DNA from: Bifidobacterium subtile
GTDB lineage: Bacteria; Actinomycetota; Actinomycetes; Actinomycetales; Bifidobacteriaceae
Direction: 5' to 3'
Assembly: GCF_000741775.1 (NCBI RefSeq)
Contig: NZ_JGZR01000005.1
Coordinates: 1 to 64,000 of the forward strand
DNA: 64,000 nt
Positions 1 to 64,000 of the stretch are shown here, piece by piece. Made by a program: the position numbers and the translations under genes. Within the stretch, counting starts at the first letter, position 1. Every line of letters starts with the position of its first letter. Under the pieces are notes generated by a model. It was not told the origin of the DNA, searched no databases, and worked only from the letters and a program-made list of their open reading frames with translations.

Positions 1-228
1 GGCGCCAGACTCCTCTACCAGATCATCACCGGCAGCTACGAGAGAAGAAGCATCATCTTCACCACCAACATCGAGTTCAGCAAATGGGGCACGATCTTCG
101 CCGACGACAAACTCGCCGCCGCGATCATCGACCGCATCGTCCACCACGGCCGCCTCATCGAATTCACCGGACCAAGCCGGCGCGTGAGCGAAGCCCTCAT
201 GTTCGGCAAGGAAATCCACAACCAATAA
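1..228 (+). pseudogene. IS21-family IstB ATPase helper, 3' part (cut by window edge)
   Basis: Frame 1 is open from the first base to a TAA at 226-228 and encodes 75 residues that read as the C-terminal end of IstB, the AAA+ helper of IS21-family transposases. It includes the typical stretch ending in FSKWGTIF, then ADDKLAAAIIDRI and HHGRLIEF. IstB binds ATP and directs target choice for the IstA transposase. The gene starts outside the window, so completeness cannot be judged; I call it partial. It lies about 100 bp from the distal (oldest) end of the CRISPR array, so an IS insertion may have shaped that end of the locus. Confidence 0.8.
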
Positions 229-334
229 CCAACAGCACGCTCCACGCCGAAACCCGAAAAAAATAAGTGACCAACCACAAAAAACCAACTTGACTAAAAA
301 CATATGGACACACAAACAATACTCAGTTGGCAGC

Positions 335-1082
335 ATTTCAATCCACGCTCCCGTGAGGGAGCGACCTGCGGATGCGGACATCATTCCTTATCAGTATCAA
401 TTTCAATCCACGCTCCCGTGAGGGAGCGACCCAGGCCGGAGAGCCAATAGACGCAATCGGATCATTTCAATCCACGCTCCCGTGAGGGAGCGACTCCATC
501 GACGTCTCATTCGAGCATGACGACGCGGATTTCAATCCACGCTCCCGTGAGGGAGCGACCTGGGACAGGCGTACATCCTTCCGTATGGCAACAAATTTCA
601 ATCCACGCTCCCGTGAGGGAGCGACTGGAGCACGAGCGAACCCGCGTATCAGCGGAACCAATTTCAATCCACGCTCCCGTGAGGGAGCGACACGTCAGCC
701 TGTTCGGCTGGCGAAGAGCATAAGGATTTCAATCCACGCTCCCGTGAGGGAGCGACATGCACTTCTAAATGTCTTCTCGCGCTCAATGATATTTCAATCC
801 ACGCTCCCGTGAGGGAGCGACGTGTCCATCGCTTCAGCCGATTCGGGATTATCGATTTCAATCCACGCTCCCGTGAGGGAGCGACAACCTGATCTCCGTC
901 AACCAAGGAGACAGACGATATTTCAATCCACGCTCCCGTGAGGGAGCGACACGACTACCAGTTCGAGCGCGTATGGCGCGAGCCGATTTCAATCCACGCT
1001 CCCGTGAGGGAGCGACGCGTGATGTACGTGTTGCCCGCTGCTTGCATAGGGATTTCAATCCACGCTCCCGTGAGGGAGCGAC
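335..1082 (-). CRISPR. Type I-C CRISPR array, 12 repeats and 11 spacers
   Basis: Twelve 31-bp direct repeats, identical as far as I can read, start at 335, 400, 464, 529, 595, 661, 726, 791, 855, 920, 986 and 1052. Spacers are 33-35 bp. Read on the minus strand the repeat starts GTCGCTCCC, forms a hairpin (GCTCCC with GGGAGC), and ends GTGGATTGAAAT, the type I-C pattern whose last 11 nt become the crRNA 5' handle. The orientation agrees with the cas operon, and the leader-proximal end is at 1082 next to cas2. The most distal repeat is not degenerate, which may mean the old end was removed, perhaps by the neighbouring IS21 element. No spacer match inside this window was noticed by eye. Confidence 0.98.
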
Positions 1083-1343
1083 CGCACAAATGGAATCCAA
1101 TATCCCACCATGCGAACTTAACTATATCAAAAATGAGAACAAGTCCATACAAACCCGCACTTAAAGCACTCTTACGTTATCAGACAACAATCAGATGACC
1201 CTATTGCCACTGAAAATTCTTTGTTTCCCGCGAACCGTAGCCTGACATCAGGTGCGAACCTCCAGGGAATCCATGAGCGCTTCACTCTCGCACAGGGACA
1301 CAAACCCCCTTATAGTCCATCATCGATTAGCCAAACCGATCAC
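1083..1343 (-). promoter_or_regulatory. CRISPR leader with candidate array promoter
   Basis: This 261-bp stretch separates cas2 from the first repeat and has no gene. It is more AT-rich next to the array, as leaders usually are. On the minus strand a TATAGT hexamer at 1126-1121 is a possible -10 box, placing transcription start near 1114, about 30 bp before the first repeat. No convincing -35 box was seen. Spacer acquisition by Cas1-Cas2-Cas4 would be expected at 1082. Confidence 0.6.
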
Positions 1344-1634
1344 CTACACCATCATGACACTATCATCGGGCAGATGCCGTTGCACTCCCATGTGTTCAAT
1401 CCGATTCGAGTAGTTCGCTCCAAGATTGTAGAACCGCAGACTATCCGACTCCAAATCGGCGAGTTTGTGCAAATCATGTTTAAGTGTCAGAAAATCCGAG
1501 GGCGTCACAGAACATTCGAAAACACTGTTCTGCACACGCTGCCCATACTTCTTGCATGTTTTAGCGACCTGACGAAGTCGTCTCCTGCCTTGTGGAGTCT
1601 CGGTGTTGACATCGTATGCCACTACGACAAGCAT
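1344..1634 (-). CDS. cas2: CRISPR adaptation endoribonuclease Cas2 (type I-C)
   Basis: 96 residues, normal length for Cas2. It opens with MLVVVAYDVNTET, the ferredoxin-like first strand carrying the conserved aspartate (D8), followed by GRRRLRQVAKTCKKYGQRVQNSVFEC, typical of I-C Cas2. Cas2 dimers bridge two Cas1 dimers in the complex that inserts new spacers at the leader end. It is the last cas gene on the minus strand, 6 bp after cas1 and immediately before the leader. Confidence 0.97.
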   Translation of the reverse strand: MLVVVAYDVNTETPQGRRRLRQVAKTCKKYGQRVQNSVFECSVTPSDFLTLKHDLHKLADLESDSLRFYNLGANYSNRIEHMGVQRHLPDDSVMMV

Positions 1635-1640
1635 GACTCA

Positions 1641-2672
1641 TCACTTCCACATAAAAGGCGGGTAGGCATCCAGATCGCCACGTATCGTCCGCGTCAGTAG
1701 CAGCGCCTGAACATAAGGAACCAGGCCCCATGATATCTTCTCATTCAAGAACGGATGCGTAATCGTCTGGGCTTTGTGACGCTGCCACGCTGCGAGAACG
1801 GTTTTCCGCCCTTGCTCGTTAAGAAAAATCCCGCCATTCTCACGCTCCTCAAAATTCGTGGATTTCACTGCGCCGGTATTCACGAGACTCAGTGCAAATC
1901 TATCAGCTATGGCAGGCCGGAACTCCTCCATGAGATCAAGTGCGAGCGACGCCCTTCCCGGCCGATCGACATGCATAAAGCCCACGTAGGGATCCAACCC
2001 AACGCCTTGGAGCGCGGCAGTGCAATCACCGGCAAGCAGCGCGTACACGAAGGACAACAAAGCGTTCATTCTATCTAACGGCGGCCTGCGGCTGCGTGTT
2101 TCAAAGAAGAACGAATCTTTATCACGCAGAATCAAGTCATCGAAGGCAAAGAAATAATCCTTGGCTGCGTTCCCCTCCACGCCCCTGAGTTCGTCTATAG
2201 ATATGCAAGTACCAAGTGTCTGCATCGCATCATGCAACGCAGCGCTCTTTTCTGAAATTCGTTCGACGTTGACGCGCATTACGTGATCTCGCTTCGTGCG
2301 CTCCAGTACCCATCTGCAGTTAAACAGCTTTCCCGCGATGAATGATTGTGCGATGGGCAGACTGTTTGGTTCAGCATCCGCGATTCTGAATTGTTCCCTG
2401 CGCAGTAGAACATTACGATTCTTCTCTCCCAGAACCGAACAATAATACCGTCCGTGTGGAGAAAAGAAGGAGAGCCCAACGTCAAATTCCGAACATTTTC
2501 CCATCAGTGCCGGCGAGGCACCTTTGTAGCTAAAACTCATGATCTGCTCTATGGAACGCAACGGTACCGAAGCCAATTTCTTGTCACCTTGATGAACAAC
2601 GACATTGTCGTTTTCGAGAGACAGATACGAGTCTTCCGTCATCACGAATAGCGTATTCAGCAACTTCCTCAT
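1641..2672 (-). CDS. cas1: CRISPR adaptation integrase Cas1 (type I-C)
   Basis: 343 residues, full length. The N-terminus (MRKLLNTLFVMTEDSYLSLENDNVVV) is the usual I-C Cas1 beta domain; the C-terminal alpha domain holds the metal-binding region around GVEGNAAKDYFFAFD (Glu), FVYALLAGDCTAALQGVGLDPYVGFMH (His) and DLMEEFRP (Asp/Glu). Cas1 is the metal-dependent integrase that catalyses spacer insertion. Its ATG overlaps the cas4 stop (ATGA at 2672-2669), implying translational coupling with Cas4, which in I-C selects PAM-containing prespacers. Confidence 0.97.
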   Translation of the reverse strand: MRKLLNTLFVMTEDSYLSLENDNVVVHQGDKKLASVPLRSIEQIMSFSYKGASPALMGKCSEFDVGLSFFSPHGRYYCSVLGEKNRNVLLRREQFRIADAEPNSLPIAQSFIAGKLFNCRWVLERTKRDHVMRVNVERISEKSAALHDAMQTLGTCISIDELRGVEGNAAKDYFFAFDDLILRDKDSFFFETRSRRPPLDRMNALLSFVYALLAGDCTAALQGVGLDPYVGFMHVDRPGRASLALDLMEEFRPAIADRFALSLVNTGAVKSTNFEERENGGIFLNEQGRKTVLAAWQRHKAQTITHPFLNEKISWGLVPYVQALLLTRTIRGDLDAYPPFMWK

Positions 2673-3379
2673 CGCGCATCCACCGTCTGAGACTCTACCG
2701 TCTGCGATTCGTCGTCATTCATATACTGTGCGATATAGGCTTTCGCTGATTTCGCCCTACCCAACTCAGGCAGACACAAATCCTTGAGAGAACATGCGTT
2801 GCACGCCCGCTTGCGCTTAGCCTTCGGCGTGTATCCTCTGGCATACATTTCATGCATCTGCTTCAAAAGCTCCCTCACCTCAGAACGCAAGGAATCATCA
2901 AGGGCTACGACCTCTCTGCGCCTGGTCTGATGATAGAACAACGCTCCCTCTGGAATGTCACAAGCAAGCATCTCCTCAAGACACATCGCCTCGGCGCACA
3001 GCTGCAGACGATCAGCGTCCACAGTCTTCGCAACACCATGCTTGTATTCCACCGGATAAGGATTCCAGGTGCCTTCTCGATGTTGGAGCTTCACGCCTTC
3101 AGCAGACTTCTTGAATTCGACGACATCGCAGATACCGGTTATCCCCAGATGTCTGGAAAATACACGAAGACTACGGAGAATCAGCAAATCACCACGAGTC
3201 TCGGATTCATCATAATCATCTGCCCGCTGATGCTCCAACGATCCGGCAGTGGTTCTGACATTTTCCGACCAAAGCTGCTCGATATGAATCAAAGCCCACT
3301 GCCGTTTGCAAAAGGAATAGTGCTGCAAGCCTGAAAGGGCCAACCAATCATCCTCAGGATATTCGTCTGGCCCCTCCAT
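2669..3379 (-). CDS. cas4: CRISPR-associated exonuclease Cas4
   Basis: 236 residues. RecB-type nuclease: N-terminal motif HYSFCKRQWALIHIEQ carries the first iron-sulfur cysteine, the middle has PVEYKHG (the E-x-K of the nuclease core), and the C-terminus has CNACSLKDLCL with the remaining three cysteines of the 4Fe-4S cluster. In type I-C, Cas4 associates with Cas1-Cas2 and trims prespacers so that they carry the correct PAM. A 120-bp non-coding gap separates it from cas7; the rest of the operon is nearly gapless. Confidence 0.96.
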   Translation of the reverse strand: MEGPDEYPEDDWLALSGLQHYSFCKRQWALIHIEQLWSENVRTTAGSLEHQRADDYDESETRGDLLILRSLRVFSRHLGITGICDVVEFKKSAEGVKLQHREGTWNPYPVEYKHGVAKTVDADRLQLCAEAMCLEEMLACDIPEGALFYHQTRRREVVALDDSLRSEVRELLKQMHEMYARGYTPKAKRKRACNACSLKDLCLPELGRAKSAKAYIAQYMNDDESQTVESQTVDAR

Positions 3380-3499
3380 AGCTTCTCCCTTTCTTGGAAG
3401 TTTTTACAGCCACCATATAGCAGATAGCGCCGAGACCGGATAGCGACCACATCGTCAAAGCCCGGGTGCTATCACCACCCCACAACTGTATGCCCAGAA

Positions 3500-4342
3500 T
3501 CAGCGACCATCGAGTATTTCATGCTGCAGCCCTGGGATGCTCTCAGTATTAACCGAGACATTCCCCTCGGGATCCACAGATACTGCGCGATGAACCTTGG
3601 CAGAAGAATACTGGCCATATTTGCTGTTATGCGTGAACCAAACAACTTTCAGCACTTCCATGGAACCTGCAGGGCGCGCGGAACTTTCGTCATTCTCAAA
3701 AAGCGTGAGCAACGCGTTCTTGATCTTTTCGGCATCCTCATCGCTAAAACCGGTCCTCTCGGCAAGCTGTGTGCTGATGCTTCCATAAGTCCGGTACACG
3801 GCACGCCCAGAGACACGATACTTCATTCCCATGGTGTCGGAAGACTTCTTATCGGTGTCCGTGGTCTCACTGTTCACTGATTTCGTGATCTGCACGTCAT
3901 CAATGGCGATAGGCTGCACTGAAAAAGCCGACTGGATGGACACTGGGCCCCTCACTCCCAACGAAACAGCATCAGTATCGTCTCCCTTTTTGAAAGCAAA
4001 AACCTGACCAAACGACCTCACATCCATCCATCGCGCGCAAACATTGTCAAAAACGACTTTCTTCTGTTTGCGATCAGCAGCGCTCAAGGTCTTCAGAAAT
4101 GCATTCATCCGATCGGTCAGCGATCGCGCCCCGTCATCAGATCGTTCATCCATCTGGACGAAAATACTCTCTCCCTCATCCTGAAGTCTGTTGCGTATTT
4201 TGCGTTTGATTGCTACATCGGAAATCTCACCCAGGCCTTCGGATGTCGTTCGTGGACGATTGCCATTCAACGGATCGCCGTTGGGATTCGCATTGTCAGC
4301 CATAATGACTACAGCGAAATCAATCTTGTTCGACAGACTCAT
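3500..4342 (-). CDS. cas7c: Type I-C Cascade backbone subunit Cas7 (Csd2)
   Basis: 280 residues. The N-terminus MSLSNKIDFAVVIMADNANPNGDPLNGNRPRT is the diagnostic Csd2 start with the NPNGDPLNGNRPR loop. It forms the helical filament that coats the spacer part of the crRNA and causes every sixth nucleotide of the guide to flip out. It lies 5 bp after cas8 and is probably translated from the same mRNA as cas3-cas5-cas8. No broken motifs seen. Confidence 0.97.
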   Translation of the reverse strand: MSLSNKIDFAVVIMADNANPNGDPLNGNRPRTTSEGLGEISDVAIKRKIRNRLQDEGESIFVQMDERSDDGARSLTDRMNAFLKTLSAADRKQKKVVFDNVCARWMDVRSFGQVFAFKKGDDTDAVSLGVRGPVSIQSAFSVQPIAIDDVQITKSVNSETTDTDKKSSDTMGMKYRVSGRAVYRTYGSISTQLAERTGFSDEDAEKIKNALLTLFENDESSARPAGSMEVLKVVWFTHNSKYGQYSSAKVHRAVSVDPEGNVSVNTESIPGLQHEILDGR

Positions 4343-4347
4343 GGTGT

Positions 4348-4764
4348 TTATTCTCCTTTAATTTCTTCGATTGCTTCTGTAGATTTCTTCGCCGCGATAC
4401 GCTGTTTAAGAACTCTGCGCTGAGATGAGTATCCCAAAAGGAATAACGGCGATAGTGCATCGCTGATGTCGTAATCCCCATCTCGGAAAAGCGCCATGAC
4501 ATCATCTACATCATCTTGAAAACGATTCGCCCTTTTCAACGTTTTTATGTTAGCTGATTTCATATACGGCACAAGCTGCTTCCACAGGTTGCCCCATGTG
4601 GAATAAGGTTTGGCCACGAAGTTACTCATGAGTTTCACTGCATTGGTCGGCCGCGTGTCAAGAATGCCTTGCTGATACAGCACCCCGGATTCAAAGTCAT
4701 CGGCAAGCGCCAGCAGACGTCCATAGAGATAATCTCTATCGGTCCGTGTCACATCCAGTTCCAT
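4348..4764 (-). CDS. cas11c: Predicted Cas11c small subunit from an internal start inside cas8
   Basis: An in-frame ATG at 4764-4762 inside cas8 is preceded by an AAAGGA Shine-Dalgarno-like stretch about 11 nt upstream. It would give a 138-residue protein (start MELDVTRTDRDYLYGR) identical to the Cas8 C-terminus. Type I-C systems are known to make their Cascade small subunit Cas11 this way; it lies along the R-loop and stabilises target binding. The purine-rich site and size are seen here, but separate translation is inferred. Confidence 0.6.
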   Translation of the reverse strand: MELDVTRTDRDYLYGRLLALADDFESGVLYQQGILDTRPTNAVKLMSNFVAKPYSTWGNLWKQLVPYMKSANIKTLKRANRFQDDVDDVMALFRDGDYDISDALSPLFLLGYSSQRRVLKQRIAAKKSTEAIEEIKGE

Positions 4765-6312
4765 AGTTACGATTGTCCTTTCTTGTACGAAGTGTTTTTT
4801 CCAAAGGCTGCATGCAATCTCGAAGTTCCGAGACCATGCTGATGTGCTGCTATATCCCATCGGCCTTGTGACCCGATGAAAAGCCGACCGCAACAAAGAA
4901 CTAGGAAGGTCATGACTGCCGAACATGCATTCGATCAGTTCCTTCTTGACGTTTTTCGAGAAGCGCTTATAACTGGCACTCGAACGCTCGTCAACCGCAT
5001 AAGCGCATTTCACGATATTGTCAAACGAAGGGGCGCCTATATATTCAACTGGCTTAGACTTCTTTTTCTCATCATAGGTAAATCGTATGAGTGGCCAAGC
5101 AGAGTCAATATGCCAACGCAGGATACTTTCCAAGTATTTGCCGCTGTCCAGTTCACGATAGAACGTGACGCTGAGTCTGCCTGAGGTCGCAGCATCAAAA
5201 ATCGCAAGCACGACTTTTCTGCCGTGCTTCGTTAATATCTGCGCATCACCGTAGCCACGCAGAATTCCCGCAAATTTCTCCGCATAGTCAGTATCAATCT
5301 GATGCCGTGCCTCAGTCTGCTGCTCGGACTCAGTACGTTCCTCTGACCCGTGGAATTGTGCAAACAGCTCGCTAGAATCCCCCTCGGGCTTTACCACATC
5401 AGCGGGGTCGCCTCCCACTGCCCAAATCACGATATCCTGGGTATCGGTAGCATCGCCATTATTACTGACGATCCATGACAACGTCGAATGAACCTTCTGA
5501 GAAGTGAGCTTGTCGATTCTTAAAGCTTCACTTTTATCGGAGAACCTGCCACGGAAAGTGAAATTAGTGTTGTCATTAGCTGAAATAAGTTTGGCATTGC
5601 CATCGACACTTACTATCTTTTTGGGGAAGCTGTCGGCAGGCTCATAAAGCGTCTCACCAAAATCGTCAACTCCGATCTTCTCGCCTGTGTTGCTCTGATG
5701 AGCAATCCATAGATCGCGTATCGCCCTGTCTTCCCAAATATGAGGAGTATGGTCACCCGGAACTTCCACTGAGAATCGGACCCCGAGCTTACGGTCCTTG
5801 TTAAACCGACTTTTGGCATCTTGTTCGTTCGATTTCGGTTCGGAAGAATCATCTGAAACGCCATCAGGATTATAAAGGTCAAGATCAAAATGTTGTGCAT
5901 CTGCCGAAATGCTATGCTCGGAAAGATAACGGTAAATTGCATTGAGTTTTGCATTCTCACCCTTCCAGCTGTCCAGCTGCCGCATGTACAAAGCAAATTT
6001 GTCCGCGTCATACGCTTTATCGACATATTGCAACTGATCACATAACGGATGAGGCACCGGTTTCGTGCCGGAGCGACCCATGGATTTCTCAGTGCATGGC
6101 ACAACAATGGTGACATCCTTCGAGTCCTTTTCAATTCTCCTTAGAACACCATTCTGATCAAGGGTGACGCAGAGCTGCGTCTTCAACGTAGTGTGATGTA
6201 GCGGCAGGAGGACCTTGCTCACATCGGGATTTCCGTCGCGATCAGGCAGAATCATCCCAGCGACGTTCTGCACTTCATCATATGTCTCAAGTAGACTCGA
6301 CCATAAGCTCAT
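4348..6312 (-). CDS. cas8c: Type I-C Cascade large subunit Cas8 (Csd1)
   Basis: 654 residues, slightly longer than many Csd1 proteins. It starts MSLWSSLLETYDEVQNVAG and contains the family-typical VGGDPADV-like segment and the C-terminal helical part (YLYGRLLALADDFE... FLLGYSSQRR). Cas8 recognises the PAM on target DNA (TTC is the usual I-C PAM) and opens the duplex so the crRNA can invade. The C-terminal quarter is also predicted to be translated separately as Cas11 (see 4348-4764). Spacing is 5 bp to cas7 and 4 bp to cas5. Confidence 0.95.
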   Translation of the reverse strand: MSLWSSLLETYDEVQNVAGMILPDRDGNPDVSKVLLPLHHTTLKTQLCVTLDQNGVLRRIEKDSKDVTIVVPCTEKSMGRSGTKPVPHPLCDQLQYVDKAYDADKFALYMRQLDSWKGENAKLNAIYRYLSEHSISADAQHFDLDLYNPDGVSDDSSEPKSNEQDAKSRFNKDRKLGVRFSVEVPGDHTPHIWEDRAIRDLWIAHQSNTGEKIGVDDFGETLYEPADSFPKKIVSVDGNAKLISANDNTNFTFRGRFSDKSEALRIDKLTSQKVHSTLSWIVSNNGDATDTQDIVIWAVGGDPADVVKPEGDSSELFAQFHGSEERTESEQQTEARHQIDTDYAEKFAGILRGYGDAQILTKHGRKVVLAIFDAATSGRLSVTFYRELDSGKYLESILRWHIDSAWPLIRFTYDEKKKSKPVEYIGAPSFDNIVKCAYAVDERSSASYKRFSKNVKKELIECMFGSHDLPSSLLRSAFHRVTRPMGYSSTSAWSRNFEIACSLWKKHFVQERTIVTMELDVTRTDRDYLYGRLLALADDFESGVLYQQGILDTRPTNAVKLMSNFVAKPYSTWGNLWKQLVPYMKSANIKTLKRANRFQDDVDDVMALFRDGDYDISDALSPLFLLGYSSQRRVLKQRIAAKKSTEAIEEIKGE

Positions 6313-6316
6313 ATCA

Positions 6317-7027
6317 TCACTCCTGTGCCAAACTGAAGTTATCCCCGATTACAAAGTCCTTCACCGCCTGTTGGTTGCGAATAACGTCACAGTCCAATGA
6401 CTGCGCATCCGGTCTGACGAAAGCGATAACTCCATTATTCATCACTGGACGCCAGAATTTTGCAATGAAATTATGCTCGGGATTCTCATCGGGATATGAA
6501 AATCCGTAGAACATGTATCCAAGACTCATCTCGCCGTACTTATCGTAGAACCCTTCACCCGAGTCAAATGAACACGGCTCGACATATCCTTGGCATTCAC
6601 GGGCACCGAGGAAAATATCCCTTCTACCTCCCTGGGCGAGCGAACGTTTCGCTATATTATGGTGTTTGTTTTCATTGCGGTCCTGTACAAGGTCCTGGCG
6701 CTGTTCATTCCATTCGAAATGCGCTCGTACCCGGTAACGCACGTCTTTGAGATACGTATAGTAGGAGAGGTCGTTACCGCCATTCATCTTAATCGGACGA
6801 ATGCCTTTCCCTTCGGTCTGTATCTTGTTCATCACTCGTACGCCATCAATTACCCAAATGAATGTCGGCTTCCAGTAAATGCTCTCCGTGATGCCTTTCA
6901 GCGCCTGATATGTGGGGACTTGATAAGAGAATTTCTCTCCCCCAGTCCTCGTTGCCACTTCCGAAAAAAGGGCATACGGAGCATATAGCTCGTACTCGAT
7001 CGAGTTTCGTTCCTTCAGCACATGCAT
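6317..7027 (-). CDS. cas5c: CRISPR pre-crRNA endonuclease Cas5 (Cas5c/d)
   Basis: 236 residues. Residues [36 protein letters not shown] give the Cas5d N-terminus, with the tyrosine/histidine/lysine-rich central part ([23 protein letters not shown]) in which the catalytic triad of Cas5d normally lies. Type I-C has no Cas6, so Cas5 cuts the repeat RNA below the hairpin and keeps the 11-nt 5' handle. This is relevant to the degenerate repeat at 9551-9584, which keeps that handle. Confidence 0.96.
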
Positions 7028-7037
7028 CCCCTTCTAC

Positions 7038-9425
7038 TCACGCGAACAGAGGAGACATCTCTGTCTCCAACACGACGCCGTATTCACTCTTATAATATTG
7101 CTTATCCAACAACGAAATGCCGAACTCCGAATCGATGACACTTATCGCATGCGCTTCCGACAGTTTCTCGATTTCATAGTCGAACAGAGAAACTGAGTAA
7201 TCCTGGAGAAGGCGCAAAGAACGAATTTTCGTCTTCGTGTCCCCTTTTTCAAATGCATCAAGGATGTCTGAGAACTCAGTATCGTTTTTATCTTTCGCAT
7301 ATGGGACAAGGACATCCTTAGTAAGGTTAGGAATGACATGGAATTGATCACTTGCCGTCCTAAACGCCTGAGCCAATTGATGGCCGTATCGCTTGGAGGT
7401 CCGATCCATATAACGATTCCGATCATATTCATTGGAAGAGAGCATGGTGTAAATGTTGTGCGAAGAGTCAATCGGGTAATCCATCTCAGCTTGGCGCGGA
7501 GCAAAATAGAATTCGTAGAACTCGTTAAGCATGTCATCTGACAGCAGGTCTACTCCAGGATGATCTTGGACAAGCCGATTGGTGATTTCTTTTCCGAGCT
7601 TGATATCTTTGAGTTTCTCTAGTCCGCGCTCATTCTTGATTGAAACGACATAGACGTTCTTAGCTTCTTTCGATTCGCCGTTCCGGTTGCATCGACCGGC
7701 AGACTGCAGAACGCTGTCGAGACCTGCCATGGCACGAACCACGCAGGCGAAGGAGATGTCCACTCCCGCTTCGATCAGCTGAGTACTCACGCAGATTATC
7801 GGCTGATGACTCTCGAGCAGTTTGATCATCTTCTTGAGCTCATTAGCCCTGTGCTTGCCACACATCGAGGTACTGAGGTGCACCAGTGCGAATTCACCGT
7901 CGGCATTGAGTTCTTCCAGATGCTGATACAGCTTCCTCGCCTCTGACTTCAGATTGACGATGGCGAGGCAGTTTCCGTTTTCCTTGGCCCTTTCCATGAC
8001 GAAATCAGCCAATTCGTCAAGGTCCTTTTCTTGCGGAATCGGGACAATATTGGTCCTTTTCAGAGCGGCAGCGTATTTGTCAGAGTCTTCGATGAGGTCC
8101 GGGTTTTCGGAAAGCAGCAGATTATGCCGATCGGTCTTATCAAGCAATGGCTGGGTCGCCGAGCATAGCAGTATCGTGCAGTTCAAGATTTTGGACAGGA
8201 AGCTGACAACCTCGTTGAACAAATTGATTGCATTGACCGGGATGGATTGGATCTCGTCGAACACGATGACGCTATTCGCCATATTGTGGAACTTGCGCAG
8301 TTTCGTGCCGTGTGAAGACATCACCGTTTCCAAGAACTGCACCATCGTCGTCACGATAATGGGATTGTCCCAACGTTCAGCGGCTAGTTTCCGGCGGTTG
8401 ATCGTCGAACCGTCTTCTTTGCCATCGTCATCGTCATCGGAGTTCATCACGCTCGAATAATGTTCCAAGAGGATGTCGCTTTCCTTCGGAAGATCAAGGA
8501 TATCCCGGAAAGACTTTGTAGTTTGCGTGGTTATCGTCAGATATGGACTGACATAGATAATATGGCTCTTCTGTGTTTGCAATGCGTGGTGCAGAGCGAA
8601 ACGCAGAGAAGCCAACGTTTTCCCGCCACCAGTCGGCACGGCAAGTTTGTATATGCCAGCCGGCCTGTCAGCAGCATTAAAACACGCCTCGGAGATTTCG
8701 GAACGTATCTTATTGATTGGCGACGTGCTGTCAAAGGCACCGATGTTCTTCTCGAAACGATCGACAAGTTGCTGCCAATCCGGTTTGTGCGAGGCGAGCT
8801 GCTGATGGGAGCTGAAATTCCCGGCATCCAACCGGTCTGCATCAACCAGTCGTGAGAAAATATATTTCACATATTGTCCCAGCGAGAAATATAGCGATTC
8901 CTGTTTATAGAAGCCCGCATGCATGAGTCGTTCAAGCAGAATCTGAGTCTCTTTGACGCTTCGTTCAAACCGTGCGTCAGTGTCCAATTCAAGTTCAGGA
9001 ATGTTCTCCTTGACTTCCTGATAATGGTATTTCTCCTCGCCCTTATTCGCCTCGGACATCTTGTCGAAGAACGACTCATCGCCACTTGGCGCAATACAGT
9101 CCGGAAGATCGCCATGATGGCTGGCAATGTCCAGCTCAAGAATTTCCTGTGTGAGCTTTTCGGCTGCGCTGGCTGCAGGAATCTCCGAAATCGTGAAGGC
9201 TCCCTGATACGCATGAATCACTGACCCACGTTTGGCGTCATCAGCAAACAGATATTGCTGAAAATCCTCCTTTGCCTTCCCCTCGTCGTGATGAATCGCA
9301 GCGGTCTGAGCCGTTTCTCCAAACTCATCCTCGAATTCTCCTGCGAGTCTCGCCGTGTTGTGCAGATGGTCGAATAGGGTCTGCACCGACCCTTCATCAT
9401 CTTTGCGCGCATACAATTCTGGCAT
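7038..9425 (-). CDS. cas3: CRISPR effector helicase-nuclease Cas3
   Basis: 795 residues, first gene of the operon. An N-terminal HD nuclease (residues about 10-220; IHHDEGKAKEDFQ carries the HD pair) precedes a superfamily-2 helicase: Walker A PTGGGKTLAS near residue 265, motif II FDEIQSIP near 385, and motif VI QSAGRCNRNGE near 595. Cas3 is recruited to a fully formed Cascade R-loop and shreds the displaced strand. The ATG at 9425 has AAGGAAA 6 bp upstream. Its promoter (TATAAT at 9465-9460) is the predicted target of the small RNA at 9551-9658. Confidence 0.97.
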   Translation of the reverse strand: MPELYARKDDEGSVQTLFDHLHNTARLAGEFEDEFGETAQTAAIHHDEGKAKEDFQQYLFADDAKRGSVIHAYQGAFTISEIPAASAAEKLTQEILELDIASHHGDLPDCIAPSGDESFFDKMSEANKGEEKYHYQEVKENIPELELDTDARFERSVKETQILLERLMHAGFYKQESLYFSLGQYVKYIFSRLVDADRLDAGNFSSHQQLASHKPDWQQLVDRFEKNIGAFDSTSPINKIRSEISEACFNAADRPAGIYKLAVPTGGGKTLASLRFALHHALQTQKSHIIYVSPYLTITTQTTKSFRDILDLPKESDILLEHYSSVMNSDDDDDGKEDGSTINRRKLAAERWDNPIIVTTMVQFLETVMSSHGTKLRKFHNMANSVIVFDEIQSIPVNAINLFNEVVSFLSKILNCTILLCSATQPLLDKTDRHNLLLSENPDLIEDSDKYAAALKRTNIVPIPQEKDLDELADFVMERAKENGNCLAIVNLKSEARKLYQHLEELNADGEFALVHLSTSMCGKHRANELKKMIKLLESHQPIICVSTQLIEAGVDISFACVVRAMAGLDSVLQSAGRCNRNGESKEAKNVYVVSIKNERGLEKLKDIKLGKEITNRLVQDHPGVDLLSDDMLNEFYEFYFAPRQAEMDYPIDSSHNIYTMLSSNEYDRNRYMDRTSKRYGHQLAQAFRTASDQFHVIPNLTKDVLVPYAKDKNDTEFSDILDAFEKGDTKTKIRSLRLLQDYSVSLFDYEIEKLSEAHAISVIDSEFGISLLDKQYYKSEYGVVLETEMSPLFA

Positions 9426-9452
9426 AGGTTTCCTTTTTCATACTGACTGATA

Positions 9453-9489
9453 TAAATATATTATATACCGTACAACGAACTAATTATAA
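9453..9489 (-). promoter_or_regulatory. cas operon promoter upstream of cas3
   Basis: On the minus strand a consensus -10 box TATAAT lies at 9465-9460, with transcription expected to start near 9453 and a 28-nt leader to the cas3 ATG. The -35 region (9489-9484, TTATAA) is weak. The segment is very AT-rich compared with the coding DNA around it. Confidence 0.7.
9463..9479 (-). promoter_or_regulatory. Predicted Cascade target (TTC PAM plus 14-nt seed match) over the cas3 -10 box
   Basis: Minus-strand TTC at 9479-9477 is followed by GTTGTACGGTATAT at 9476-9463. The guide-like part of the RNA at 9585-9598 reads GTTGTCCGGTATAT. Thirteen of 14 positions agree; the one mismatch is position 6. A full-length footprint would run to about 9443 and cover the -10 box and start site. 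The match stops after position 14, as expected for binding without Cas3 cleavage. Confidence 0.8.
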
Positions 9490-9515
9490 CGTGTGTGTCG
9501 CTCATTTCACTCCAA

Positions 9516-9544
9516 TGGACAACTCACATCAAGACGGTTATCGT
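9516..9544 (+). promoter_or_regulatory. Promoter of the crRNA-like RNA
   Basis: TGGACA at 9516-9521 (5 of 6 to TTGACA), 17-bp spacer, TATCGT at 9539-9544 (4 of 6 to TATAAT). The predicted start, about 7 bp downstream, is near 9551, the first base of the degenerate repeat. Divergent from the cas3 promoter. Confidence 0.55.
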
Positions 9545-9550
9545 ATCTGT

Positions 9551-9658
9551 GTCGCCTCCTTTTTAGAGAGACGTGGATTGAAAAGTTGTCCGGTATATGA
9601 AGAATGACTCATAGGGTTTTTCACTATTATGTGCTGAAAAACCCTCCAGTCATTTTTT
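9551..9658 (+). ncRNA. crRNA-like regulatory RNA with a degenerate I-C repeat (CreR-like)
   Basis: The stretch 9551-9584 resembles the array repeat but is encoded on the opposite strand to the array: the first five bases GTCGC and the segment CGTGGATTGAAA are kept, the stem is degenerate (only GTC/GAC and CTC/GAG can pair), and the last base is A instead of T. So the 11-nt handle TGGATTGAAAA is preserved. It is followed by a spacer-like sequence (9585 on) whose first 14 nt match the cas3 promoter behind a TTC PAM. There is no second repeat; a strong terminator (9604-9658) ends the RNA. Known crRNA-like RNAs (CreR/CreA types) use short guides with Cascade to silence promoters, so autoregulation of the cas operon is inferred. 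Confidence 0.8.
9604..9658 (+). terminator. Rho-independent terminator of the crRNA-like RNA
   Basis: ATGACT (9604-9609) pairs with AGTCAT (9648-9653), and AGGGTTTTTCA (9613-9623) pairs perfectly with TGAAAAACCCT (9635-9645). The hairpin is followed by six T at 9653-9658 on the plus strand only. The polarity shows that it ends a plus-strand transcript, although it also lies just after the stop of the convergent fic gene. Confidence 0.85.
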
Positions 9659-9660
9659 AG

Positions 9661-10905
9661 TCACCTCCGCCGTAAACCCGCTGCATACCCATCGAGCACG
9701 TCGAGAATCCCGCGATGTTCCCAGAGCACATTACGCTGCTTGCCTGAGCGGGGCGTTAAAATCCCCAATTCCCCAAGCTGCTTGATTGCCCGTTCCGCTT
9801 GAGGCTTGCTCATGCCAGCATTTTCGCGCAGATACCGCGTATTCATCACAGGCTGCGCGACTAAATGCGGCAGCACTTTCCACACCGGCGAATCACTACG
9901 CACCCCATTCAGCTTCTTGCGAGCCAAATTCAACTGCTCAACGAGCGCATCGATAAGCCGTCGCCCACTACCGGCGGCAAACAGGCACGCCTGAGCGAAC
10001 TGATCAACAATCGGTGCCGCATCGCCCTCTCGATATGCCGTCAACGCCTCAAAATACCGTTCGGTCTGCCGCAGCAAGCCTGCGGAAATGGGCGGCGTGA
10101 TCTGTTGCGCCATTCCTTTATTCCGCAAAATCGCATACACCAGCGCGCGCCCGCAACGTCCGTTTCCATCTGCGAACGGGTGAATGGTCTCAAACTGGGC
10201 ATGAGCGATGGCGCATTGCGCGATCACTGGCATATCATCACGCATGATGAAAGCAAGCAGATCCCGCATCGCACGTTCAACCAGCTCTGCCTGCGGCGCA
10301 ATATGAGAAGCGCCAAGTGGGCTGTAGCTGTTCGTCCCAACCCATACCAGTTGCCTACGATAGTGCCCGGCCTCAGCTTCCCATCCATGCTGCGCAAGCA
10401 GCAACGCTCGATGCATCGCAAGAATATTGGCCTCGTTCATATCCTTGCCGAGGCTCAACGCCGCTTCCATCGCCCGCACATTGCCCACGACTACCTTGGC
10501 GTTCTCGCTGCTCCCCTCAAGGAGCGTTTCCAACGCAAGATTTTTCGCGCCAACCGTCAATTGCTCAATCTGAGAAGACGAAGCGGCTTCTGTGCGCAAC
10601 AGCACCGCACTCATCGGCCCAAGCACGCGGCTGCCAGCACCCAGTCGTGCCGAAGCATACGAATCAAACGCCGCAAGCGCATAAGCGGCCTCCTCCACGT
10701 CGGCACCCAGCGATTGCGGCAACACAAATTCAACATCTGCCAGCGTTGCAGGAATAGTCGATTCGTACTGTCCGTTGCCTTGAGACCGTTTGGTACGCGA
10801 CACCGGCAGTTCACTCGCGATATGCCATGTATGAAGCTCATGACCGACCGACGGCACGGCCAGACGCTGGGTCTTCTCACTGATACCCGACGTAACCGCT
10901 GACAT
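9661..10905 (-). CDS. Fic-domain protein (AMP-transferase family) with C-terminal winged helix
   Basis: 414 residues. An N-terminal Fic_N region (about 30-130) contains an inhibitory-helix-like stretch ASSSQIEQL, followed by the Fic core with HPFADGNGRCGR near residue 230 (catalytic His, Asp/Glu and the anion-binding GNGR) and a C-terminal winged helix-turn-helix (about 340-400). Fic proteins usually transfer AMP from ATP to a hydroxyl on a target protein. The motif that normally reads S/T-x-x-x-E-G/N ends in E-Q here. The ATG at 10905 has GGAGGTGG 5 bp upstream. The HTH and the large palindrome just upstream suggest self-regulation. Target unknown. Confidence 0.9.
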   Translation of the reverse strand: MSAVTSGISEKTQRLAVPSVGHELHTWHIASELPVSRTKRSQGNGQYESTIPATLADVEFVLPQSLGADVEEAAYALAAFDSYASARLGAGSRVLGPMSAVLLRTEAASSSQIEQLTVGAKNLALETLLEGSSENAKVVVGNVRAMEAALSLGKDMNEANILAMHRALLLAQHGWEAEAGHYRRQLVWVGTNSYSPLGASHIAPQAELVERAMRDLLAFIMRDDMPVIAQCAIAHAQFETIHPFADGNGRCGRALVYAILRNKGMAQQITPPISAGLLRQTERYFEALTAYREGDAAPIVDQFAQACLFAAGSGRRLIDALVEQLNLARKKLNGVRSDSPVWKVLPHLVAQPVMNTRYLRENAGMSKPQAERAIKQLGELGILTPRSGKQRNVLWEHRGILDVLDGYAAGLRRR

Positions 10906-10921
10906 AGGACCACCTCCAAAA

Positions 10922-10965
10922 ATCTTATAAGCTACACTTCCTATATCAAGTGTAGCTTACAAGAT
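10922..10965. promoter_or_regulatory. Long palindromic operator upstream of fic
   Basis: AAGCTACACTT (10929-10939) and AAGTGTAGCTT (10948-10958) form a perfect 11-bp inverted repeat around an 8-bp centre; with one mismatch the arms extend to 10922 and 10965. It lies 17 bp before the fic start codon, over the likely promoter. Binding by the Fic protein's own winged helix is an inference. Confidence 0.7.
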
Positions 10966-10988
10966 CTCGAGGTATCACATCATGAGTC

Positions 10989-13900
10989 TCACGCCTTCTC
11001 CACGCTCACACCCAGCTCCCCCACACCATCATCCGCCACCACATCCAGACTCGTGGCAAGCGTCTCGGCGGCGATCAGCTCGCGGAACTGCTCGACCTTG
11101 GGCGCGTCGGCAGCTGGCACGGTCAGGCGCAGAGCAATGCGGTCAGCGATATCGAGACCGGCGTCCTTGCGGGCGTCCTGGACGGCGCGGATGGCGTCGC
11201 GGGCGTAGCCTTCGGCGAGCAGGTCGGCGTTGAGCGCGGTGTCGAGGATCACGAAGCCGCCGGTCGGCAGCACCGAGGATACGGCGCCGGCTGCGTCACC
11301 TGCCGCGGCATCGCTTTCCTCGACCTGGTTGATGAGCTCGTACTCCCCCTCGACCAGCGCCAAGTCGCCTGACGGAGTCTGCACGACCGGGGCACCGGTG
11401 GCCGGGTCCACATGCCATGCGCCGGACTTGGAGGCCTTGATGGCGAACTGCACCTGCTTGCCGAGTCTGGGGCCGGCAGCGCGGGCGTTGACCTTCAGAT
11501 CGTTGATGACCTTGAGGCCGTGCTTGGGCGCATCCTCGATGGTGGAGAACTCGATATCCTTGACGTTGAGTTCGGATTTGAGTAGCTCCTCGTAGCCGGC
11601 GGCGCCGGTCGGGTCATCGACCAGAACGGTCAAGCGCCCTAGCGGCTGGCGCACGCGAATCTGCTCCGCCTTGCGCAGGGACAGCGTGGCGGAGACGATC
11701 TCGCGGACCTTCTCCATCGCGGCGACCAGCTGCGGATCGGCAACTAAAACCCGCCCCAGCTCAGTGTCCTCGCCGGACTGCGCGTCCTTGGCGAAGGGCC
11801 AGTCCGCCAGATGCACCGATTCGCCGCCGGTCAGCCCGCGCCACACGGCTTCGGCTTCCATCGGGGCGAGCGGCGCAAGCACGCGCATGAAGGTTTCCAG
11901 CACGGTGTAGAGCGTGTTGAACGCGTCCGGATCCTCGTTCCAGAAGCGGTCGCGCGTGTTGCGGATGTACCAGTTCGTCAGCACGTCAATGAAATCGGAC
12001 GCGGCAGCATAAGCATCAGAGATGGCGAAATCGTCCAGCGCCTGCTGCGCACGCTCGACCAGTATGCGCGTGCGGGCGAGCAGATAACGGTCCATCGCCG
12101 GCAGGCCGGCCACTTCATCAGAGCGCAGCAACCGCGCGTCGAAGCCCGCCCCGTGGTTGGCGGCGTTCGCGTACAAGGTGAAGAAGTAGTACGAGCTCCA
12201 GATCGGCAGCATGGCCTGGCGCACGGTATTGCGGATGCCATCGGCGGTGACGATGAGGTTGCCGCCGCGCAGGATCGGCGAGCTCATGAGGAACCAGCGC
12301 ATTGCGTCGGAGCCGTAGTCGTTGAATACGCCGTTCACGTCCGGATAGTTGTGCAAGTGCTTGCTCATCTTTTGGCCGTCGCTGCCGAGCACGATGCCGT
12401 GGCAGATCACGTTCTCAAATGCCGAGCTATCGAACAGGCCCGTGGCCATCACATGCAGCAGGTAGAACCAGCCGCGCGTCTGGCCGATGTATTCCACAAT
12501 ATAATCAGCCGGGAAGTGCTGCTCGAAGTACTCTTTGTTTTCGAAGGGATAGTGGAACTGTGCGAAGGACATCGAACCGGATTCGAACCAGCAATCCTCC
12601 ACATCACTGATGCGGTGCATATGCGACTTGCCCGTGGGATCGTCCGGATTGACGCGCACCAGCTCGTCGATGAACGGCCGGTGCATGTTGATCTCACCGT
12701 CGCGCCCGCGCGGATAGTCGCCGAAATCGCTCTTAAGCTCTTCGAGCGAACCATACACGTCGATGCGCGGGTACTTCGGATCGTCGGAGATCCACACCGG
12801 GATGGGCGAACCCCAGAAGCGGTTGCGGCTGATCGACCAGTCGCGCGCGTTCGCCAGCCATTTGCCGAACTGGCCTTCCTTGACGTTCTCCGGGATCCAG
12901 TTGATCTCCTGATTATGCGCCAGCAGCCGGTCCTTGAACTTCGTGACCGAAACGAACCATGAGGAGACCGGCTTGTAGATCAGCGGCGTGCCGCAACGCC
13001 AGCAGTGCGGATAGGAATGCACGTAGCTCTTCTCCTGGAAGAGCAGCGCGCGATGCTCGGCCGGGATCTGCGCGAGCGGGCCGTCGCCGGCGCGCAGATT
13101 GCGCAGGATCGGCAGATTGGCGTCAAAGACATACAGCCCCTCGTAATCCGGGCAGACGCTGGTGAATTTGCAGCCCGCATCGAGCACATCGGTCGACACG
13201 ATGCCGTACTTGGTCAGCGTGTTCATATCGTCTTCGCCATAAGGCGCCTGATGCACCAGGCCGGTGCCCTCGACGGTGTCGACGTAGTCCGCCAGCAGAA
13301 TCTGATAGGCATTCGGGCCGGGCGTGCCGCCCTCGGCCGTAGCCTTGTCGCCCGCGAAGTACGGGAACACCGGCCAGTAGCGCCAGCCGACCATGTCGGA
13401 GCCCTTGAGCTCGCGCACGATCTCGTAGTCGTCGCCTAGTTCTTTGGCATAGGAGCCGAGCAGAGGCTTGCCGAGATAGAACTTCTTGCCCGCGAACTTG
13501 CCGGTCGTGGGCTTGACCTCGACATAATCGATGTCAGCACCGACGACGATGGCGAAGTTGGTCGGCACGGTCCACGGCGTGGTCGTCCAGAAGACCGCGT
13601 AGGCGTCCTCCTCGTCACGCAGCTTGACCGCGACCGAAACGGTGGTATCCTGCCGATCCTGATACACGTCGGCGTCCATGCGCAGCTCGTGCGCGGACAG
13701 CGGCGTCTGGTCCTTGGGGCAGTACGGCAGCACGCGGTAGCCCTGATAGGCCAAGCCCTTCTCGTAGAGCTGCTTGAAGGCCCACATCACCGATTCCATG
13801 TACGGGATGTCGAGCGTCTTATAGCCATGCTCGAAATCGACCCAGCGCGCCTGACGATGCACATAATCCTGCCATTCGCCGGTGTACTTGAGCACCGACG

Positions 13901-14342
13901 CGCGGCAGGCGTCGTTGAACTTCTCGATGCCCATCTGCTCGATCTGGTCGACCGATTCGATGCCCAGTTCCTTCTGCGCCTCAAGCTCCGCGGGCAGGCC
14001 GTGCGTGTCCCAGCCGAAGACGCGGTTGACGCGATGGCCCTTCATGGTCTGGTAGCGCGGAATCACATCCTTGGCGTACCCGGTGAGCAGGTGGCCGTAG
14101 TGCGGCAGGCCGTTGGCGAAAGGCGGGCCGTCGAAGAAGACGAACTCGTTCTGGCTGTGGTCGCCGGAGGGGTTGCGTTCGACGGACTTGTTGAAGGTAT
14201 CGTCCTTGTCCCAGTAGTCGAGCACCGACACTTCGAGATCCGGGAAGCTCGGGTTCGGCGCGACATGTACGCTCTGCTCGCCCGCAGCAGCTTTGGGATA
14301 CACATGCTGAGATTCGGCATTGGAATTGGTGGTTTCACTCAC
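10989..14342 (-). CDS. ileS: Isoleucyl-tRNA synthetase
   Basis: 1117 residues, the long form found in actinobacteria. The class I signature HYGH (PPFANGLPHYGHLLTGYAKD) lies near residue 80 and KMSKH (GQKMSKHLHNYPD) near 660; a large editing domain sits between them, then an anticodon-binding helical domain (RYLLARTRI onward). It charges tRNA-Ile and edits Val-tRNA-Ile. The start is a GTG at 14342 with GAGGAGAAC upstream. The 330-nt leader carries a T-box, so expression should respond to uncharged tRNA-Ile. Confidence 0.98.
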   Translation of the reverse strand: MSETTNSNAESQHVYPKAAAGEQSVHVAPNPSFPDLEVSVLDYWDKDDTFNKSVERNPSGDHSQNEFVFFDGPPFANGLPHYGHLLTGYAKDVIPRYQTMKGHRVNRVFGWDTHGLPAELEAQKELGIESVDQIEQMGIEKFNDACRASVLKYTGEWQDYVHRQARWVDFEHGYKTLDIPYMESVMWAFKQLYEKGLAYQGYRVLPYCPKDQTPLSAHELRMDADVYQDRQDTTVSVAVKLRDEEDAYAVFWTTTPWTVPTNFAIVVGADIDYVEVKPTTGKFAGKKFYLGKPLLGSYAKELGDDYEIVRELKGSDMVGWRYWPVFPYFAGDKATAEGGTPGPNAYQILLADYVDTVEGTGLVHQAPYGEDDMNTLTKYGIVSTDVLDAGCKFTSVCPDYEGLYVFDANLPILRNLRAGDGPLAQIPAEHRALLFQEKSYVHSYPHCWRCGTPLIYKPVSSWFVSVTKFKDRLLAHNQEINWIPENVKEGQFGKWLANARDWSISRNRFWGSPIPVWISDDPKYPRIDVYGSLEELKSDFGDYPRGRDGEINMHRPFIDELVRVNPDDPTGKSHMHRISDVEDCWFESGSMSFAQFHYPFENKEYFEQHFPADYIVEYIGQTRGWFYLLHVMATGLFDSSAFENVICHGIVLGSDGQKMSKHLHNYPDVNGVFNDYGSDAMRWFLMSSPILRGGNLIVTADGIRNTVRQAMLPIWSSYYFFTLYANAANHGAGFDARLLRSDEVAGLPAMDRYLLARTRILVERAQQALDDFAISDAYAAASDFIDVLTNWYIRNTRDRFWNEDPDAFNTLYTVLETFMRVLAPLAPMEAEAVWRGLTGGESVHLADWPFAKDAQSGEDTELGRVLVADPQLVAAMEKVREIVSATLSLRKAEQIRVRQPLGRLTVLVDDPTGAAGYEELLKSELNVKDIEFSTIEDAPKHGLKVINDLKVNARAAGPRLGKQVQFAIKASKSGAWHVDPATGAPVVQTPSGDLALVEGEYELINQVEESDAAAGDAAGAVSSVLPTGGFVILDTALNADLLAEGYARDAIRAVQDARKDAGLDIADRIALRLTVPAADAPKVEQFRELIAAETLATSLDVVADDGVGELGVSVEKA

Positions 14343-14671
14343 CGCAGTTCTCCTCGTTTGGCAGGTCCGTCATACACAACCCGAGGACGACAGAGGATGC
14401 CGAGACCGCTGAAACGCACGTTGTGCAACGTGCATATCCAGCCTGTCGGCAACCGCCACCGCGGTACCACCTCGCTTGCCGCATGTCCGTCTCGCTATAT
14501 TTCCACGAGACTCGCGCACGGCCGCTCGATCCGGCTATGTCGGGCCGAACCCGTCGGTTCTACTGAATCGCTGTCATACAGCCGGCCCGATGAACCGCAA
14601 TCAAGGCAGGCCGAACGACCGCAATCGTTCTTCCGAAGACTCCCCGCTGATAACGGATCAACGCCATACTG
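14343..14671 (-). promoter_or_regulatory. T-box riboswitch leader of ileS (Ile, AUC specifier)
   Basis: On the minus strand the T-box core TGGTACCGCGG occurs at 14469-14459 and is followed by a GC-rich hairpin region reaching the ileS ribosome-binding site. Near the 5' end the motif TTATCAGCGGGGAG puts ATC, an isoleucine codon, at 14651-14649 in the specifier position of a short stem I. No T-run follows the T-box, and the switch abuts the Shine-Dalgarno sequence, so translational control, as known for actinobacterial ileS T-boxes, is likely. An extended -10 (TGCTAGTAT, 14686-14678) would start the RNA near 14671. Confidence 0.88.
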
Positions 14672-14786
14672 CTTGGCATACTAGCACTGATCTGAGGACA
14701 GCGCCCGCTGTTCAGCTGGGCGCAATGTACTCGTCGCGGAACAATGAATAGGAACTCGGTGTACAGAACGGACGCAGCCGGCCATG

Positions 14787-15314
14787 TCATGAGTCGTTAC
14801 GCATTTCGAGACTTTGCACCGCGCGGTTGAACCTAGTGAGCGCGGCAGCGAAGCGAGCGATCTCCTCAGAGCTCCAATCAGAGAGGACTGTGGACAAAGC
14901 TCCGAGATTCCGCTCCCGCTGTTGGGCAAGACTGCGCTCGCCCTCCTGCGTGAGCGTGAATTTGCGGGCCATGCCGCCGTCGGGGTCGGGGATGCGCTGA
15001 ATTATGTTCTGCCGCCGCATCGCGGCCGTCTGCCGATTGAGCGTGGAAGCGTCCAAACCGGTTATTTCGCTGAGTTCGCCGATGCTCTTCGGCTGGTCCT
15101 CCAAGCTGACGAGCAGTATGTAGGCGCTGCGGTCAAGCATGCCCAGGCGGGATCCGCGAAAACCGGCCACGCGGGTGATCCGCTTGCCGAGCAGCAGCGC
15201 CTCATACTCGATGGCGACGATGTTCTCAGCCACTGCCGCCGGCGGAGCCGCAACGCTTCGCTCCGCTGCAGAAACACTCGCCCGCCCGCTGACACGTTCA
15301 TCAGCTTCATTCAC
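14787..15314 (-). CDS. MarR-family transcriptional regulator
   Basis: 175 residues with a winged-helix core: SIGELSEITGLDASTLNRQTAAMRRQNIIQR is the recognition helix region, then PDGGMARKFTLTQEGE as the wing. MarR proteins repress nearby transport or stress genes and are released by small ligands. It is divergent from the damaged MFS pump next to it, the usual pairing. The first 30 residues (Ala/Ser-rich) and the GTG start at 15314 fall at the breakpoint of that pump gene and lack a Shine-Dalgarno sequence, so the true start may be internal, for example the GTG before AENIVAIEYEALLLG. Confidence 0.85.
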   Translation of the reverse strand: MNEADERVSGRASVSAAERSVAAPPAAVAENIVAIEYEALLLGKRITRVAGFRGSRLGMLDRSAYILLVSLEDQPKSIGELSEITGLDASTLNRQTAAMRRQNIIQRIPDPDGGMARKFTLTQEGERSLAQQRERNLGALSTVLSDWSSEEIARFAAALTRFNRAVQSLEMRNDS

Positions 15315-16283
15315 TTGGGCATCGGCGGGGCGCTCGGCCTGCCCGCAGCCGCCGCAGTAATCGAATACATCAACTGGCGGGGGCTGTTCATGGCTGACTT
15401 CGTCATAGCGCTGGCCATCGTCATCCTTATTGCCGTGCTCATCCCCGCTCCGGCAGAGCCGAAATCCTACAATACTTTTGACTTTGTCGGAACGATCGGA
15501 TTGGGCGTCGCGCTGCTGTGCCTGCTGCTGGCGATCATCGACGGAGGCTCATGGGGCTGGGGAAGCCCGGAGACCATCGGCCTGTTCGCCGCCGCGCTCG
15601 TCGTGGCGCTCGCCTGGGGCTATTGGGAGCTGCGCCACACCAATCCGCTGGTCGATCTGCGCACGACCCGCAAGCACAACGTGCTGTTCACGAATATCGC
15701 GTCGATTTTCATCGGATTCGCCATGTACTCGCAGTCGCTGCTGCTGCCCCAGCTCATGCAGCTGCCTACTGCGACCGGATACGGGCTGGGACTGAGCATG
15801 CTGGAGATGGGGCTGTGCATGGCGCCTAGCGGCCTGGGCATGATGGCGGTTTCGTCACTGGGCGCACACATCACCAAATCCCGGGGCGCGAAGACCACGC
15901 TGATATGCGGGGCGCTTGTGATGGCCGTAGGCTATGCCTGTGCTGCGCTGCTCATGCATTCGCTGGTTGCGCTCGTTGTCGCCTCGGTCATCGGCAGCAT
16001 GGGAACCGGCCTCGCATTCGGCGCCATGCCGACTCTCATCATGAACGGCGTGCCCACCAACGAGAAGGCCTCGGCGAACAGCTTCAACACGGTGATGCGC
16101 TCGATAGGCACGTCGGTGTCCTCAGCGGTCATCGCCATGATTCTCGCGGGCATGAGCGTGCACCTCGGCGGCGCGACGATTCCCAGCCAGTCAGGATTCC
16201 GCGTCGGCCTGCTGATCGGCTGCTTCGTAGCAGTCGTAGCGGCGGCAATCTCCCTAAACATCAGGCATACAAAGCAAGTATGA
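15311..16283 (+). pseudogene. DHA2-type MFS drug transporter, N-terminal third missing
   Basis: The plus strand encodes about 320 residues matching the end of a 14-helix DHA2 efflux pump, starting within motif C in helix 5 (LGIGGALGLPAAAAVIEYINWRGLF) and running to the end. Helices 1-4, with motif A and the start codon, are absent; upstream DNA is the antisense of marR. The rest is open and unmutated, including helices in VALLCLLLAIIDGG and GLAFGAMPTLIMNGVP. A deletion joining the two divergent genes and removing their shared promoter explains this. Function is presumably lost. Confidence 0.8.
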
Positions 16284-16302
16284 CCCCACCAAATGCACCC
16301 CG

Positions 16303-16634
16303 CCGCACCAGCACTGACATGACGTGTGCGGCCCCAAGGCGCAGAAAGCGAAGGCGTACAAGGGTACGTCGAGCTTTCTGCAACGCAGGGGACGCCCTCT
16401 GACACCGGTGCTGGAAACCAGCACTGATGCGATGCGTGCGTCTTCAAGGCGCGGAAGGCGAAGGCGTACAAGGGTACGTCGAGCTTTCTGCAACGCAGGG
16501 GACGCCCTCTGACACCGGTGCTGGAAACCAGCACTGATGCGATGCGTGCGTCTTCAAGGCGCGGAAGGCGAAGGCGTACAAGGGTACGTCGAGTCTTCCG
16601 TAACGCAGAAGACGCTCCATCGCATCAGTGCTGG
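16303..16634. repeat. Three 110-bp tandem repeats with dyad ends
   Basis: Units begin ACCAGCACTGA at 16307, 16417 and 16527, an exact 110-bp period. Each unit ends in GTGCTGG, the complement of its start, so each could fold as a long hairpin with an inner GTAC-AAGG-GTAC loop. In unit 3 the arms are near perfect (CCAGCACTGATGCGATG against CATCGCATCAGTGCTGG); units 1 and 2 have diverged on the right arm. They lie between the MFS pseudogene and the convergent araD-like gene and overlap its last codons. Confidence 0.9.
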
Positions 16635-17317
16635 CCGTAGACGTGTTGGTAGCGGTCGTTGAGCCTGTCTACATCCGACTGCTCGATGGGGATGATGTCG
16701 CCGATCTGCCGGGCCGCCCACATAGTGTGCGCCACTTCTTCGGTCATAGCGGCTGCCTTGACGGCGTCTTCGGCATCCTTGCCGATGACGAATGGACCGT
16801 GGTTGCGCATGAGGACGGCGGAGGAATGCGGGTACTGCCTGAGGGTATCCACTACGCCTTTGCCGATGGCTTCCGAACCGATGAGTCGGAAGGGTCCGAC
16901 CGGCACGGGGCCGCCGAATTCGTCGCCCATCATCGTCAGGCCGCATGGGATGTTCTGCCCGGTGGCCGCCCATGCGGTCGCATAGGTCGAATGGGTGTGC
17001 ACTACGCCGTATACGCCGGGCATGTGACGGTAGATGTAGGCGTGCGATGCGGTGTCGGATGACGGTGCCTCGGCTCCGTCGACCACGTTGCCGTCCAAGT
17101 CGCACACCACCATCGAGTCCGGCGTCAGATACTCGTAGCGCAGGCCGGATGGCTTGATCACCAGCAGATCAGCGGTGCGCAGGCACTGCGAGACATTGCC
17201 TGCAGTCCACACGACCAGATTCCACGTGATGAGCTGCTTGTGCAGATCGGCGACGACCTGCCGCACCTGCTTCACTTCGGCTACTGTTTCCGGTCCAAAA
17301 TCAGCCAATGTTGCCAT
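16625..17317 (-). CDS. araD: L-ribulose-5-phosphate 4-epimerase (class II aldolase family)
   Basis: 230 residues, usual size for AraD/UlaF/SgbE. GNVSQ near residue 41, KPSGLRYEYLTPDSMVVCDLDG, SSDTASHAYIYRHMP and VVHTHSTYATAWAATG carry the phosphate site, the acid residue and zinc-binding His-x-His; NHGPFVIG supplies a further histidine. It interconverts L-ribulose-5-phosphate and D-xylulose-5-phosphate, feeding the phosphoketolase pathway. The normal R of GNVS.R is C (QCLRTAD). The ATG at 17317 has GAGGT upstream. Which substrate pathway (arabinose, ascorbate-type or other) is not settled; the neighbours suggest a sugar-acid or lactone route. Confidence 0.9.
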   Translation of the reverse strand: MATLADFGPETVAEVKQVRQVVADLHKQLITWNLVVWTAGNVSQCLRTADLLVIKPSGLRYEYLTPDSMVVCDLDGNVVDGAEAPSSDTASHAYIYRHMPGVYGVVHTHSTYATAWAATGQNIPCGLTMMGDEFGGPVPVGPFRLIGSEAIGKGVVDTLRQYPHSSAVLMRNHGPFVIGKDAEDAVKAAAMTEEVAHTMWAARQIGDIIPIEQSDVDRLNDRYQHVYGQH

Positions 17318-17530
17318 GATAATTACCTCATTTCTTAATTGTTTTCATCTGTTTGTTGCATTGCGACGGTTGACTGTGCTGTGTCGCCACATTCCGCTGT
17401 GCAACTGCTCCTCGCATTGCTTTCGCGTGGAAGGCTATAGAACCTTGTCGGCCTCATTGGCTGCACGGGAGTCAACCACTGACGTGTCTCCATACGCTGC
17501 CGTGCATGACTGAGCTGATCCGCAGGCGTA

Positions 17531-17730
17531 TCTGCGTTATGTGAGGCGTTATTGGCGTGCTGCGGAGGTCTATCTGCGTTATGTGAGGCGCTAATCTCAT
17601 GGCACTCCAAGTATCGCTGGCTGAAAATGACGGTTTTTGGCCTCTCGATACTTGCCTCTCCGAAAAATAGCGCCTCACATAACGCAGATAGACCTGGGCA
17701 AGGTCAATCTAACGCCTCACGTAACGCAGA
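17531..17730. repeat. Two pairs of 18-bp repeats in inverted orientation (in gene-free 17318-17890)
   Basis: TCTGCGTTATGTGAGGCG occurs at 17531 and 17573, and its complement CGCCTCAC-A/G-TAACGCAGA at 17671 and 17713. Both pairs have a 42-bp period, so the 200-bp block is a large imperfect inverted repeat with an 80-bp centre. The rest of the 573-bp intergenic region holds no gene that I can support; it presumably includes the promoter of the araD-like gene. Confidence 0.8.
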
Positions 17731-17890
17731 TAGCCGGTTTCAGGCGCAGTCACGACATTGCATCGACCTGTAAGCTGCGCATCCGCAGCCTGAACCCAAG
17801 AGCCGTGAACTCACGACGCGACCCGTAGAAGCCAAACACCTCAAGCCTCGACGCAGCCAGCCACGAAGTTATATCCACCGCTCGCAGTCG

Positions 17891-19252
17891 TCACAGGCTT
17901 TCGAGATTCTTGCCTTTGGTTTCCCGCGCGAACAGGTAGGTGACTGCGCCAACGGTCAGGCATGCGCCGAAGAAGGTGAATGCCGTGGTGATGACGCCGA
18001 TGTCGATGTGCTGGGCGATGAAATTGCCGCCCACCAGAAGCCCCATGAATGCCGGGCCGACGACTTTTGCAATTGCGCCAATGCCGTATCCGACTCCCAA
18101 GCCGGTGGAACGAACATCGTTGGGGAACTGCTCGCCGCCGAAGGCATTGAGGATGCCGAACGCGCCGTCCGCGAAGGTCATGATGACCAGCACCGCTATG
18201 TAGAACTCCCAGCCGGAATCATGGAAGAATGCCGCGTAGAAGCATCCGGCCGCGCCGATGATGCCGAAGAGGAACATCGTCCACCGGCGGCCGATGACGT
18301 CGGCGAGCCAGGCGGATCCGAAGCGGCCGATGCAGTCGGCTACGGAAACCCCCATGAACAGGTAGGCGACCGTTTGGATGGGGAATCCGAAGGCGTCTTT
18401 CAGCAGGGTCTGGCCCCAGGACTGAATCGCGAAGCTGCCCAGAATGAAGCAGAACGACCCGAGCGAAATGATCACCAAGGACTTCAGATGCTTCGAGAAC
18501 AGCACACGGTAATTGGCCTTCTCCATAAGCGCCACCTGCGGCAGCTCGCCGACCTGATCGACAGGCATTTCCAAAGCCCATGCCAGGGCTTTGCGCGCAT
18601 CGTCATCACGCCCCTTGATCTGGTAGAAACGAGGGGACTCAGGAACGAATCTCAGCCAGACGAGCAGGAACACCGGCAGTACGCCTAGCGCGATGAGCAC
18701 GCGCCAGTTGTCGCCGACGATGCTTTGGGATATGGAGCCAAGCAGCAGGCCCAAGGGGATGAACACCGAAGCCAGACCCGAGAGCAGTCCGCGCGACTTG
18801 GACGGCACGAACTCCTGCACGTAGGGAATCGAGGTGATGTTCAGGCCGCCGACGCCAACACCAACACCAACACGCAATATGGCCAGCAGCAGCCATGCCC
18901 CGGTAGGCAGAAACACGGAGAGGGCCGTGAACGCGACGAAGCAGACCACACACCATTGGAAGGCGCGCTTGCGGCCGAACCGGTCTGCTAGACCGCCCCA
19001 CATGATGGAGCCGATGACCGTGCCCAAACCGGAGCATGCCAGGATGCCCCCAGCCTCCACTCCTGTCAAATGCCAGGCGACGGTCAGTAGCGAAACCACG
19101 AACCCAATCAGAAACATGTCGAAAAACTCCGAGATGTTGCCGACGACGACCAGCGAGATGATGCTTTTCTGGTGGCCGGTGAGCGGCCTCGCGTCGATTT
19201 GCTCGTATGCCGTCCCTGGGGCATGCGTTGCAGCGACTGCAGTATTACTCAT
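17891..19252 (-). CDS. MFS transporter, sugar/sugar-acid porter type
   Basis: 453 residues with 12 predicted membrane helices. Motif A GGLADRFGRKRA follows helix 2 and PESPRFY, a sugar-porter mark, precedes the central loop; a second motif A-like GSAWLADVIGRRW lies in the C-terminal half. Likely an H+ symporter for the substrate of the surrounding catabolic genes. The start was placed at the ATG at 19252 (GAAGGA six bases upstream) rather than the TTG at 19267. It sits between the broken PfkB kinase and the araD-like gene on the same strand, consistent with one former operon. Confidence 0.88.
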   Translation of the reverse strand: MSNTAVAATHAPGTAYEQIDARPLTGHQKSIISLVVVGNISEFFDMFLIGFVVSLLTVAWHLTGVEAGGILACSGLGTVIGSIMWGGLADRFGRKRAFQWCVVCFVAFTALSVFLPTGAWLLLAILRVGVGVGVGGLNITSIPYVQEFVPSKSRGLLSGLASVFIPLGLLLGSISQSIVGDNWRVLIALGVLPVFLLVWLRFVPESPRFYQIKGRDDDARKALAWALEMPVDQVGELPQVALMEKANYRVLFSKHLKSLVIISLGSFCFILGSFAIQSWGQTLLKDAFGFPIQTVAYLFMGVSVADCIGRFGSAWLADVIGRRWTMFLFGIIGAAGCFYAAFFHDSGWEFYIAVLVIMTFADGAFGILNAFGGEQFPNDVRSTGLGVGYGIGAIAKVVGPAFMGLLVGGNFIAQHIDIGVITTAFTFFGACLTVGAVTYLFARETKGKNLESL

Positions 19253-19287
19253 TTTTTCATCCTTCAACTAATGCAGTGTATATATGC

Positions 19288-19978
19288 TCAGCGATCGATG
19301 TCAGTCCCCAGGGGGATGTGCAGCTCGCCCGCCCGTATGCGTGTCAGATCGCCCTTGTGGGTGATGGCGAATTCGGAGGCGCGCTGGCCCCATTGGACAC
19401 CCGAAGCGATATCGCCTGACAGGTATCCGTGAATCGTCGCCGCGACAAACGCGTCGCCCGCGCCCGGCCTGTCGATGACGGGCACTGGCGTAGTCGTATA
19501 GGCGGTGAATCCTTCGGCACCGCGCAGATACGGCCCTATGATTGGTCGAGACGACGTACTTGCAGCCGAAGCGCTGCATAAGCGCATCGGTCACCTCTTC
19601 AGGCGTTCCTTCGATGCCGAAGACCTTTCTGGCGTCGGACATGGAACAGAACAGCACGCTGGTCTGCGCAGCGATAGGTTCGAGGACTTCACGCGCCCGC
19701 CCGCCGCTCCACAGCTTGCGCCGGAAGTTGACGTCGAGAATCACCTCAGCGCCGCGCTTGATCGCTTCGTCGGCGGCGTAGCGCACCACCTGCGCCGTGA
19801 TGTCGGTGAGGGATGCGGTGATGCCGGTCAGAAAGACGACCTTGGTGTCCAGAATCGAGTCCCAATCATATTCATCGATGCCCGTGGCACGGAATGTGGT
19901 CCATTCGCGGTCGTAGATGACGTTCGCCGGCATAGGGCCCGCTCCTGGCTCCATGAAGTACAGTGCAGTGCGACCGCC
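19288..19978 (-). pseudogene. PfkB-family sugar kinase, 5'-truncated and frameshifted
   Basis: From 19978 the minus strand reads GRTALYFMEPGAGPMPANVIYDRE, the segment normally about 90-100 residues into a KDG-type kinase; the N-terminal sugar-binding half is gone. Reading continues to LMQRFGCKYVVSTN near 19550, then must shift frame to IIGPYLRGAEGFTAY and the catalytic motif DRPGAGDAFVAATIHGYLSGD, ending at 19288. Two lesions (truncation at a tRNA fragment and a frameshift) make it non-functional. The intact enzyme would phosphorylate a sugar or sugar acid for the adjacent transporter and epimerase. Confidence 0.85.
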
Positions 19979-20026
19979 GGGCTCATAACCCAGAGGTCTC
20001 AGGTTCAAATCCTGACCCCGCTACCA
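19979..20026 (+). pseudogene. 3' half of a tRNA-Met(CAU) gene, att-like junction
   Basis: From GGGCTCATAACCC (anticodon loop with CAT) through the T-arm CAGG-TTCAAAT-CCTG and acceptor strand to the encoded CCA at 20024-20026. The three G-C pairs flanking the loop look like initiator tRNA. The D-arm and 5' acceptor strand are missing; the upstream sequence is PfkB coding DNA. Such 3' fragments are typical of displaced attachment sites. Confidence 0.85.
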
Positions 20027-20030
20027 AATA

Positions 20031-20061
20031 GCCCGGAATCATAGCGGTTCCGGGCTTTTTT
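20031..20061 (+). terminator. Rho-independent terminator after the tRNA fragment
   Basis: GCCCGGAA (20031-20038) pairs with TTCCGGGC (20048-20055), followed by six T. It is probably the native terminator of the tRNA-Met gene. Confidence 0.9.
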
Positions 20062-20141
20062 GTATCTTGTGCCAGTTATTCATACCAGTCCGGCACTCGG
20101 CTCAGCTCCTAACGCACCTGCCCCCCGGTCACTCACCTACC

Positions 20142-20211
20142 CGAGACTGTAGGTTTTTGCCCACTTTCTGGCCGGATAGGCACCAAAAGTGGGCAAAAAC
20201 CTACAGTCTCG
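20142..20211. repeat. 26-bp perfect inverted repeat
   Basis: The arms 20142-20167 and 20186-20211 are fully complementary, with an 18-bp loop; the core is GTAGGTTTTTGCCCACTTT. It lies between the tRNA fragment and the 3' end of ddh. It may act as a bidirectional terminator or be a dispersed repeat. The rest of 20062-20304 shows no gene. Confidence 0.85.
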
Positions 20212-20304
20212 CGCAAGCGGCCTCGAACAAGCGGTCACAAGAACGGTCTCGAGCAAGGGGTCACGAACAGGCCGCCTTAGGTAGCCTGCCTCAGACCATC
20301 ACCC

Positions 20305-21288
20305 TCACAGGAAGTGGCTGCGCAGGTAATCCCCGTCGAAGGGCGAGAGGTAGGCAGGCGCCACGTCGAACACCGTGCGGCAACCCTTCTGGCCCTCAGC
20401 GTTCAGGCGGGCGACGGCGCGCGCGTAAGCGAGCTGCACGCTCGAAGTGAAGTCGGGATTGGAATCGAGCTTGAGCGAGTACTCAATCACGCTCGTGGCA
20501 CCCGACGCCATGGCACCGGAACGCAGCACGAAGCCGCCGTGAGGCAGACCGGAGTGATCGCGATCCATCTCCTCTTGGGAAATGAAGTGAACTGTGGTGT
20601 CGTACTCGTCGAAGTAATTCGGCATCGTCACGATCTGCTTGGTGATCTCGTCGCGGTCCGCACCCTCAGCCGCCACGACGAAGACCTCGCGCGTGTGCTT
20701 CTGGCGAGTGGTGAGCTCGGGGTTGGACCCGGAGCGCACTTCGTCGAGAGCCTTCTCCACAGGCAGCGTGTACTGGCGGGCGTCGAGCACGCCGTCGATG
20801 CGGCGCGTGGCGTCCGAATGCCCCTGGCTCACGCCGGGGCCCCAGAATGTGTAGCCCTTGCCCTGCGGAATGAAGCAGTTTCCGAAGAGGCGGTTGAGGG
20901 AGAAGAGGCCCGGATCCCAACCCGCGGAAATCAGCGCGACGTTACCGTTGTTGCCGGCAGCCTTATCCACGTTGGCGAAGTGCTCGGGAACGCGCGCGTG
21001 GGTGTCGAAGCTGTCGATGACGTTGTAGCGAGCCGCGTACTTTGGCGTCATTTCAGGGAGATCCGTCGCCGAACCGCCGCAGATGACGAGCACGTCAATG
21101 TCGAGCTTCTCGCCTTCCAGCAAGTCGTTGGCGCTGCGCACCGGCACGCCCTGGGTGGCGATGGTGAGGGTGGAGGGGTCGCGACGGGTGAAAACTCCGA
21201 CGAGTTCCATGTCTTCATTTTGCGCAATCGCAGATTCTGCACCGCGCCCCAGGTTGCCGTACCCCAGGATTCCAATCTTGATAGTCAT
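20305..21288 (-). CDS. ddh: meso-Diaminopimelate D-dehydrogenase
   Basis: 327 residues, the length of known Ddh. N-terminal NADP-binding GYGNLGRG, then FTRRDPSTL, ICGGSATDLPE, DSFDTHARVPEH, SAGWDPGLFSLNR and WGPGVSQGHSDATRRIDGV, all typical. It reductively aminates tetrahydrodipicolinate to meso-DAP in one step (lysine branch). The ATG at 21288 (SD AAGGAAC) is preferred over upstream in-frame codons. It lies downstream of focA on the same strand within a segment that looks imported. Confidence 0.93.
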   Translation of the reverse strand: MTIKIGILGYGNLGRGAESAIAQNEDMELVGVFTRRDPSTLTIATQGVPVRSANDLLEGEKLDIDVLVICGGSATDLPEMTPKYAARYNVIDSFDTHARVPEHFANVDKAAGNNGNVALISAGWDPGLFSLNRLFGNCFIPQGKGYTFWGPGVSQGHSDATRRIDGVLDARQYTLPVEKALDEVRSGSNPELTTRQKHTREVFVVAAEGADRDEITKQIVTMPNYFDEYDTTVHFISQEEMDRDHSGLPHGGFVLRSGAMASGATSVIEYSLKLDSNPDFTSSVQLAYARAVARLNAEGQKGCRTVFDVAPAYLSPFDGDYLRSHFL

Positions 21289-21411
21289 ACTGTTCCTTGT
21301 CATAGAGTTCGCTTGATGGGCGCCCGTCGCCGAAGAACTCATGCGGCGGCCCTCCACAGTTTCAAGAAAAGTATAAAGTCGCAAATGATTTCCGCACTGT
21401 ATACATCACAT

Positions 21412-22506
21412 TCAATCTTGTGGAGAGAGTATGAAATGCGCTGAAATCGGCCCGAAAATGCGCCCGCAATATCCCTTCTCCGCAGGATCCTCGTTCTCAA
21501 AATCTTCGAAATCCTCGTAGTCGCCGAGGTTCTTGGAGCCCCCGTGCGCCAAGCGCACCAAGGGATGATGCCGTTCCTCATCATTCATTACTGCGAAGTT
21601 GAGACCGATGAGAAGCCCTCCGCCCACGAAGTTGCCCAAGATGGTGACGGCTATGCTGCCCACGGCGAGAAGCGGATCGACCGCGCCGTGGAGGCCGACG
21701 ATGAGGAAGAGGACCGAGTTGGCGATGGAGTGCTCAAGACCGAGGAAGGCGAAGACGAAGACGGCGACCACCATGATGACGCACTTGGTGAAGTCGTTGG
21801 TGAGCTTGCCGTTGTAGACCATGAGCATGGCGATGTTGATGCAGAAGTTACATAGGATAGCGCGCACGAAGAGGTCCATGACTCCGGCAAAACCTTGCGT
21901 GAGATAGCCCGTTTTCATTGCGGCGGCAGAAACCATTTGCGCGAGAATATCGCCGTCAACCACGCTAGAGAAGCGCAGAAGAACCGCGATGACGAGACCG
22001 CCCAGCAGATTCCCCACGAGGCAGAGACCAAGGATTTTCAGCGAGCGCAGCCACGTGATGCGCTTGTGATAGGCACCGATGCTCACCACCATCATGTTGG
22101 AGGTCAGCAGCTCAGAATTGGTGTAGTAGATGAGGACGAGGGCCCATCCGAAGGTCAGCGATCCCAGGACCTTTCCGACGAGTGCCGCTCCCGGAACGTC
22201 GGGCATGGCGGCGAATCTCGCCACCAGCGCGAAATATGTGGTGAAGAAGATGCCGACGAAGAAGCCCGCCATGGTGGCGCGCTGCAGGTACTTGCCGATG
22301 AGATGACCGGTCATCTCCTGCTTGCTGTCGAACACATCCAGAACCGTGCTGATGAAACGGCGCCCAGGGAATAGCGGGTGCATGGGCGGCGCGGGCTGGT
22401 CCACTCCACTGCCTTGTGCCTCCGGCGCACCAGACTGTGCCACCGTCACGGGGCCATCGGTCTGGATTGTAAGGGTCTCTATATTCTTGTCTAATCGCAT
22501 CTCCAC
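21412..22506 (-). CDS. focA: Formate/nitrite transporter (FNT family)
   Basis: 364 residues. A 60-residue polar N-terminal extension precedes six helices with the FNT marks TNSELLTSNMM, NLLGGL, CINIAMLM and GLEHSIANSV (pore histidine). FNT pentamers pass formate, nitrite or similar monovalent anions; formate is the likely substrate because bifidobacteria can make it. The start is a GTG at 22506; an ATG at 22500 is an alternative and neither has a clear SD. It is divergent from the P-type ATPase, sharing a 272-bp control region with an FNR-like box. Confidence 0.9.
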   Translation of the reverse strand: MEMRLDKNIETLTIQTDGPVTVAQSGAPEAQGSGVDQPAPPMHPLFPGRRFISTVLDVFDSKQEMTGHLIGKYLQRATMAGFFVGIFFTTYFALVARFAAMPDVPGAALVGKVLGSLTFGWALVLIYYTNSELLTSNMMVVSIGAYHKRITWLRSLKILGLCLVGNLLGGLVIAVLLRFSSVVDGDILAQMVSAAAMKTGYLTQGFAGVMDLFVRAILCNFCINIAMLMVYNGKLTNDFTKCVIMVVAVFVFAFLGLEHSIANSVLFLIVGLHGAVDPLLAVGSIAVTILGNFVGGGLLIGLNFAVMNDEERHHPLVRLAHGGSKNLGDYEDFEDFENEDPAEKGYCGRIFGPISAHFILSPQD

Positions 22507-22712
22507 ACTTGACAGGCTCTCAGAGTCCCACTAGTTACGCCAGCTTTCAGCTGTATGACCTCGCTCACATCCTCCATAATCCCTGATATATCAACGGTTC
22601 CAGGCACCTCCAAGCTATGAGAGCTTGCTCACAGTGAGCTTGAGCACACATCTTCTCTCCTAAACTTCGCCCCGCCTCCCACTCCTATCAAAATCTCGCA
22701 ATTTTTCGTTTC

Positions 22713-22726
22713 TTGACGTTCATCAA
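22713..22726. promoter_or_regulatory. FNR-type box upstream of the P-type ATPase
   Basis: TTGACGTTCATCAA fits TTGAY-N4-ATCAA, the box bound by Crp/Fnr-family regulators. It is centred about 60 bp before the ATPase start codon at 22779, and a Crp/Fnr protein is encoded at the end of the same cluster. Confidence 0.6.
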
Positions 22727-22778
22727 CTTCCCCAGGCCACGCACCCCATAAGTTACGAGGTAGAACAAAGGAGAAAAG

Positions 22779-24869
22779 ATGCTCGCACTACAGAGGTTCT
22801 TCACCCAGCACAAGCGGACCATCGTCATCGCGATGAGCGTGGCCATCGCGGTGGCCCTCATCGCCCACTACGCTTTTACGCCACTCATCCCCACGCTCTC
22901 AGCAGCGTGGAAAATCACCAGTTCCACTCTCTATATCGCGGTCGGGGTTGTGGGGCTCGTGCCCTTGATCATCAAGGCCATCACCTCACTGAAATTCAAA
23001 GTGGTCTCCATCGAGCTGCTGGTAAGCGTGGCCGTCGTCGGCGCACTCATCATCGGTGAGTTCAGCGAGGCGGGAATCGTCACGTGGCTATTCCTCCTCG
23101 GCGAGGTCATCGAGGATGCAACGCTTGCCAAAACGCGCTTTGCCATCAAGGATCTCACTCAAATGGCACCGCAGACGGCACAGCGCATCGATTCCCCCAC
23201 CGATCGCAATCCGGAGGAGGTGGACGTGGACGAGATCGACGTGGGCGACTACCTTCTGGTGACCACCGGCTCACAGGTTCCCGTCGACGGCCAGATAGTC
23301 TTCGGCGACGCCCACCTCGACGAGGCGAGCGTGACGGGAGAGCCACTGCCCAAGCACAAGTCAGCCAGCGCCGACGCTCAAGAACCAGGCGACGAAGTCT
23401 TCGCCGGCACCACGCTCACCGACGGCACCATCGTGGTCCAGGCCACGAAAGTCGGCGAGGACACCGTTTTCGGCAAGATCATCGAGCTGGTGGAAGAGGC
23501 CGAGGACTCGAAGACCTCCGCCCAGCGCTTCATCGACCGCTTCGCAAAGTACTACACACCCATCGTGCTGCTTATCGCGCTCGTCGTCGGCATCGTGACA
23601 CGAGACGTGCGCCTCGCCATCACCATCCTCGTGCTCGGCTGCCCCGGTGCGTTGGTCATCGGCGTACCCGTGTCCAACGTTGCAGGAATTGGTCTCGGCG
23701 CACGTCATGGCGTCCTCGCCAAGGGCGCGCAGATGCTGCAGACGCTGAGCGAAGTGGACACCGTGGTGTTCGACAAGACCGGAACGCTGACCACCGGGCA
23801 TCCCTCTGTGGTGCACGCGCAGGATTTCGCAGATGCTGAGAGCGCAGGCGTCGGGAGCGCAGATGTCAGAACCTCGGGCTCCTCTCCTGTCAGCACTACC
23901 GAAGTGTGGCATCTCGTCGCGAGCGCCGAACATGAGTCGACCCATCCGCTGGCTCAAGCCGTGGTCGACTACGCGAAAACTGAACGCAACGTCTCCGACT
24001 ACACCGCCGTCACCGCCACGCACGTTGTGGCCGGGAAGGGGCTTGTCGCAACGGTCGCAGGCCACGAGGTCGCCATCGGCAACCTCGCGCTGATGGAGGC
24101 ACAGGGAATCCCACTCGACGCAACAGGTACGCCGGCCGCGGCAGACGAGGCGACGGATGGTACGTCGGCCGCCACTTCCGCAACTTCCGCAACTCATCTT
24201 GCGGCTGCGTGGGGCTCGCAGGGGTTGTCCGTCGTGTACGCGGCGGTGGACGGAACGCTGCGCCTCACCGCCGCAATCGGCGACGCGCTGCGAGATTCCG
24301 CAGCGGGAGCGTTGCGCGAGCTGAAAGACCGCGGAATCAAGCACCTCGTCATGCTCTCGGGAGATACACAGGAGACCGTCGACGCCATTGCCGCCCAGCT
24401 CGGGCTCGACGAAGCGCTCGGCGCGATGCTGCCACAAGACAAGGCTGACTTCATCGCGAAACTGCAGGGTTCTGGCCGCAAGGTCGCCTTTGTGGGTGAC
24501 GGCATCAATGACAGTCCCGCTCTCGTCGCCTCCGATCTCGGCATCGCGATGGGCAATGGCACAGCGACCGCCGTCGAGATTTCGGACGTCGTGCTGCTCA
24601 ATTCCGACATCTCCAAGCTGCCGGTGGCCTACGGAATCGCCCGCGCCACCGTCGCGAACACGCGCGAGAACATCGGGATTGCAATGGCGACGGTGCTGTT
24701 CCTCTTCATCGGACTGTTCGCAGGCTTCATCTACATGGCGTCGGGCATGTTCGTGCATGAGGCAAGCATTCTCGTGGTCGTCGTCAACGCGCTGCGGCTG
24801 CTGCACAAGAAAATCAATACGAAATTTGAGGCGAAACTTGACTCGAAACTTGACGCGCGTCAAGTGTGA
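22779..24869 (+). CDS. Heavy-metal P-type ATPase (P1B) with a CPG membrane motif
   Basis: 696 residues without an N-terminal metal-binding domain. Membrane helices at about 13-35, 48-70 and 78-110, the actuator loop with SVTGEPLP, helices with GCPGALVIGVP (CPG at residues 288-290), the phosphorylation site DKTGTLTTG, a nucleotide domain with a variable Ala/Ser-rich region, and GDGINDSPAL. P1B pumps export soft metals; the usual CPC is CPG here, so metal specificity is uncertain. The separate HMA protein just downstream may supply the missing metal-binding domain. An SD (GGAGAA) precedes the ATG. Confidence 0.92.
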   Translation: MLALQRFFTQHKRTIVIAMSVAIAVALIAHYAFTPLIPTLSAAWKITSSTLYIAVGVVGLVPLIIKAITSLKFKVVSIELLVSVAVVGALIIGEFSEAGIVTWLFLLGEVIEDATLAKTRFAIKDLTQMAPQTAQRIDSPTDRNPEEVDVDEIDVGDYLLVTTGSQVPVDGQIVFGDAHLDEASVTGEPLPKHKSASADAQEPGDEVFAGTTLTDGTIVVQATKVGEDTVFGKIIELVEEAEDSKTSAQRFIDRFAKYYTPIVLLIALVVGIVTRDVRLAITILVLGCPGALVIGVPVSNVAGIGLGARHGVLAKGAQMLQTLSEVDTVVFDKTGTLTTGHPSVVHAQDFADAESAGVGSADVRTSGSSPVSTTEVWHLVASAEHESTHPLAQAVVDYAKTERNVSDYTAVTATHVVAGKGLVATVAGHEVAIGNLALMEAQGIPLDATGTPAAADEATDGTSAATSATSATHLAAAWGSQGLSVVYAAVDGTLRLTAAIGDALRDSAAGALRELKDRGIKHLVMLSGDTQETVDAIAAQLGLDEALGAMLPQDKADFIAKLQGSGRKVAFVGDGINDSPALVASDLGIAMGNGTATAVEISDVVLLNSDISKLPVAYGIARATVANTRENIGIAMATVLFLFIGLFAGFIYMASGMFVHEASILVVVVNALRLLHKKINTKFEAKLDSKLDARQV
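24850..24863. promoter_or_regulatory. FNR-type palindrome TTGAC-N4-GTCAA
   Basis: The 18-bp perfect palindrome ACTTGACGCGCGTCAAGT (24848-24865) contains TTGAC-N4-GTCAA. It overlaps the last codons of the ATPase gene, about 85 bp before the HMA gene, and probably controls a promoter for HMA-Dps-regulator. Confidence 0.55.
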
Positions 24870-24950
24870 AACGCACGCCGCCACATACATTAGAAGTACA
24901 AAGAACGAGGGGCCGCGCATCTTGCTCCGGCTCGAAAGGAAGTAGCTACC

Positions 24951-25181
24951 ATGCAGAAGGCAATTTTGAGGGTTGGCGGCATGACGTGCCCGTCCTGCCT
25001 CACCACCATCCAGACCGCACTGAGCAAGCAGAACGGCGTCGACGAGGTCAACGTGCTATTCAACGCAGGCAAAGTGAAGGCGCTTTTCGACGAGAAGGCC
25101 ACTGACGCACAGTCGCTGGCTTCGATCGTGAGCGAGCTGGGATATTCAGTCGAAAAGGTAACTGTAAAGGAGCAAAACTGA
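24951..25181 (+). CDS. HMA-domain metal chaperone (CopZ-like)
   Basis: 76 residues, a single heavy-metal-associated domain: GGMTCPSC at residues 9-16 gives the C-x-x-C metal site, and the beta-alpha-beta fold ends with VSELGYSVEKV. Such proteins carry Cu(I) or Zn/Cd to a P1B pump. It lies right after a P1B ATPase lacking this domain and touches the next gene (stop and start overlap at 25181). Metal identity is not shown by sequence. Confidence 0.88.
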   Translation: MQKAILRVGGMTCPSCLTTIQTALSKQNGVDEVNVLFNAGKVKALFDEKATDAQSLASIVSELGYSVEKVTVKEQN

Positions 25182-25771
25182 TGACGAACAACGATTCCGC
25201 GGCGTCCGCACTCACCCCGCAGCAGCGCTACGAGCAGGAGGCGGTGCAGTCCGATAAGGATCACCACGCCCCCACCGCTGGCGCGATGACGGGCCATATT
25301 ATTGCCAACCTGTTCCTCGACATCTTGAAGATTCGTCAGGCGCGGTGGTTTGCGAAGGGTGCCACGCGACTTTTCCTGCAGCTTCATGCGGCCGAATGGA
25401 TTAAGTTTGAGTCAGCGATGATCGACTCTCTCGACGATGTGCTGGCTAGCGACAACGAGATGATCCCCACGACCACCGCGCAGATAAACGAATACGGAAA
25501 GCTCGAGGAAGACCCGGCGCGCAAGTACGAAGACGGGGCCGCACAACTCACCGATCTCATCCACGATTTCGATTGGCAGCTGATCTTCGTGGGCAAGGCG
25601 ATTGCGCTGGCGGACTCCGAATCCAAGACCGCGCTGAGCTCCACCCTGAGCGAGTTCCGCGCCTGGGCAAAGCGCCAGATTTTGGAGGCGCAGCTGTTCC
25701 TCGGCAACGATCCGACCGACGGTTTGTACAAGGAAGTTGATGACGACGATGACGATGAGGATGACGAGTAG
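25181..25771 (+). CDS. Dps-like ferritin-family protein
   Basis: 196 residues. The four-helix ferritin-like pattern is visible: LFLQLHAAEWIKFESAMIDSLDDVLASDNEMIP (first His/Asp/Glu set of a Dps site), YGKLEEDPARKY loop, HDFDWQLIFVGKAIALADSES, and a last helix EFRAWAKRQILEAQLFLG. Dps cages store iron using peroxide and protect DNA. The C-terminus is a run of acidic residues (EVDDDDDDEDDE). It overlaps the HMA stop and the start of the Crp/Fnr gene. The family is distant from classic Dps, so the name is tentative. Confidence 0.7.
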   Translation: MTNNDSAASALTPQQRYEQEAVQSDKDHHAPTAGAMTGHIIANLFLDILKIRQARWFAKGATRLFLQLHAAEWIKFESAMIDSLDDVLASDNEMIPTTTAQINEYGKLEEDPARKYEDGAAQLTDLIHDFDWQLIFVGKAIALADSESKTALSSTLSEFRAWAKRQILEAQLFLGNDPTDGLYKEVDDDDDDEDDE

Positions 25772-26516
25772 TTCTCACGAGTCTCAGAGTGCGCACGACG
25801 TGCACGATATGGGCGGTTCTCATAGCGTGCACGATTCGCGCAACGCGCACGTAAGCCCCGAGCACGATCACCAGTGCGCGGGGCTCGTGCCGTTGTTTGC
25901 CGAGCTGCCGCAGAGCGATCAGGACTTCATCGACGCGCACCTGCAGCACCGCGTGTTTCACAAGGGCGAACAGGTGTTCATGCCCGGCGACGAGCTCAGG
26001 CTCATCATCGTGGCGCGTGGATCTCTCAAGGTGTACCGCATGAGCCGCAACGGGCGCGAGCAATTGCTGCGCGTGCAAGAGCCGGGCGGCTACGAGGGCG
26101 AGGCGTGGCTGCTGGGCCAACCCAACGATTCGTTGTACGGCCAGGCGCTCGAGACCACAGAGGTATGTCTGCTCTCCCACCGTGACTTTCACAAAATACT
26201 GCTCGAGCAACCGCTGTTGAGCGTGCGTCTCTTGGAACTCAACGCCGCAAAGCTGGCCACTTTGGAACAAATCAACGGATTCCTGGGCATGGACCGCGTA
26301 GAAGAGCGCCTCGCCGCGTATCTGCTGGACCTCTCGAAGGCCTCCGGATCCCTGACCTTCACCCTACCCATACGGATGAAGGAATTGGCGCATCTGCTGG
26401 GGACCACCCCCGAGACACTCTCACGAAAGTTGAGGTCGTTCGAGGATGAGGGGTTGATTGCGCGGAACCGGCGCACCCTGCGCATTCTCAACCAAGACGC
26501 GCTCGAAGATATGTAG
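25737..26516 (+). CDS. Crp/Fnr-family regulator with a His-rich N-terminal tail
   Basis: 259 residues. After a 45-residue tail with many His/Asp pairs and a cysteine, a cyclic-nucleotide-like beta-barrel (FHKGEQVFMPGDELRLIIVARGSLKVYRM, about 72-160) and a C-terminal winged helix (MKELAHLLGTTPETLSRKLRSFEDEGLI) are clear. FLP/FNR-type proteins sense redox, oxygen or ligands and bind TTGAY-N4-RTCAA, and two such boxes sit in this cluster. The start is ambiguous within the overlapping acidic tail of the upstream gene (25737, 25755 or 25761). Confidence 0.88.
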   Translation: MMTTMTMRMTSSSHESQSAHDVHDMGGSHSVHDSRNAHVSPEHDHQCAGLVPLFAELPQSDQDFIDAHLQHRVFHKGEQVFMPGDELRLIIVARGSLKVYRMSRNGREQLLRVQEPGGYEGEAWLLGQPNDSLYGQALETTEVCLLSHRDFHKILLEQPLLSVRLLELNAAKLATLEQINGFLGMDRVEERLAAYLLDLSKASGSLTFTLPIRMKELAHLLGTTPETLSRKLRSFEDEGLIARNRRTLRILNQDALEDM

Positions 26517-26530
26517 GGGGGGGGGGGGGG
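26516..26530 (+). repeat. Run of 15 G directly after the Crp/Fnr stop codon
   Basis: The last base of the TAG stop begins an uninterrupted G15 tract. Such homopolymers change length readily, so this is either a variable site or a sequencing-sensitive spot. Confidence 0.95.
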
Positions 26531-26607
26531 CGGTGGCTCGCGCACTCTCTCGATCACACTCCCCTGACCTGTTCGTCTGCACTCTTGCGATCGCACTTCC
26601 CTATACA

Positions 26608-26642
26608 TTCGCACTCTCACATCCCTTGCCAGAGAGTGCGAA
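26608..26642 (+). terminator. Hairpin after the metal/redox cluster
   Basis: TTCGCACTCTC (26608-26618) pairs perfectly with GAGAGTGCGAA (26632-26642). There is no T-run, so termination is possible but unproven. 26531-26692 otherwise contains no gene. Confidence 0.5.
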
Positions 26643-26692
26643 ATCGTCACCACATCATTTCCTCCTGTGATGCTGAGGCTCTCTGGGGATAT

Positions 26693-26737
26693 TGATTTTC
26701 TCACTCTCCCCGCATGACTCATAGAGTGAGAAAATCA
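26693..26737. repeat. 15-bp perfect inverted repeat around the stop of a gene remnant
   Basis: TGATTTTCTCACTCT (26693-26707) and AGAGTGAGAAAATCA (26723-26737), 15-bp loop. Probably the terminator of the minus-strand remnant that ends at 26719. Confidence 0.6.
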
Positions 26738-26945
26738 TGGCCCACTCCGACACGAGCAACGATAGAGGCGATCAACTTATTCCAACTCGCTTCGTCCTCC
26801 AGATCCTTGGCGAAGACGTCGAATAATTCCCACCCTTCTCGGTCCAAGAATCTCCGTTTAGCAATGTCACGCTGCCACTGTTTACCATCCCGGTGCTGAC
26901 TGCCCTGGTATTCAAGAACAGAGCGTTTATCCGGATAAACGATGA
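26719..26945 (-). pseudogene. C-terminal remnant of a DUF559-type endonuclease-like protein
   Basis: The minus strand is open from about 26945 to a TGA at 26719 and reads VIVYPDKRSVLEYQGSQHRD followed by QWQRDIAKRRFLDREGWELF. This is the conserved end of DUF559/Vsr-like PD-(D/E)xK proteins (E-Y-x-G...QW.RDI.R...L...GW). There is no start codon; the N-terminal part is replaced by the plasmid rep region. About 75 residues remain. Confidence 0.6.
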
Positions 26946-26980
26946 CACCCCCTGTGAGATGTGAGATGGGGGAATCCGCT

Positions 26981-27556
26981 ATGGGTACTAAAAACTACGG
27001 AAAGGGACGATACTGGGCCGGATTGATTTATCAGGACAGCTGCCCCATGGACTGGGAGGAGCGTATGCGATTCAGCGGTTTGCAGATACTCGTCTCTCCA
27101 TTGCACGACAGCGACATAGCCGATCCGAAAACAGGCGAATTGAAGAAACCTCATCGTCACGTCATAGCGATGTGGAGCAACACGACCACAAAGGCGAATG
27201 CCGAGAAATTCTTTGCCCAATTCAATGGCCCTAAGGTCATTTTACGGCTAGAGAGCCCAAGGGGCATGGCGAGATACCTAGTGCATCTGGATGACCCTCA
27301 GAAGGCCCAGTATTCACCTCGTGACGTTATCGAGATCAATGGTGCGGACTGGCGGAAATTGGCCCTCACAAATGGTTCCAAGGATGAGGCGATGTCCATC
27401 GTGAGAGTAGTCGAGGACGAAGGGCCGGACGGATATTTCACACTACTGAAGATCTGTCAGGAAAAACACAAGGAACTACTGGATTTCGCCACCAGACAGG
27501 TCGTGTTCTGCCGCGAAGTCATTTGGAGTTACTGGCACAAGCTAAGGAGGGAATGA
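26981..27556 (+). CDS. Rolling-circle plasmid replication initiator (Rep_2/RepB type)
   Basis: 191 residues from the ATG at 26981 (GGGGGA upstream); ATGs at 26966 and 26942 are alternatives. WAGLIYQD, LQILVSPLHDSD, KPHRHVIAMW (the H-x-H metal motif) and ARYLVHLDDPQKAQYSP (region of the catalytic tyrosine) match pMV158-type initiators, which nick the double-strand origin. In the chromosome it marks an integrated plasmid or mobile element. No origin was recognised. Confidence 0.85.
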   Translation: MGTKNYGKGRYWAGLIYQDSCPMDWEERMRFSGLQILVSPLHDSDIADPKTGELKKPHRHVIAMWSNTTTKANAEKFFAQFNGPKVILRLESPRGMARYLVHLDDPQKAQYSPRDVIEINGADWRKLALTNGSKDEAMSIVRVVEDEGPDGYFTLLKICQEKHKELLDFATRQVVFCREVIWSYWHKLRRE

Positions 27557-27558
27557 AC

Positions 27559-27795
27559 ATGGACACGAACACAACATCCACAACTCGTACATGCGAGCGA
27601 ACCGGCGATTTCCTCTACGCCAGCGATCTAGCAGCGATGTTCAAGGTGGGACGCTCCAAGGCAAGGCTCATGATGGACGTTCTACCTTCCATGCGCATAG
27701 GCAGCAAAGACTGTATCGCTCGAGCCGACCTGAATAACTACATTAAGGAACATGGTGGCATCAAGGTCAAATGGCCGAAACGCCGAAAACACTAA
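27559..27795 (+). CDS. Small helix-turn-helix protein (excisionase/plasmid regulator-like)
   Basis: 78 residues from the ATG at 27559, chosen because AAGGAGG lies 8 bp upstream; the ATG at 27553 is only 2 bp from it. YASDLAAMFKVGRSKARLMMDVLP... RIGSKDCIARADLNNYIKEHG resembles MerR-like excisionase folds, ending in a basic tail KVKWPKRRKH. It follows rep by 2 bp, so it is likely the second gene of a plasmid-type operon. Confidence 0.7.
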   Translation: MDTNTTSTTRTCERTGDFLYASDLAAMFKVGRSKARLMMDVLPSMRIGSKDCIARADLNNYIKEHGGIKVKWPKRRKH

Positions 27796-27814
27796 TTTGC
27801 CAACCATGTCAGAT

Positions 27815-27850
27815 AATGGCCTCACGTTTTAAAGCGTGAGGCCATTTTCT
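27815..27850. terminator. Bidirectional terminator between the rep operon and the HNH remnant
   Basis: AATGGCCTCACG (27815-27826) pairs with CGTGAGGCCATT (27835-27846), then TTTTCTT on the plus strand. Ends the rep-HTH transcript and perhaps the convergent gene. Confidence 0.85.
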
Positions 27851-27855
27851 TGCAA

Positions 27856-28687
27856 TCAGTGGTTACTTTTTCTTATATTGTCCTGAGTACACAGCATCTG
27901 GCAATTCTCGGGTACAGTATGCCCGCCCTCACTCCATGGTTTGATATGGTCGGCCTGCATCTTGTCAAGCTCAAAATGCTTGCCACACAATGGGCAGATG
28001 CCCTTCTGACGTTCATAGGCCTGCCTCTTATCACGGTTTGAAAACGCACGAATGCTGAGCGCTTTTTCATCGCCGAACAGTAGATATTCATAAACCCCGG
28101 CTTTGCGTGTCACATCATCATCGGCCATCAGCTCAGAGACTTTCTCTTCCAGCTCTTTAGGTTTGAGATCTGCGGTATGTCCATTTAGCTCGTTGTACCA
28201 CAGACCCCAAGGCAGCCCTTTCATCTCTTTGCGGTACTTGGTGAACAGCCCCTCGACCCAGTCGATGACAGTCCTGAAGTAGCTCCACAGTTCCTGTGCC
28301 GTCTGGTCTTCTTGATGCCTTGACATGTATTCGTCAATACTGATTCCATCACGATCGGAAATCCACGACATGGCAGTTTCCAAAATCTCCTGACGGATGC
28401 TTTCGCCTCTTACATAGCCTTCACAGCCCACATTCGAACCGTAGCGCGAGGCTGCGCAATTTGTTTTGCTGAAGTACTTTTTTGCGGATGCCGTCCACGT
28501 TCCTGCATACACGGCGTTGCGTAGTTCCTGATCGGTGAGACGTTCACCCGCTATGTTGATGGTCTTAAACCATTTGAGCTTTTCGGAATCGGTGCCATCA
28601 CATACGTATACAAACAGCTCATAGTCGAGGATCCGTTCTTGCACGTCATCAGGTAGGTTGCTGAAGTTCATGGAGTTACCGTCATAC
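27856..28687 (-). pseudogene. DUF262/HNH endonuclease-like protein, cut by an IS3 element
   Basis: About 277 residues remain from YDGNSMNFSNLPDDVQERILDY at the IS end to the natural stop. FKTINIAGERLTDQELRNAVYAG is typical of DUF262 (GmrSD/ParB-like nuclease) proteins, and the C-terminus GICPLCGKHFELDKMQADHIKPWSEGGH is an HNH zinc-finger nuclease. Such fusions often act against modified phage DNA. The 5' half is missing: the IS3 end at 28688 is the breakpoint, and its other flank is an unrelated gene, so a deletion accompanied the insertion. Confidence 0.8.
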
Positions 28688-28717
28688 TGAAGTGGACTGG
28701 GTTTTGTTCCCTGTGTT

Positions 28718-29638
28718 TTATTGGGTGACTGGTGTCGCCTTGGTTTGATAGTACAGGTTTTCCACTTCGGCTGGTGTCCGGTAGCCGAGGTGCTGGCGCA
28801 GGCGCTGCTCGTTCCACCAGGAGACCCATTGGAAGGTCGCCGTTTCCAAGGCCCGCACGGTCTCGAACGCGAATCGGTGGATAAGCTCGTTTTTGTACGC
28901 GCCGTTGATGGTTTCGGCCAGGGCGAAGGCGCGCGAGTCGCCCACCGTGCCGGTGGACGCGAGGATGCCATTCTCCCTAAGGCGCGTGCCGTACAGGGCG
29001 CTGATGTACTGGGTGCCGTGATCCGAGTGGCGGATCAGGCCCTGGGCGTCGCCATGCCGGGCCATCCAGGCGATCGACTGGTCCAACGCGACCAGGGGCA
29101 GTTCCCTGGTGCGTTGGCCGGCGGAGACCGCCCAGCCGACGATCCTTCGGGCGAACGCGTCGGCCACGAACGCCACGTACGCGAAACTCCCGTCCGAAAG
29201 CCGCACGTACGTGATATCGGCAACCTGCAGGAGGCCTGGGGCGTCGGCCGTGAAGCGGCGTTGCGCCAGATCCTCGCGTCCGCCCCGGCTTCTGGCCGGC
29301 CGCGTGGTCACGGGGATGCGTCCGCGGCGAACACCCCGCATGCCCAGTGAGCGCATCACGCCCAGCACCTGATCACGTCCGATGCCGGTCCAACCCTGGC
29401 GCAGCAGCCGGGCGTACATCTTGCGGTAGCCGTACACGGCCATGAACCGGTGCGCGTGAATCAGCGCGAGGTCACGGCTTAGCGCCTCGTGACGGGCCCG
29501 CATCCGCGAGACGGCACGCGCCTTGGTCCGCCAGCAGGCCCTCGGGATGATGAACCCGCAATCCGGCGAGGCCCTGAGCGTCCTGCAGATCGGCCCGACC
29601 CCGAACCGGCGGCGATGAACATCGATGCACTCGATCAT
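28718..29638 (-). CDS. IS3 transposase OrfB (DDE integrase core)
   Basis: 306 residues. A helical N-terminus (RFMAVYGYRKMYARLLRQG), then the integrase core with the first Asp in LQVADITYVRL, the second in LIRHSDHGTQYIS, and the Glu in AFALAETINGAYKNELIHR; the C-terminus WWNEQRLRQHLGYRTPAEVE is standard. It catalyses strand transfer. The ATG overlaps the normal orfA stop (TGATG at 29640-29636). The catalytic core looks intact. Confidence 0.92.
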   Translation of the reverse strand: MIECIDVHRRRFGVGPICRTLRASPDCGFIIPRACWRTKARAVSRMRARHEALSRDLALIHAHRFMAVYGYRKMYARLLRQGWTGIGRDQVLGVMRSLGMRGVRRGRIPVTTRPARSRGGREDLAQRRFTADAPGLLQVADITYVRLSDGSFAYVAFVADAFARRIVGWAVSAGQRTRELPLVALDQSIAWMARHGDAQGLIRHSDHGTQYISALYGTRLRENGILASTGTVGDSRAFALAETINGAYKNELIHRFAFETVRALETATFQWVSWWNEQRLRQHLGYRTPAEVENLYYQTKATPVTQ

Positions 29639-29930
29639 CAGCGTCGTGTCGGGTCGAGCCTGTGCCTGCGGAAAAAGCCGACGCCGAACTCAAGATCTCG
29701 TTCGCGCGGCGCAGCTGCGCGACTTCTTTGCGCGACCTCTTCGACTCTTCGGATTCGCCCGGACCCGCCGTATCCGAGCGCTGCTGCCACCGGCGCAACG
29801 ACTCCATGGCGACGCCAAGGCTCTTCGCCACGCCTTGCAACGCCTTCGTCTCCGACGAATAGTTTTCACGCGAGTCCGCCAGCAGCCGGACAGCCCGCTC
29901 CCTGAACTCCGCATCGTATCTTCTTGCCAT
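29472..29930 (-). CDS. IS3 transposase OrfA (HTH), altered C-terminus
   Basis: The N-terminal MARRYDAEFRERAVRLLADSRE and GVAKSLGVAMESLRRWQQR form the DNA-binding helix-turn-helix, then the leucine-zipper region (KEVAQLRRANEIL). After SASAF the frame differs from the normal ending: five T at 29676-29672 (minus strand) appear to be one short, and restoring one gives SAFFRRHRLDPTRR and the expected TGA at 29640-29638. As written the frame runs on to 29472 inside orfB. Either a real 1-nt deletion or a programmed slip. Confidence 0.8.
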   Translation of the reverse strand: MARRYDAEFRERAVRLLADSRENYSSETKALQGVAKSLGVAMESLRRWQQRSDTAGPGESEESKRSRKEVAQLRRANEILSSASAFSAGTGSTRHDADDRVHRCSSPPVRGRADLQDAQGLAGLRVHHPEGLLADQGACRLADAGPSRGAKP

Positions 29931-29984
29931 AATTCCATCATTCCTTATTTGGGGAAAATCAGGAACAAAACCCCGTCCACTTCA

Positions 29985-30514
29985 ATGGCGGCGGTCTCCA
30001 TGCACTTGTGCTCGAAGGGCGTGATCGCGCCGTAGGCGGTGCCGATCTTGATGATGCCTGCCTTGTACGGCGTGCGCTCCACAATCGGGCCGGAATAGTC
30101 GTTCTTATCGATGCCCTCGCGCACATCCGCGATGACTAGTTCGGCGATGGCGTCGACCGAGTAGCGGTTGATCCAGTGCGACTGCGTCTCCAAATAGACA
30201 TGCTCGCGGTGGAAGCCCGTCGCGGCGATGACCTGCAGCCCTTCGACTGTCCTCGCCACTTCGGCGAGCTTGTCGGGATTGCGGCCGCAGTTGATGGGGC
30301 ACATATCGACGATGGTGCCGCCATTGGCGCTCCACTGCTTGGATGCCTGCGCGAAGTAGCCGCCTTCTTCGACGGCCTTTTCGACGGAATCAAGCTGATG
30401 GTCGCGGTCGATGTAGACCTCCCCCGCGCCGACACGGATGAGATGGTCATGCGCGTCAACGACGCCCAAGGAATCAGGGTCCACATCTCCTAGAATCGTA
30501 CGTGCAAATGCCAT
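29985..30514 (-). pseudogene. Phosphotriesterase-family lactonase/hydrolase, 3'-truncated by IS3
   Basis: The first 177 residues of a phosphotriesterase-like TIM barrel: GVVDAHDHLIR holds the first His-x-His metal pair, then GGTIVDMCPINCGRNPDKL and VIAATGFHREHVY; ERTPYKAGIIKIGTAYG supplies the bridging lysine. The remaining half, with the other metal ligands, is lost at the IS end. Relatives hydrolyse (phospho)sugar lactones. The ATG at 30514 has AAAGGAG upstream. It is divergent from the SorC regulator, with an operator between. Confidence 0.85.
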
Positions 30515-30621
30515 GATGACAACTCCTTTGTTCTTCCGTTTCGTTGCCCCGTGCCCACAGCGCCCGGGGAACCTGACAGTTGAGAAGATAGGTCATCACC
30601 AACAGCAAAATCAATTCATTG

Positions 30622-30637
30622 ATGAACAATTGTTCAT
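30622..30637. promoter_or_regulatory. Operator 1 for the SorC regulator
   Basis: Perfect 16-bp palindrome ATGAACAATTGTTCAT in the AT-rich divergent promoter region, about 110 bp upstream of the lactonase gene. Confidence 0.75.
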
Positions 30638-30717
30638 TGCATATGCAATAAGTATATAGAGTATATCTTGTTATTTATATTTAAATATCGGTGATTTATC
30701 GTTATATTTGTCATAAG

Positions 30718-30733
30718 ATGAACATATGTTCAT
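30718..30733. promoter_or_regulatory. Operator 2 for the SorC regulator, over its start codon
   Basis: Perfect 16-bp palindrome ATGAACATATGTTCAT, differing from operator 1 only in the two central bases. It covers the proposed ATG at 30726, and its centre lies 96 bp from that of operator 1. Confidence 0.75.
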
Positions 30734-31694
30734 TGATGAATCGTTCACCACCACCGAATCCCGTAATCACGTCAGCCTGGTGCTCAAAGTAGCGCGCGCC
30801 TACTATCAAGAGAACAAGACGCAGTCTCAGATCGCCAAGGACATTGGCTATTCGCACGCCACCATCTCGCGGATGCTTAAGGAGGCCCGCGAGCTGGGCA
30901 TCGTGCATATCACCATCGGGCATCCTTTGGAGCATCTGCGCTCGTTGGAAGATGCACTGAAGCATAAGTTCCATCTCACCCACGTCCGGGTGGCCGAAGT
31001 ACCTCGTGGAGAGACTCCCGAGCATATAGTGCCCCGATGCGCTGCGGCGCTATTCTCGGAAACCTGCGTGCCGAACTCTTTGATCACCGTGTCGAACGGC
31101 TATGCCGTGGCCGCCACCGTGCGCGAAGTGCCGACATGTGATTGGCCGAAATCGAATGTCGCCCAGATGATCGGCACGCTGAACCCAGGCAACCCGATGA
31201 TCGACTCCTCCGACGTGTGCCGCATGCTGGCGCAACGGCTGGGCGGCACCTTCACCATTCTGCCAGTGCCTATGATCCTGTCATCCAGCAATATCGCCAA
31301 TGCTATGCGCAAGGAACCGCAAATTGCCACCGCTTTGGCCCTTGGAGGCGGTGCTGACGTAGCCATCGTAGGTGTCGGTGCGGCCACCAAACAGCGGTTG
31401 GGTCATATCTTCGACGGCTACATGGATCAACGAACAATACAAGAGATACAAAATCAAAACGTCGTCGGCCATATCTGCGGCCATCTCATCGACGCTGACG
31501 GCAACCATATCCACACCGAGCTGTGCGACCGGACGATATCCATCGATTTCCAACGTCTCAGGCGCATGCCTTTAGTCATCGGCGTCTCCTGGGGAGCCCC
31601 GAAACTCAAGGCAATCCGTGCCTGTCTGGTGGGCAAACTCATCAACGCGCTCGTCACCGACCGTGCGACTGCCGAAGCGCTGCTGGAAGTCTGA
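30726..31694 (+). CDS. SorC/DeoR-type sugar-binding transcriptional regulator
   Basis: 322 residues. N-terminal helix-turn-helix (ARAYYQENKTQSQIAKDIGYSHATISRMLKEARELGIVHI, about 22-62) followed by the SorC sugar-phosphate sensor domain (ITVSNGYAVAATV; DVAIVGVGA; VIGVSWGAPKLKAI). It likely represses the divergent lactonase operon until a phosphorylated intermediate binds. The ATG lies inside operator 2 and has no Shine-Dalgarno sequence, suggesting leaderless or weak translation. The regulator looks intact although its target operon is broken. Confidence 0.88.
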   Translation: MFIDESFTTTESRNHVSLVLKVARAYYQENKTQSQIAKDIGYSHATISRMLKEARELGIVHITIGHPLEHLRSLEDALKHKFHLTHVRVAEVPRGETPEHIVPRCAAALFSETCVPNSLITVSNGYAVAATVREVPTCDWPKSNVAQMIGTLNPGNPMIDSSDVCRMLAQRLGGTFTILPVPMILSSSNIANAMRKEPQIATALALGGGADVAIVGVGAATKQRLGHIFDGYMDQRTIQEIQNQNVVGHICGHLIDADGNHIHTELCDRTISIDFQRLRRMPLVIGVSWGAPKLKAIRACLVGKLINALVTDRATAEALLEV

Positions 31695-31708
31695 GCATAC
31701 CCCCACCG

Positions 31709-34039
31709 CTACATCTTGCGCAGGCGCGGTTCGGCGGAGTCCTTGGCGCCGGTGATGCGGTAGACGTCGAAGACGCCTTCAATCTTGCGCACCGAGGCCA
31801 GCAGACGGTTCAAATGCTGCGGATCGGCCATCTCGAAAGAGAACTGGCTGGTGGCGACGCGGTCCGAGCCGGTGGAGACCGAACCGGAAATGATGTTCAC
31901 GCCGTGCTCGGAGAGCACGCGGGTCACGTCGGAGAGTAGGTGCGGGCGGTCGAGCGCCTCGACCTGGATCCTGACCATGAACGAACCCTTGGTGCTGGTC
32001 CACTGCACCTCGATGACGCGCTCGGGCTGGTGCTTCTCCAAGTCGAGCATGTTCTGGCAGTCGGCGCGATGCACCGAAACGCCCTGATTGCGCGTGATGA
32101 AGCCGAGGATTTCGTCGCCGGGGACCGGCGTGCAGCAGCGGGCCAGCTTGACCCACACGTCGCCGACGTCCTTGACAGCCACGCCGGAAGAACTGGTTTT
32201 GGCCTTGCCCTGCTCGATCTGGCGCAGCGGGAGCGCCTCCTGCTCGACTTCCTCGCTGATCTCGTCAGAGCCGGCGTCCTTGACCAGATGGGCGATCGCG
32301 TTCTGGGTCGAAATCTGCCCATCGCCTATCGCGGCGAATACCGCGTCGGCATTGTCGAGATTGAGATCATCCGCTATGCCGATCAGCGCGCCGGGCGTAA
32401 GCATCGACGCGACGGGAAGCCCGCGCTTGCGCATGGCCCGAGTCAGCTCGTCACGGCCTTCTTCAATGGCCTCGGAGCGTCGCTCCTTGCTGAACCACTG
32501 GCGAATCTTGTTGCGTGCCTTCGGGCTCTTCGCAAAGCTGAGCCAGTCGCGCGACGGACCGGCGGTGTCGGATTTCGAGGTGAGGATCTCGACCGTATCG
32601 CCATTCTCCAGCGTGGTGTCCAGCGGCACCAAGCGACCGTTGACGCGGGCGCCCATGGTGCGATGTCCGACCTCGGTGTGCACGGCGTAGGCGAAGTCGA
32701 TAGGCGTGGCGCGTGCCGGCAGTGAGATGATCTTGCCCTTGGGCGTGAACACGTAGACCTCGGCGGAGCCCAGGTCCTCTTTCAACGATCCTAGGAATTC
32801 GTCGGAATCCGGCGTTTCGCTCGTCCAGTCGGCGAGCTGCTGAATCCACTTGAGATTGTCGGCCTCGCTCAGCTCCTGATGGTCGATGTCCTTGCGCTGG
32901 CGATCGGCCTTGTCCGGCGCGCTTAAAGGCCGGCCCGCTTGTCCGTTCTCCTTGTAGCGCCAATGCGCGGCGATGCCGAATTCGGCGCGCCGATGCATAT
33001 CCCAGGTGCGAATCTGAATCTCGACCGGCTTGCCGCCCGGACCGACGACCGTGGTGTGCAGGCTCTGATACATGTTGAGCTTGGGCATCGCGATGTAGTC
33101 CTTGAATCGGCCCGGCACCGGACTCCACCGCGCGTGCACAGCCCCCAAGGCCGCATAACAGTCCTGAATCGTGTCGACGATAATGCGCACGCCCATCAGA
33201 TCGTAGATGTTGGCGAAATCATGGCCGCGCACGATCATCTTCTGGTATATCGAGAAGTAGTCCTTCGGACGCCCGCTGACCGCCGCCGTAATGTGCTGCG
33301 ATTCGAGATCCTCATTGATCTCGGCCAGAATCTGCTTGAGATACACGTCGCGCTGCCCGGCCCGGCGGGCTACGAGCACGACGATTTCGTTGTAGATCTT
33401 CGGATAGAGGACCTTGAAGCTCAGTTCCTCCAGCTCGGTTTTGATGGCATTCATGCCCAGCCGGTTCGCCAGCGGCGCATAGACGTCAAGCGTTTCGCGA
33501 GCCTTCTTCTGTGCGCTCGAAGGCTTGACATAGCGCCAGGTGCGGGCGTTGTGGACCCGATCGGCCAGCTTGACCACGAGCACGCGCACATCGCGGCTCA
33601 TGGCTACGACCATCTTGCGAATCGTCTCAGCCTGCGCCGAATCGCCGTAGTCCATCTTCGTCAGCTTGGTGACGCCGTCGACCAGACCGGTGACCGTGTC
33701 GCCGAATTCGGCGCGGCATTCATCCAGGCTGTAGTCGGTATCCTCGACCGTATCGTGCAGCAGGCCTGCGGCCACGACGATGGGACCCATGCCCAAGTCC
33801 GCGAGAATCTGGGAAACCGCCAGCGGGTGAATGATGTACGGCTCGCCTGACTTGCGGCGCTGCGTGGAATGCTGCCTGACCGCACGTCGGTAGGCCCGTT
33901 CGAGAATCTCCATATCCCCATCGGGATGATGATATGAGCACACTCGCACGATTGGGGCGAGCGGATCGAGCGGATCACCGCTGATCTCACAACCCAGCAT
34001 ACGGGCCGAACCGCCGCTTTCGCTTTCCTTGCCGGACAT
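31709..34039 (-). CDS. rel: Bifunctional (p)ppGpp synthetase/hydrolase
   Basis: 776 residues. HD hydrolase domain (HDTVEDTDYSLDE with the HD pair, VKLADRVHNART), synthetase domain (RFKDYIAMPK, YQSLHTTVVGP, EIQIRTWDMHRRAEFGIAAHW), TGS domain (YVFTPKGKIISLPARATPIDFAYAVHTEVG) and C-terminal ACT domain. RFKD is the form seen in bifunctional enzymes. It makes and degrades the stringent-response alarmone. The ATG at 34039 (GGGAGGTGG upstream) is chosen over an in-frame codon at 34069. Confidence 0.97.
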   Translation of the reverse strand: MSGKESESGGSARMLGCEISGDPLDPLAPIVRVCSYHHPDGDMEILERAYRRAVRQHSTQRRKSGEPYIIHPLAVSQILADLGMGPIVVAAGLLHDTVEDTDYSLDECRAEFGDTVTGLVDGVTKLTKMDYGDSAQAETIRKMVVAMSRDVRVLVVKLADRVHNARTWRYVKPSSAQKKARETLDVYAPLANRLGMNAIKTELEELSFKVLYPKIYNEIVVLVARRAGQRDVYLKQILAEINEDLESQHITAAVSGRPKDYFSIYQKMIVRGHDFANIYDLMGVRIIVDTIQDCYAALGAVHARWSPVPGRFKDYIAMPKLNMYQSLHTTVVGPGGKPVEIQIRTWDMHRRAEFGIAAHWRYKENGQAGRPLSAPDKADRQRKDIDHQELSEADNLKWIQQLADWTSETPDSDEFLGSLKEDLGSAEVYVFTPKGKIISLPARATPIDFAYAVHTEVGHRTMGARVNGRLVPLDTTLENGDTVEILTSKSDTAGPSRDWLSFAKSPKARNKIRQWFSKERRSEAIEEGRDELTRAMRKRGLPVASMLTPGALIGIADDLNLDNADAVFAAIGDGQISTQNAIAHLVKDAGSDEISEEVEQEALPLRQIEQGKAKTSSSGVAVKDVGDVWVKLARCCTPVPGDEILGFITRNQGVSVHRADCQNMLDLEKHQPERVIEVQWTSTKGSFMVRIQVEALDRPHLLSDVTRVLSEHGVNIISGSVSTGSDRVATSQFSFEMADPQHLNRLLASVRKIEGVFDVYRITGAKDSAEPRLRKM

Positions 34040-34214
34040 CGATCCACCTCCCTCGCACTGTTTCCTCATCCTACCTTCGCCTCGAGCTTTTCACTATCGG
34101 CACGTCGCGGCGCGGCCCGCCGACCGTGCCAAAAGCGCGCACCAAAGACGATTGCAGCGCCAACGCTCACGTCATCCAGCAGACATCGTGACGCTGGCGC
34201 GACCGAAGCAGCCC

Positions 34215-34691
34215 CTACGACGATATACCGGTCGAGCCGAAGCCGCGCTGCGCCCGATCGGAGCCGGGCAGGACCGCGGCCGAAACGAACCGCGCCTCGA
34301 CGTACCGCTGGATGACGAGCTGCGCGATGCGGTCGCCCGCGTGAAACACCGCGGTATGCTCCGCATCAAGGTTAATGATCGGCACCTTGATCTCCCCGCG
34401 ATAGCCTGCATCAATCGTTCCCGGCGCATTGAGCACCGTGACGCCCTGCTTGGCAGCAAGCCCCGAACGCGGGTGCACCAGGCCGACGTACCCGGCGGGC
34501 AGCGCGATGGCGACGCCCGTGGGCACCAAGGCCCGTTGGAAGGGCTTGAGCGTGAAATCCTCAGTGGTTTTCAGATCCGCGCCGGCGTCCCCCGCGATCG
34601 CATAGGACAACGTCACCGGCTGCGACGAATCGATGGAACGCACCAGCACCTCGACATGCTCCGGTTCGTTGTATGCCTCGTCGTAGGCCAT
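34215..34691 (-). CDS. dut: dUTP diphosphatase
   Basis: 158 residues with all five dUTPase motifs: DAGADL, PRSGLAAKQGV, NAPGTIDAGYRGEI, AGDRIAQLVI and the C-terminal RGFGSTG arm. The trimeric enzyme hydrolyses dUTP to dUMP, keeping uracil out of DNA. The ATG at 34691 shares its A with the TGA of the upstream DUF4193 gene (TGATG), so the two are translationally coupled. Confidence 0.97.
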   Translation of the reverse strand: MAYDEAYNEPEHVEVLVRSIDSSQPVTLSYAIAGDAGADLKTTEDFTLKPFQRALVPTGVAIALPAGYVGLVHPRSGLAAKQGVTVLNAPGTIDAGYRGEIKVPIINLDAEHTAVFHAGDRIAQLVIQRYVEARFVSAAVLPGSDRAQRGFGSTGISS

Positions 34692-34984
34692 CAGGCAGCG
34701 CACTCCTTGCAGACCGGCTGGCCGTCCTCGTCCATATAGGCCAGCTGGCTGCGATGCCTCACCAGGAAGCACTGCGAGCAGACGAACTCGTCGCCCTGCA
34801 TGGGGATGACCGTGACCGAGGCATCCTCGTTGCTCAAGTCGGCTCCGGGCAGCTCATAGTCTTCGGCGATGGCGTTTTCGTCGTCGTCGATCTCGTTGGA
34901 GGAATTCTGCGAACCTTTGCCAAGCTCCTGCAGCGATTCCTCGTCCTCGTCCTTGTTGCGAGGGGAATCATAATCCTGGGCCAT
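34691..34984 (-). CDS. DUF4193 family protein
   Basis: 97 residues, acidic in the first half. The C-terminal half has two C-x-x-C pairs (FVCSQCFLV and PVCKECAA) that probably bind zinc, and the family block RHRSQLAY. DUF4193 is an actinobacterial family of unknown function, usually beside dut, as here. A ribosome-binding site (GAAAGGAT) precedes the ATG. Confidence 0.9.
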   Translation of the reverse strand: MAQDYDSPRNKDEDEESLQELGKGSQNSSNEIDDDENAIAEDYELPGADLSNEDASVTVIPMQGDEFVCSQCFLVRHRSQLAYMDEDGQPVCKECAA

Positions 34985-35146
34985 CGCAATCCTTTCGTCC
35001 GTGACGTCGTATTATGCGCCATAGAATACATGACTTTTACCCCGCATAGGATACACGATTCGAAAAGCTCGTAAAATACGACACGTGGGGCACAATGGAA
35101 ATAAGTAATACGATAGTCGAGAAAACAATGAGGAAAGCGGTGCGTA

Positions 35147-36385
35147 ATGCCGGAGAAGCCACTCACGCAGGCCAGTTTCGTCACGGTGAGTCCGTCGGGC
35201 GAACTTGTCTTTTCGGCTGACGGCTCACAGTTCGCGGTCGAAGTGGACGAAACGCTGGAACGCGCGATTCTCGAGGCCAAGCAGATTAAGTCCGAATCCC
35301 TCCAGCCAGAACCGCCCGCCGTCGCCCAAAGCCTTCCGATTTCGCAGATTCAGACGCTGATCCGCGCCGGCGCCGAACCCGCGCGCGTGGCCCAGCGATA
35401 CGGGCTGAGCCCTGCTTTGGTCAGGCGTTTCTCGGCATCGGTGCAGACGGAAAAGCAGTACGCCATCGATCAGTTCCTCACCGTTCCGGCACCGAAGGAA
35501 AGCCATGTGCACACCATGGCCGAGCTCATCGAACGCACGCTGGCCACGGCACGCATCGGCATGGAGTCGCTGTCGTGGAAGGCGACACGCCGAGGACTCG
35601 AACCGTGGCGGATTTGCGCCGAATTCGATTCGGCGGGTCGCCATCTGCGCGCCGAATGGACTTGGAACATGCACGACAACGCGGTCACCTGTCTTAATCC
35701 GACTGCGAAACGACTGCTTGGGGGTCTCAATCCCCATGATCGCGACGCGGACGACACGGCTTCGGACACGGACGGCGAACTTGACGATGCGTTCTCCATC
35801 GTGCTGGGGATACCGGGCGATTCGATTCGCTCGGCGCGCATCGAACGAGCGGTATCCGCATGGGGGGCGGGCGAATCCGAGTCGCAGCCGCAGCACAGGT
35901 CGCGGGATTTGTTGCGAGGTGACGCACATTCGGCAAAGCCTGCCTCGAGTGGCGCTGGGAGTGAATCGGCACTCGCGGGGCATTCGGCTGCCGACGAACG
36001 CGGAGCGCAGGGCCTGCCAGGAACAATCGTTCCCGGGCAGCAGGCTAACGCTGGTCACAGCGCTGGCGTGAACGCGCCGGCATCGGCCGACGCTCTGGCG
36101 CTGAACCTCCTGCCAATGGATGTCAGCCCGCGCGACGCTGCATCAGCTGATTCCACTGCCTCGGATGCGGGAGCCGACGCCGGCGCAGCCAAGTCGCACG
36201 CTGAAGCCTCTGCCGCTTCCGCCACTTCCGCCGAGAAACGTGGCGTCGCCTCCGGCAACAGCACAGCTGATGCTGATATGCAATCAGGACGCAAGACGTC
36301 GAAGACCGATGCGACGAAGCCGTCAAAGCGCAAATCCCGGCGCTCGGCTGTGCCCAGCTGGGATGAGATTCTTTTCGGCGACTGA
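35147..36385 (+). CDS. sepH: Septation protein SepH (DUF3071)
   Basis: 412 residues. The N-terminal DUF3071 domain (VTVSPSGELVFSADGSQFAVEVDETLERAI) is followed by a helix-turn-helix-like segment (SQIQTLIRAGAEPARVAQRYGLSPALVRRF) that in SepH contacts FtsZ and stimulates Z-ring assembly; the last 200 residues are low-complexity Ala/Ser/Asp-rich, ending in a basic segment KRKSRRSAVPSWDEILFG typical of the family. Divergent from the DUF4193-dut pair. Confidence 0.9.
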   Translation: MPEKPLTQASFVTVSPSGELVFSADGSQFAVEVDETLERAILEAKQIKSESLQPEPPAVAQSLPISQIQTLIRAGAEPARVAQRYGLSPALVRRFSASVQTEKQYAIDQFLTVPAPKESHVHTMAELIERTLATARIGMESLSWKATRRGLEPWRICAEFDSAGRHLRAEWTWNMHDNAVTCLNPTAKRLLGGLNPHDRDADDTASDTDGELDDAFSIVLGIPGDSIRSARIERAVSAWGAGESESQPQHRSRDLLRGDAHSAKPASSGAGSESALAGHSAADERGAQGLPGTIVPGQQANAGHSAGVNAPASADALALNLLPMDVSPRDAASADSTASDAGADAGAAKSHAEASAASATSAEKRGVASGNSTADADMQSGRKTSKTDATKPSKRKSRRSAVPSWDEILFGD

Positions 36386-36635
36386 AATCAGCTTGGCTGC
36401 CGCTCAGTTGCCATCGTTTCGTCGCCTTTTGCACGCTAACTCGTGGCTGACGTACGAAACGGAACGCAATAGGGCCTTCATACGCAACATTTCATACTGC
36501 AGCATCGTCGTAGCATGCAAAACGCAACGCATGGGCGCGACTTTGGCTATCCGCGTGACTGCCGCAAGCCGTCATCGGGTGCCGCACAATGACTGAACCG
36601 GCATGCGCCCGAAACCGCGCCCACGCGAATGTCGG

Positions 36636-38006
36636 TCAGATGACGTCTATCAGACAGGGCACATCCATCTCCATCATGGTCTGCGAGCCGTGCACGCTGG
36701 GCAGGCGCGTCGCTTTGTCGCTCTGGCTGCGCGAGTCCACGAGGGTCACATTGCCCGAGGTCTGCGCCAGCACGTCGCCGATCATCGGTTCGACACGCGG
36801 ATCGACCGGCCCGAACAGGCCCTCGGCGATCGCCTGATCGCGAGTGCGCACCAAGGCACGGGAGCCAAGACAGTCTTTCCAGCGCTCAGCAATCTCATCT
36901 GCCGGGCAGCTCCGCTCGGCGTATATCATCACGGCGCGCGGCTCCCCGCCAACCAGAGCCACGCCCTCCCTAAGCTGAGGCGTCAGCGCGATGTCGATGC
37001 GCTCCTCAGGCAGCGCGGAAACCATACCGTGGTCGGCCACGATCACGATAAGCGTGCCGCGCGGGGCGTTGCGATGCAGCAGACCCAACTGCGCGTCGAC
37101 GCTTTCCAAGGCTGCTATCCATTCCGGCGAATTCCAGCCGAAATTATGCCCCACTTTGTCAGTGTCGCGAAGATACAGATACGTCAGCCCCGGATCTCGA
37201 GCGGCTCGACAAGCCGCCTTGACTCTGTCTCCCGGATGCGCGTTGCCGACATACCGCGCCCCGCGCAACGCCGCCTGCGTCAATGGCGAGTCGGCGAATT
37301 TGGGCAATCCTGAACTCGTGACCGGCACATCCTGCCTGGCCAAGCGCTCGAAAACCGTGGGCTGGCGCTGCAGATCACGCGGCTCGATCGCCTGTTTGAA
37401 CTGGATGAGCTGCGAGAGCTCCCCCGTCTGCGGATTGCGCTGGGTATAGCCCGCCATGCCCGTGAGCCCCGGACAAGTGCCGGTGCCGAACGTTGCCATT
37501 GCGGCCACCGTAGTGCTCGGCGAGCAGGTCGAGATAGGCCGCTGATTCGCCGAATCGCGCAGCAGCGAGCGCAGATAGGGCACATGCCCGATGCGCAGAT
37601 TGAGATTCCAAAAGCCCAAGCCGTCTACAAGCACGACGATGGCCGAGCGAGCGTCGGGGAATCCGAGCGCAGTCTGCAATGCGGCGGGATCCTTGTGCAC
37701 GGCGGTGGTTATGGGGTGGCCTATCGCGCTGGACAGCGCCGGAAGCACAGATGACAGATGCCTCGCGCCGCCCCGCTGCACGGTGATGTTCGGTGTGGCA
37801 TGGGTACGCGCTGCGTCATAGGCCCCGGCATCGCTCCGCGTATCGTCATCGATAGCGACGCCACAGGTCTCGATGTTACTGTCCGACACACTGGCCGCCG
37901 AGCCTGTCGCACTATTCGCAACGCCATCGAAGTCCCCGTACTGCGCCGTCGGCACAAATTCCAGCAACGTCTTACGATCCGGCACCTCAACACTCATACG
38001 CACCAT
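36636..38006 (-). CDS. Alkaline phosphatase/phosphodiesterase-superfamily protein
   Basis: 456 residues. VVLVDGLGFWNL provides the first metal-binding Asp, STCSPSTTVAAMATFGTG the nucleophilic Thr/Ser region, LYLRDTDKVGHNFG and VIVADHGMVSAL the remaining Asp/His ligands of the type I phosphodiesterase/nucleotide pyrophosphatase fold. No signal peptide is seen, so it is cytoplasmic; substrate unknown. The first 70 residues are poorly conserved, and the start (38006 or 38000) has no clear SD. Confidence 0.85.
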   Translation of the reverse strand: MVRMSVEVPDRKTLLEFVPTAQYGDFDGVANSATGSAASVSDSNIETCGVAIDDDTRSDAGAYDAARTHATPNITVQRGGARHLSSVLPALSSAIGHPITTAVHKDPAALQTALGFPDARSAIVVLVDGLGFWNLNLRIGHVPYLRSLLRDSANQRPISTCSPSTTVAAMATFGTGTCPGLTGMAGYTQRNPQTGELSQLIQFKQAIEPRDLQRQPTVFERLARQDVPVTSSGLPKFADSPLTQAALRGARYVGNAHPGDRVKAACRAARDPGLTYLYLRDTDKVGHNFGWNSPEWIAALESVDAQLGLLHRNAPRGTLIVIVADHGMVSALPEERIDIALTPQLREGVALVGGEPRAVMIYAERSCPADEIAERWKDCLGSRALVRTRDQAIAEGLFGPVDPRVEPMIGDVLAQTSGNVTLVDSRSQSDKATRLPSVHGSQTMMEMDVPCLIDVI

Positions 38007-38585
38007 TCAAGCACCGCAGCGCGAAAAGAGCTTGGAATCGAGCGGAATCGCACTATCCCGTTCATGTCTTTGTCTGTTTTCGCGCTGGCATAATGAGGCA
38101 TATCAGGTTGCGGCAGAGAAGGCCGTTGTCGTACTGGTTCGTCAGTTGTCTGGGTTCGTCATTCGTTCGAACTCACTGCTGTCCCGCCATGTTCGCGCTC
38201 TGCGAATGCAGATGGCGACCTAGCTGTGCATTTATTAAGCACATTGCGCGGGAACGCAGCATTGGAGGCGGCGTGACGTCGCGGTGCCATCTCCCAAGAA
38301 TGGCGGTATTCCGCCGAAATGCAATTCGCTGGATTCACGCTCTACTTGACGAAGTGCCTAATAGACGAAAAATCGACCTAATAAACGATGCGCCAGCCTA
38401 CGTATGTCCGTGTTTCGCTTGTGCATGTCCGTGGGCGCCTTTCAAACGGTGTCAGATGCTGTATCCGACCAAAATACCGTTGCTCCACCCCGCCCAAGAA
38501 CATCGGAAACGCTGTTGGCCGACCGTTTGGGATATCATGGGGCGGTTCACACTCAATCGCACTCAACAGGCAAGGGAGTTCCGGC
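38007..38585. other. 579-bp region without a supported gene
   Basis: It separates the divergent phosphodiesterase and parC genes. Short open frames here lack ribosome-binding sites or recognisable content. A TTGACG at 38347-38352 could be part of a parC promoter, but no good -10 partner was found. No repeat or RNA gene was recognised. Confidence 0.5.
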
Positions 38586-41243
38586 ATGGCACGTGCTCGC
38601 AAATCGGCTCAGGCGGCTTTCGACCCGCGCACGGTCAAGGAGCATATCGTCGAGACGCCGCTGAACGAGGAGATGAGCAAGTCCTACCTCGAATACGCCT
38701 ATTCGGTGATCTATGCGCGCGCGCTGCCGGATGCCCGCGACGGGCTGAAGCCGGTGCAGCGGCGCATTATCTACCAGATGGGCCAGATGAATCTCACACC
38801 CGACCGCGCCTACATGAAGTCGGCGCGCGTCGTTGGCGAGGTGATGGGCAAGCTGCATCCGCACGGCGATTCGGCCATTTACGAGGCTATGGTGCGCCTG
38901 GCGCAGCCTTTCGCGATGCGATTGCCGCTGGTCGACGGCCACGGCAACTTCGGCTCGCTTGACGACGGGCCTGCGGCCTCCCGCTACACCGAGGCGCGGT
39001 TGGCTCCCGCAGCGCTGGGAATGAACGCCAGCATCGACGAGGATACCGTCGATTTCGCGCCGAACTACGACAACAAATTGCGCGAGCCAAGCGTGCTGCC
39101 CAGCGCGATTCCGAATCTGCTGGTCAACGGGGCTTCGGGCATCGCAGTGGGCATGGCGACGAATATGGCCACGCACAACCTCGGCGAAGTGGTGGCCGCA
39201 GCCAAGCATCTCATGCATCATCCCGACGCCACGCTTGAGGATCTTATGCGCTTCGTGCCCGGGCCCGACTGGCCCGGCGGCGGCATCGTCATCGGCCGCG
39301 ACGGCATCCGCGAGGCCTATGCGACCGGCCGCGGCACGTTGACGACCCGCGCGGCCACACACTTGGAAAACGTGACGGCCCGCAAACGGGCGATTGTCGT
39401 CACGGAGCTGCCCTTCATGGTCGGCCCGGAGCGGGTGCTCGAACGCATCTCCGAAAGCGTGAAGAGCCACAAGCTCGAAGGCATCTCCGGCGCGATCGAC
39501 CTGACCGACCGGCACAACGGCACCCGGCTCGTCATCGAGATCAAAACCGGCTTCGATCCCAACGCGGTGCTCGCGCAGCTGTTCAAGTTCACCCCGCTGC
39601 AGGATAATTTCTCGATCAACAACGTCGCGCTGGTCGACGGACGCCCACATACGATGGGCCTGAAAGAGATGCTTGAGGTGTGGGTCGGGCACCGACGTGC
39701 CGTCATCCGCCGCCGCAGCGAATACCGCCGCAGGAAGGCGCAGGAGCGTCTGCACTTGGTCGAAGGCCTGCTGCTGGCCATGATCGACATCGACGAGGTC
39801 ATTCAGGTCATCCGCACTTCCGAGGACGCCGAGAGTGCCAAGACGCGGCTGATGGCCGTGTTCGACCTTGACGAGATTCAGGCCCAGTACATCCTCGATC
39901 TGCGGCTGCGCAGACTGACGCGCATGAGCCGCATCGAGCTAGAATCCGAGCGCGATGACTTGAAGCGCAGCATTGAGGAGCTGGAACGCATTCTGGCGTC
40001 GAGTGAGGCGCTCGATCGGGTCATCACCGACGAAATGGACGAGGCTGTGGCGTCCTGGGGCGCGCCGCGCCGCACGGTGCTGCTTGATGAGGGCCCTTCG
40101 GGCGAGCTGGCCCCGGTGAGCGCCGAAGGCGATGAAACGCTGTCTGCCTCGGCGCTTGCGGCTATGCACGCCGCTTCGTCGGTGTCTTCGGCCGCTGCCG
40201 GAGTCGAAGCGGCCGCCGCCGCGCGCAAGGCCGGAAACGCCGACGAAGCGGCTTCGGCACTGCAGCTGGACGACGAGCCATGCACGGTGCTGGTGAGTGC
40301 ATCGGGGCTGATCGCCCGCAGCACGCCGAGCGCCTTGGACATCTGGCAGACGCATTCCGCTTCGGACGGCCGCGCAACCGACGACCAGATCGTTACTGTC
40401 TTCCCCACCACGACGCTGGCCTCCTATGGCCTCATCACTTCGGCTGGGCGGCTGGTGCTTGCGCAGGTGGCCGATTTGCCTGCCCTGCCAGCCTCGGTCA
40501 CGCTGTCGCTCAGCGGTGCGGTCAAGGCCGACGAGCTGCTGACGCAGACCGAAAGCACCGATCCGGTTGCTGGCGAGCACGTCGTTACCGCCGTGTCGCT
40601 AGGGGACGATGAGCCGCCGCTGGCTATCGGCACCGCTGCCGGCGTTGTCAAGCGCTGGAACCGGGAGTCGCCTACGACTATGGATTCGTGGAGCGTCATC
40701 GACCTCAAGGATGGCGACCGCGTGCTCTTCGCCGCGCCCGCAGCCGACGACGACCGGCTGGTATTCATCTCCTCGGATTCCTCGCTGCTGACGTTCGCCA
40801 GCTCGGTCGTGCGTCCGCAGGGCCGTTCGGCGGGCGGCATGGCCGGCATCAAGCTCGCCGAAGGCTGCCGGGCGCAGGCGTTCAACGTGGTGCAGGCCGG
40901 CAAGGTCGCCTGGACCTACGAGGAGGGCGAAAACGGCCTGTTCTCCGCCTCCGGGGCTGTGGTGCTCACCGTGGCAGGCGATGCCGATGCGCTGGAAGGC
41001 ACGGAGAACGGCGCCGCAAAGGTCACCCCGCTCGAGATGTATCCGATGAAGGGCCGTGGCACCGGCGGCGTGCGCTCCCAGCGCTTCCTCAAAGGCCAGA
41101 ACACCCTGATCGCCGCATGGGTCGGCTCCTATCCGCTGCGCGCCAGCACGGCTTCCGGATCGCCCATCGACCTGCCGAAGCCCGATATGCGCCGCGATGC
41201 GTCCGGCGTGGAGCTCGATGCGCCGATCGGATTTGTGGCGTGA
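38586..41243 (+). CDS. parC: DNA topoisomerase IV subunit A (GyrA/ParC family)
   Basis: 885 residues from the ATG at 38586 (AAGGGAG upstream). The breakage-reunion domain has the quinolone-resistance region [17 protein letters not shown] and the catalytic tyrosine in [12 protein letters not shown], then [16 protein letters not shown] 60-residue Ala/Ser-rich linker precedes the C-terminal beta-pinwheel ([12 protein letters not shown]... [11 protein letters not shown]). No canonical GyrA box was seen, favouring ParC; parE is at 51956-54370. It decatenates daughter chromosomes. Confidence 0.93.
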
Positions 41244-41393
41244 GGTTGCGCGGGTTACGCGGGTTTTAGGGCTTTGCGGGTACGCGCCTGCTGTTTATGA
41301 GCAGGGAAGGGACTTGCTCTTCCGCTGTAGGAGAATTGCGCCTCATTGCATGCTTGAGCTATCGAATGCGAAGGATGCGAAGGAGGTGTTGCT

Positions 41394-41636
41394 ATGACTG
41401 TGTTGACTTTCGATGACGTGAAGTATGCGAAGGCTGAGGCTGAGGCTGAGGCGCGGCGTCGCGGTGTTGATTTGCGTGCGAAGCTGAACCATGAGGTTGA
41501 TGCTTACGCCTATGACGCTGATGTGCGCGAAAGCGATTTAGCAGATGGCGATGAGATTGTGGGCGTGTGGCGTACGCCTGACGATGTGCATAGCTATTTC
41601 GCTGAGAAACTCCGAAAGACCGGGCGAGATGTTTGA
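41394..41636 (+). CDS. Small protein of unknown function, possible antitoxin
   Basis: 80 residues, with a perfect AAGGAGG eight bases before the ATG. The N-terminal half is helical and charged (YAKAEAEAEARRRGVDLRAKL), the C-terminal half acidic. I do not recognise the family. Its last codons overlap a short frame that looks like the start of a toxin (41629-41703), which suggests an antitoxin role, but this is inference only. Confidence 0.6.
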   Translation: MTVLTFDDVKYAKAEAEAEARRRGVDLRAKLNHEVDAYAYDADVRESDLADGDEIVGVWRTPDDVHSYFAEKLRKTGRDV

Positions 41637-41703
41637 TGTCCGGTATTCTACTGATTTCGATGGCGATGTCGATAGGCTGATAGTCAGGCATCAGACCATC
41701 TGA
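41629..41703 (+). pseudogene. 24-residue toxin-like N-terminal fragment
   Basis: The ATG at 41629 overlaps the previous gene by 8 bp and encodes MFDVRYSTDFDGDVDRLI, resembling the opening of RelE/ParE-type toxins, then stops at 41703 where the hipA gene runs in from the other strand. If real, the toxin lost its 3' part at this junction. The fragment is too short for a firm family call. Confidence 0.3.
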
Positions 41704-42314
41704 CTAGTCTTCTCCCATGTCCTGCGGAGTCTGTCTGCAATCGGCGAATCCAATCCTGCGATTGCCTCGTCCATGCCATCATGCACTTTTTCCCGCATAT
41801 TCCGCGCGATGCAAACAACACGAGATGGGTCAAGCGCATTCTGCTGAGCCAGCTGCTCCCAGTGCTGCGACATGACATTCTCCGCAAAGAACTCACCCGC
41901 CACTGGCATGGCCCACCAAGCGGAACCGAGGCGACTGAGATCACGTATCCTGTTCACGATGTCGCCGTCAGTCATCGGGGACAGAACAGGAGTTGCCGGA
42001 AAAGGACTGACATCTCGAAGCGAGAAAGCCAGTCCGCCAGTCGCGTCCACACCATCAAGAAGATCGAAGGTCGAAGTCGATTTCGCCCCTAAGCTGCTCG
42101 CCATGACATCGCGGGTACTTAAGTCATCAGGCAGCAGATTCTCAAGAAACGCCTGTGGGGCTTTCTTCTCCCATTCCCCGGAGAGTGGGAGACTGAGACT
42201 GATCGGCGCTTTCGCATTCCCGTCGTATTCAAACCCGATGTCTCCGTTTTTGTCGTTATGGAAAACGCCGACGGGCACTCCATTTTCCCAGACGTGAAGT
42301 TCTTCCTCAGTCAT
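41691..42314 (-). pseudogene. hipA: HipA-like kinase toxin with internal deletion
   Basis: 207 residues where HipA normally has over 400. The N-terminal HipA_N domain is intact (LHVWENGVPVGVFHNDKNGDIGFEYD... SLPLSGEWEKKAPQAFLENLLPDD), then after PVLSPMTDGD the sequence jumps to a C-terminal HipA segment (VAGEFFAENVMSQHWEQLAQQ). The kinase core with the ATP-binding loop and catalytic Asp is missing, and the frame is kept. It cannot phosphorylate a target; it might still bind HipB. Overlaps hipB by 8 bp. Confidence 0.8.
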
Positions 42315-42642
42315 GCTCCTGCGTCCTCATAGCCGCCTTCGCCAGAGCTGGTGGAAGCACCATTGGCTTGATCTGCAGCGTCGTCAGCACGGCGATGGCA
42401 TCATGAATGCTTCCCTCCCCGGACTCTTCCAGCAGTTGCGCGGCGCGCAAAGAAACCAAGGATTCCCTCGCCAGATCTTCCTGAGACAATCCTTGTTCTT
42501 TTCTTCGATGCGATATGACATCACGGAGCTGTTCGAGGGAGACGATGGATACAGGGCGAGGCTCCACGTATTCGATTGTCGCGCCCGGACTCAGCATTGG
42601 ATTGGGCAGCCTGTCGTACTTCGTGTAATCGAGCCTTTTCAC
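42307..42642 (-). CDS. hipB: HipB-like antitoxin, XRE-type DNA-binding protein
   Basis: 111 residues from the GTG at 42642 (GGGGAGAG upstream); an in-frame ATG at 42696 is less likely. The helix-turn-helix is LEQLRDVISHRRKEQGLSQEDLARESLVSLRAAQLLEESGEG, followed by IHDAIAVLTTLQIKPM. It normally represses the operon and neutralises HipA. Here the partner has lost its kinase core, so HipB may persist only as a regulator. Confidence 0.8.
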   Translation of the reverse strand: MKRLDYTKYDRLPNPMLSPGATIEYVEPRPVSIVSLEQLRDVISHRRKEQGLSQEDLARESLVSLRAAQLLEESGEGSIHDAIAVLTTLQIKPMVLPPALAKAAMRTQEHD

Positions 42643-42783
42643 AGTTCTCTCCCCTTCGCATTCGTTGACTTCCCACTGTATCGTATGCATCCGCATTGCG
42701 CCGGCCGCGTTGTCAAAAGACGCTATGTCACTGCAGCATTGACATCAAACGGAAAACTCCGTACAGAAGTTTCCCATTCCAAC

Positions 42784-45700
42784 TCATCGGTACAAGGTCA
42801 TGCCTTGTGGGGCGGGGACGAATCCGATGGCTCGCAGCAGGCGGGCGTAATGATTTGTGGAGGTTAACGGCTCGCCGTTGACATCAGCAATGACGATGCT
42901 GCCGCGGTGGCTGCGTTGCAGCGCTGGGATGAGTTGATGCAGTGCGGCGATGAGGATGGCGTCGTTGGGTTCTTGGATGCTGTGCTCTTGGTCGTTTTTC
43001 TTGTGTTCTTGAATACTGGGTATTCGTTCACCGCATTTTTGCCCGTCGTAGTTTTGGTCATCGCGTTTTCGATCATCGCATTCTTGACTGAGCTCTTGCC
43101 CGATTTTCCGGTCATCGTTTTGGCCATTTCGCGCAAAGACCAGGAGGTGACGCTGGGACATGTAGAGCACGGCCTCGCCTTGCACCATGACGACGATGCT
43201 GCCTTCGCGGCGTGACGGCTTGCGTCCACTTTCCGACAGGGTTTGCGGCCACGGGACAGCTCCTCCGGCGAGATTCGCCGGGTCGAGCGCGTCTAGGGCC
43301 ACGGCTTGCAGCGCGGATTTGCTGTGCTGGTTTTCGAAGGGTTGCGGTGGCTGGGGCTGTCTCGGCCCGGACTGGAATTGCGTTGATTCAGCATGGTGTT
43401 GCACTGCTTGCGACTCATTGTCTCGCTGCGTGTCAAGCTCGCTCTGCTGAGCGCGCAGAGCGTCCACGGTCTGGCGTTCGGCGAATTGGACGCCGGACAG
43501 ACCAGTGACGAACATGCCGCGCACGAGTTTGCCTGCTTCCTCCATCGCTTTGAGTACTGGATAGATGCCGGCGAAACCGCCCGGGAGCGATTCCCGGTCG
43601 ATTACCGGCTGCGCGATGACCCCGTATCGTTCCAGCAGCGCCTCCACGCGGGCTACGGCTATGCGTTCGGAGCTTTCATGATTCTGGTGCCCACGAGTTT
43701 CACTGCCATAACTTTGATTTTCGAAGTCCTGCGGCACCAGCGACCATAGGCCGCTCAGCGCGGGCGGCACAGTGACGCGCACTCGTGCCCGGGAATTCCA
43801 GCCACGGCGACGAGGAACTGCACGTCGAGCGGAACGAGGAGCGCTCAGCGCCCGGACAGGAGCGAATGAGCTGTTCGTCACTGCACCGGACCATACCAGA
43901 TTCCATAGTGCCTCTTGGAACTCGATTTCCGTCCAGGGAACTGAAAGTTCTCCGGTTGACTCGTTCACCGTCAACGATGTGGCATTGCTATTGGCCATCG
44001 TTTGTTCGGCGGTTTCGGTACACAACGCGGTCAATCGATGAACCGGATAGGCACCGCCTGATTCCAGCACCTGCATGATCGCGTCATCGGGCGTGACGCG
44101 TGATGCAGATGGATTTGTTGAGTTGTCGGTGCCGGGCGTGATGCGCGGTGCAGTTAAGCTCGCAGCTTCGATTCTGTCATCCTTCTGCACAATATCATCG
44201 CTGTGGGTTGATGCAGTCGCACTGTGTAATGCCGCGTGTGGTGTTGCGTGTAGTGCCGCGTCTGATGCTGTGGCGCGGAGAGCTGTGGCATGATTCGTTA
44301 GGTTTTTGCTGGAAGACTTCATCGCAGTATCGCGGCCGGGGGCAACTGCTGCGAGCAGCGGCGAATCGGCGAGATACCAGGTGATTTGACCGGCTTCGCC
44401 GTGCGCGGGACTGCCCGAGCCAACCCAGACGATGTCGCCGCTGGAAAGCAATTCATCAAGCATGGACGGCTGATAATCGCGTATGCGTGCCGGGAATATC
44501 GCGGATTCCCACAGCGACGCTGGTAGCGATAATCCTTCCAATTGCTCGAGGACACGCAGAAGGCCGTCAGCGCCTTCGAAAACAGGGGCCGTGGAAGCAG
44601 TGCCCGTGGAAGCTCCTCCATTCCCTGCGTCATGTACGATCCCAGTTCTGGCTGCGTCCGATTCTTCACCGTTGGAGCCGACGCCGCTGGCCTCGCTGCC
44701 GATGCGGCAGTCATTGCTACGCCCGGCAACAATGCTATCGGCACGGCCAGTTTCAGCAACGCTTTCGCCCGCAGCAGCGCCCACGCTCATTATTCCCTGC
44801 CTGCGGATCAGATACGACTGATACGCCGCGCTGCTGACGGGTTTGATGGCGGCTCGCGCTTTGGCGAGCGAACGGTTGCGGATGCGCCGGAACACGTCGC
44901 GATGCAGATACTGTGCAGCTCCAGCGACGATGGCCCCCTCCCCCGTGAAATGTCCGCTCAGCAGGTCACCTCTGGCAACCAAGGCATCCAGTTCGCGCAC
45001 CACGCTGACGGCGTCAAATCCCAGCACCGCAATAGCCTCATCGGCAGTGAACGGGCCGTGCGTTTTGGCGTAGCGTGTAACCCGCCCGGTTACGTCGTCG
45101 CTTGCCAGCTCGTTCCAGAAATGGGTCTGCGCCAGTTCCTCTTCGACGTCGTAGGTAGTCTGCTCGTCAAGCACCTCCGCAATGCGATTGCCGCCGATCA
45201 GGCGTTCCAGCACTTCCGGGTCCATCGACAGCAGCGAGGCGGCACGCTCGGCCTGCGGCACGTCGTACTGGTACATGACCGAACCGACGAAGCCGAACAG
45301 CAGGTTGCCTGCCAGCGACGAGGGCGTTTCGGTGCGCACATCATGCAGCAGCATATCGCCGCTGTCCAGCGCGGTCATGATGCGGCGCAGCGCTGGCAGG
45401 TCGTAGACGTCTTGCAGGCATTCGCGCGCGGTTTCCAAAATCAGCGGAAAGTTGCGCTGCGTTCTGGCGGCTTGCAAAAGCTGGGCGGAGCGCAGGCGCT
45501 GCTGCCAGAGCGGCACGCGCTTGCCCGGCTTGGTGCGCGGCAGATACAGCGACCGCGCCGCGCACTCGCGGAATCGCGCAGAGAAGAGCACCGATTCGCC
45601 GACCTGATTCTCGACGTCACGCTGCAGCTCGTCCGGGTCGAACAGGAATATCTGGCCTGCGGGGATGTCGGCGCTGGTCTGAGGTATGCGCACCACGATG

Positions 45701-48297
45701 CCATCATCGGCGGCATAGCACTGCTTGTCGAAGCCGTACCGCGCCTTGAGCCGGTTGGCCACAACCATCGACCACGGCTCATGCACCCGCCTGCCGAAGG
45801 GCGAATGCAGAATGACGCGCCAATCGCCTTCCTCGTCTTCGCAGCGCTCGACCACGAGCTGCTGATCATTGGCGACCGTATCGGTCGCGGCAACCTGTTC
45901 GCTGAGCAATCCGGCCAGATTCGCGCAGGCATTATTGTCAAGCCCGTCGTCATGCAATCGATGTGTTATTGGCTCATTGAATCGCGCGCTTTCGCCGTCG
46001 TGCGCCGATATCAGCCCTTGCGTCATTTCACGGATGAAACGGCCTTTGGATATGCCGAAGCCGACATCGCGTCCGTTGCCTTCTCCATGCCAGAACGGCA
46101 GCCGCGCGGTACGACCAGGAGCCGGGTTGACGATGACGCGGTCGTTGGTGATCTCCTTGATCTGCCATGTGGAGGTTCCTAGGGTAATCACGTCGCCGAC
46201 TCGCGATTCGTAGACCATTTCCTCGTCAAGCTCGCCCACCCGACGCGGCCCCGGCCCTGCCTGCGCTTCAGGCAGCACGACGGTGTACATGCCGCGATCA
46301 GGAATCGTCCCGCCCGAAGTGACGGCCAGACGCTGTGCTCCGGGACGCGCCGAGATGACGTTGCTCTCATGATCCCATTGCAGCGGCGGGCGGAACGCGG
46401 AGAAATCCTCGCTGTCGTAGCTGCCGGTAAGCATGTCGAGCACGGCGTCGAACATATCGCGCTCAAGCGTGGCGAACGGCGCTGCCCGGCGCACAGTCAC
46501 ATACCAATCGTCGGGTCTGAGGTCATTCATGGCCGCCGCAGCAACGGTCTGCTGAGCGAGGATATCCAAGGGGCTGCGAATGACGCTCAACGGCTCGATA
46601 TCGCCTTTGACCATGCTTTCGATGCACGCCGCGGAGCCGATAAGCTGCTCGCGGGTCAATGGGTAGAACAGGGCGTGCGAGACGCCGCCCACGCGATGGT
46701 CGGCGCGGCCGACGCGCTGCAGCCCTGAGGACACCGAGAGCGGCGGTGCGATCTGCACCACCAGATCGACCGAACCCATATCGATGCCGAGTTCCAAGCT
46801 GCTCGTTGCAACGACGCAGCGTAGCCGACCGTGCTTGAGATCCTCCTCGATTCGTTTGCGCCGGTCTTTGGAAACCGAACCATGATGGGCCATAGCGATG
46901 GTCGTGTCGCTGCCATGCGATTCAACGAGGTTTGTCGAGGAGCCGACCACCGAATCGTAATGGGCTGCGGAACCGTAGTCATGCCGCGATGATGATTGGG
47001 TTTGGGAATCGGCTCCTTGCAGGCTCTCAGCGTAGAGGTCATTGAGCTTGGCAGTAAGCCGCTCCGCCAGCCCGCGCGAATTGACGAACACCAGTGTGGT
47101 GTGGTGCCGCAGAATCTCGTCGAGCACATCACGTTCGATGGCGGGCCATATCGACCCCGAAAAATCCTTGTCGGTGCCGCCAGGAGGCTGCCCAAACTGA
47201 GACGAACCACCGCGAGCAGACTTCTTCGCTACGCTCTCCGAGCGTTCAGCGAGGCGCTGCATGGCAGGGTTCACTCCGCTGATACCGCTGATATGCCCAT
47301 GCGCCCCGGAGCCGGCCGATGTCACAGCTTTCGACGCATGGATGTCGCGCATGTCAGCCAATGGCTCCACGACGCGCAAATCCATGACCGGCCGTCCTTT
47401 CGGCTCGATGATGGCAACGTCACGGCCGCCGCCGATGAACCGCGCTGCTTCCGATGCCGGACGCACGGTGGCGGACAATCCCACGCGCTGCGCCGGAGCG
47501 GGCGTAAGCGAATCGAGTCGTTCCAAGCTCAGCGCAAGATGTGCGCCACGCTTCGAGCCGGCCAAGGCGTGCACTTCGTCAAGAATCACCGTCTCGACTG
47601 TTGACAATGTGCTGCGGGCTTTCGAAGTAAGCAGCAGGAAGAGCGATTCGGGCGTGGTGACGAGGATATCCGGCGGATGCGTGGCGATTGATCGGCGCTC
47701 TTTCGGCGTCGTATCGCCGCTGCGAATGGCTACGCGAATATCGGGCGGCGTGACCCCTTCGCTGCGACATTCCGCGGCGATTCCCACCAGCGGCGCATTG
47801 AGGTTGCGCGCCACATCGACAGCGAGCGCCTTGAGCGGCGAGATATAGAGCACACGCACACCATGTTTGGCATGGCGTTTCCCCCGCCTCGCCCGGCCAG
47901 CCGAGGCAGCATGGTTTTCAACAGTCTGCGCTGTGTCTTTGGGTTGCACGGTGCCACTAGGCTGAGCGCCATTGACAGCAATTCGTGCCACGTTTTGCGC
48001 AAGGTCTTGCACAGCGCTATTGAGCGTATCGTGCGCCGCACGCTGCACGGTCTCGTCTGCAATGTGTCGCGCGTCATCGCCTATGCCTTCATGAACGCCA
48101 CCATGTGTCATCAGCCGGTCAATGGCCGACAGAAATGCCGTCAACGTCTTACCCGACCCGGTAGGCGCAATCACCAGTACATTGCCGCCCGAGCTGATCA
48201 CGGGCCACGCCTGCTGCTGCACTGCAGTCGGTTCGCGGAATGCATGCTCGAACCACGCCCGGGTCGGCGTCGAGAAGAGGTTCAAGCATTCGTACAT
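42784..48297 (-). CDS. lhr: Lhr-family superfamily-2 helicase, large form
   Basis: 1837 residues from the ATG at 48297 (another in-frame start at 48339; neither has a clear SD). The helicase core has IAPTGSGKTLTAFLSAIDRL (Walker A), LDEVHALAGSKRGAHLALSLERLD (motif II), SSLELGIDMGSVDLVVQIAPP and LQRVGRADHR (motif VI). A long C-terminal extension follows, typical of Lhr, a 3'-5' DNA/RNA helicase in repair. Several Ser/Ala/Gln-rich linkers (about 1180-1300 and 1560-1800) expand it beyond the usual 1500 residues. No frameshift seen. Confidence 0.92.
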   Translation of the reverse strand: MYECLNLFSTPTRAWFEHAFREPTAVQQQAWPVISSGGNVLVIAPTGSGKTLTAFLSAIDRLMTHGGVHEGIGDDARHIADETVQRAAHDTLNSAVQDLAQNVARIAVNGAQPSGTVQPKDTAQTVENHAASAGRARRGKRHAKHGVRVLYISPLKALAVDVARNLNAPLVGIAAECRSEGVTPPDIRVAIRSGDTTPKERRSIATHPPDILVTTPESLFLLLTSKARSTLSTVETVILDEVHALAGSKRGAHLALSLERLDSLTPAPAQRVGLSATVRPASEAARFIGGGRDVAIIEPKGRPVMDLRVVEPLADMRDIHASKAVTSAGSGAHGHISGISGVNPAMQRLAERSESVAKKSARGGSSQFGQPPGGTDKDFSGSIWPAIERDVLDEILRHHTTLVFVNSRGLAERLTAKLNDLYAESLQGADSQTQSSSRHDYGSAAHYDSVVGSSTNLVESHGSDTTIAMAHHGSVSKDRRKRIEEDLKHGRLRCVVATSSLELGIDMGSVDLVVQIAPPLSVSSGLQRVGRADHRVGGVSHALFYPLTREQLIGSAACIESMVKGDIEPLSVIRSPLDILAQQTVAAAAMNDLRPDDWYVTVRRAAPFATLERDMFDAVLDMLTGSYDSEDFSAFRPPLQWDHESNVISARPGAQRLAVTSGGTIPDRGMYTVVLPEAQAGPGPRRVGELDEEMVYESRVGDVITLGTSTWQIKEITNDRVIVNPAPGRTARLPFWHGEGNGRDVGFGISKGRFIREMTQGLISAHDGESARFNEPITHRLHDDGLDNNACANLAGLLSEQVAATDTVANDQQLVVERCEDEEGDWRVILHSPFGRRVHEPWSMVVANRLKARYGFDKQCYAADDGIVVRIPQTSADIPAGQIFLFDPDELQRDVENQVGESVLFSARFRECAARSLYLPRTKPGKRVPLWQQRLRSAQLLQAARTQRNFPLILETARECLQDVYDLPALRRIMTALDSGDMLLHDVRTETPSSLAGNLLFGFVGSVMYQYDVPQAERAASLLSMDPEVLERLIGGNRIAEVLDEQTTYDVEEELAQTHFWNELASDDVTGRVTRYAKTHGPFTADEAIAVLGFDAVSVVRELDALVARGDLLSGHFTGEGAIVAGAAQYLHRDVFRRIRNRSLAKARAAIKPVSSAAYQSYLIRRQGIMSVGAAAGESVAETGRADSIVAGRSNDCRIGSEASGVGSNGEESDAARTGIVHDAGNGGASTGTASTAPVFEGADGLLRVLEQLEGLSLPASLWESAIFPARIRDYQPSMLDELLSSGDIVWVGSGSPAHGEAGQITWYLADSPLLAAVAPGRDTAMKSSSKNLTNHATALRATASDAALHATPHAALHSATASTHSDDIVQKDDRIEAASLTAPRITPGTDNSTNPSASRVTPDDAIMQVLESGGAYPVHRLTALCTETAEQTMANSNATSLTVNESTGELSVPWTEIEFQEALWNLVWSGAVTNSSFAPVRALSAPRSARRAVPRRRGWNSRARVRVTVPPALSGLWSLVPQDFENQSYGSETRGHQNHESSERIAVARVEALLERYGVIAQPVIDRESLPGGFAGIYPVLKAMEEAGKLVRGMFVTGLSGVQFAERQTVDALRAQQSELDTQRDNESQAVQHHAESTQFQSGPRQPQPPQPFENQHSKSALQAVALDALDPANLAGGAVPWPQTLSESGRKPSRREGSIVVMVQGEAVLYMSQRHLLVFARNGQNDDRKIGQELSQECDDRKRDDQNYDGQKCGERIPSIQEHKKNDQEHSIQEPNDAILIAALHQLIPALQRSHRGSIVIADVNGEPLTSTNHYARLLRAIGFVPAPQGMTLYR

Positions 48298-48373
48298 ATG
48301 TTCGATTATGGCAGAGCATGGCGACTGCGTGCCGATCATGCGACACGCCTTGCGCTGTCACACGGCAGGCTCG

Positions 48374-49627
48374 CTATACCGCTCGACGCGCTGTACGGCG
48401 CAGCAGCTCATGCATCATGACCATGATCACCAGTATGAGCAGCAGGAAGATCGGGTACAGCGAAATCGACGTGTGGTCGGCGATCAGACCGAACAGCGGT
48501 GGCACGGCGAGCGCACCGACGTAGGCGCTGGCCATCTGCACGCCGACGATGGCCTGGGATTTGTCCGCGCCGAAATACGCAGGCGTCGAGTGGATGATGC
48601 ACGGGTAGATCGGCGCGCAGCCCAGTCCGACCAGAATCAGCCCGACCAGCGCCATGATCTGCCCCGGGAAGGGCACCATGAGCAGCACAATGCCACACAG
48701 CATAATCGTCTGGCCGATGCGAATCATCGTCGGATCGTTGAATCGCATCGTCATGAAGCCGCTCAGGGCGCGGCCGATGGTGATGCCGACATAGAACAGG
48801 CTCGCCCAGCTCGCTGCGGTTTTCGCATCCAGCCCGTGGTGCAGCACCATATAGCTGCTCGCCCACAGCCCGGCAGTGGATTCGACGGCGCAGTAGCAGA
48901 AGAAGGTCACGAATACGGATTTGGCACCGGGAATGGCGACAATCTGCCGAAATCCGAGCGGTTTGACGGGTTGAGTCCGCTTGACCGACGCATGAGACCC
49001 GTCCGCACTCTCGGAAACGTCACTTTTCTCCCTCATAGCCCCAATATCAACGTCGCTGTCAGCCCCCGCAACCGCCGCCGTCCGTCCTTTCCACAAGGGC
49101 AGCGACAGCGTCAGCACTACCGTGAGCACGACCTGCAGGATGGCGATATAGCGATAGCCCCACGACCAGCCCTGGCCTCGGGTCAGCGCGAATCCCATGA
49201 TATAGGGGCCGAGCGAGGCGCCGACGCCCCACATGCAGTGCAGCCAGCTCATATGCCGGCTCGCGTAGTGGATGGCCACGTAGTTGTTCAGCGCGGCATC
49301 CACGCCGCCCGCGCCCAAGCCGTAGGGAATCGCCATCAGCAGCAGCGTCCAGTAGTTCGGCGCGAGGGAGAACCCCAGCAGCGCCGCGGCGGTGGTGGCC
49401 ACCGAAGTCAGCATGACCTTGCCGACGCCGAAGCGCAGCGTCATGCGGTCGGAGAGCAGCGCGGAGATGATCGTGCCCGCCGAAATCACCATCGAAATGC
49501 CGCCCGCCCACGACAACGGCGCGCCAAGATCATGGCTCATCGTAGGCCATGCCGAACCCAGCAGCGAATCAGGCAATCCCAAGCTGATGAAGGCGATGTA
49601 AATCACGGCAAGCAGCAGATTGGCCAC
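48374..49627 (-). CDS. MFS transporter (fucose-permease-like)
   Basis: 417 residues from the GTG at 49627 (AAGGAGCT upstream). Twelve helices; the first reads ANLLLAVIYIAFISLGLPDSLLGSAWP, a pattern of the FucP/YfkF-like MFS group, with GYGLGAGGVDAALNNYVA in helix 4. A charged central loop (SDVDIGAMREKSDVSE) separates the halves. Substrate unknown; sugars are typical for relatives. Confidence 0.88.
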   Translation of the reverse strand: MANLLLAVIYIAFISLGLPDSLLGSAWPTMSHDLGAPLSWAGGISMVISAGTIISALLSDRMTLRFGVGKVMLTSVATTAAALLGFSLAPNYWTLLLMAIPYGLGAGGVDAALNNYVAIHYASRHMSWLHCMWGVGASLGPYIMGFALTRGQGWSWGYRYIAILQVVLTVVLTLSLPLWKGRTAAVAGADSDVDIGAMREKSDVSESADGSHASVKRTQPVKPLGFRQIVAIPGAKSVFVTFFCYCAVESTAGLWASSYMVLHHGLDAKTAASWASLFYVGITIGRALSGFMTMRFNDPTMIRIGQTIMLCGIVLLMVPFPGQIMALVGLILVGLGCAPIYPCIIHSTPAYFGADKSQAIVGVQMASAYVGALAVPPLFGLIADHTSISLYPIFLLLILVIMVMMHELLRRTARRAV

Positions 49628-49906
49628 GTGAGCTCCTTTGCGAATAAGGTTTTTGACGGACCCGGCGGCTGGTCGGTCCGCCAAGTTGCAAGCACGCCAG
49701 AGAGAGAGTGCGTTCCGCTATCCCCACTCGTGGTGTACGAACGTTCCTATAACTCCGCTATTCAATCACGAACCGGTTCACGACACGCGATAGCCCAGCA
49801 TTTCAGTATTGTACCTTTATATCAATGCGCTCTTGGTGTGTGACTGTGCCGCAACCGCCTGCTTCCTCATTGCGCCCTAGGCCAGCCCGCACGCCCTTCT
49901 GCAAAC

Positions 49907-50164
49907 GTTGCAATCCCCGCATGATTACGAATACAGTGCGGGAGTTGTGTCGTCTGGAAGCATGCAAACATCACAATCCCCGCACTATGTTGATCTCAAT
50001 GCAGAGGTTGTGACGATTCGTGACCCAACGACTGTCCAAGGGTGAACCCCGTTGTTTCCTCGGGCCCTTGGTGGGCCCTCGGCGTCGGCTACGCAGAACC
50101 CACAGGGTTCTGCGCTTAACGCTTCCGCCCGCACAAGGGTCTGGTTAGTGCGGGAGTTGTGACG
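49907..50164. repeat. Palindromic intergenic repeats (two full copies and a half copy)
   Basis: Copy A 49907-49952 and copy B 49969-50014 have arms of the type CACAATCCCCGCA and TGCGGGAGTTGTG; a lone right arm TGCGGGAGTTGTGACG lies at 50149-50164. The 15-mer CCGCATGATTACGAA of copy A recurs at 60962-60976, showing one family. The 636-bp gap between the MFS gene and aspA holds these repeats and the hairpin below; no gene is supported. Confidence 0.8.
50092..50114. repeat. Strong GC hairpin between palindromic repeats
   Basis: CGCAGAACCC pairs with GGGTTCTGCG across a three-base loop. Directly upstream GGGCCC occurs twice six bases apart, a second possible stem. No T-run follows. Confidence 0.6.
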
Positions 50165-50263
50165 CACACATCCCCCCATAACACGTCGCACCGCACCGAT
50201 GCGACGATTCGTAACATAATTCGCGATGATAGATTGCGGCAACAACGATGGAAGGTGCCCATT

Positions 50264-51814
50264 ATGGCAGACCAAACAATGTCCTACCAGCCAACATCCA
50301 CGACCGAAACGCTTGACGCCCACAAGGTTGCACAAGCAATCGTACAAACCACTACGCAACCAGCCTCAAGCAGCACAGCCGATACGGCGCAGACCCTCAC
50401 CACGCGCCGCGAGCACGACTGCATCGGCGAATTCGAGGTGCCCGAGAATGCCTACTGGGGCATCCACACGCTGCGCGCCACGCGCAATTTCACCGTCTCA
50501 GGACGCTCGGACGCGCATCACCCGCAGCTCGTCAAGGCGTACGCCACCGTCAAACGCGCCTGCGCCCAGGCCAATGCCCAGCTCGGGCTGCTCGACGAGG
50601 GCAAGGCTCGGCTCATCGTCGCGGCCTGCCTGGAAGTCGAGGTCGGCGCCCTGGCCGACCAGTTCCCCATCGACCAGCTGCAGGGCGGGGCCGGCACCTC
50701 GCTGAACATGAACACGAACGAGGTGGTCGCCAACCGGGCCTTGGAACTCGGCGGGCACGCCAAGGGCGACTACGCGCATATCCATCCCAATGACGACGTA
50801 AACAAATCGCAGTCGACCAACGACACCTACCCTGCCGCCGCCAAGCTCGCGCTGATCAGCGAGATCAAGCCGCTGGCGACCGCCTGCAAAACCTTGGCCA
50901 AGTCTTTCCACGACCTCGCCGACCGGCACATCAACGATGTGACCATCGGCCGCACGCAGCTGCAGGACGCCGTGCCGATGACCTTCGGGCAGGAGTTCCA
51001 CGCCTTCGCCAGCTTCCTGAAAAGCGACTGGCTCACCCTTGAATCCCTGATTCCCCAGCTGAGCGAGCTCAACTTGGGCGCCACAGCCGTGGGCACTGGC
51101 ATCTGCGCCGATCTGCGCTTCCGCGAGGCCGCGATCTCCCGCCTGGCCGAAAACACCGGACTACCGATCACTGCAGCTCCCGACCCGATCTCCGCCACCA
51201 CCGACATGAGCGTGTACATCACGCTGTCGAGCGCATTGAAAAACATTGCCGTACACCTCAAGAAAGCCGCCGACGATCTGCGCCTGCTCAACTCGGGGCC
51301 GCGCGACGGCTTCAACGAGCTGGATGTGCCTGCGCGCCAGGCCGGCAGCAGCATCATGCCCGGCAAGATCAACCCGGTCATCCCCGAATGCGTCGACCAG
51401 TGCTGCTTTAGAATCTTCGGCATGGACACCACGGTCACTTGGGCGGCTTCGGAGGCCCAGCTGCAGCTCAACGCCTTCGACCCGGTGATCGTCCATTCGC
51501 TGCTCGACGGCATGGAACTGCTCGACAACGCGATGATTATGTTCAAGGACAACTGCGTGGACGGCATCACCATCAACGTCGCCGCAGGCCTGCTGCACGC
51601 GCAGTCATCCCCTTCGATTTCCGCGTCCCTGAACGCCTCTATCGGCTACGAGCGGGCTGCGCAGATCGCGCAGGAGGCCGTACGCGAGAACACAACCGTA
51701 CGGCAGGTGGCCGGCGAGCGCACCGAACTGTCGGATGCCGAACTCGACGATCTGCTCGACCCTATCGCTCTGTCGCGCAGACTCGGCCAGACCTGCCGCG
51801 AGCGACGCAAATAA
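50264..51814 (+). CDS. aspA: Aspartate ammonia-lyase
   Basis: 516 residues from the ATG at 50264 (GGAAGGTG upstream). A Thr/Ser-rich N-terminal extension of about 45 residues precedes the fumarase/aspartase fold: GGAGTSLNMNTNEVVANRALE, HPNDDVNKSQSTNDTYP, TIGRTQLQDAVPMT and the signature GSSIMPGKINPV. It reversibly deaminates aspartate to fumarate and ammonia. Followed by convergent parE. Confidence 0.95.
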   Translation: MADQTMSYQPTSTTETLDAHKVAQAIVQTTTQPASSSTADTAQTLTTRREHDCIGEFEVPENAYWGIHTLRATRNFTVSGRSDAHHPQLVKAYATVKRACAQANAQLGLLDEGKARLIVAACLEVEVGALADQFPIDQLQGGAGTSLNMNTNEVVANRALELGGHAKGDYAHIHPNDDVNKSQSTNDTYPAAAKLALISEIKPLATACKTLAKSFHDLADRHINDVTIGRTQLQDAVPMTFGQEFHAFASFLKSDWLTLESLIPQLSELNLGATAVGTGICADLRFREAAISRLAENTGLPITAAPDPISATTDMSVYITLSSALKNIAVHLKKAADDLRLLNSGPRDGFNELDVPARQAGSSIMPGKINPVIPECVDQCCFRIFGMDTTVTWAASEAQLQLNAFDPVIVHSLLDGMELLDNAMIMFKDNCVDGITINVAAGLLHAQSSPSISASLNASIGYERAAQIAQEAVRENTTVRQVAGERTELSDAELDDLLDPIALSRRLGQTCRERRK

Positions 51815-51955
51815 GCAGATAAGCACAGCCGGCGTGCAATGCAGCATAACGATGCCGATCTGCAAGCGGTCTCGCTGCGCGGCCGGTCTCGTTGACTCGT
51901 CTGCCCGCGCACTTACCCGCCCGTACACGCCGATACGGCTCAAGTGCTCAGACGC

Positions 51956-54370
51956 TCAGGTGTCGATACGCGAGCGGTCGAAGTCGTCGGCGTTCTCGAT
52001 GATGAACTGCTTGCGCGGCGGCACTTCGTCGCCCATGAGCAGCTCGAAGACGTCACTGGCGTGCGCCGCGTCCTCCATGCGGATGCGGCGCAGCATGCGC
52101 GTGCGCGGGTCCATCGTGGTGTCGGCCAGCTGGTCGGCGTCCATCTCACCCAAGCCCTTGTAGCGCTGCACGTCGCTGTTGAAATCGATGTGCTGGCGGG
52201 TCAGCTCGTCAAGCCTGCCGGCCAGCTCGTCGTCCGAGTACGTGTAGATGTACTCGCCCTTATGCTTGCCGGCCAATGCGATGCGATGCAGCGGCGGCAC
52301 GGCGGCGTAGACATGGCCGAACTCGATCAGCGGGCGCATGTAGCGATAGAACAGCGTCAGCAGCAGCGTGCGGATATGCGCCCCGTCCACGTCGGCGTCA
52401 GTCATCATGACGATTTTGTTGTATCGGGCCTGTTCGATGTCGAAATTCGGCCCCGAGCCCGCGCCGACGACCTGAATGATCGCCGCGCATTCCTTGTTCG
52501 CGAGAATCTGCGCGAGCGAGGCCTTCTGCACATTCAGGATCTTGCCGCGAATGGGCAGCAGCGCCTGGAAGCTCGAATTGCGGGCCGCCTTGGCGGTGCC
52601 CAATGCGGAATCGCCCTCGACGATGAACAGCTCGGCCACATCGTCGTTACCCGGCTGGCAGTCGGAGAGCTTGGGCGGCATGGAGGCGGATTCGAGCGCG
52701 TTCTTGCGCCGCGTGACCTCTTTAGTCTTGCGCGCCTGGATGCGCGCGTGCATCTCGCTGGTGATCTTCTCGAGCACGCGGGCTGACTGCTCTTTGTAGC
52801 CGCGTTTGGATCCGGCGATCATCTCGCCGAACTGCTTGTCGGTCATGCGCGAGACGATGCCGCGCACCGCCGCCGTGCCGAGTACATCCTTGGTCTGGCC
52901 TTGGAACTGCGGCTCGGCGATGCGCACGGTGACGACGGCCACGAGCCCGGCGAGGATGTCGTCGCGCTCGACGCGGGTGCTGGCGTCTTTGAGATTGACC
53001 TTGAGCTTGCGGGCGTTGTCTTCCACGGCCTTGCGAATCTGCCTGGTCAGGCTCTGCAGGAAGCCGTCGACATGCATGCCGCCGCCCGGCGTTTCCACGA
53101 CGTTCACGAAGCTGCGCAACGTCGTGTCATAGCTGTTGATCCAGCGCAGCGCGATGTCGACGCCGCAATCGCGTGTGACCTTCTGCGCATGCAGATCGCC
53201 GTTCTCGTCCACGGCCTGCGTTTCCTCGTTGTAGGTCGCGCTGCCGGTGATATGCCAGATGCCGCACACGGGTTCGCCGTGCGAAAGATAATCGACGAAG
53301 TCCTTGACCCCGCCGGTGTGCAGGAATTCCTCGACGCGGCGATGGGTATGACCGCCTGACTGCGTGACGACCAGCGAAGTGGCGGAGGCCGGTGTTGCGG
53401 ATGCCGCGAACTCCCCGATAGGCTGGGCATGCTCGGAGGAACCGACGTTGGCTGTGCCGTCAGCGATGGCGACGTTCCCGGCATTTTCAGTCGATGGCAC
53501 AAAGTCGCCTTCGGCGTCTGCATCGGCGCCATCGCTGGAATCGCCGTCCCCGGCAGCCCCGTCGACTGTCGCGGCCTCAGCATTCCCAATGTTCTCAGCG
53601 TCTTCAGCCGCCGATTCGGCATCGATTTCGAGCAGATCATCGACATCGGCATCGCCGGTCTCGAGAATATGCTCGTCGATGACGGTGATTTTGAGGCCCG
53701 GCACGAGGAAGCTGGTCTGGCGCACGCGGTCGATGAGCAGATCGTAGCTGAATTCGGCGGTGTCGTTGAATATCTCGGGATCGGCCCAGTAGCGCACGCG
53801 CGTGCCTGTGGTGCGCGGACTGACCTTGCCGATGATTTCGAGCTCGGTGGGCTTGTTCTTCCTTGTGCGCTTGAAGGGCGAATCCGGCGAGGGACGTTGT
53901 GGGTCGGCATCCTTGTAGATGCCCGGATGGCCCTGATGGAAAGCCATGTGATAGGTTTTGCCGTTGCGATCGACTTCGACGTCAAGGCGCGAACTGAGCG
54001 CGTTGACCACCGAGGAACCCACGCCGTGCAAGCCTCCGGCGGCGTTGTACGAGTCGTTGCCGAATTTCGCGCCGGCGTGCAGCTTGGTCAGCACGACTTC
54101 GACGCCGGTGAGCTTGGTCTTGGGCTCCACGTCGACGGGGATACCGCGGCCATTGTCGGCCACTTCGATCGAGCCGTCATCGTGCAGCGTGACAGTGATA
54201 TGACTGCATGCGCCCGCCAGCGCCTCGTCCACCGCGTTGTCGATGATCTCCCACAGGCAGTGCATAAGCCCTTGGCTGTCGGTTGTGCCGATGTACATGC
54301 CGGGGCGTTTGCGCACGGCGTCCAAACCTTCGAGTACCGACAGGTTCTTGGCGCTGTAATCCTCAGCCAC
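51956..54370 (-). CDS. parE: DNA topoisomerase IV subunit B (GyrB/ParE family)
   Basis: 804 residues; GTG start at 54370 after GAGGAGAAC. GHKL ATPase domain (EIIDNAVDEALAG, NGRGIPVD, GGLHGVGSSVVNALS), transducer domain, and Toprim domain (VEGDSALGTAKAARN, MTDADVDGAHIRTLLL). A roughly 95-residue acidic/Ala-rich insertion (about residues 235-330) interrupts the transducer region, unusual for the family. ParE powers ParC in decatenation. The next gene on this strand upstream is rpoD. Confidence 0.93.
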   Translation of the reverse strand: MAEDYSAKNLSVLEGLDAVRKRPGMYIGTTDSQGLMHCLWEIIDNAVDEALAGACSHITVTLHDDGSIEVADNGRGIPVDVEPKTKLTGVEVVLTKLHAGAKFGNDSYNAAGGLHGVGSSVVNALSSRLDVEVDRNGKTYHMAFHQGHPGIYKDADPQRPSPDSPFKRTRKNKPTELEIIGKVSPRTTGTRVRYWADPEIFNDTAEFSYDLLIDRVRQTSFLVPGLKITVIDEHILETGDADVDDLLEIDAESAAEDAENIGNAEAATVDGAAGDGDSSDGADADAEGDFVPSTENAGNVAIADGTANVGSSEHAQPIGEFAASATPASATSLVVTQSGGHTHRRVEEFLHTGGVKDFVDYLSHGEPVCGIWHITGSATYNEETQAVDENGDLHAQKVTRDCGVDIALRWINSYDTTLRSFVNVVETPGGGMHVDGFLQSLTRQIRKAVEDNARKLKVNLKDASTRVERDDILAGLVAVVTVRIAEPQFQGQTKDVLGTAAVRGIVSRMTDKQFGEMIAGSKRGYKEQSARVLEKITSEMHARIQARKTKEVTRRKNALESASMPPKLSDCQPGNDDVAELFIVEGDSALGTAKAARNSSFQALLPIRGKILNVQKASLAQILANKECAAIIQVVGAGSGPNFDIEQARYNKIVMMTDADVDGAHIRTLLLTLFYRYMRPLIEFGHVYAAVPPLHRIALAGKHKGEYIYTYSDDELAGRLDELTRQHIDFNSDVQRYKGLGEMDADQLADTTMDPRTRMLRRIRMEDAAHASDVFELLMGDEVPPRKQFIIENADDFDRSRIDT

Positions 54371-54608
54371 TTGTTCTCCTCAATTCACGACGAATCCCAC
54401 AGCGAGCCATACGACCGGCGCATGGCTCACGCGCAACATACCATTACCGTACACGCGACGAAAAGCTCCCCTCGCCGCCACCTGACGACGGGAAGAGCCT
54501 CATCGGACGCCTATCTCGACAATGCCGCAAGCATTGTGTTTTCGGCACCGCGCAAAAGGCATAAAGACACCGTGCAAGAGTATCGATGCAGCAGCGCCGA
54601 CGCCTGGG

Positions 54609-56024
<1,416 letters not shown>

Positions 56025-56148
56025 ACTTATCCTCCTGAGTGATCCTGCCGCAGCACGCATAGCACAAAGGCGCACTTCTGGCAAGGGCAAATCGTCAACT
56101 ATTGGAGTTAACCACCTCGCACGGACGATTATTCCCGCGACTTTCCCA

Positions 56149-57057
56149 TCACTCCGAAGACGGCCTGCTGCGAATCTGTCGTTTCCCGCTGTTTGCAGGG
56201 CCTATCCCCTGCTCCAGCGCGGAACAGACAATCGCTGCCAGCGTACAGCCCTGATCCAGCCCCAAGGCGCGAAGCGCGTATTCAAGGGCCTTGGCCTCGC
56301 CCATCCACCATAGGATATACCCGGCGACGGCCAGCGGCTGCACCTTGAACCGCCCGGCCACGGCATCGGCCATGTCGCGCATCATCGCAACGCCGGCATG
56401 GCAACGCCGCCTGTCGAGCGCAGCATGCTCGTCCTCGAAGGCAGAGCGCAGAAGCCGGTACATGCTGCGGGCATTGCGAGGATCGTGCGGACGAGAAGCG
56501 AACGCGACCATGCGGCGCTTATCGCACTGCCCACGACCCGCCACCAGCGAGACGATCAACGCGTCCCTGATCGCAAGCGCCTCGGCCATGCCGACGGCCA
56601 ACGCCTCCAGGTCCTGCGTGCTGGGGCACGACCCATCTCCGTCCAAGCGCCGCATCCACACCGCAAACGGCTGTTCGACCCATGCGGCATCGGCCTGCGC
56701 GATGCCGTGCTCTCTGCGCTGCTTCCGGAAGCATCTGGCCAATGTCTCGCAACGCGTGTTTTCGCCGGTTTCCTTGTCTCTCGGCCGTCTCAATTCCTTC
56801 GGTTCGCCCGTTTCCTGCGCATCACGCCCCTTCGGCTTTTCCGGTTTCTTCAGACTCGGCTTCTTCAGACATTGCCCCACACCGCCATCGACAGCCACGA
56901 TGCCGGCAGACGCACTGCTGCCCTCGTCGCATGGCGGTGCATCGCCGTGATTCGCCGTGCCACCAAATTGCACTGCGTCTTCGAATTCCTCGTCTTCGAG
57001 TCCGCCTGCGCCGACGTGCGTATCCCTTCCGTCAAGCGTCACCGTATTGCTATCCAT
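56149..57057 (-). CDS. DUF4192-type protein of unknown function
   Basis: 302 residues from the ATG at 57057 (AAGGAGGAG upstream). The first 110 residues are low complexity. The conserved C-terminal part, [20 protein letters not shown] then [43 protein letters not shown], resembles the end of DUF4192 proteins, often found beside the primary sigma factor in actinobacteria, as here. No enzyme motif is visible. Confidence 0.65.
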
Positions 57058-57275
57058 AATCTCCTCCTTTTTTCGCCATGTCTCATATCCGCCAAACGAT
57101 TCCATCGCAGCAGAACCATCAACAAGCCAGCCGCTTGGAACCGGAGCCGGTCATTCCACTATGCGGGGCCGCGCCCATGCGGCGCAAGCCAATCCGGGTA
57201 ATGTGGATAAATGGTTGTGCGCCTTGCAATGACGCCATTCTTGTTTTGTCAGCACGCTGTGGATAACTCATATAC

Positions 57276-58454
57276 ATGAGCACAGATCATGATTTGCGCA
57301 CCCTCGAGTCCCGCATCGGCGAATTGACGGAAGCCTGGATCGCTCCACAATCCACCCAGTACGACGGCTACAGCGGTCTGATGCCTGCAGTGCGCGTACA
57401 GGCGGCGGCTTCGAACGCCGGCGGCAAACGGCTGCGCGCATTGCTGGCGCTGTCGGCCTTCGACGCGGCACGGGCGATGCAGGGCAATCCGCAAAATTCC
57501 GATGCCGCAGACACTCCGGAGCGCACTGCGATGATCGATCTCGCTGCGGCCGTGGAAATCTACCAGACCTCGGCGTTGGTCCACGACGACATCATTGATG
57601 ACTCCGACCTGCGCCGCGGCGAACCGAGTGCGCACAAGGCGCTGGAAACAGCGGCCCGCGACACGCGCATCGGCTCCGGACTCGCCATCATGCTCGGCAA
57701 TGCGCTTGCCGCATTGAGCGCGCACATCGCGCAGGAGGCGCTGTCCAGCCTGCGCAACCAGGCGGAAGGCCTGCGCGTGTTCCTCGCTATGCAACGCGAC
57801 GTCGCGTACGGTCAGGTGCTCGACCTGTCCGCCGAAGAGATCGCGCTCGACGATCCGGAGCATCTCGTGGCTGCATCGTTGGAAGTGTTCCGCTGGAAAA
57901 CCGCCAGCTATACTGCCATCGCCCCGCTTGAGCTGGGATTCCTTGCAGCTGGCCTGCCTGCCGAGCCATCGCATCGCTACGCATTGCGAATCGGCGAGCC
58001 GCTGGGAATCGCCTTCCAACTCGCCGACGATCTGATCGACGTGCAAGGCTCGAGCCGTTCCTCCGGCAAGCCCGTGGGCGGCGACATCCGCGAAGGCAAG
58101 CACACCGTGCTGCTGGCGGATGCGCTGCAGGGCGCCAGTCCCTGCGACCGCGACCGCCTTATCGCTATATACGAGGCGTCGCAACGTTCTGACGACGAGG
58201 TGAAGGAAACGATTGCGCTGTTCGAGCGCACCGGGGCTCTGGCGCGATCCGAGCGACGCATCGCCGAGCAGCGCCGGCTGGCCTTTGCCGCCATTGATGC
58301 GGCTATCGGCGAGGCTGCGCAGGAAGCCGCGCAAGAAGCCGCTGCTGAAACCACGGGCGATCGCGCCGATGCCGGCACCTTTTCGCCTTATGCTGCAGAC
58401 CACGCCAGGAGCATTCTGGCCGAAGGCTGCTCGCACCTACTCCCGAAAAGCTAA
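57276..58454 (+). CDS. Polyprenyl diphosphate synthase (IdsA/GrcC type)
   Basis: 392 residues. GGKRLRALLALSAFD, first Asp-rich motif DDIIDDSDLRRG and second Asp-rich motif FQLADDLIDVQGSSRSSGKPVGGD identify a trans-prenyltransferase that condenses isopentenyl diphosphate onto an allylic substrate; the KTASYT motif is also present. Product length cannot be read safely from the sequence; quinone-free bifidobacteria would use it for carrier lipids or geranylgeranyl products. No Shine-Dalgarno sequence precedes the ATG. Confidence 0.93.
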   Translation: MSTDHDLRTLESRIGELTEAWIAPQSTQYDGYSGLMPAVRVQAAASNAGGKRLRALLALSAFDAARAMQGNPQNSDAADTPERTAMIDLAAAVEIYQTSALVHDDIIDDSDLRRGEPSAHKALETAARDTRIGSGLAIMLGNALAALSAHIAQEALSSLRNQAEGLRVFLAMQRDVAYGQVLDLSAEEIALDDPEHLVAASLEVFRWKTASYTAIAPLELGFLAAGLPAEPSHRYALRIGEPLGIAFQLADDLIDVQGSSRSSGKPVGGDIREGKHTVLLADALQGASPCDRDRLIAIYEASQRSDDEVKETIALFERTGALARSERRIAEQRRLAFAAIDAAIGEAAQEAAQEAAAETTGDRADAGTFSPYAADHARSILAEGCSHLLPKS

Positions 58455-58540
58455 CGCACGACATACGTGCGCATGTAGACTTATCAGTGGTGATCATTTC
58501 CGCATCACCCATGAAGACGAGGGATTAAGCACACACCGCC

Positions 58541-60850
58541 ATGACTGAAGCCGCACACGCCCCCGAAGGGCAGACGATCGAAGGACGCTATCGCATCGTG
58601 CGCAAAATCGCCGACGGCGGCATGGCCACGGTCTATCAGGCGCTTGACGAACGGCTCGAACGCACCGTCGCCATCAAGATCATGCACACGCAGCTGGCCA
58701 AGGGATCTCATCGCGACCAGTTCATCGAACGCTTCCACCGCGAAGCCAAGTCGGCCGCAGCCATCGCGAACGCTCATATCGTCCAGGTCTATGACACCGG
58801 CGAATACGAAGGCCTCGCCTATCTGGTGATGGAGTACGTCCACGGCGTCAACTTGCGTCATGAGATGGACGTGCAACGCACCTTCAGCGTGCGCGAAACG
58901 CTGCGCATCATCGCCGAGACGCTCGATGGGCTTGCGGCGGCGCATCGCGTCGACGTGGTGCATCGCGACATCAAGCCGGAGAACATTCTGCTCAACGACC
59001 GGGGCCATGTGCAGATCACCGACTTCGGTCTGGCCCGTGCGGCGTCGCAGGCCACGCTGTCTTCCACCGGCATGCTGCTGGGCACCGCCGCCTACCTCGC
59101 GCCGGAGATGATCGAGCATAATCAGGCCACCGCGCAGGGCGATCTGTATTCGGTGGGAATCATGGCCTGGGAGATGCTCGCAGGCGAGGTCCCCTTCACT
59201 TCCGACAATCCCGTAACGCTGGTGTTCAAGCATGTGCACGAGGATGTGCCCGCAATTTCCGGGCCATGCCGCGGCATCGATGTGAAAATATCGCAGTTCA
59301 TCACGCATCTCACCGCGCGTTCGGTTCAGGTACGGCCCGAGAACGCCCAGGAGGCGCTCAGCGAATTGCGCGGTATCATGGCGGGCTTGGGCGTGGATGC
59401 GTGGCAGTATCGGCTGGATCCTGCTCGCGCGGACAGCGCGGATTCCCAGCCGCAGGAGAAAAACGCCGAAGCCTCCGACACTGTTCATACCCCGCTCGGC
59501 GCCGCGCCGGTGCCGGTTCCGCCGGTTCCGCCTACGCAATCGAATTCGAACGCTGCGTATAGTGCCGATGTCGCGGCGAACGCAACCGATTCCGCTGAAT
59601 CCTACGCAGCTGCCGCTGCACCTGCCACGGATGCCGCTACCTATCCTTTAACGAACAGCGTCTCCGCAACGCACATGCCGTTGCCGTCAAAGGACGAGTC
59701 CGCGACATCGACGCGCGTGATGCCGCCGGTCAGACAAGCCGATAACCGCAATGCGCAGAGCGGCCGAGACGCCACGCAGACCATCGGGATGATGCCGGCG
59801 AAACCATTGCAGCATGCCAACGAACGGCAAGGCGGACCATCCCCCGCTTCGAAGACCGTCACTCGCGGCGGCAGGATCAAAAAACCGATTATCATCGCGC
59901 TTATCGTGGTCCTGGTGCTTGCTCTGTCTGGCGGCGGCATGGGCTGGTGGTATCTGCGCGGCCCGGGAAGCTACTGGACGATGCCGCGGCCGAACGATGT
60001 GAATTGTGCCGACAACGCGCCGTGCGCAATCGCCGATGCGGCCTGGAACCCGTACGAGAGCACGCTGAAAGTGGCGAACATCCCCTATCAGGTCTCCAAA
60101 TCGTACAGCGATACGATCGCCAAAGGCCGGGTCGTCGCCACACGACCTGCGCATGTAGGCGATCATGTAAGCAAGCGCGACGGCAGCAAGATCACCGTGG
60201 TCATCTCGCAGGGCGTCAAGCAGGCGACGATTCCCACAGACATCCTCGACCCCTCCTCGGCCAACGGCAAGGACCCGCTGGCCGCGCTCAAACGCGTGGG
60301 CTTCACCAACGTCATGCATGACGCGTCCAAGGACGAGTATTCGCTGAATCTGCCGCAGAATGCGGCCAGCGCCATCAGCCCGGATCCCGGAACGACGATG
60401 GACCACAACAAGGCGATTACCATCGTCCTTTCCAAGGGGCCGATGCCGGTGAGTATGCCCGACGTGGTGGGACGGTCGAAAGACAATGCGCAGGCAGCCT
60501 TCGATGATGCCAAGCTCAAGCCGACGTACACCGAGGAATTCAGCGACACCGTGGCGTCCGGCAATGTGATCTCGGCCTCCGTCAAATCCGGCACTCAGCT
60601 GCACTGGGGCGACAGCGTCGATGTGGTCGTCTCCAAAGGCCCTGAAATGGTCACGATTCCCGATGTGCGCGGGCAGAAGACCGACGCCGCCAAAAAGGCC
60701 ATCGAGGCTCTGGGACTGCGCGTCAAGGTCTCCGCGCCGCTAGGCGACATCACTCACACCGTGCGCCTGCAGGACCCCGCCCCCGGCCAGCAGGTGCGCG
60801 TGCGCGACGCCAAGGGCGCGACCACAGCCGTCACGCTCACCATAGTGTGA
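58541..60850 (+). CDS. pknB: Membrane Ser/Thr protein kinase with PASTA repeats
   Basis: 769 residues. Kinase domain about 15-275: DGGMATVYQ, the ATP lysine in VAIKIM, HRDIKPENILL, DFGLARA and the activation loop with SSTGMLLGTAAYLAPEM. A Pro/Ala-rich linker leads to one membrane helix (IIIALIVVLVLALSGGGMGW, about 450-470) and an extracellular part with four PASTA-like repeats (e.g. VSMPDVVGRSKDNAQAAFDDAKL, VTIPDVRGQKTDAAKKAIEALG) that sense peptidoglycan. It controls growth and division. Follows the prenyl synthase. Confidence 0.95.
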   Translation: MTEAAHAPEGQTIEGRYRIVRKIADGGMATVYQALDERLERTVAIKIMHTQLAKGSHRDQFIERFHREAKSAAAIANAHIVQVYDTGEYEGLAYLVMEYVHGVNLRHEMDVQRTFSVRETLRIIAETLDGLAAAHRVDVVHRDIKPENILLNDRGHVQITDFGLARAASQATLSSTGMLLGTAAYLAPEMIEHNQATAQGDLYSVGIMAWEMLAGEVPFTSDNPVTLVFKHVHEDVPAISGPCRGIDVKISQFITHLTARSVQVRPENAQEALSELRGIMAGLGVDAWQYRLDPARADSADSQPQEKNAEASDTVHTPLGAAPVPVPPVPPTQSNSNAAYSADVAANATDSAESYAAAAAPATDAATYPLTNSVSATHMPLPSKDESATSTRVMPPVRQADNRNAQSGRDATQTIGMMPAKPLQHANERQGGPSPASKTVTRGGRIKKPIIIALIVVLVLALSGGGMGWWYLRGPGSYWTMPRPNDVNCADNAPCAIADAAWNPYESTLKVANIPYQVSKSYSDTIAKGRVVATRPAHVGDHVSKRDGSKITVVISQGVKQATIPTDILDPSSANGKDPLAALKRVGFTNVMHDASKDEYSLNLPQNAASAISPDPGTTMDHNKAITIVLSKGPMPVSMPDVVGRSKDNAQAAFDDAKLKPTYTEEFSDTVASGNVISASVKSGTQLHWGDSVDVVVSKGPEMVTIPDVRGQKTDAAKKAIEALGLRVKVSAPLGDITHTVRLQDPAPGQQVRVRDAKGATTAVTLTIV

Positions 60851-60950
60851 GTTTTCGGCGCAAGATCAAGTCGGACTCGATGGAACAGCTGATTTGCGCA
60901 GCATCTCGGCGGAGCAGCTGTCTTGGCGCATGCAATACAGCGCTCAACAC

Positions 60951-61123
60951 GTCACAATTCCCGCATGATTACGAAGCCTATGCGGGAATCGTTTCATCTG
61001 AGCGGCCTGAAACGTCACAACTCCCACACTGAGATCGGCATAGTGCGAGAGTTGTGACGATAGATTGCGGCTAACCATCACAAGCCCCGCATAATAGTCG
61101 GGAAACTACTGGATTTGTGACGT
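60951..61123. repeat. Three palindromic intergenic repeats
   Basis: Copies at about 60951-60994 (ATTCCCGCAT with ATGCGGGAAT), 61013-61059 (perfect arms CGTCACAACTC and GAGTTGTGACG) and 61076-61123 (ATCACAAGCC with GGATTTGTGACG). Same family as 49907-50164. No gene is seen in 60851-61345; they lie between convergent pknB and the ABC ATPase gene. Confidence 0.85.
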
Positions 61124-61345
61124 TCGAGCGTGGATGGACATGAAACAGGAATGCGCATCATCCAGCTATGCAAGCCGAAAACCATGGCAAACCATTGCAT
61201 GCAGCATGCTCGCAACGCAATGCGCCCGGCCGCGCGTTCTCGCACAGCCGAGCGCATATGCTGTCTGAAAGCCGAATCCCAAGCTGGGCTAGCTCAGACC
61301 TCAATCCAAGCTAGCCCAGACCAATCCAGAATCCAGAACCATAAC

Positions 61346-63379
61346 CTAGTCCAGTCCCAGCTCCAGATTGCCGCCGGGGATGGCGTCGAGCAGGTCGCGG
61401 GTGTACTGCTGCTGAGGGTGGTTGAAGACCTCGTCGGTGGTGGCGTGCTCGACGAGCTTGCCTTGCTGCATGACGACCACCTCATCGGCGATCTGGCGCA
61501 CGACGGCGAGATCATGGGTGATGAACAGGTAGCTCAGCGAGCGCTCGGCCTGCAGATCGTTCAGCAGTTCGAGCACCTGGTTCTGCACGAGCACGTCCAA
61601 GGCGGACACGGCCTCGTCGCAGACGATGACATCGGGGTTCAGAGCCATAGCACGCGCGATGGCGATGCGCTGGCGCTGGCCGCCCGACAGCTCGTTAGGG
61701 TAGCGCTGCATCACCGAGGTCGGCATCTCGACCATTTCCAGCAGCTCGCGCACGCGCCCCATGCGGCTCTTCCTATCGCCGATGCCGTGGATGCGCAGCG
61801 GCTCCTCGATCGAGCGGAAGATGGAGTAGGTCGGATCGAGCGAGCCGTACGGATTCTGGAAGACCGGCTGCACATGACGCCTGAAGTCAAGCAGCTCCTT
61901 GCCTTTGAATCCGGCGATGTTCCTGCCTTCGTAGGTGACGGTGCCCTCGGTCGGCTCAAGCAGCTTCAAGACCATGTTGGCGACAGTGGACTTGCCCGAG
62001 CCGGACTCACCCACGATGGCCAGCGTCGTGCCGCGCTTGAGCGAGAACGACACGTCATCGACGGCCTTGAACATCTCCTTGTTGCGCGGGAGCTTGAATT
62101 CCTTGGTCAGGTGCTCGACGGTGATGATGTGCTCGCTGCGTTCCAGCACGTTCTCGCCTTTGACCTGATGCTCCATCAGGTTTTCGACGCTCTCGCCGCG
62201 CTCGTGGGCGGAGATGATGCGCTGCGAGGCCAGCGAAGGCGCCGCAGAGACCAGCCGCTTGGTGTACGGGTGCTGCGGGTGCTGCAGCACTTCGAGCGAA
62301 GGACCTGATTCGACGACGCGTCCTTTGTACATCACGACGATGTGCTGGGCGCGTTCCGCAGCCAAACCAAGATCGTGCGTGATGAACAGCACGGCGGTGC
62401 CCAGCTCGTCGGTCAGCATATGCAGATGGTCAAGAATCTTCTTCTGCACGGTGACGTCAAGCGCCGAGGTCGGCTCGTCCGCAATCAGCAGATCAGGGCG
62501 GCAGGCCAAGCCAATGGCGATCAGCGCGCGCTGGCGCATGCCACCGGAGAATTCGTGCGGGAACTGCCGGGCGCGCACTGCGGCCTGCGGCAGGCCTGCC
62601 TCCGAGAGCAGCCCTGCGATGCGATCGTCCTGCGTGGAGCCGGTGACGTGGCTCTTGGCGAGCGCCCAAGCCGCGTCGTCGCCGACGCCAGCCTTGATGA
62701 GGTCTTCGGCGACGCGCCAGCGGGTCTGCGAGCCGGGAACCCAGCTCTGGCCGAAGTTCGTCATAAGCTCCTCGGCCTTCCCGGCTTCGACGCCGGCCTG
62801 AGTCAGTGCCTCGGACGCGGCCTGCAGCAGCCCTGGCAGCTCGGCCGAGCCGATGAAGGTCTCGTCGTCATTGCCCTTGATCGTCACGTCGTCGCCGGCC
62901 AGCGCTTTGGCGAGGTCGGAGCGCTTCTCGTGCGCGACGTCCATATTGTTCGCCTTGAGCGACTCCTTGACCTGGGCACCGATGCGCCAGACGGGGTTGA
63001 GGTTGCTCATCGGGTCCTGCGGCACGAGGCCCATCTTCTCGCCGCGCAGCTGCTCGAAGTCCTTCTGCGTAGCGTTTGTCAGCTCATGGCCTTCGAACTT
63101 GATCGAGCCGCCGACCACATGCCCGGTGCCCGGCAGCAGGCCCAGCACCGCCATCGCGGAGGTGGACTTGCCCGATCCGGACTCCCCCACGATGGCCACC
63201 CACTGCCCCGGGTAGACGTTGAAGGAGGAGTCGCGCACGGCGTGGACCGCGCGGTTCTTGTCCGTGGTGAAATCGATTTCGAGGTTCTTCACCTCAAGCA
63301 GCGGCCCTTGCGCACGCTGCAGGGCTTCGAGTTTGCTTTCGCTATTCGTTGCATCCGTTACATTCATTGTTGCGCTCAT
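61346..63379 (-). CDS. Oligopeptide/dipeptide ABC transporter, fused double ATPase
   Basis: 677 residues holding two ATPase domains, equivalent to OppD fused to OppF. Each has Walker A (GESGSGKSTSAMAVLG near 75; GESGSGKSTVANMVLK near 450), a signature (FSGGMRQRALIA; LSGGQRQRIAIA) and Walker B (LLIADEPTSALD; VIVCDEAVSALD). Both have the C-terminal peptide-porter extension (HPQHPYTKRL; HPQQQYTRDLL). The first domain has a roughly 100-residue insertion between Q-loop and signature. It powers peptide uptake with the permease just upstream. Confidence 0.95.
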   Translation of the reverse strand: MSATMNVTDATNSESKLEALQRAQGPLLEVKNLEIDFTTDKNRAVHAVRDSSFNVYPGQWVAIVGESGSGKSTSAMAVLGLLPGTGHVVGGSIKFEGHELTNATQKDFEQLRGEKMGLVPQDPMSNLNPVWRIGAQVKESLKANNMDVAHEKRSDLAKALAGDDVTIKGNDDETFIGSAELPGLLQAASEALTQAGVEAGKAEELMTNFGQSWVPGSQTRWRVAEDLIKAGVGDDAAWALAKSHVTGSTQDDRIAGLLSEAGLPQAAVRARQFPHEFSGGMRQRALIAIGLACRPDLLIADEPTSALDVTVQKKILDHLHMLTDELGTAVLFITHDLGLAAERAQHIVVMYKGRVVESGPSLEVLQHPQHPYTKRLVSAAPSLASQRIISAHERGESVENLMEHQVKGENVLERSEHIITVEHLTKEFKLPRNKEMFKAVDDVSFSLKRGTTLAIVGESGSGKSTVANMVLKLLEPTEGTVTYEGRNIAGFKGKELLDFRRHVQPVFQNPYGSLDPTYSIFRSIEEPLRIHGIGDRKSRMGRVRELLEMVEMPTSVMQRYPNELSGGQRQRIAIARAMALNPDVIVCDEAVSALDVLVQNQVLELLNDLQAERSLSYLFITHDLAVVRQIADEVVVMQQGKLVEHATTDEVFNHPQQQYTRDLLDAIPGGNLELGLD

Positions 63380-63400
63380 CGTTATCCTCTTGCTCCTCGC

Positions 63401-64000
63401 TCAGGCCGTACGGCTCTTCGGGTCCAGCGCGTCTTTGACGGCGTCGCCCATCATGATGAAGGCCAGCACGGTGATGGCCAGCGCGGCCGACGGATAGAAC
63501 AGCACCGAGGGGTTGGTGCGCAGGATGGTCTGCGCGTTGGCGATGTCGCCGCCCCAGCTCACGGTGGTCGAGGGCAGGCCGACGCCCAGGAAGCTCAACG
63601 TGGCCTCAAGCACGATATAGGAGCCCAGCGAGGTGGTGCCGATCACGATGATCGGGGCCATGGAGTTGGGGATGATGTGGTTGATCAGGTTGCGCATCGG
63701 CGTCGAGCCCAGCGCCGTGGATGCGGTATTGAATTCGAGGTTCTTCGCCTCCATCACCGCGCCGCGCGCGATGCGGGCCGTGGACACCCAGCCGAACAGG
63801 GTCATCACCAGCACGATCTTCCAGATCGATGACGAGGTGCGGAACATCTGCAGCACCACGATCGCGCCAAGGAGAATCGGCAGCGCCAGGAAGATGTCGG
63901 TCAGTCGGCTGAGGACGGCATCAATCCAGCCGCCGAAGAAGCCCGCCAACGCGCCGATGATCGAGCCGAGCAGCACAACCAGCACTGTGGCGAGGATGCC
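63401..64000 (-). CDS. ABC peptide transporter permease, DppC/OppC type (partial)
   Basis: The C-terminal 199 residues; the gene continues beyond the window. Helices with LLGSIIGALAGFFGGWIDAVLSRLTDIFLALP and the inner-membrane EAA loop (EAKNLEFNTASTALGSTPMRNLINHIIPNSMAP) that docks on the ATPase are clear, ending IMMGDAVKDALDPKSRTA as usual for OppC. It lies 21 bp before the fused ATPase gene on the same strand, forming one operon. Confidence 0.93.
   Translation of the reverse strand, partial: GILATVLVVLLGSIIGALAGFFGGWIDAVLSRLTDIFLALPILLGAIVVLQMFRTSSSIWKIVLVMTLFGWVSTARIARGAVMEAKNLEFNTASTALGSTPMRNLINHIIPNSMAPIIVIGTTSLGSYIVLEATLSFLGVGLPSTTVSWGGDIANAQTILRTNPSVLFYPSAALAITVLAFIMMGDAVKDALDPKSRTA

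Follow-up and report, generated by a model that had tools for sequence, protein, structure and literature searches.

CreR, a cas-regulating RNA, was reportedly described by Liu et al. in Cell Host Microbe in 2023, and Shmakov et al. are said to have found, in NAR in 2023, stand-alone repeats in type I loci whose spacers show partial complementarity to cas promoters. A CreR gene is typically a mini-CRISPR that has two repeats. In type II-A, the tracr-L RNA of Workman (2021) is said to be a natural guide RNA that makes the effector repress its own operon. CreR autorepression is described for I-B, I-E and V-A systems in the accessible parts of two reviews (PMC12737573, PMC13131331), and in the available portion of a report on type I-B the related RNA CreA represses its target by way of an 11-bp seed and causes no interference (PMC10989794). 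CreA occurs with either one or two repeats, and for this reason we do not take the two-repeat form as defining CreR.

Type I-C is the CRISPR subtype of most bifidobacterial strains, according to the accessible text of a 2026 review of bifidobacterial CRISPR (PMC12838274), in whose accessible main text a search by term gave no mention of CreR. Our literature search likewise found no report of a CreR in type I-C, the full texts of Liu 2023 and Shmakov 2023, which may list I-C, lying outside that search. Here we describe an RNA gene in a type I-C locus that is very probably a CreR-type autorepressor, one that would guide Cascade to the cas promoter.

The type I-C locus and its divergent RNA gene

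The window (the whole stretch of 64,000 nucleotides analysed here) carries a CRISPR system with all the features that mark membership of type I-C: the genes cas3-cas5c-cas8c-cas7c-cas4-cas1c-cas2 together with an array. The genes all lie on the minus strand and score over the curated cut-offs of the NCBIfam profiles by which they were called: cas3, the first gene of the operon (7038..9425; TIGR01587 and TIGR01596), cas5c (6317..7027; TIGR01876), cas8c (4348..6312; TIGR01863, whose cut-off of 218.65 bits it passes with 219.3), cas7c (3500..4342; TIGR02589), cas4 (2669..3379; TIGR00372), cas1c (1641..2672; TIGR03640) and cas2 (1344..1634; TIGR01573). The CRISPR array (335..1082) has 12 identical 31-nt repeat cores, and the crRNA sense is again the minus strand. 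The likely promoter of the operon, GTGAAA-16-TATAAT (9483..9510, minus strand), carries 10 of the 12 consensus bases and is the best-scoring cas promoter in a promoter scan. Elsewhere in the window, a 110-nt unit is present in three tandem copies at 16307-16636 (91% and 77% identity to the first).

The gap upstream of cas3 (9426-9660) contains, in plus-strand order, a promoter-like site, a degenerate repeat, a guide and a long hairpin that includes a run of TTTTTT. The RNA gene is divergent from cas3 and places the RNA element between the cas genes and a neighbouring Fic-domain gene (9661-10905, minus strand), whose 3' end meets that of the RNA gene and whose NCBIfam matches are far below cut-off. 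The likely RNA promoter, TGGACA-17-TATCGT (9516..9544, plus strand), is one of 7 promoter-like sites that the scan finds in the gap, compared with a mean of 1.0 in shuffled sequence, and the same motif can be read in L001, a close relative whose cas3, the nearest found, is 91% identical to that of the window. Just upstream on the minus strand, the 7-mer GTTGTCC was set aside as a candidate site, as it falls on the -35 region of the RNA itself and no TTC precedes it.

The degenerate type I-C repeat, or psi-repeat (9551..9584, plus strand), retains the exact handle GTGGATTGAAA and ends in A where the array repeat ends in T. Its stem is weak, at -4.7 kcal/mol no better than shuffles, compared with -13.4 for the array repeat. 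The portion of the guide that matches the cas3 promoter (9585..9598, plus strand) is followed directly by the long hairpin and TTTTTT run (9599..9658, plus strand; fold z -3.8), which we read as the RNA terminator; a simple terminator scan of the window, with loops restricted to 3-8, reported none. The predicted RNA as a whole has a fold z of -3.6. No second handle-like stretch is present 3' of the guide in the window, and the two-psi-repeat mini-CRISPR form is thus not found here. A search of Rfam at 9300-9800 returned nothing relevant, the lone match being to a microRNA on the hairpin and far below its gathering score.

Guide and target at the cas3 promoter

The guide GTTGTCCGGTATAT (plus strand, 9585-9598) aligned with the minus-strand sequence GTTGTACGGTATAT (9476 down to 9463) matches at 13 of 14 positions with position 6 as the sole mismatch, exactly as the original prediction had it. 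The match is perfect (10 of 10) across the seed positions 1-5 and 7-11; of the next four positions past 14, a match is seen at 16 but not at 15, 17 or 18. The target (9463..9479, minus strand) comprises this protospacer (9476-9463) and a TTC triplet (9479-9477), and its prior identification as the I-C PAM agrees with the PAM reported for bifidobacterial I-C in the accessible part of PMC7284854. The site had also been said to overlap the TATAAT of the promoter. This is not so for the best-scoring cas promoter, which stops 3 nt before the TTC, and the target would thus cover the expected transcription start region; the overlap does exist with a second TATAAT (9465-9460, minus strand), at the 3' end of the target, which the scan did not report as a promoter.

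A match of this quality is not expected by chance. Dinucleotide shuffling of 9426-9660, repeated 20,000 times, gave no TTC-preceded site above 12 of 14, a score that appeared once. From base composition, 1.5e-6 sites with at least 13 matches are expected in the gap, and the chance of about one in a million first estimated for the match therefore stands with composition included.

In the whole genome (2.79 Mb) the pattern TTCGTTGTNCGGTATA occurs exactly at one place, which is the cas3 promoter site, and the next best two places have 2 mismatches. Places with at most 3 mismatches number 45 for the pattern and 53 for its reverse. There is thus no excess of near-matches, and this genome-wide pattern search does not indicate a wider regulon beyond cas.

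Guide-target pairs across type I-C loci

We assembled 57 type I-C loci: that of the window, L001, 17 further loci of the genus from a Cas3 search of 112 genomes, all 12 that a Cas5c search of 189 genomes recovered from the rest of the family, all 14 others that Cas5c recovered from 394 genomes sampled across the class, and 12 plasmid loci. The latter were taken from 19 Cas5c records, the omitted ones (H5, H6, H7, H9, H12, H15 and H16) being mostly of species already represented; L003 lies on the same contig as L001, which alone was counted. Every stretch within 2 mismatches of the repeat handle, around cas3 and before cas5, was treated as a candidate (n=227), and its guide was compared with all sites within 600 nt on both strands, with no PAM required.

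TTC heads 1.9% of the sites compared. Nevertheless, full matches at positions 1-5 and 7-11 lie behind TTC for 23 of the 227 candidates, with single cases behind AAA, AAT and TTT, and matches at 9 or more of these 10 positions lie behind TTC in 31 cases and behind any other triplet in at most 2. Shuffled guides give a mean of 0.013 (maximum 1) at 10/10 and of 0.42 (maximum 3) at 9/10 or better. Two of the 31 were dropped, L069 (inside a cas3-sized frame) and L084 (doubtful, with a mismatch at seed position 3), leaving 29 pairs; removal of L038, L039 and L043, whose guides differ at no more than 2 of 17 positions from one that was kept, leaves 26 that are non-redundant.

A pair is present in 29 of the 57 loci. 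The genus contributes 16 of its 19 loci, the remainder of the family 6 of 12, the sample of the class 5 of 14 and plasmids of other phyla 2 of 12 (Lacticaseibacillus paracasei pLPZ1 and Paenibacillus amylolyticus pY5S7-1), which amounts to 7 of 26 loci outside the family. The other 28 have no countable pair, and three of these (L034, L044 and L048) belong to the same genus as the window. L048 (6371-6740) has a near-canonical repeat, a guide like that of L042 and a second repeat-like stretch, with no target at 9/10 behind TTC and no Cas5c match in its genome, G005, and it is probably a decayed locus. Two further loci were also not counted: in L054 (2636-2779) the seed match lies behind TTT rather than TTC, and in L056 (2687-2836) guide and site are one base apart in length near position 6. 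The pair of pLPZ1 (L078, 8635-8799) is unbroken from position 1 to 13, with 6 and 12 included, and lies between cas2 and cas5c in an I-C locus that has another gene order and contains insertion sequences. In L039 (genome G061) cas3 has an in-frame TGA, and the pair before cas5 still matches at 9/10. Four of the 31 hits (L061, L063, L067 and L074) combine a 10/10 seed with little pairing past position 12.

With cas genes in the relatives identified by profile hit, size and position, and on plasmids by annotation, the 29 targets precede cas3 in 13 loci and cas5 in 16, and none lies elsewhere. RNA and target lie directly before cas5 in these 16, 14 of which follow a cas3-sized frame. The RNA is oriented opposite to the cas genes in 21 loci and is co-directional in 8. 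In L061 (2985-3167), L063 (3026-3121), L070 (2633-2864) and L074 (2486-2805) the co-directional RNA lies between the upstream target and the next cas gene, where it could belong to the leader of the mRNA that it would repress. The gene cas3 seems to be split in four species of one genus (L055, 2942-3211; L057, 3020-3289; L058, 3059-3310; L059, 2941-3210): the long cas3 frame is overlapped by a short one of 84-90 aa that resembles the cas3 N-terminus. The short frame is preceded by a TTGACA-16/17-TATAAA-like promoter (TTGACT in L055), with the target next to it.

The repeat stem beside the handle survives changes of sequence (31 rows, L069 and L084 included; Fisher P 2e-13, a value that ignores relatedness), but not in the window itself (p 0.46). 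A strong hairpin (z below -2) follows the guide in 26 of the 29 pairs, the exceptions being L001, L074 and L081, and a second handle-like stretch is absent from 26 and doubtful in L040, L045 and L046.

Guide and promoter change together, as the original prediction had proposed to check. We compared 30 rows, the 29 pairs and the TTT-preceded L054, over 13 positions. Guides match their own sites at a mean of 12.1 positions (minimum 9) and swapped sites at a mean of 4.1; just 12 of the 870 swapped pairs reach 11, all within near-identical groups (window/L001, L036/L038/L039, L042/L043 and L054/L055). Of 19 comparisons between similar guides, some of which may pair guides alike by chance rather than descent, 18 have 1 to 5 positions altered on both sides with the match retained, and 9 also have one or two one-sided changes. 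Thus L040 and L041 differ on both sides at positions 2, 4 and 5 with no one-sided change, L047 and L060 differ on both sides at 2, 3 and 15, and L055 and L057 at 4, 5, 7, 9 and 10. These sequence comparisons show that relatives preserve the guide-promoter match through sequence turnover.

In type I crRNAs every sixth base is unpaired. Across the 26 non-redundant pairs, mismatches at positions 1 to 20 number 0, 0, 0, 0, 0, 23, 1, 1, 0, 2, 0, 20, 4, 7, 9, 16, 19, 23, 17 and 20. The pairs were selected on positions 1-5 and 7-11, and position 6 and positions 12-20 played no part in selection. The claim that position 6 is exempt from pairing is thus borne out in 23 of 26 pairs, and it extends to position 12 (20 of 26). 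These two rates are in line with free drift (0.75; P = 0.08 and 0.52), which indicates that mismatch there is tolerated rather than demonstrably selected; selection for the position-6 mismatch itself was tested and is unsupported. Positions 13, 14 and 15 match in 22, 19 and 17 of the 26 (P 3e-10, 4e-7 and 2e-5), and from position 16 on matching is near random.

These data bear on four other explanations of the RNA. It could be a former regulator that is decaying in this genome, with a residual match that no longer regulates. The weak stem of the window's psi-repeat is in keeping with this, and L048, with its guide but neither target nor Cas5c, resembles such a case. However, the window keeps the full seed, the exact handle and the PAM, and compared with L001 it has a two-sided change at position 11 alongside one-sided changes at 8 and 15. 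We regard decay as very unlikely.

We consider it highly improbable that the RNA belongs to an addiction module of the CrePA/CreTA type, in which it would mainly repress a toxin gene, perhaps fic (9661-10905), with the cas match secondary. All 29 targets precede cas3 or cas5, and the sole exact guide site in the genome is the cas3 promoter, not the toxin promoter that CreTA and CrePA target. Cre RNAs accompanied by toxins are known from the accessible parts of reviews, and a Fic-domain gene is indeed the next gene, but it points towards the RNA, and its promoter would thus lie more than 1.3 kb away.

An RNA anti-CRISPR (Racr) or leftover of a mobile element, whose solitary repeat decoys Cas proteins and which has no regulatory guide, is an extremely unlikely identity for the element. 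A decoy needs no guide that tracks a promoter, whereas we observe a match, a PAM and two-sided changes, and the element lies within the cas locus, between the cas genes and their neighbour. The window element does have a single repeat, and a prophage of Bifidobacterium pseudocatenulatum carries an I-C Racr, as stated in the accessible part of PMC10651486. Finally, chance similarity or a functionless inverted duplication is of negligible probability, for although the gap is AT-rich and a duplication could create a match, neither fits the 1.5e-6 sites expected in the gap, the 23 full-seed pairs against 0.013 with shuffled guides, the clustering of mismatches at 6, 12 and past 15, or the two-sided changes.

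Proposed autorepression by Cascade and comparison with known systems

Autorepression of the CreR type is thus our preferred reading, and the steps it would involve, from transcription to repression, are modelled on the anatomy of the RNA, on CreA in type I-B and on CreR as reviewed. The original prediction had already put forward Cascade autorepression and did not name the known CreR class. The RNA would be transcribed from the gap and cut by Cas5c at the repeat. Cascade would then load it and bind the cas promoter through about 14-15 nt, with positions 6 and 12 unread, and the bound complex would block cas transcription. Cas3 cutting would be withheld because the pairing is too short; the short guide running into the hairpin would explain the early end of the match. 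The promoter would be freed, and more Cascade made, whenever too little Cascade is present, ordinary crRNAs occupy it or an anti-CRISPR blocks it.

Taking all the loci together, we consider it reasonably likely that I-C systems, above all those of Bifidobacteriaceae, carry a minimal autorepressor RNA in which a single psi-repeat is followed by a short guide and then a hairpin. In such RNAs selection would hold pairing to positions 1-5, 7-11 and 13-15, ending near 15, which would be enough to place Cascade on the promoter and too short to license Cas3. The position of RNA and target directly before cas5 in 16 of 29 loci suggests that the loop senses Cascade rather than Cas3.

This provides I-C with a concrete model of self-regulation, one testable in harmless gut bacteria. 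The 26 natural pairs amount to an evolutionary experiment that reports which positions of the match must stay and how much pairing is kept, and the resulting position rule could be used to find further such RNAs and to design Cascade-based gene repression. From a practical standpoint, cloned or overexpressed I-C operons may bring their own brake.

Compared with tracr-L, which is said to be a long form of tracrRNA acting with Cas9, both the RNA and the effector in the window are unrelated. The element resembles RacrIC1, as described in the accessible part of PMC10651486, in that each is a lone I-C repeat unit and the genus is the same, but RacrIC1 is a prophage-borne inhibitor beside an acr gene and needs no guide to a cas promoter.

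CreR is a closer counterpart. In the window, the cas locus includes a crRNA-like gene whose repeat is degenerate, its guide is partly complementary to the cas promoter behind the PAM of the system, and the two covary; a crRNA-like RNA in the cas locus with partial cas-promoter complementarity is likewise what the accessible parts of the reviews describe (PMC13131331, PMC12737573). Effector autorepression, with relief by crRNA competition or anti-CRISPRs, is reported there for CreR of other subtypes and is predicted for the window; by analogy only, the same relief may apply here. The differences are that the systems named in those texts are I-B, I-E and V-A whereas that of the window is I-C, and that the window RNA has a single repeat, with a short guide leading into a hairpin. 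With CreA of CreTA the window RNA shares a degenerate repeat, a promoter-matching guide and a short seed, and in the proposed model it would also share Cascade as the repressor and the absence of interference (accessible parts of PMC9458426 and PMC10989794), but CreA targets a toxin RNA gene and the window guide the cas operon. As stated in the same accessible parts, CreA has one or two repeats and the window RNA has one, and the single-repeat form is thus not unique to the RNA described here, one-repeat forms of CreA being already on record.
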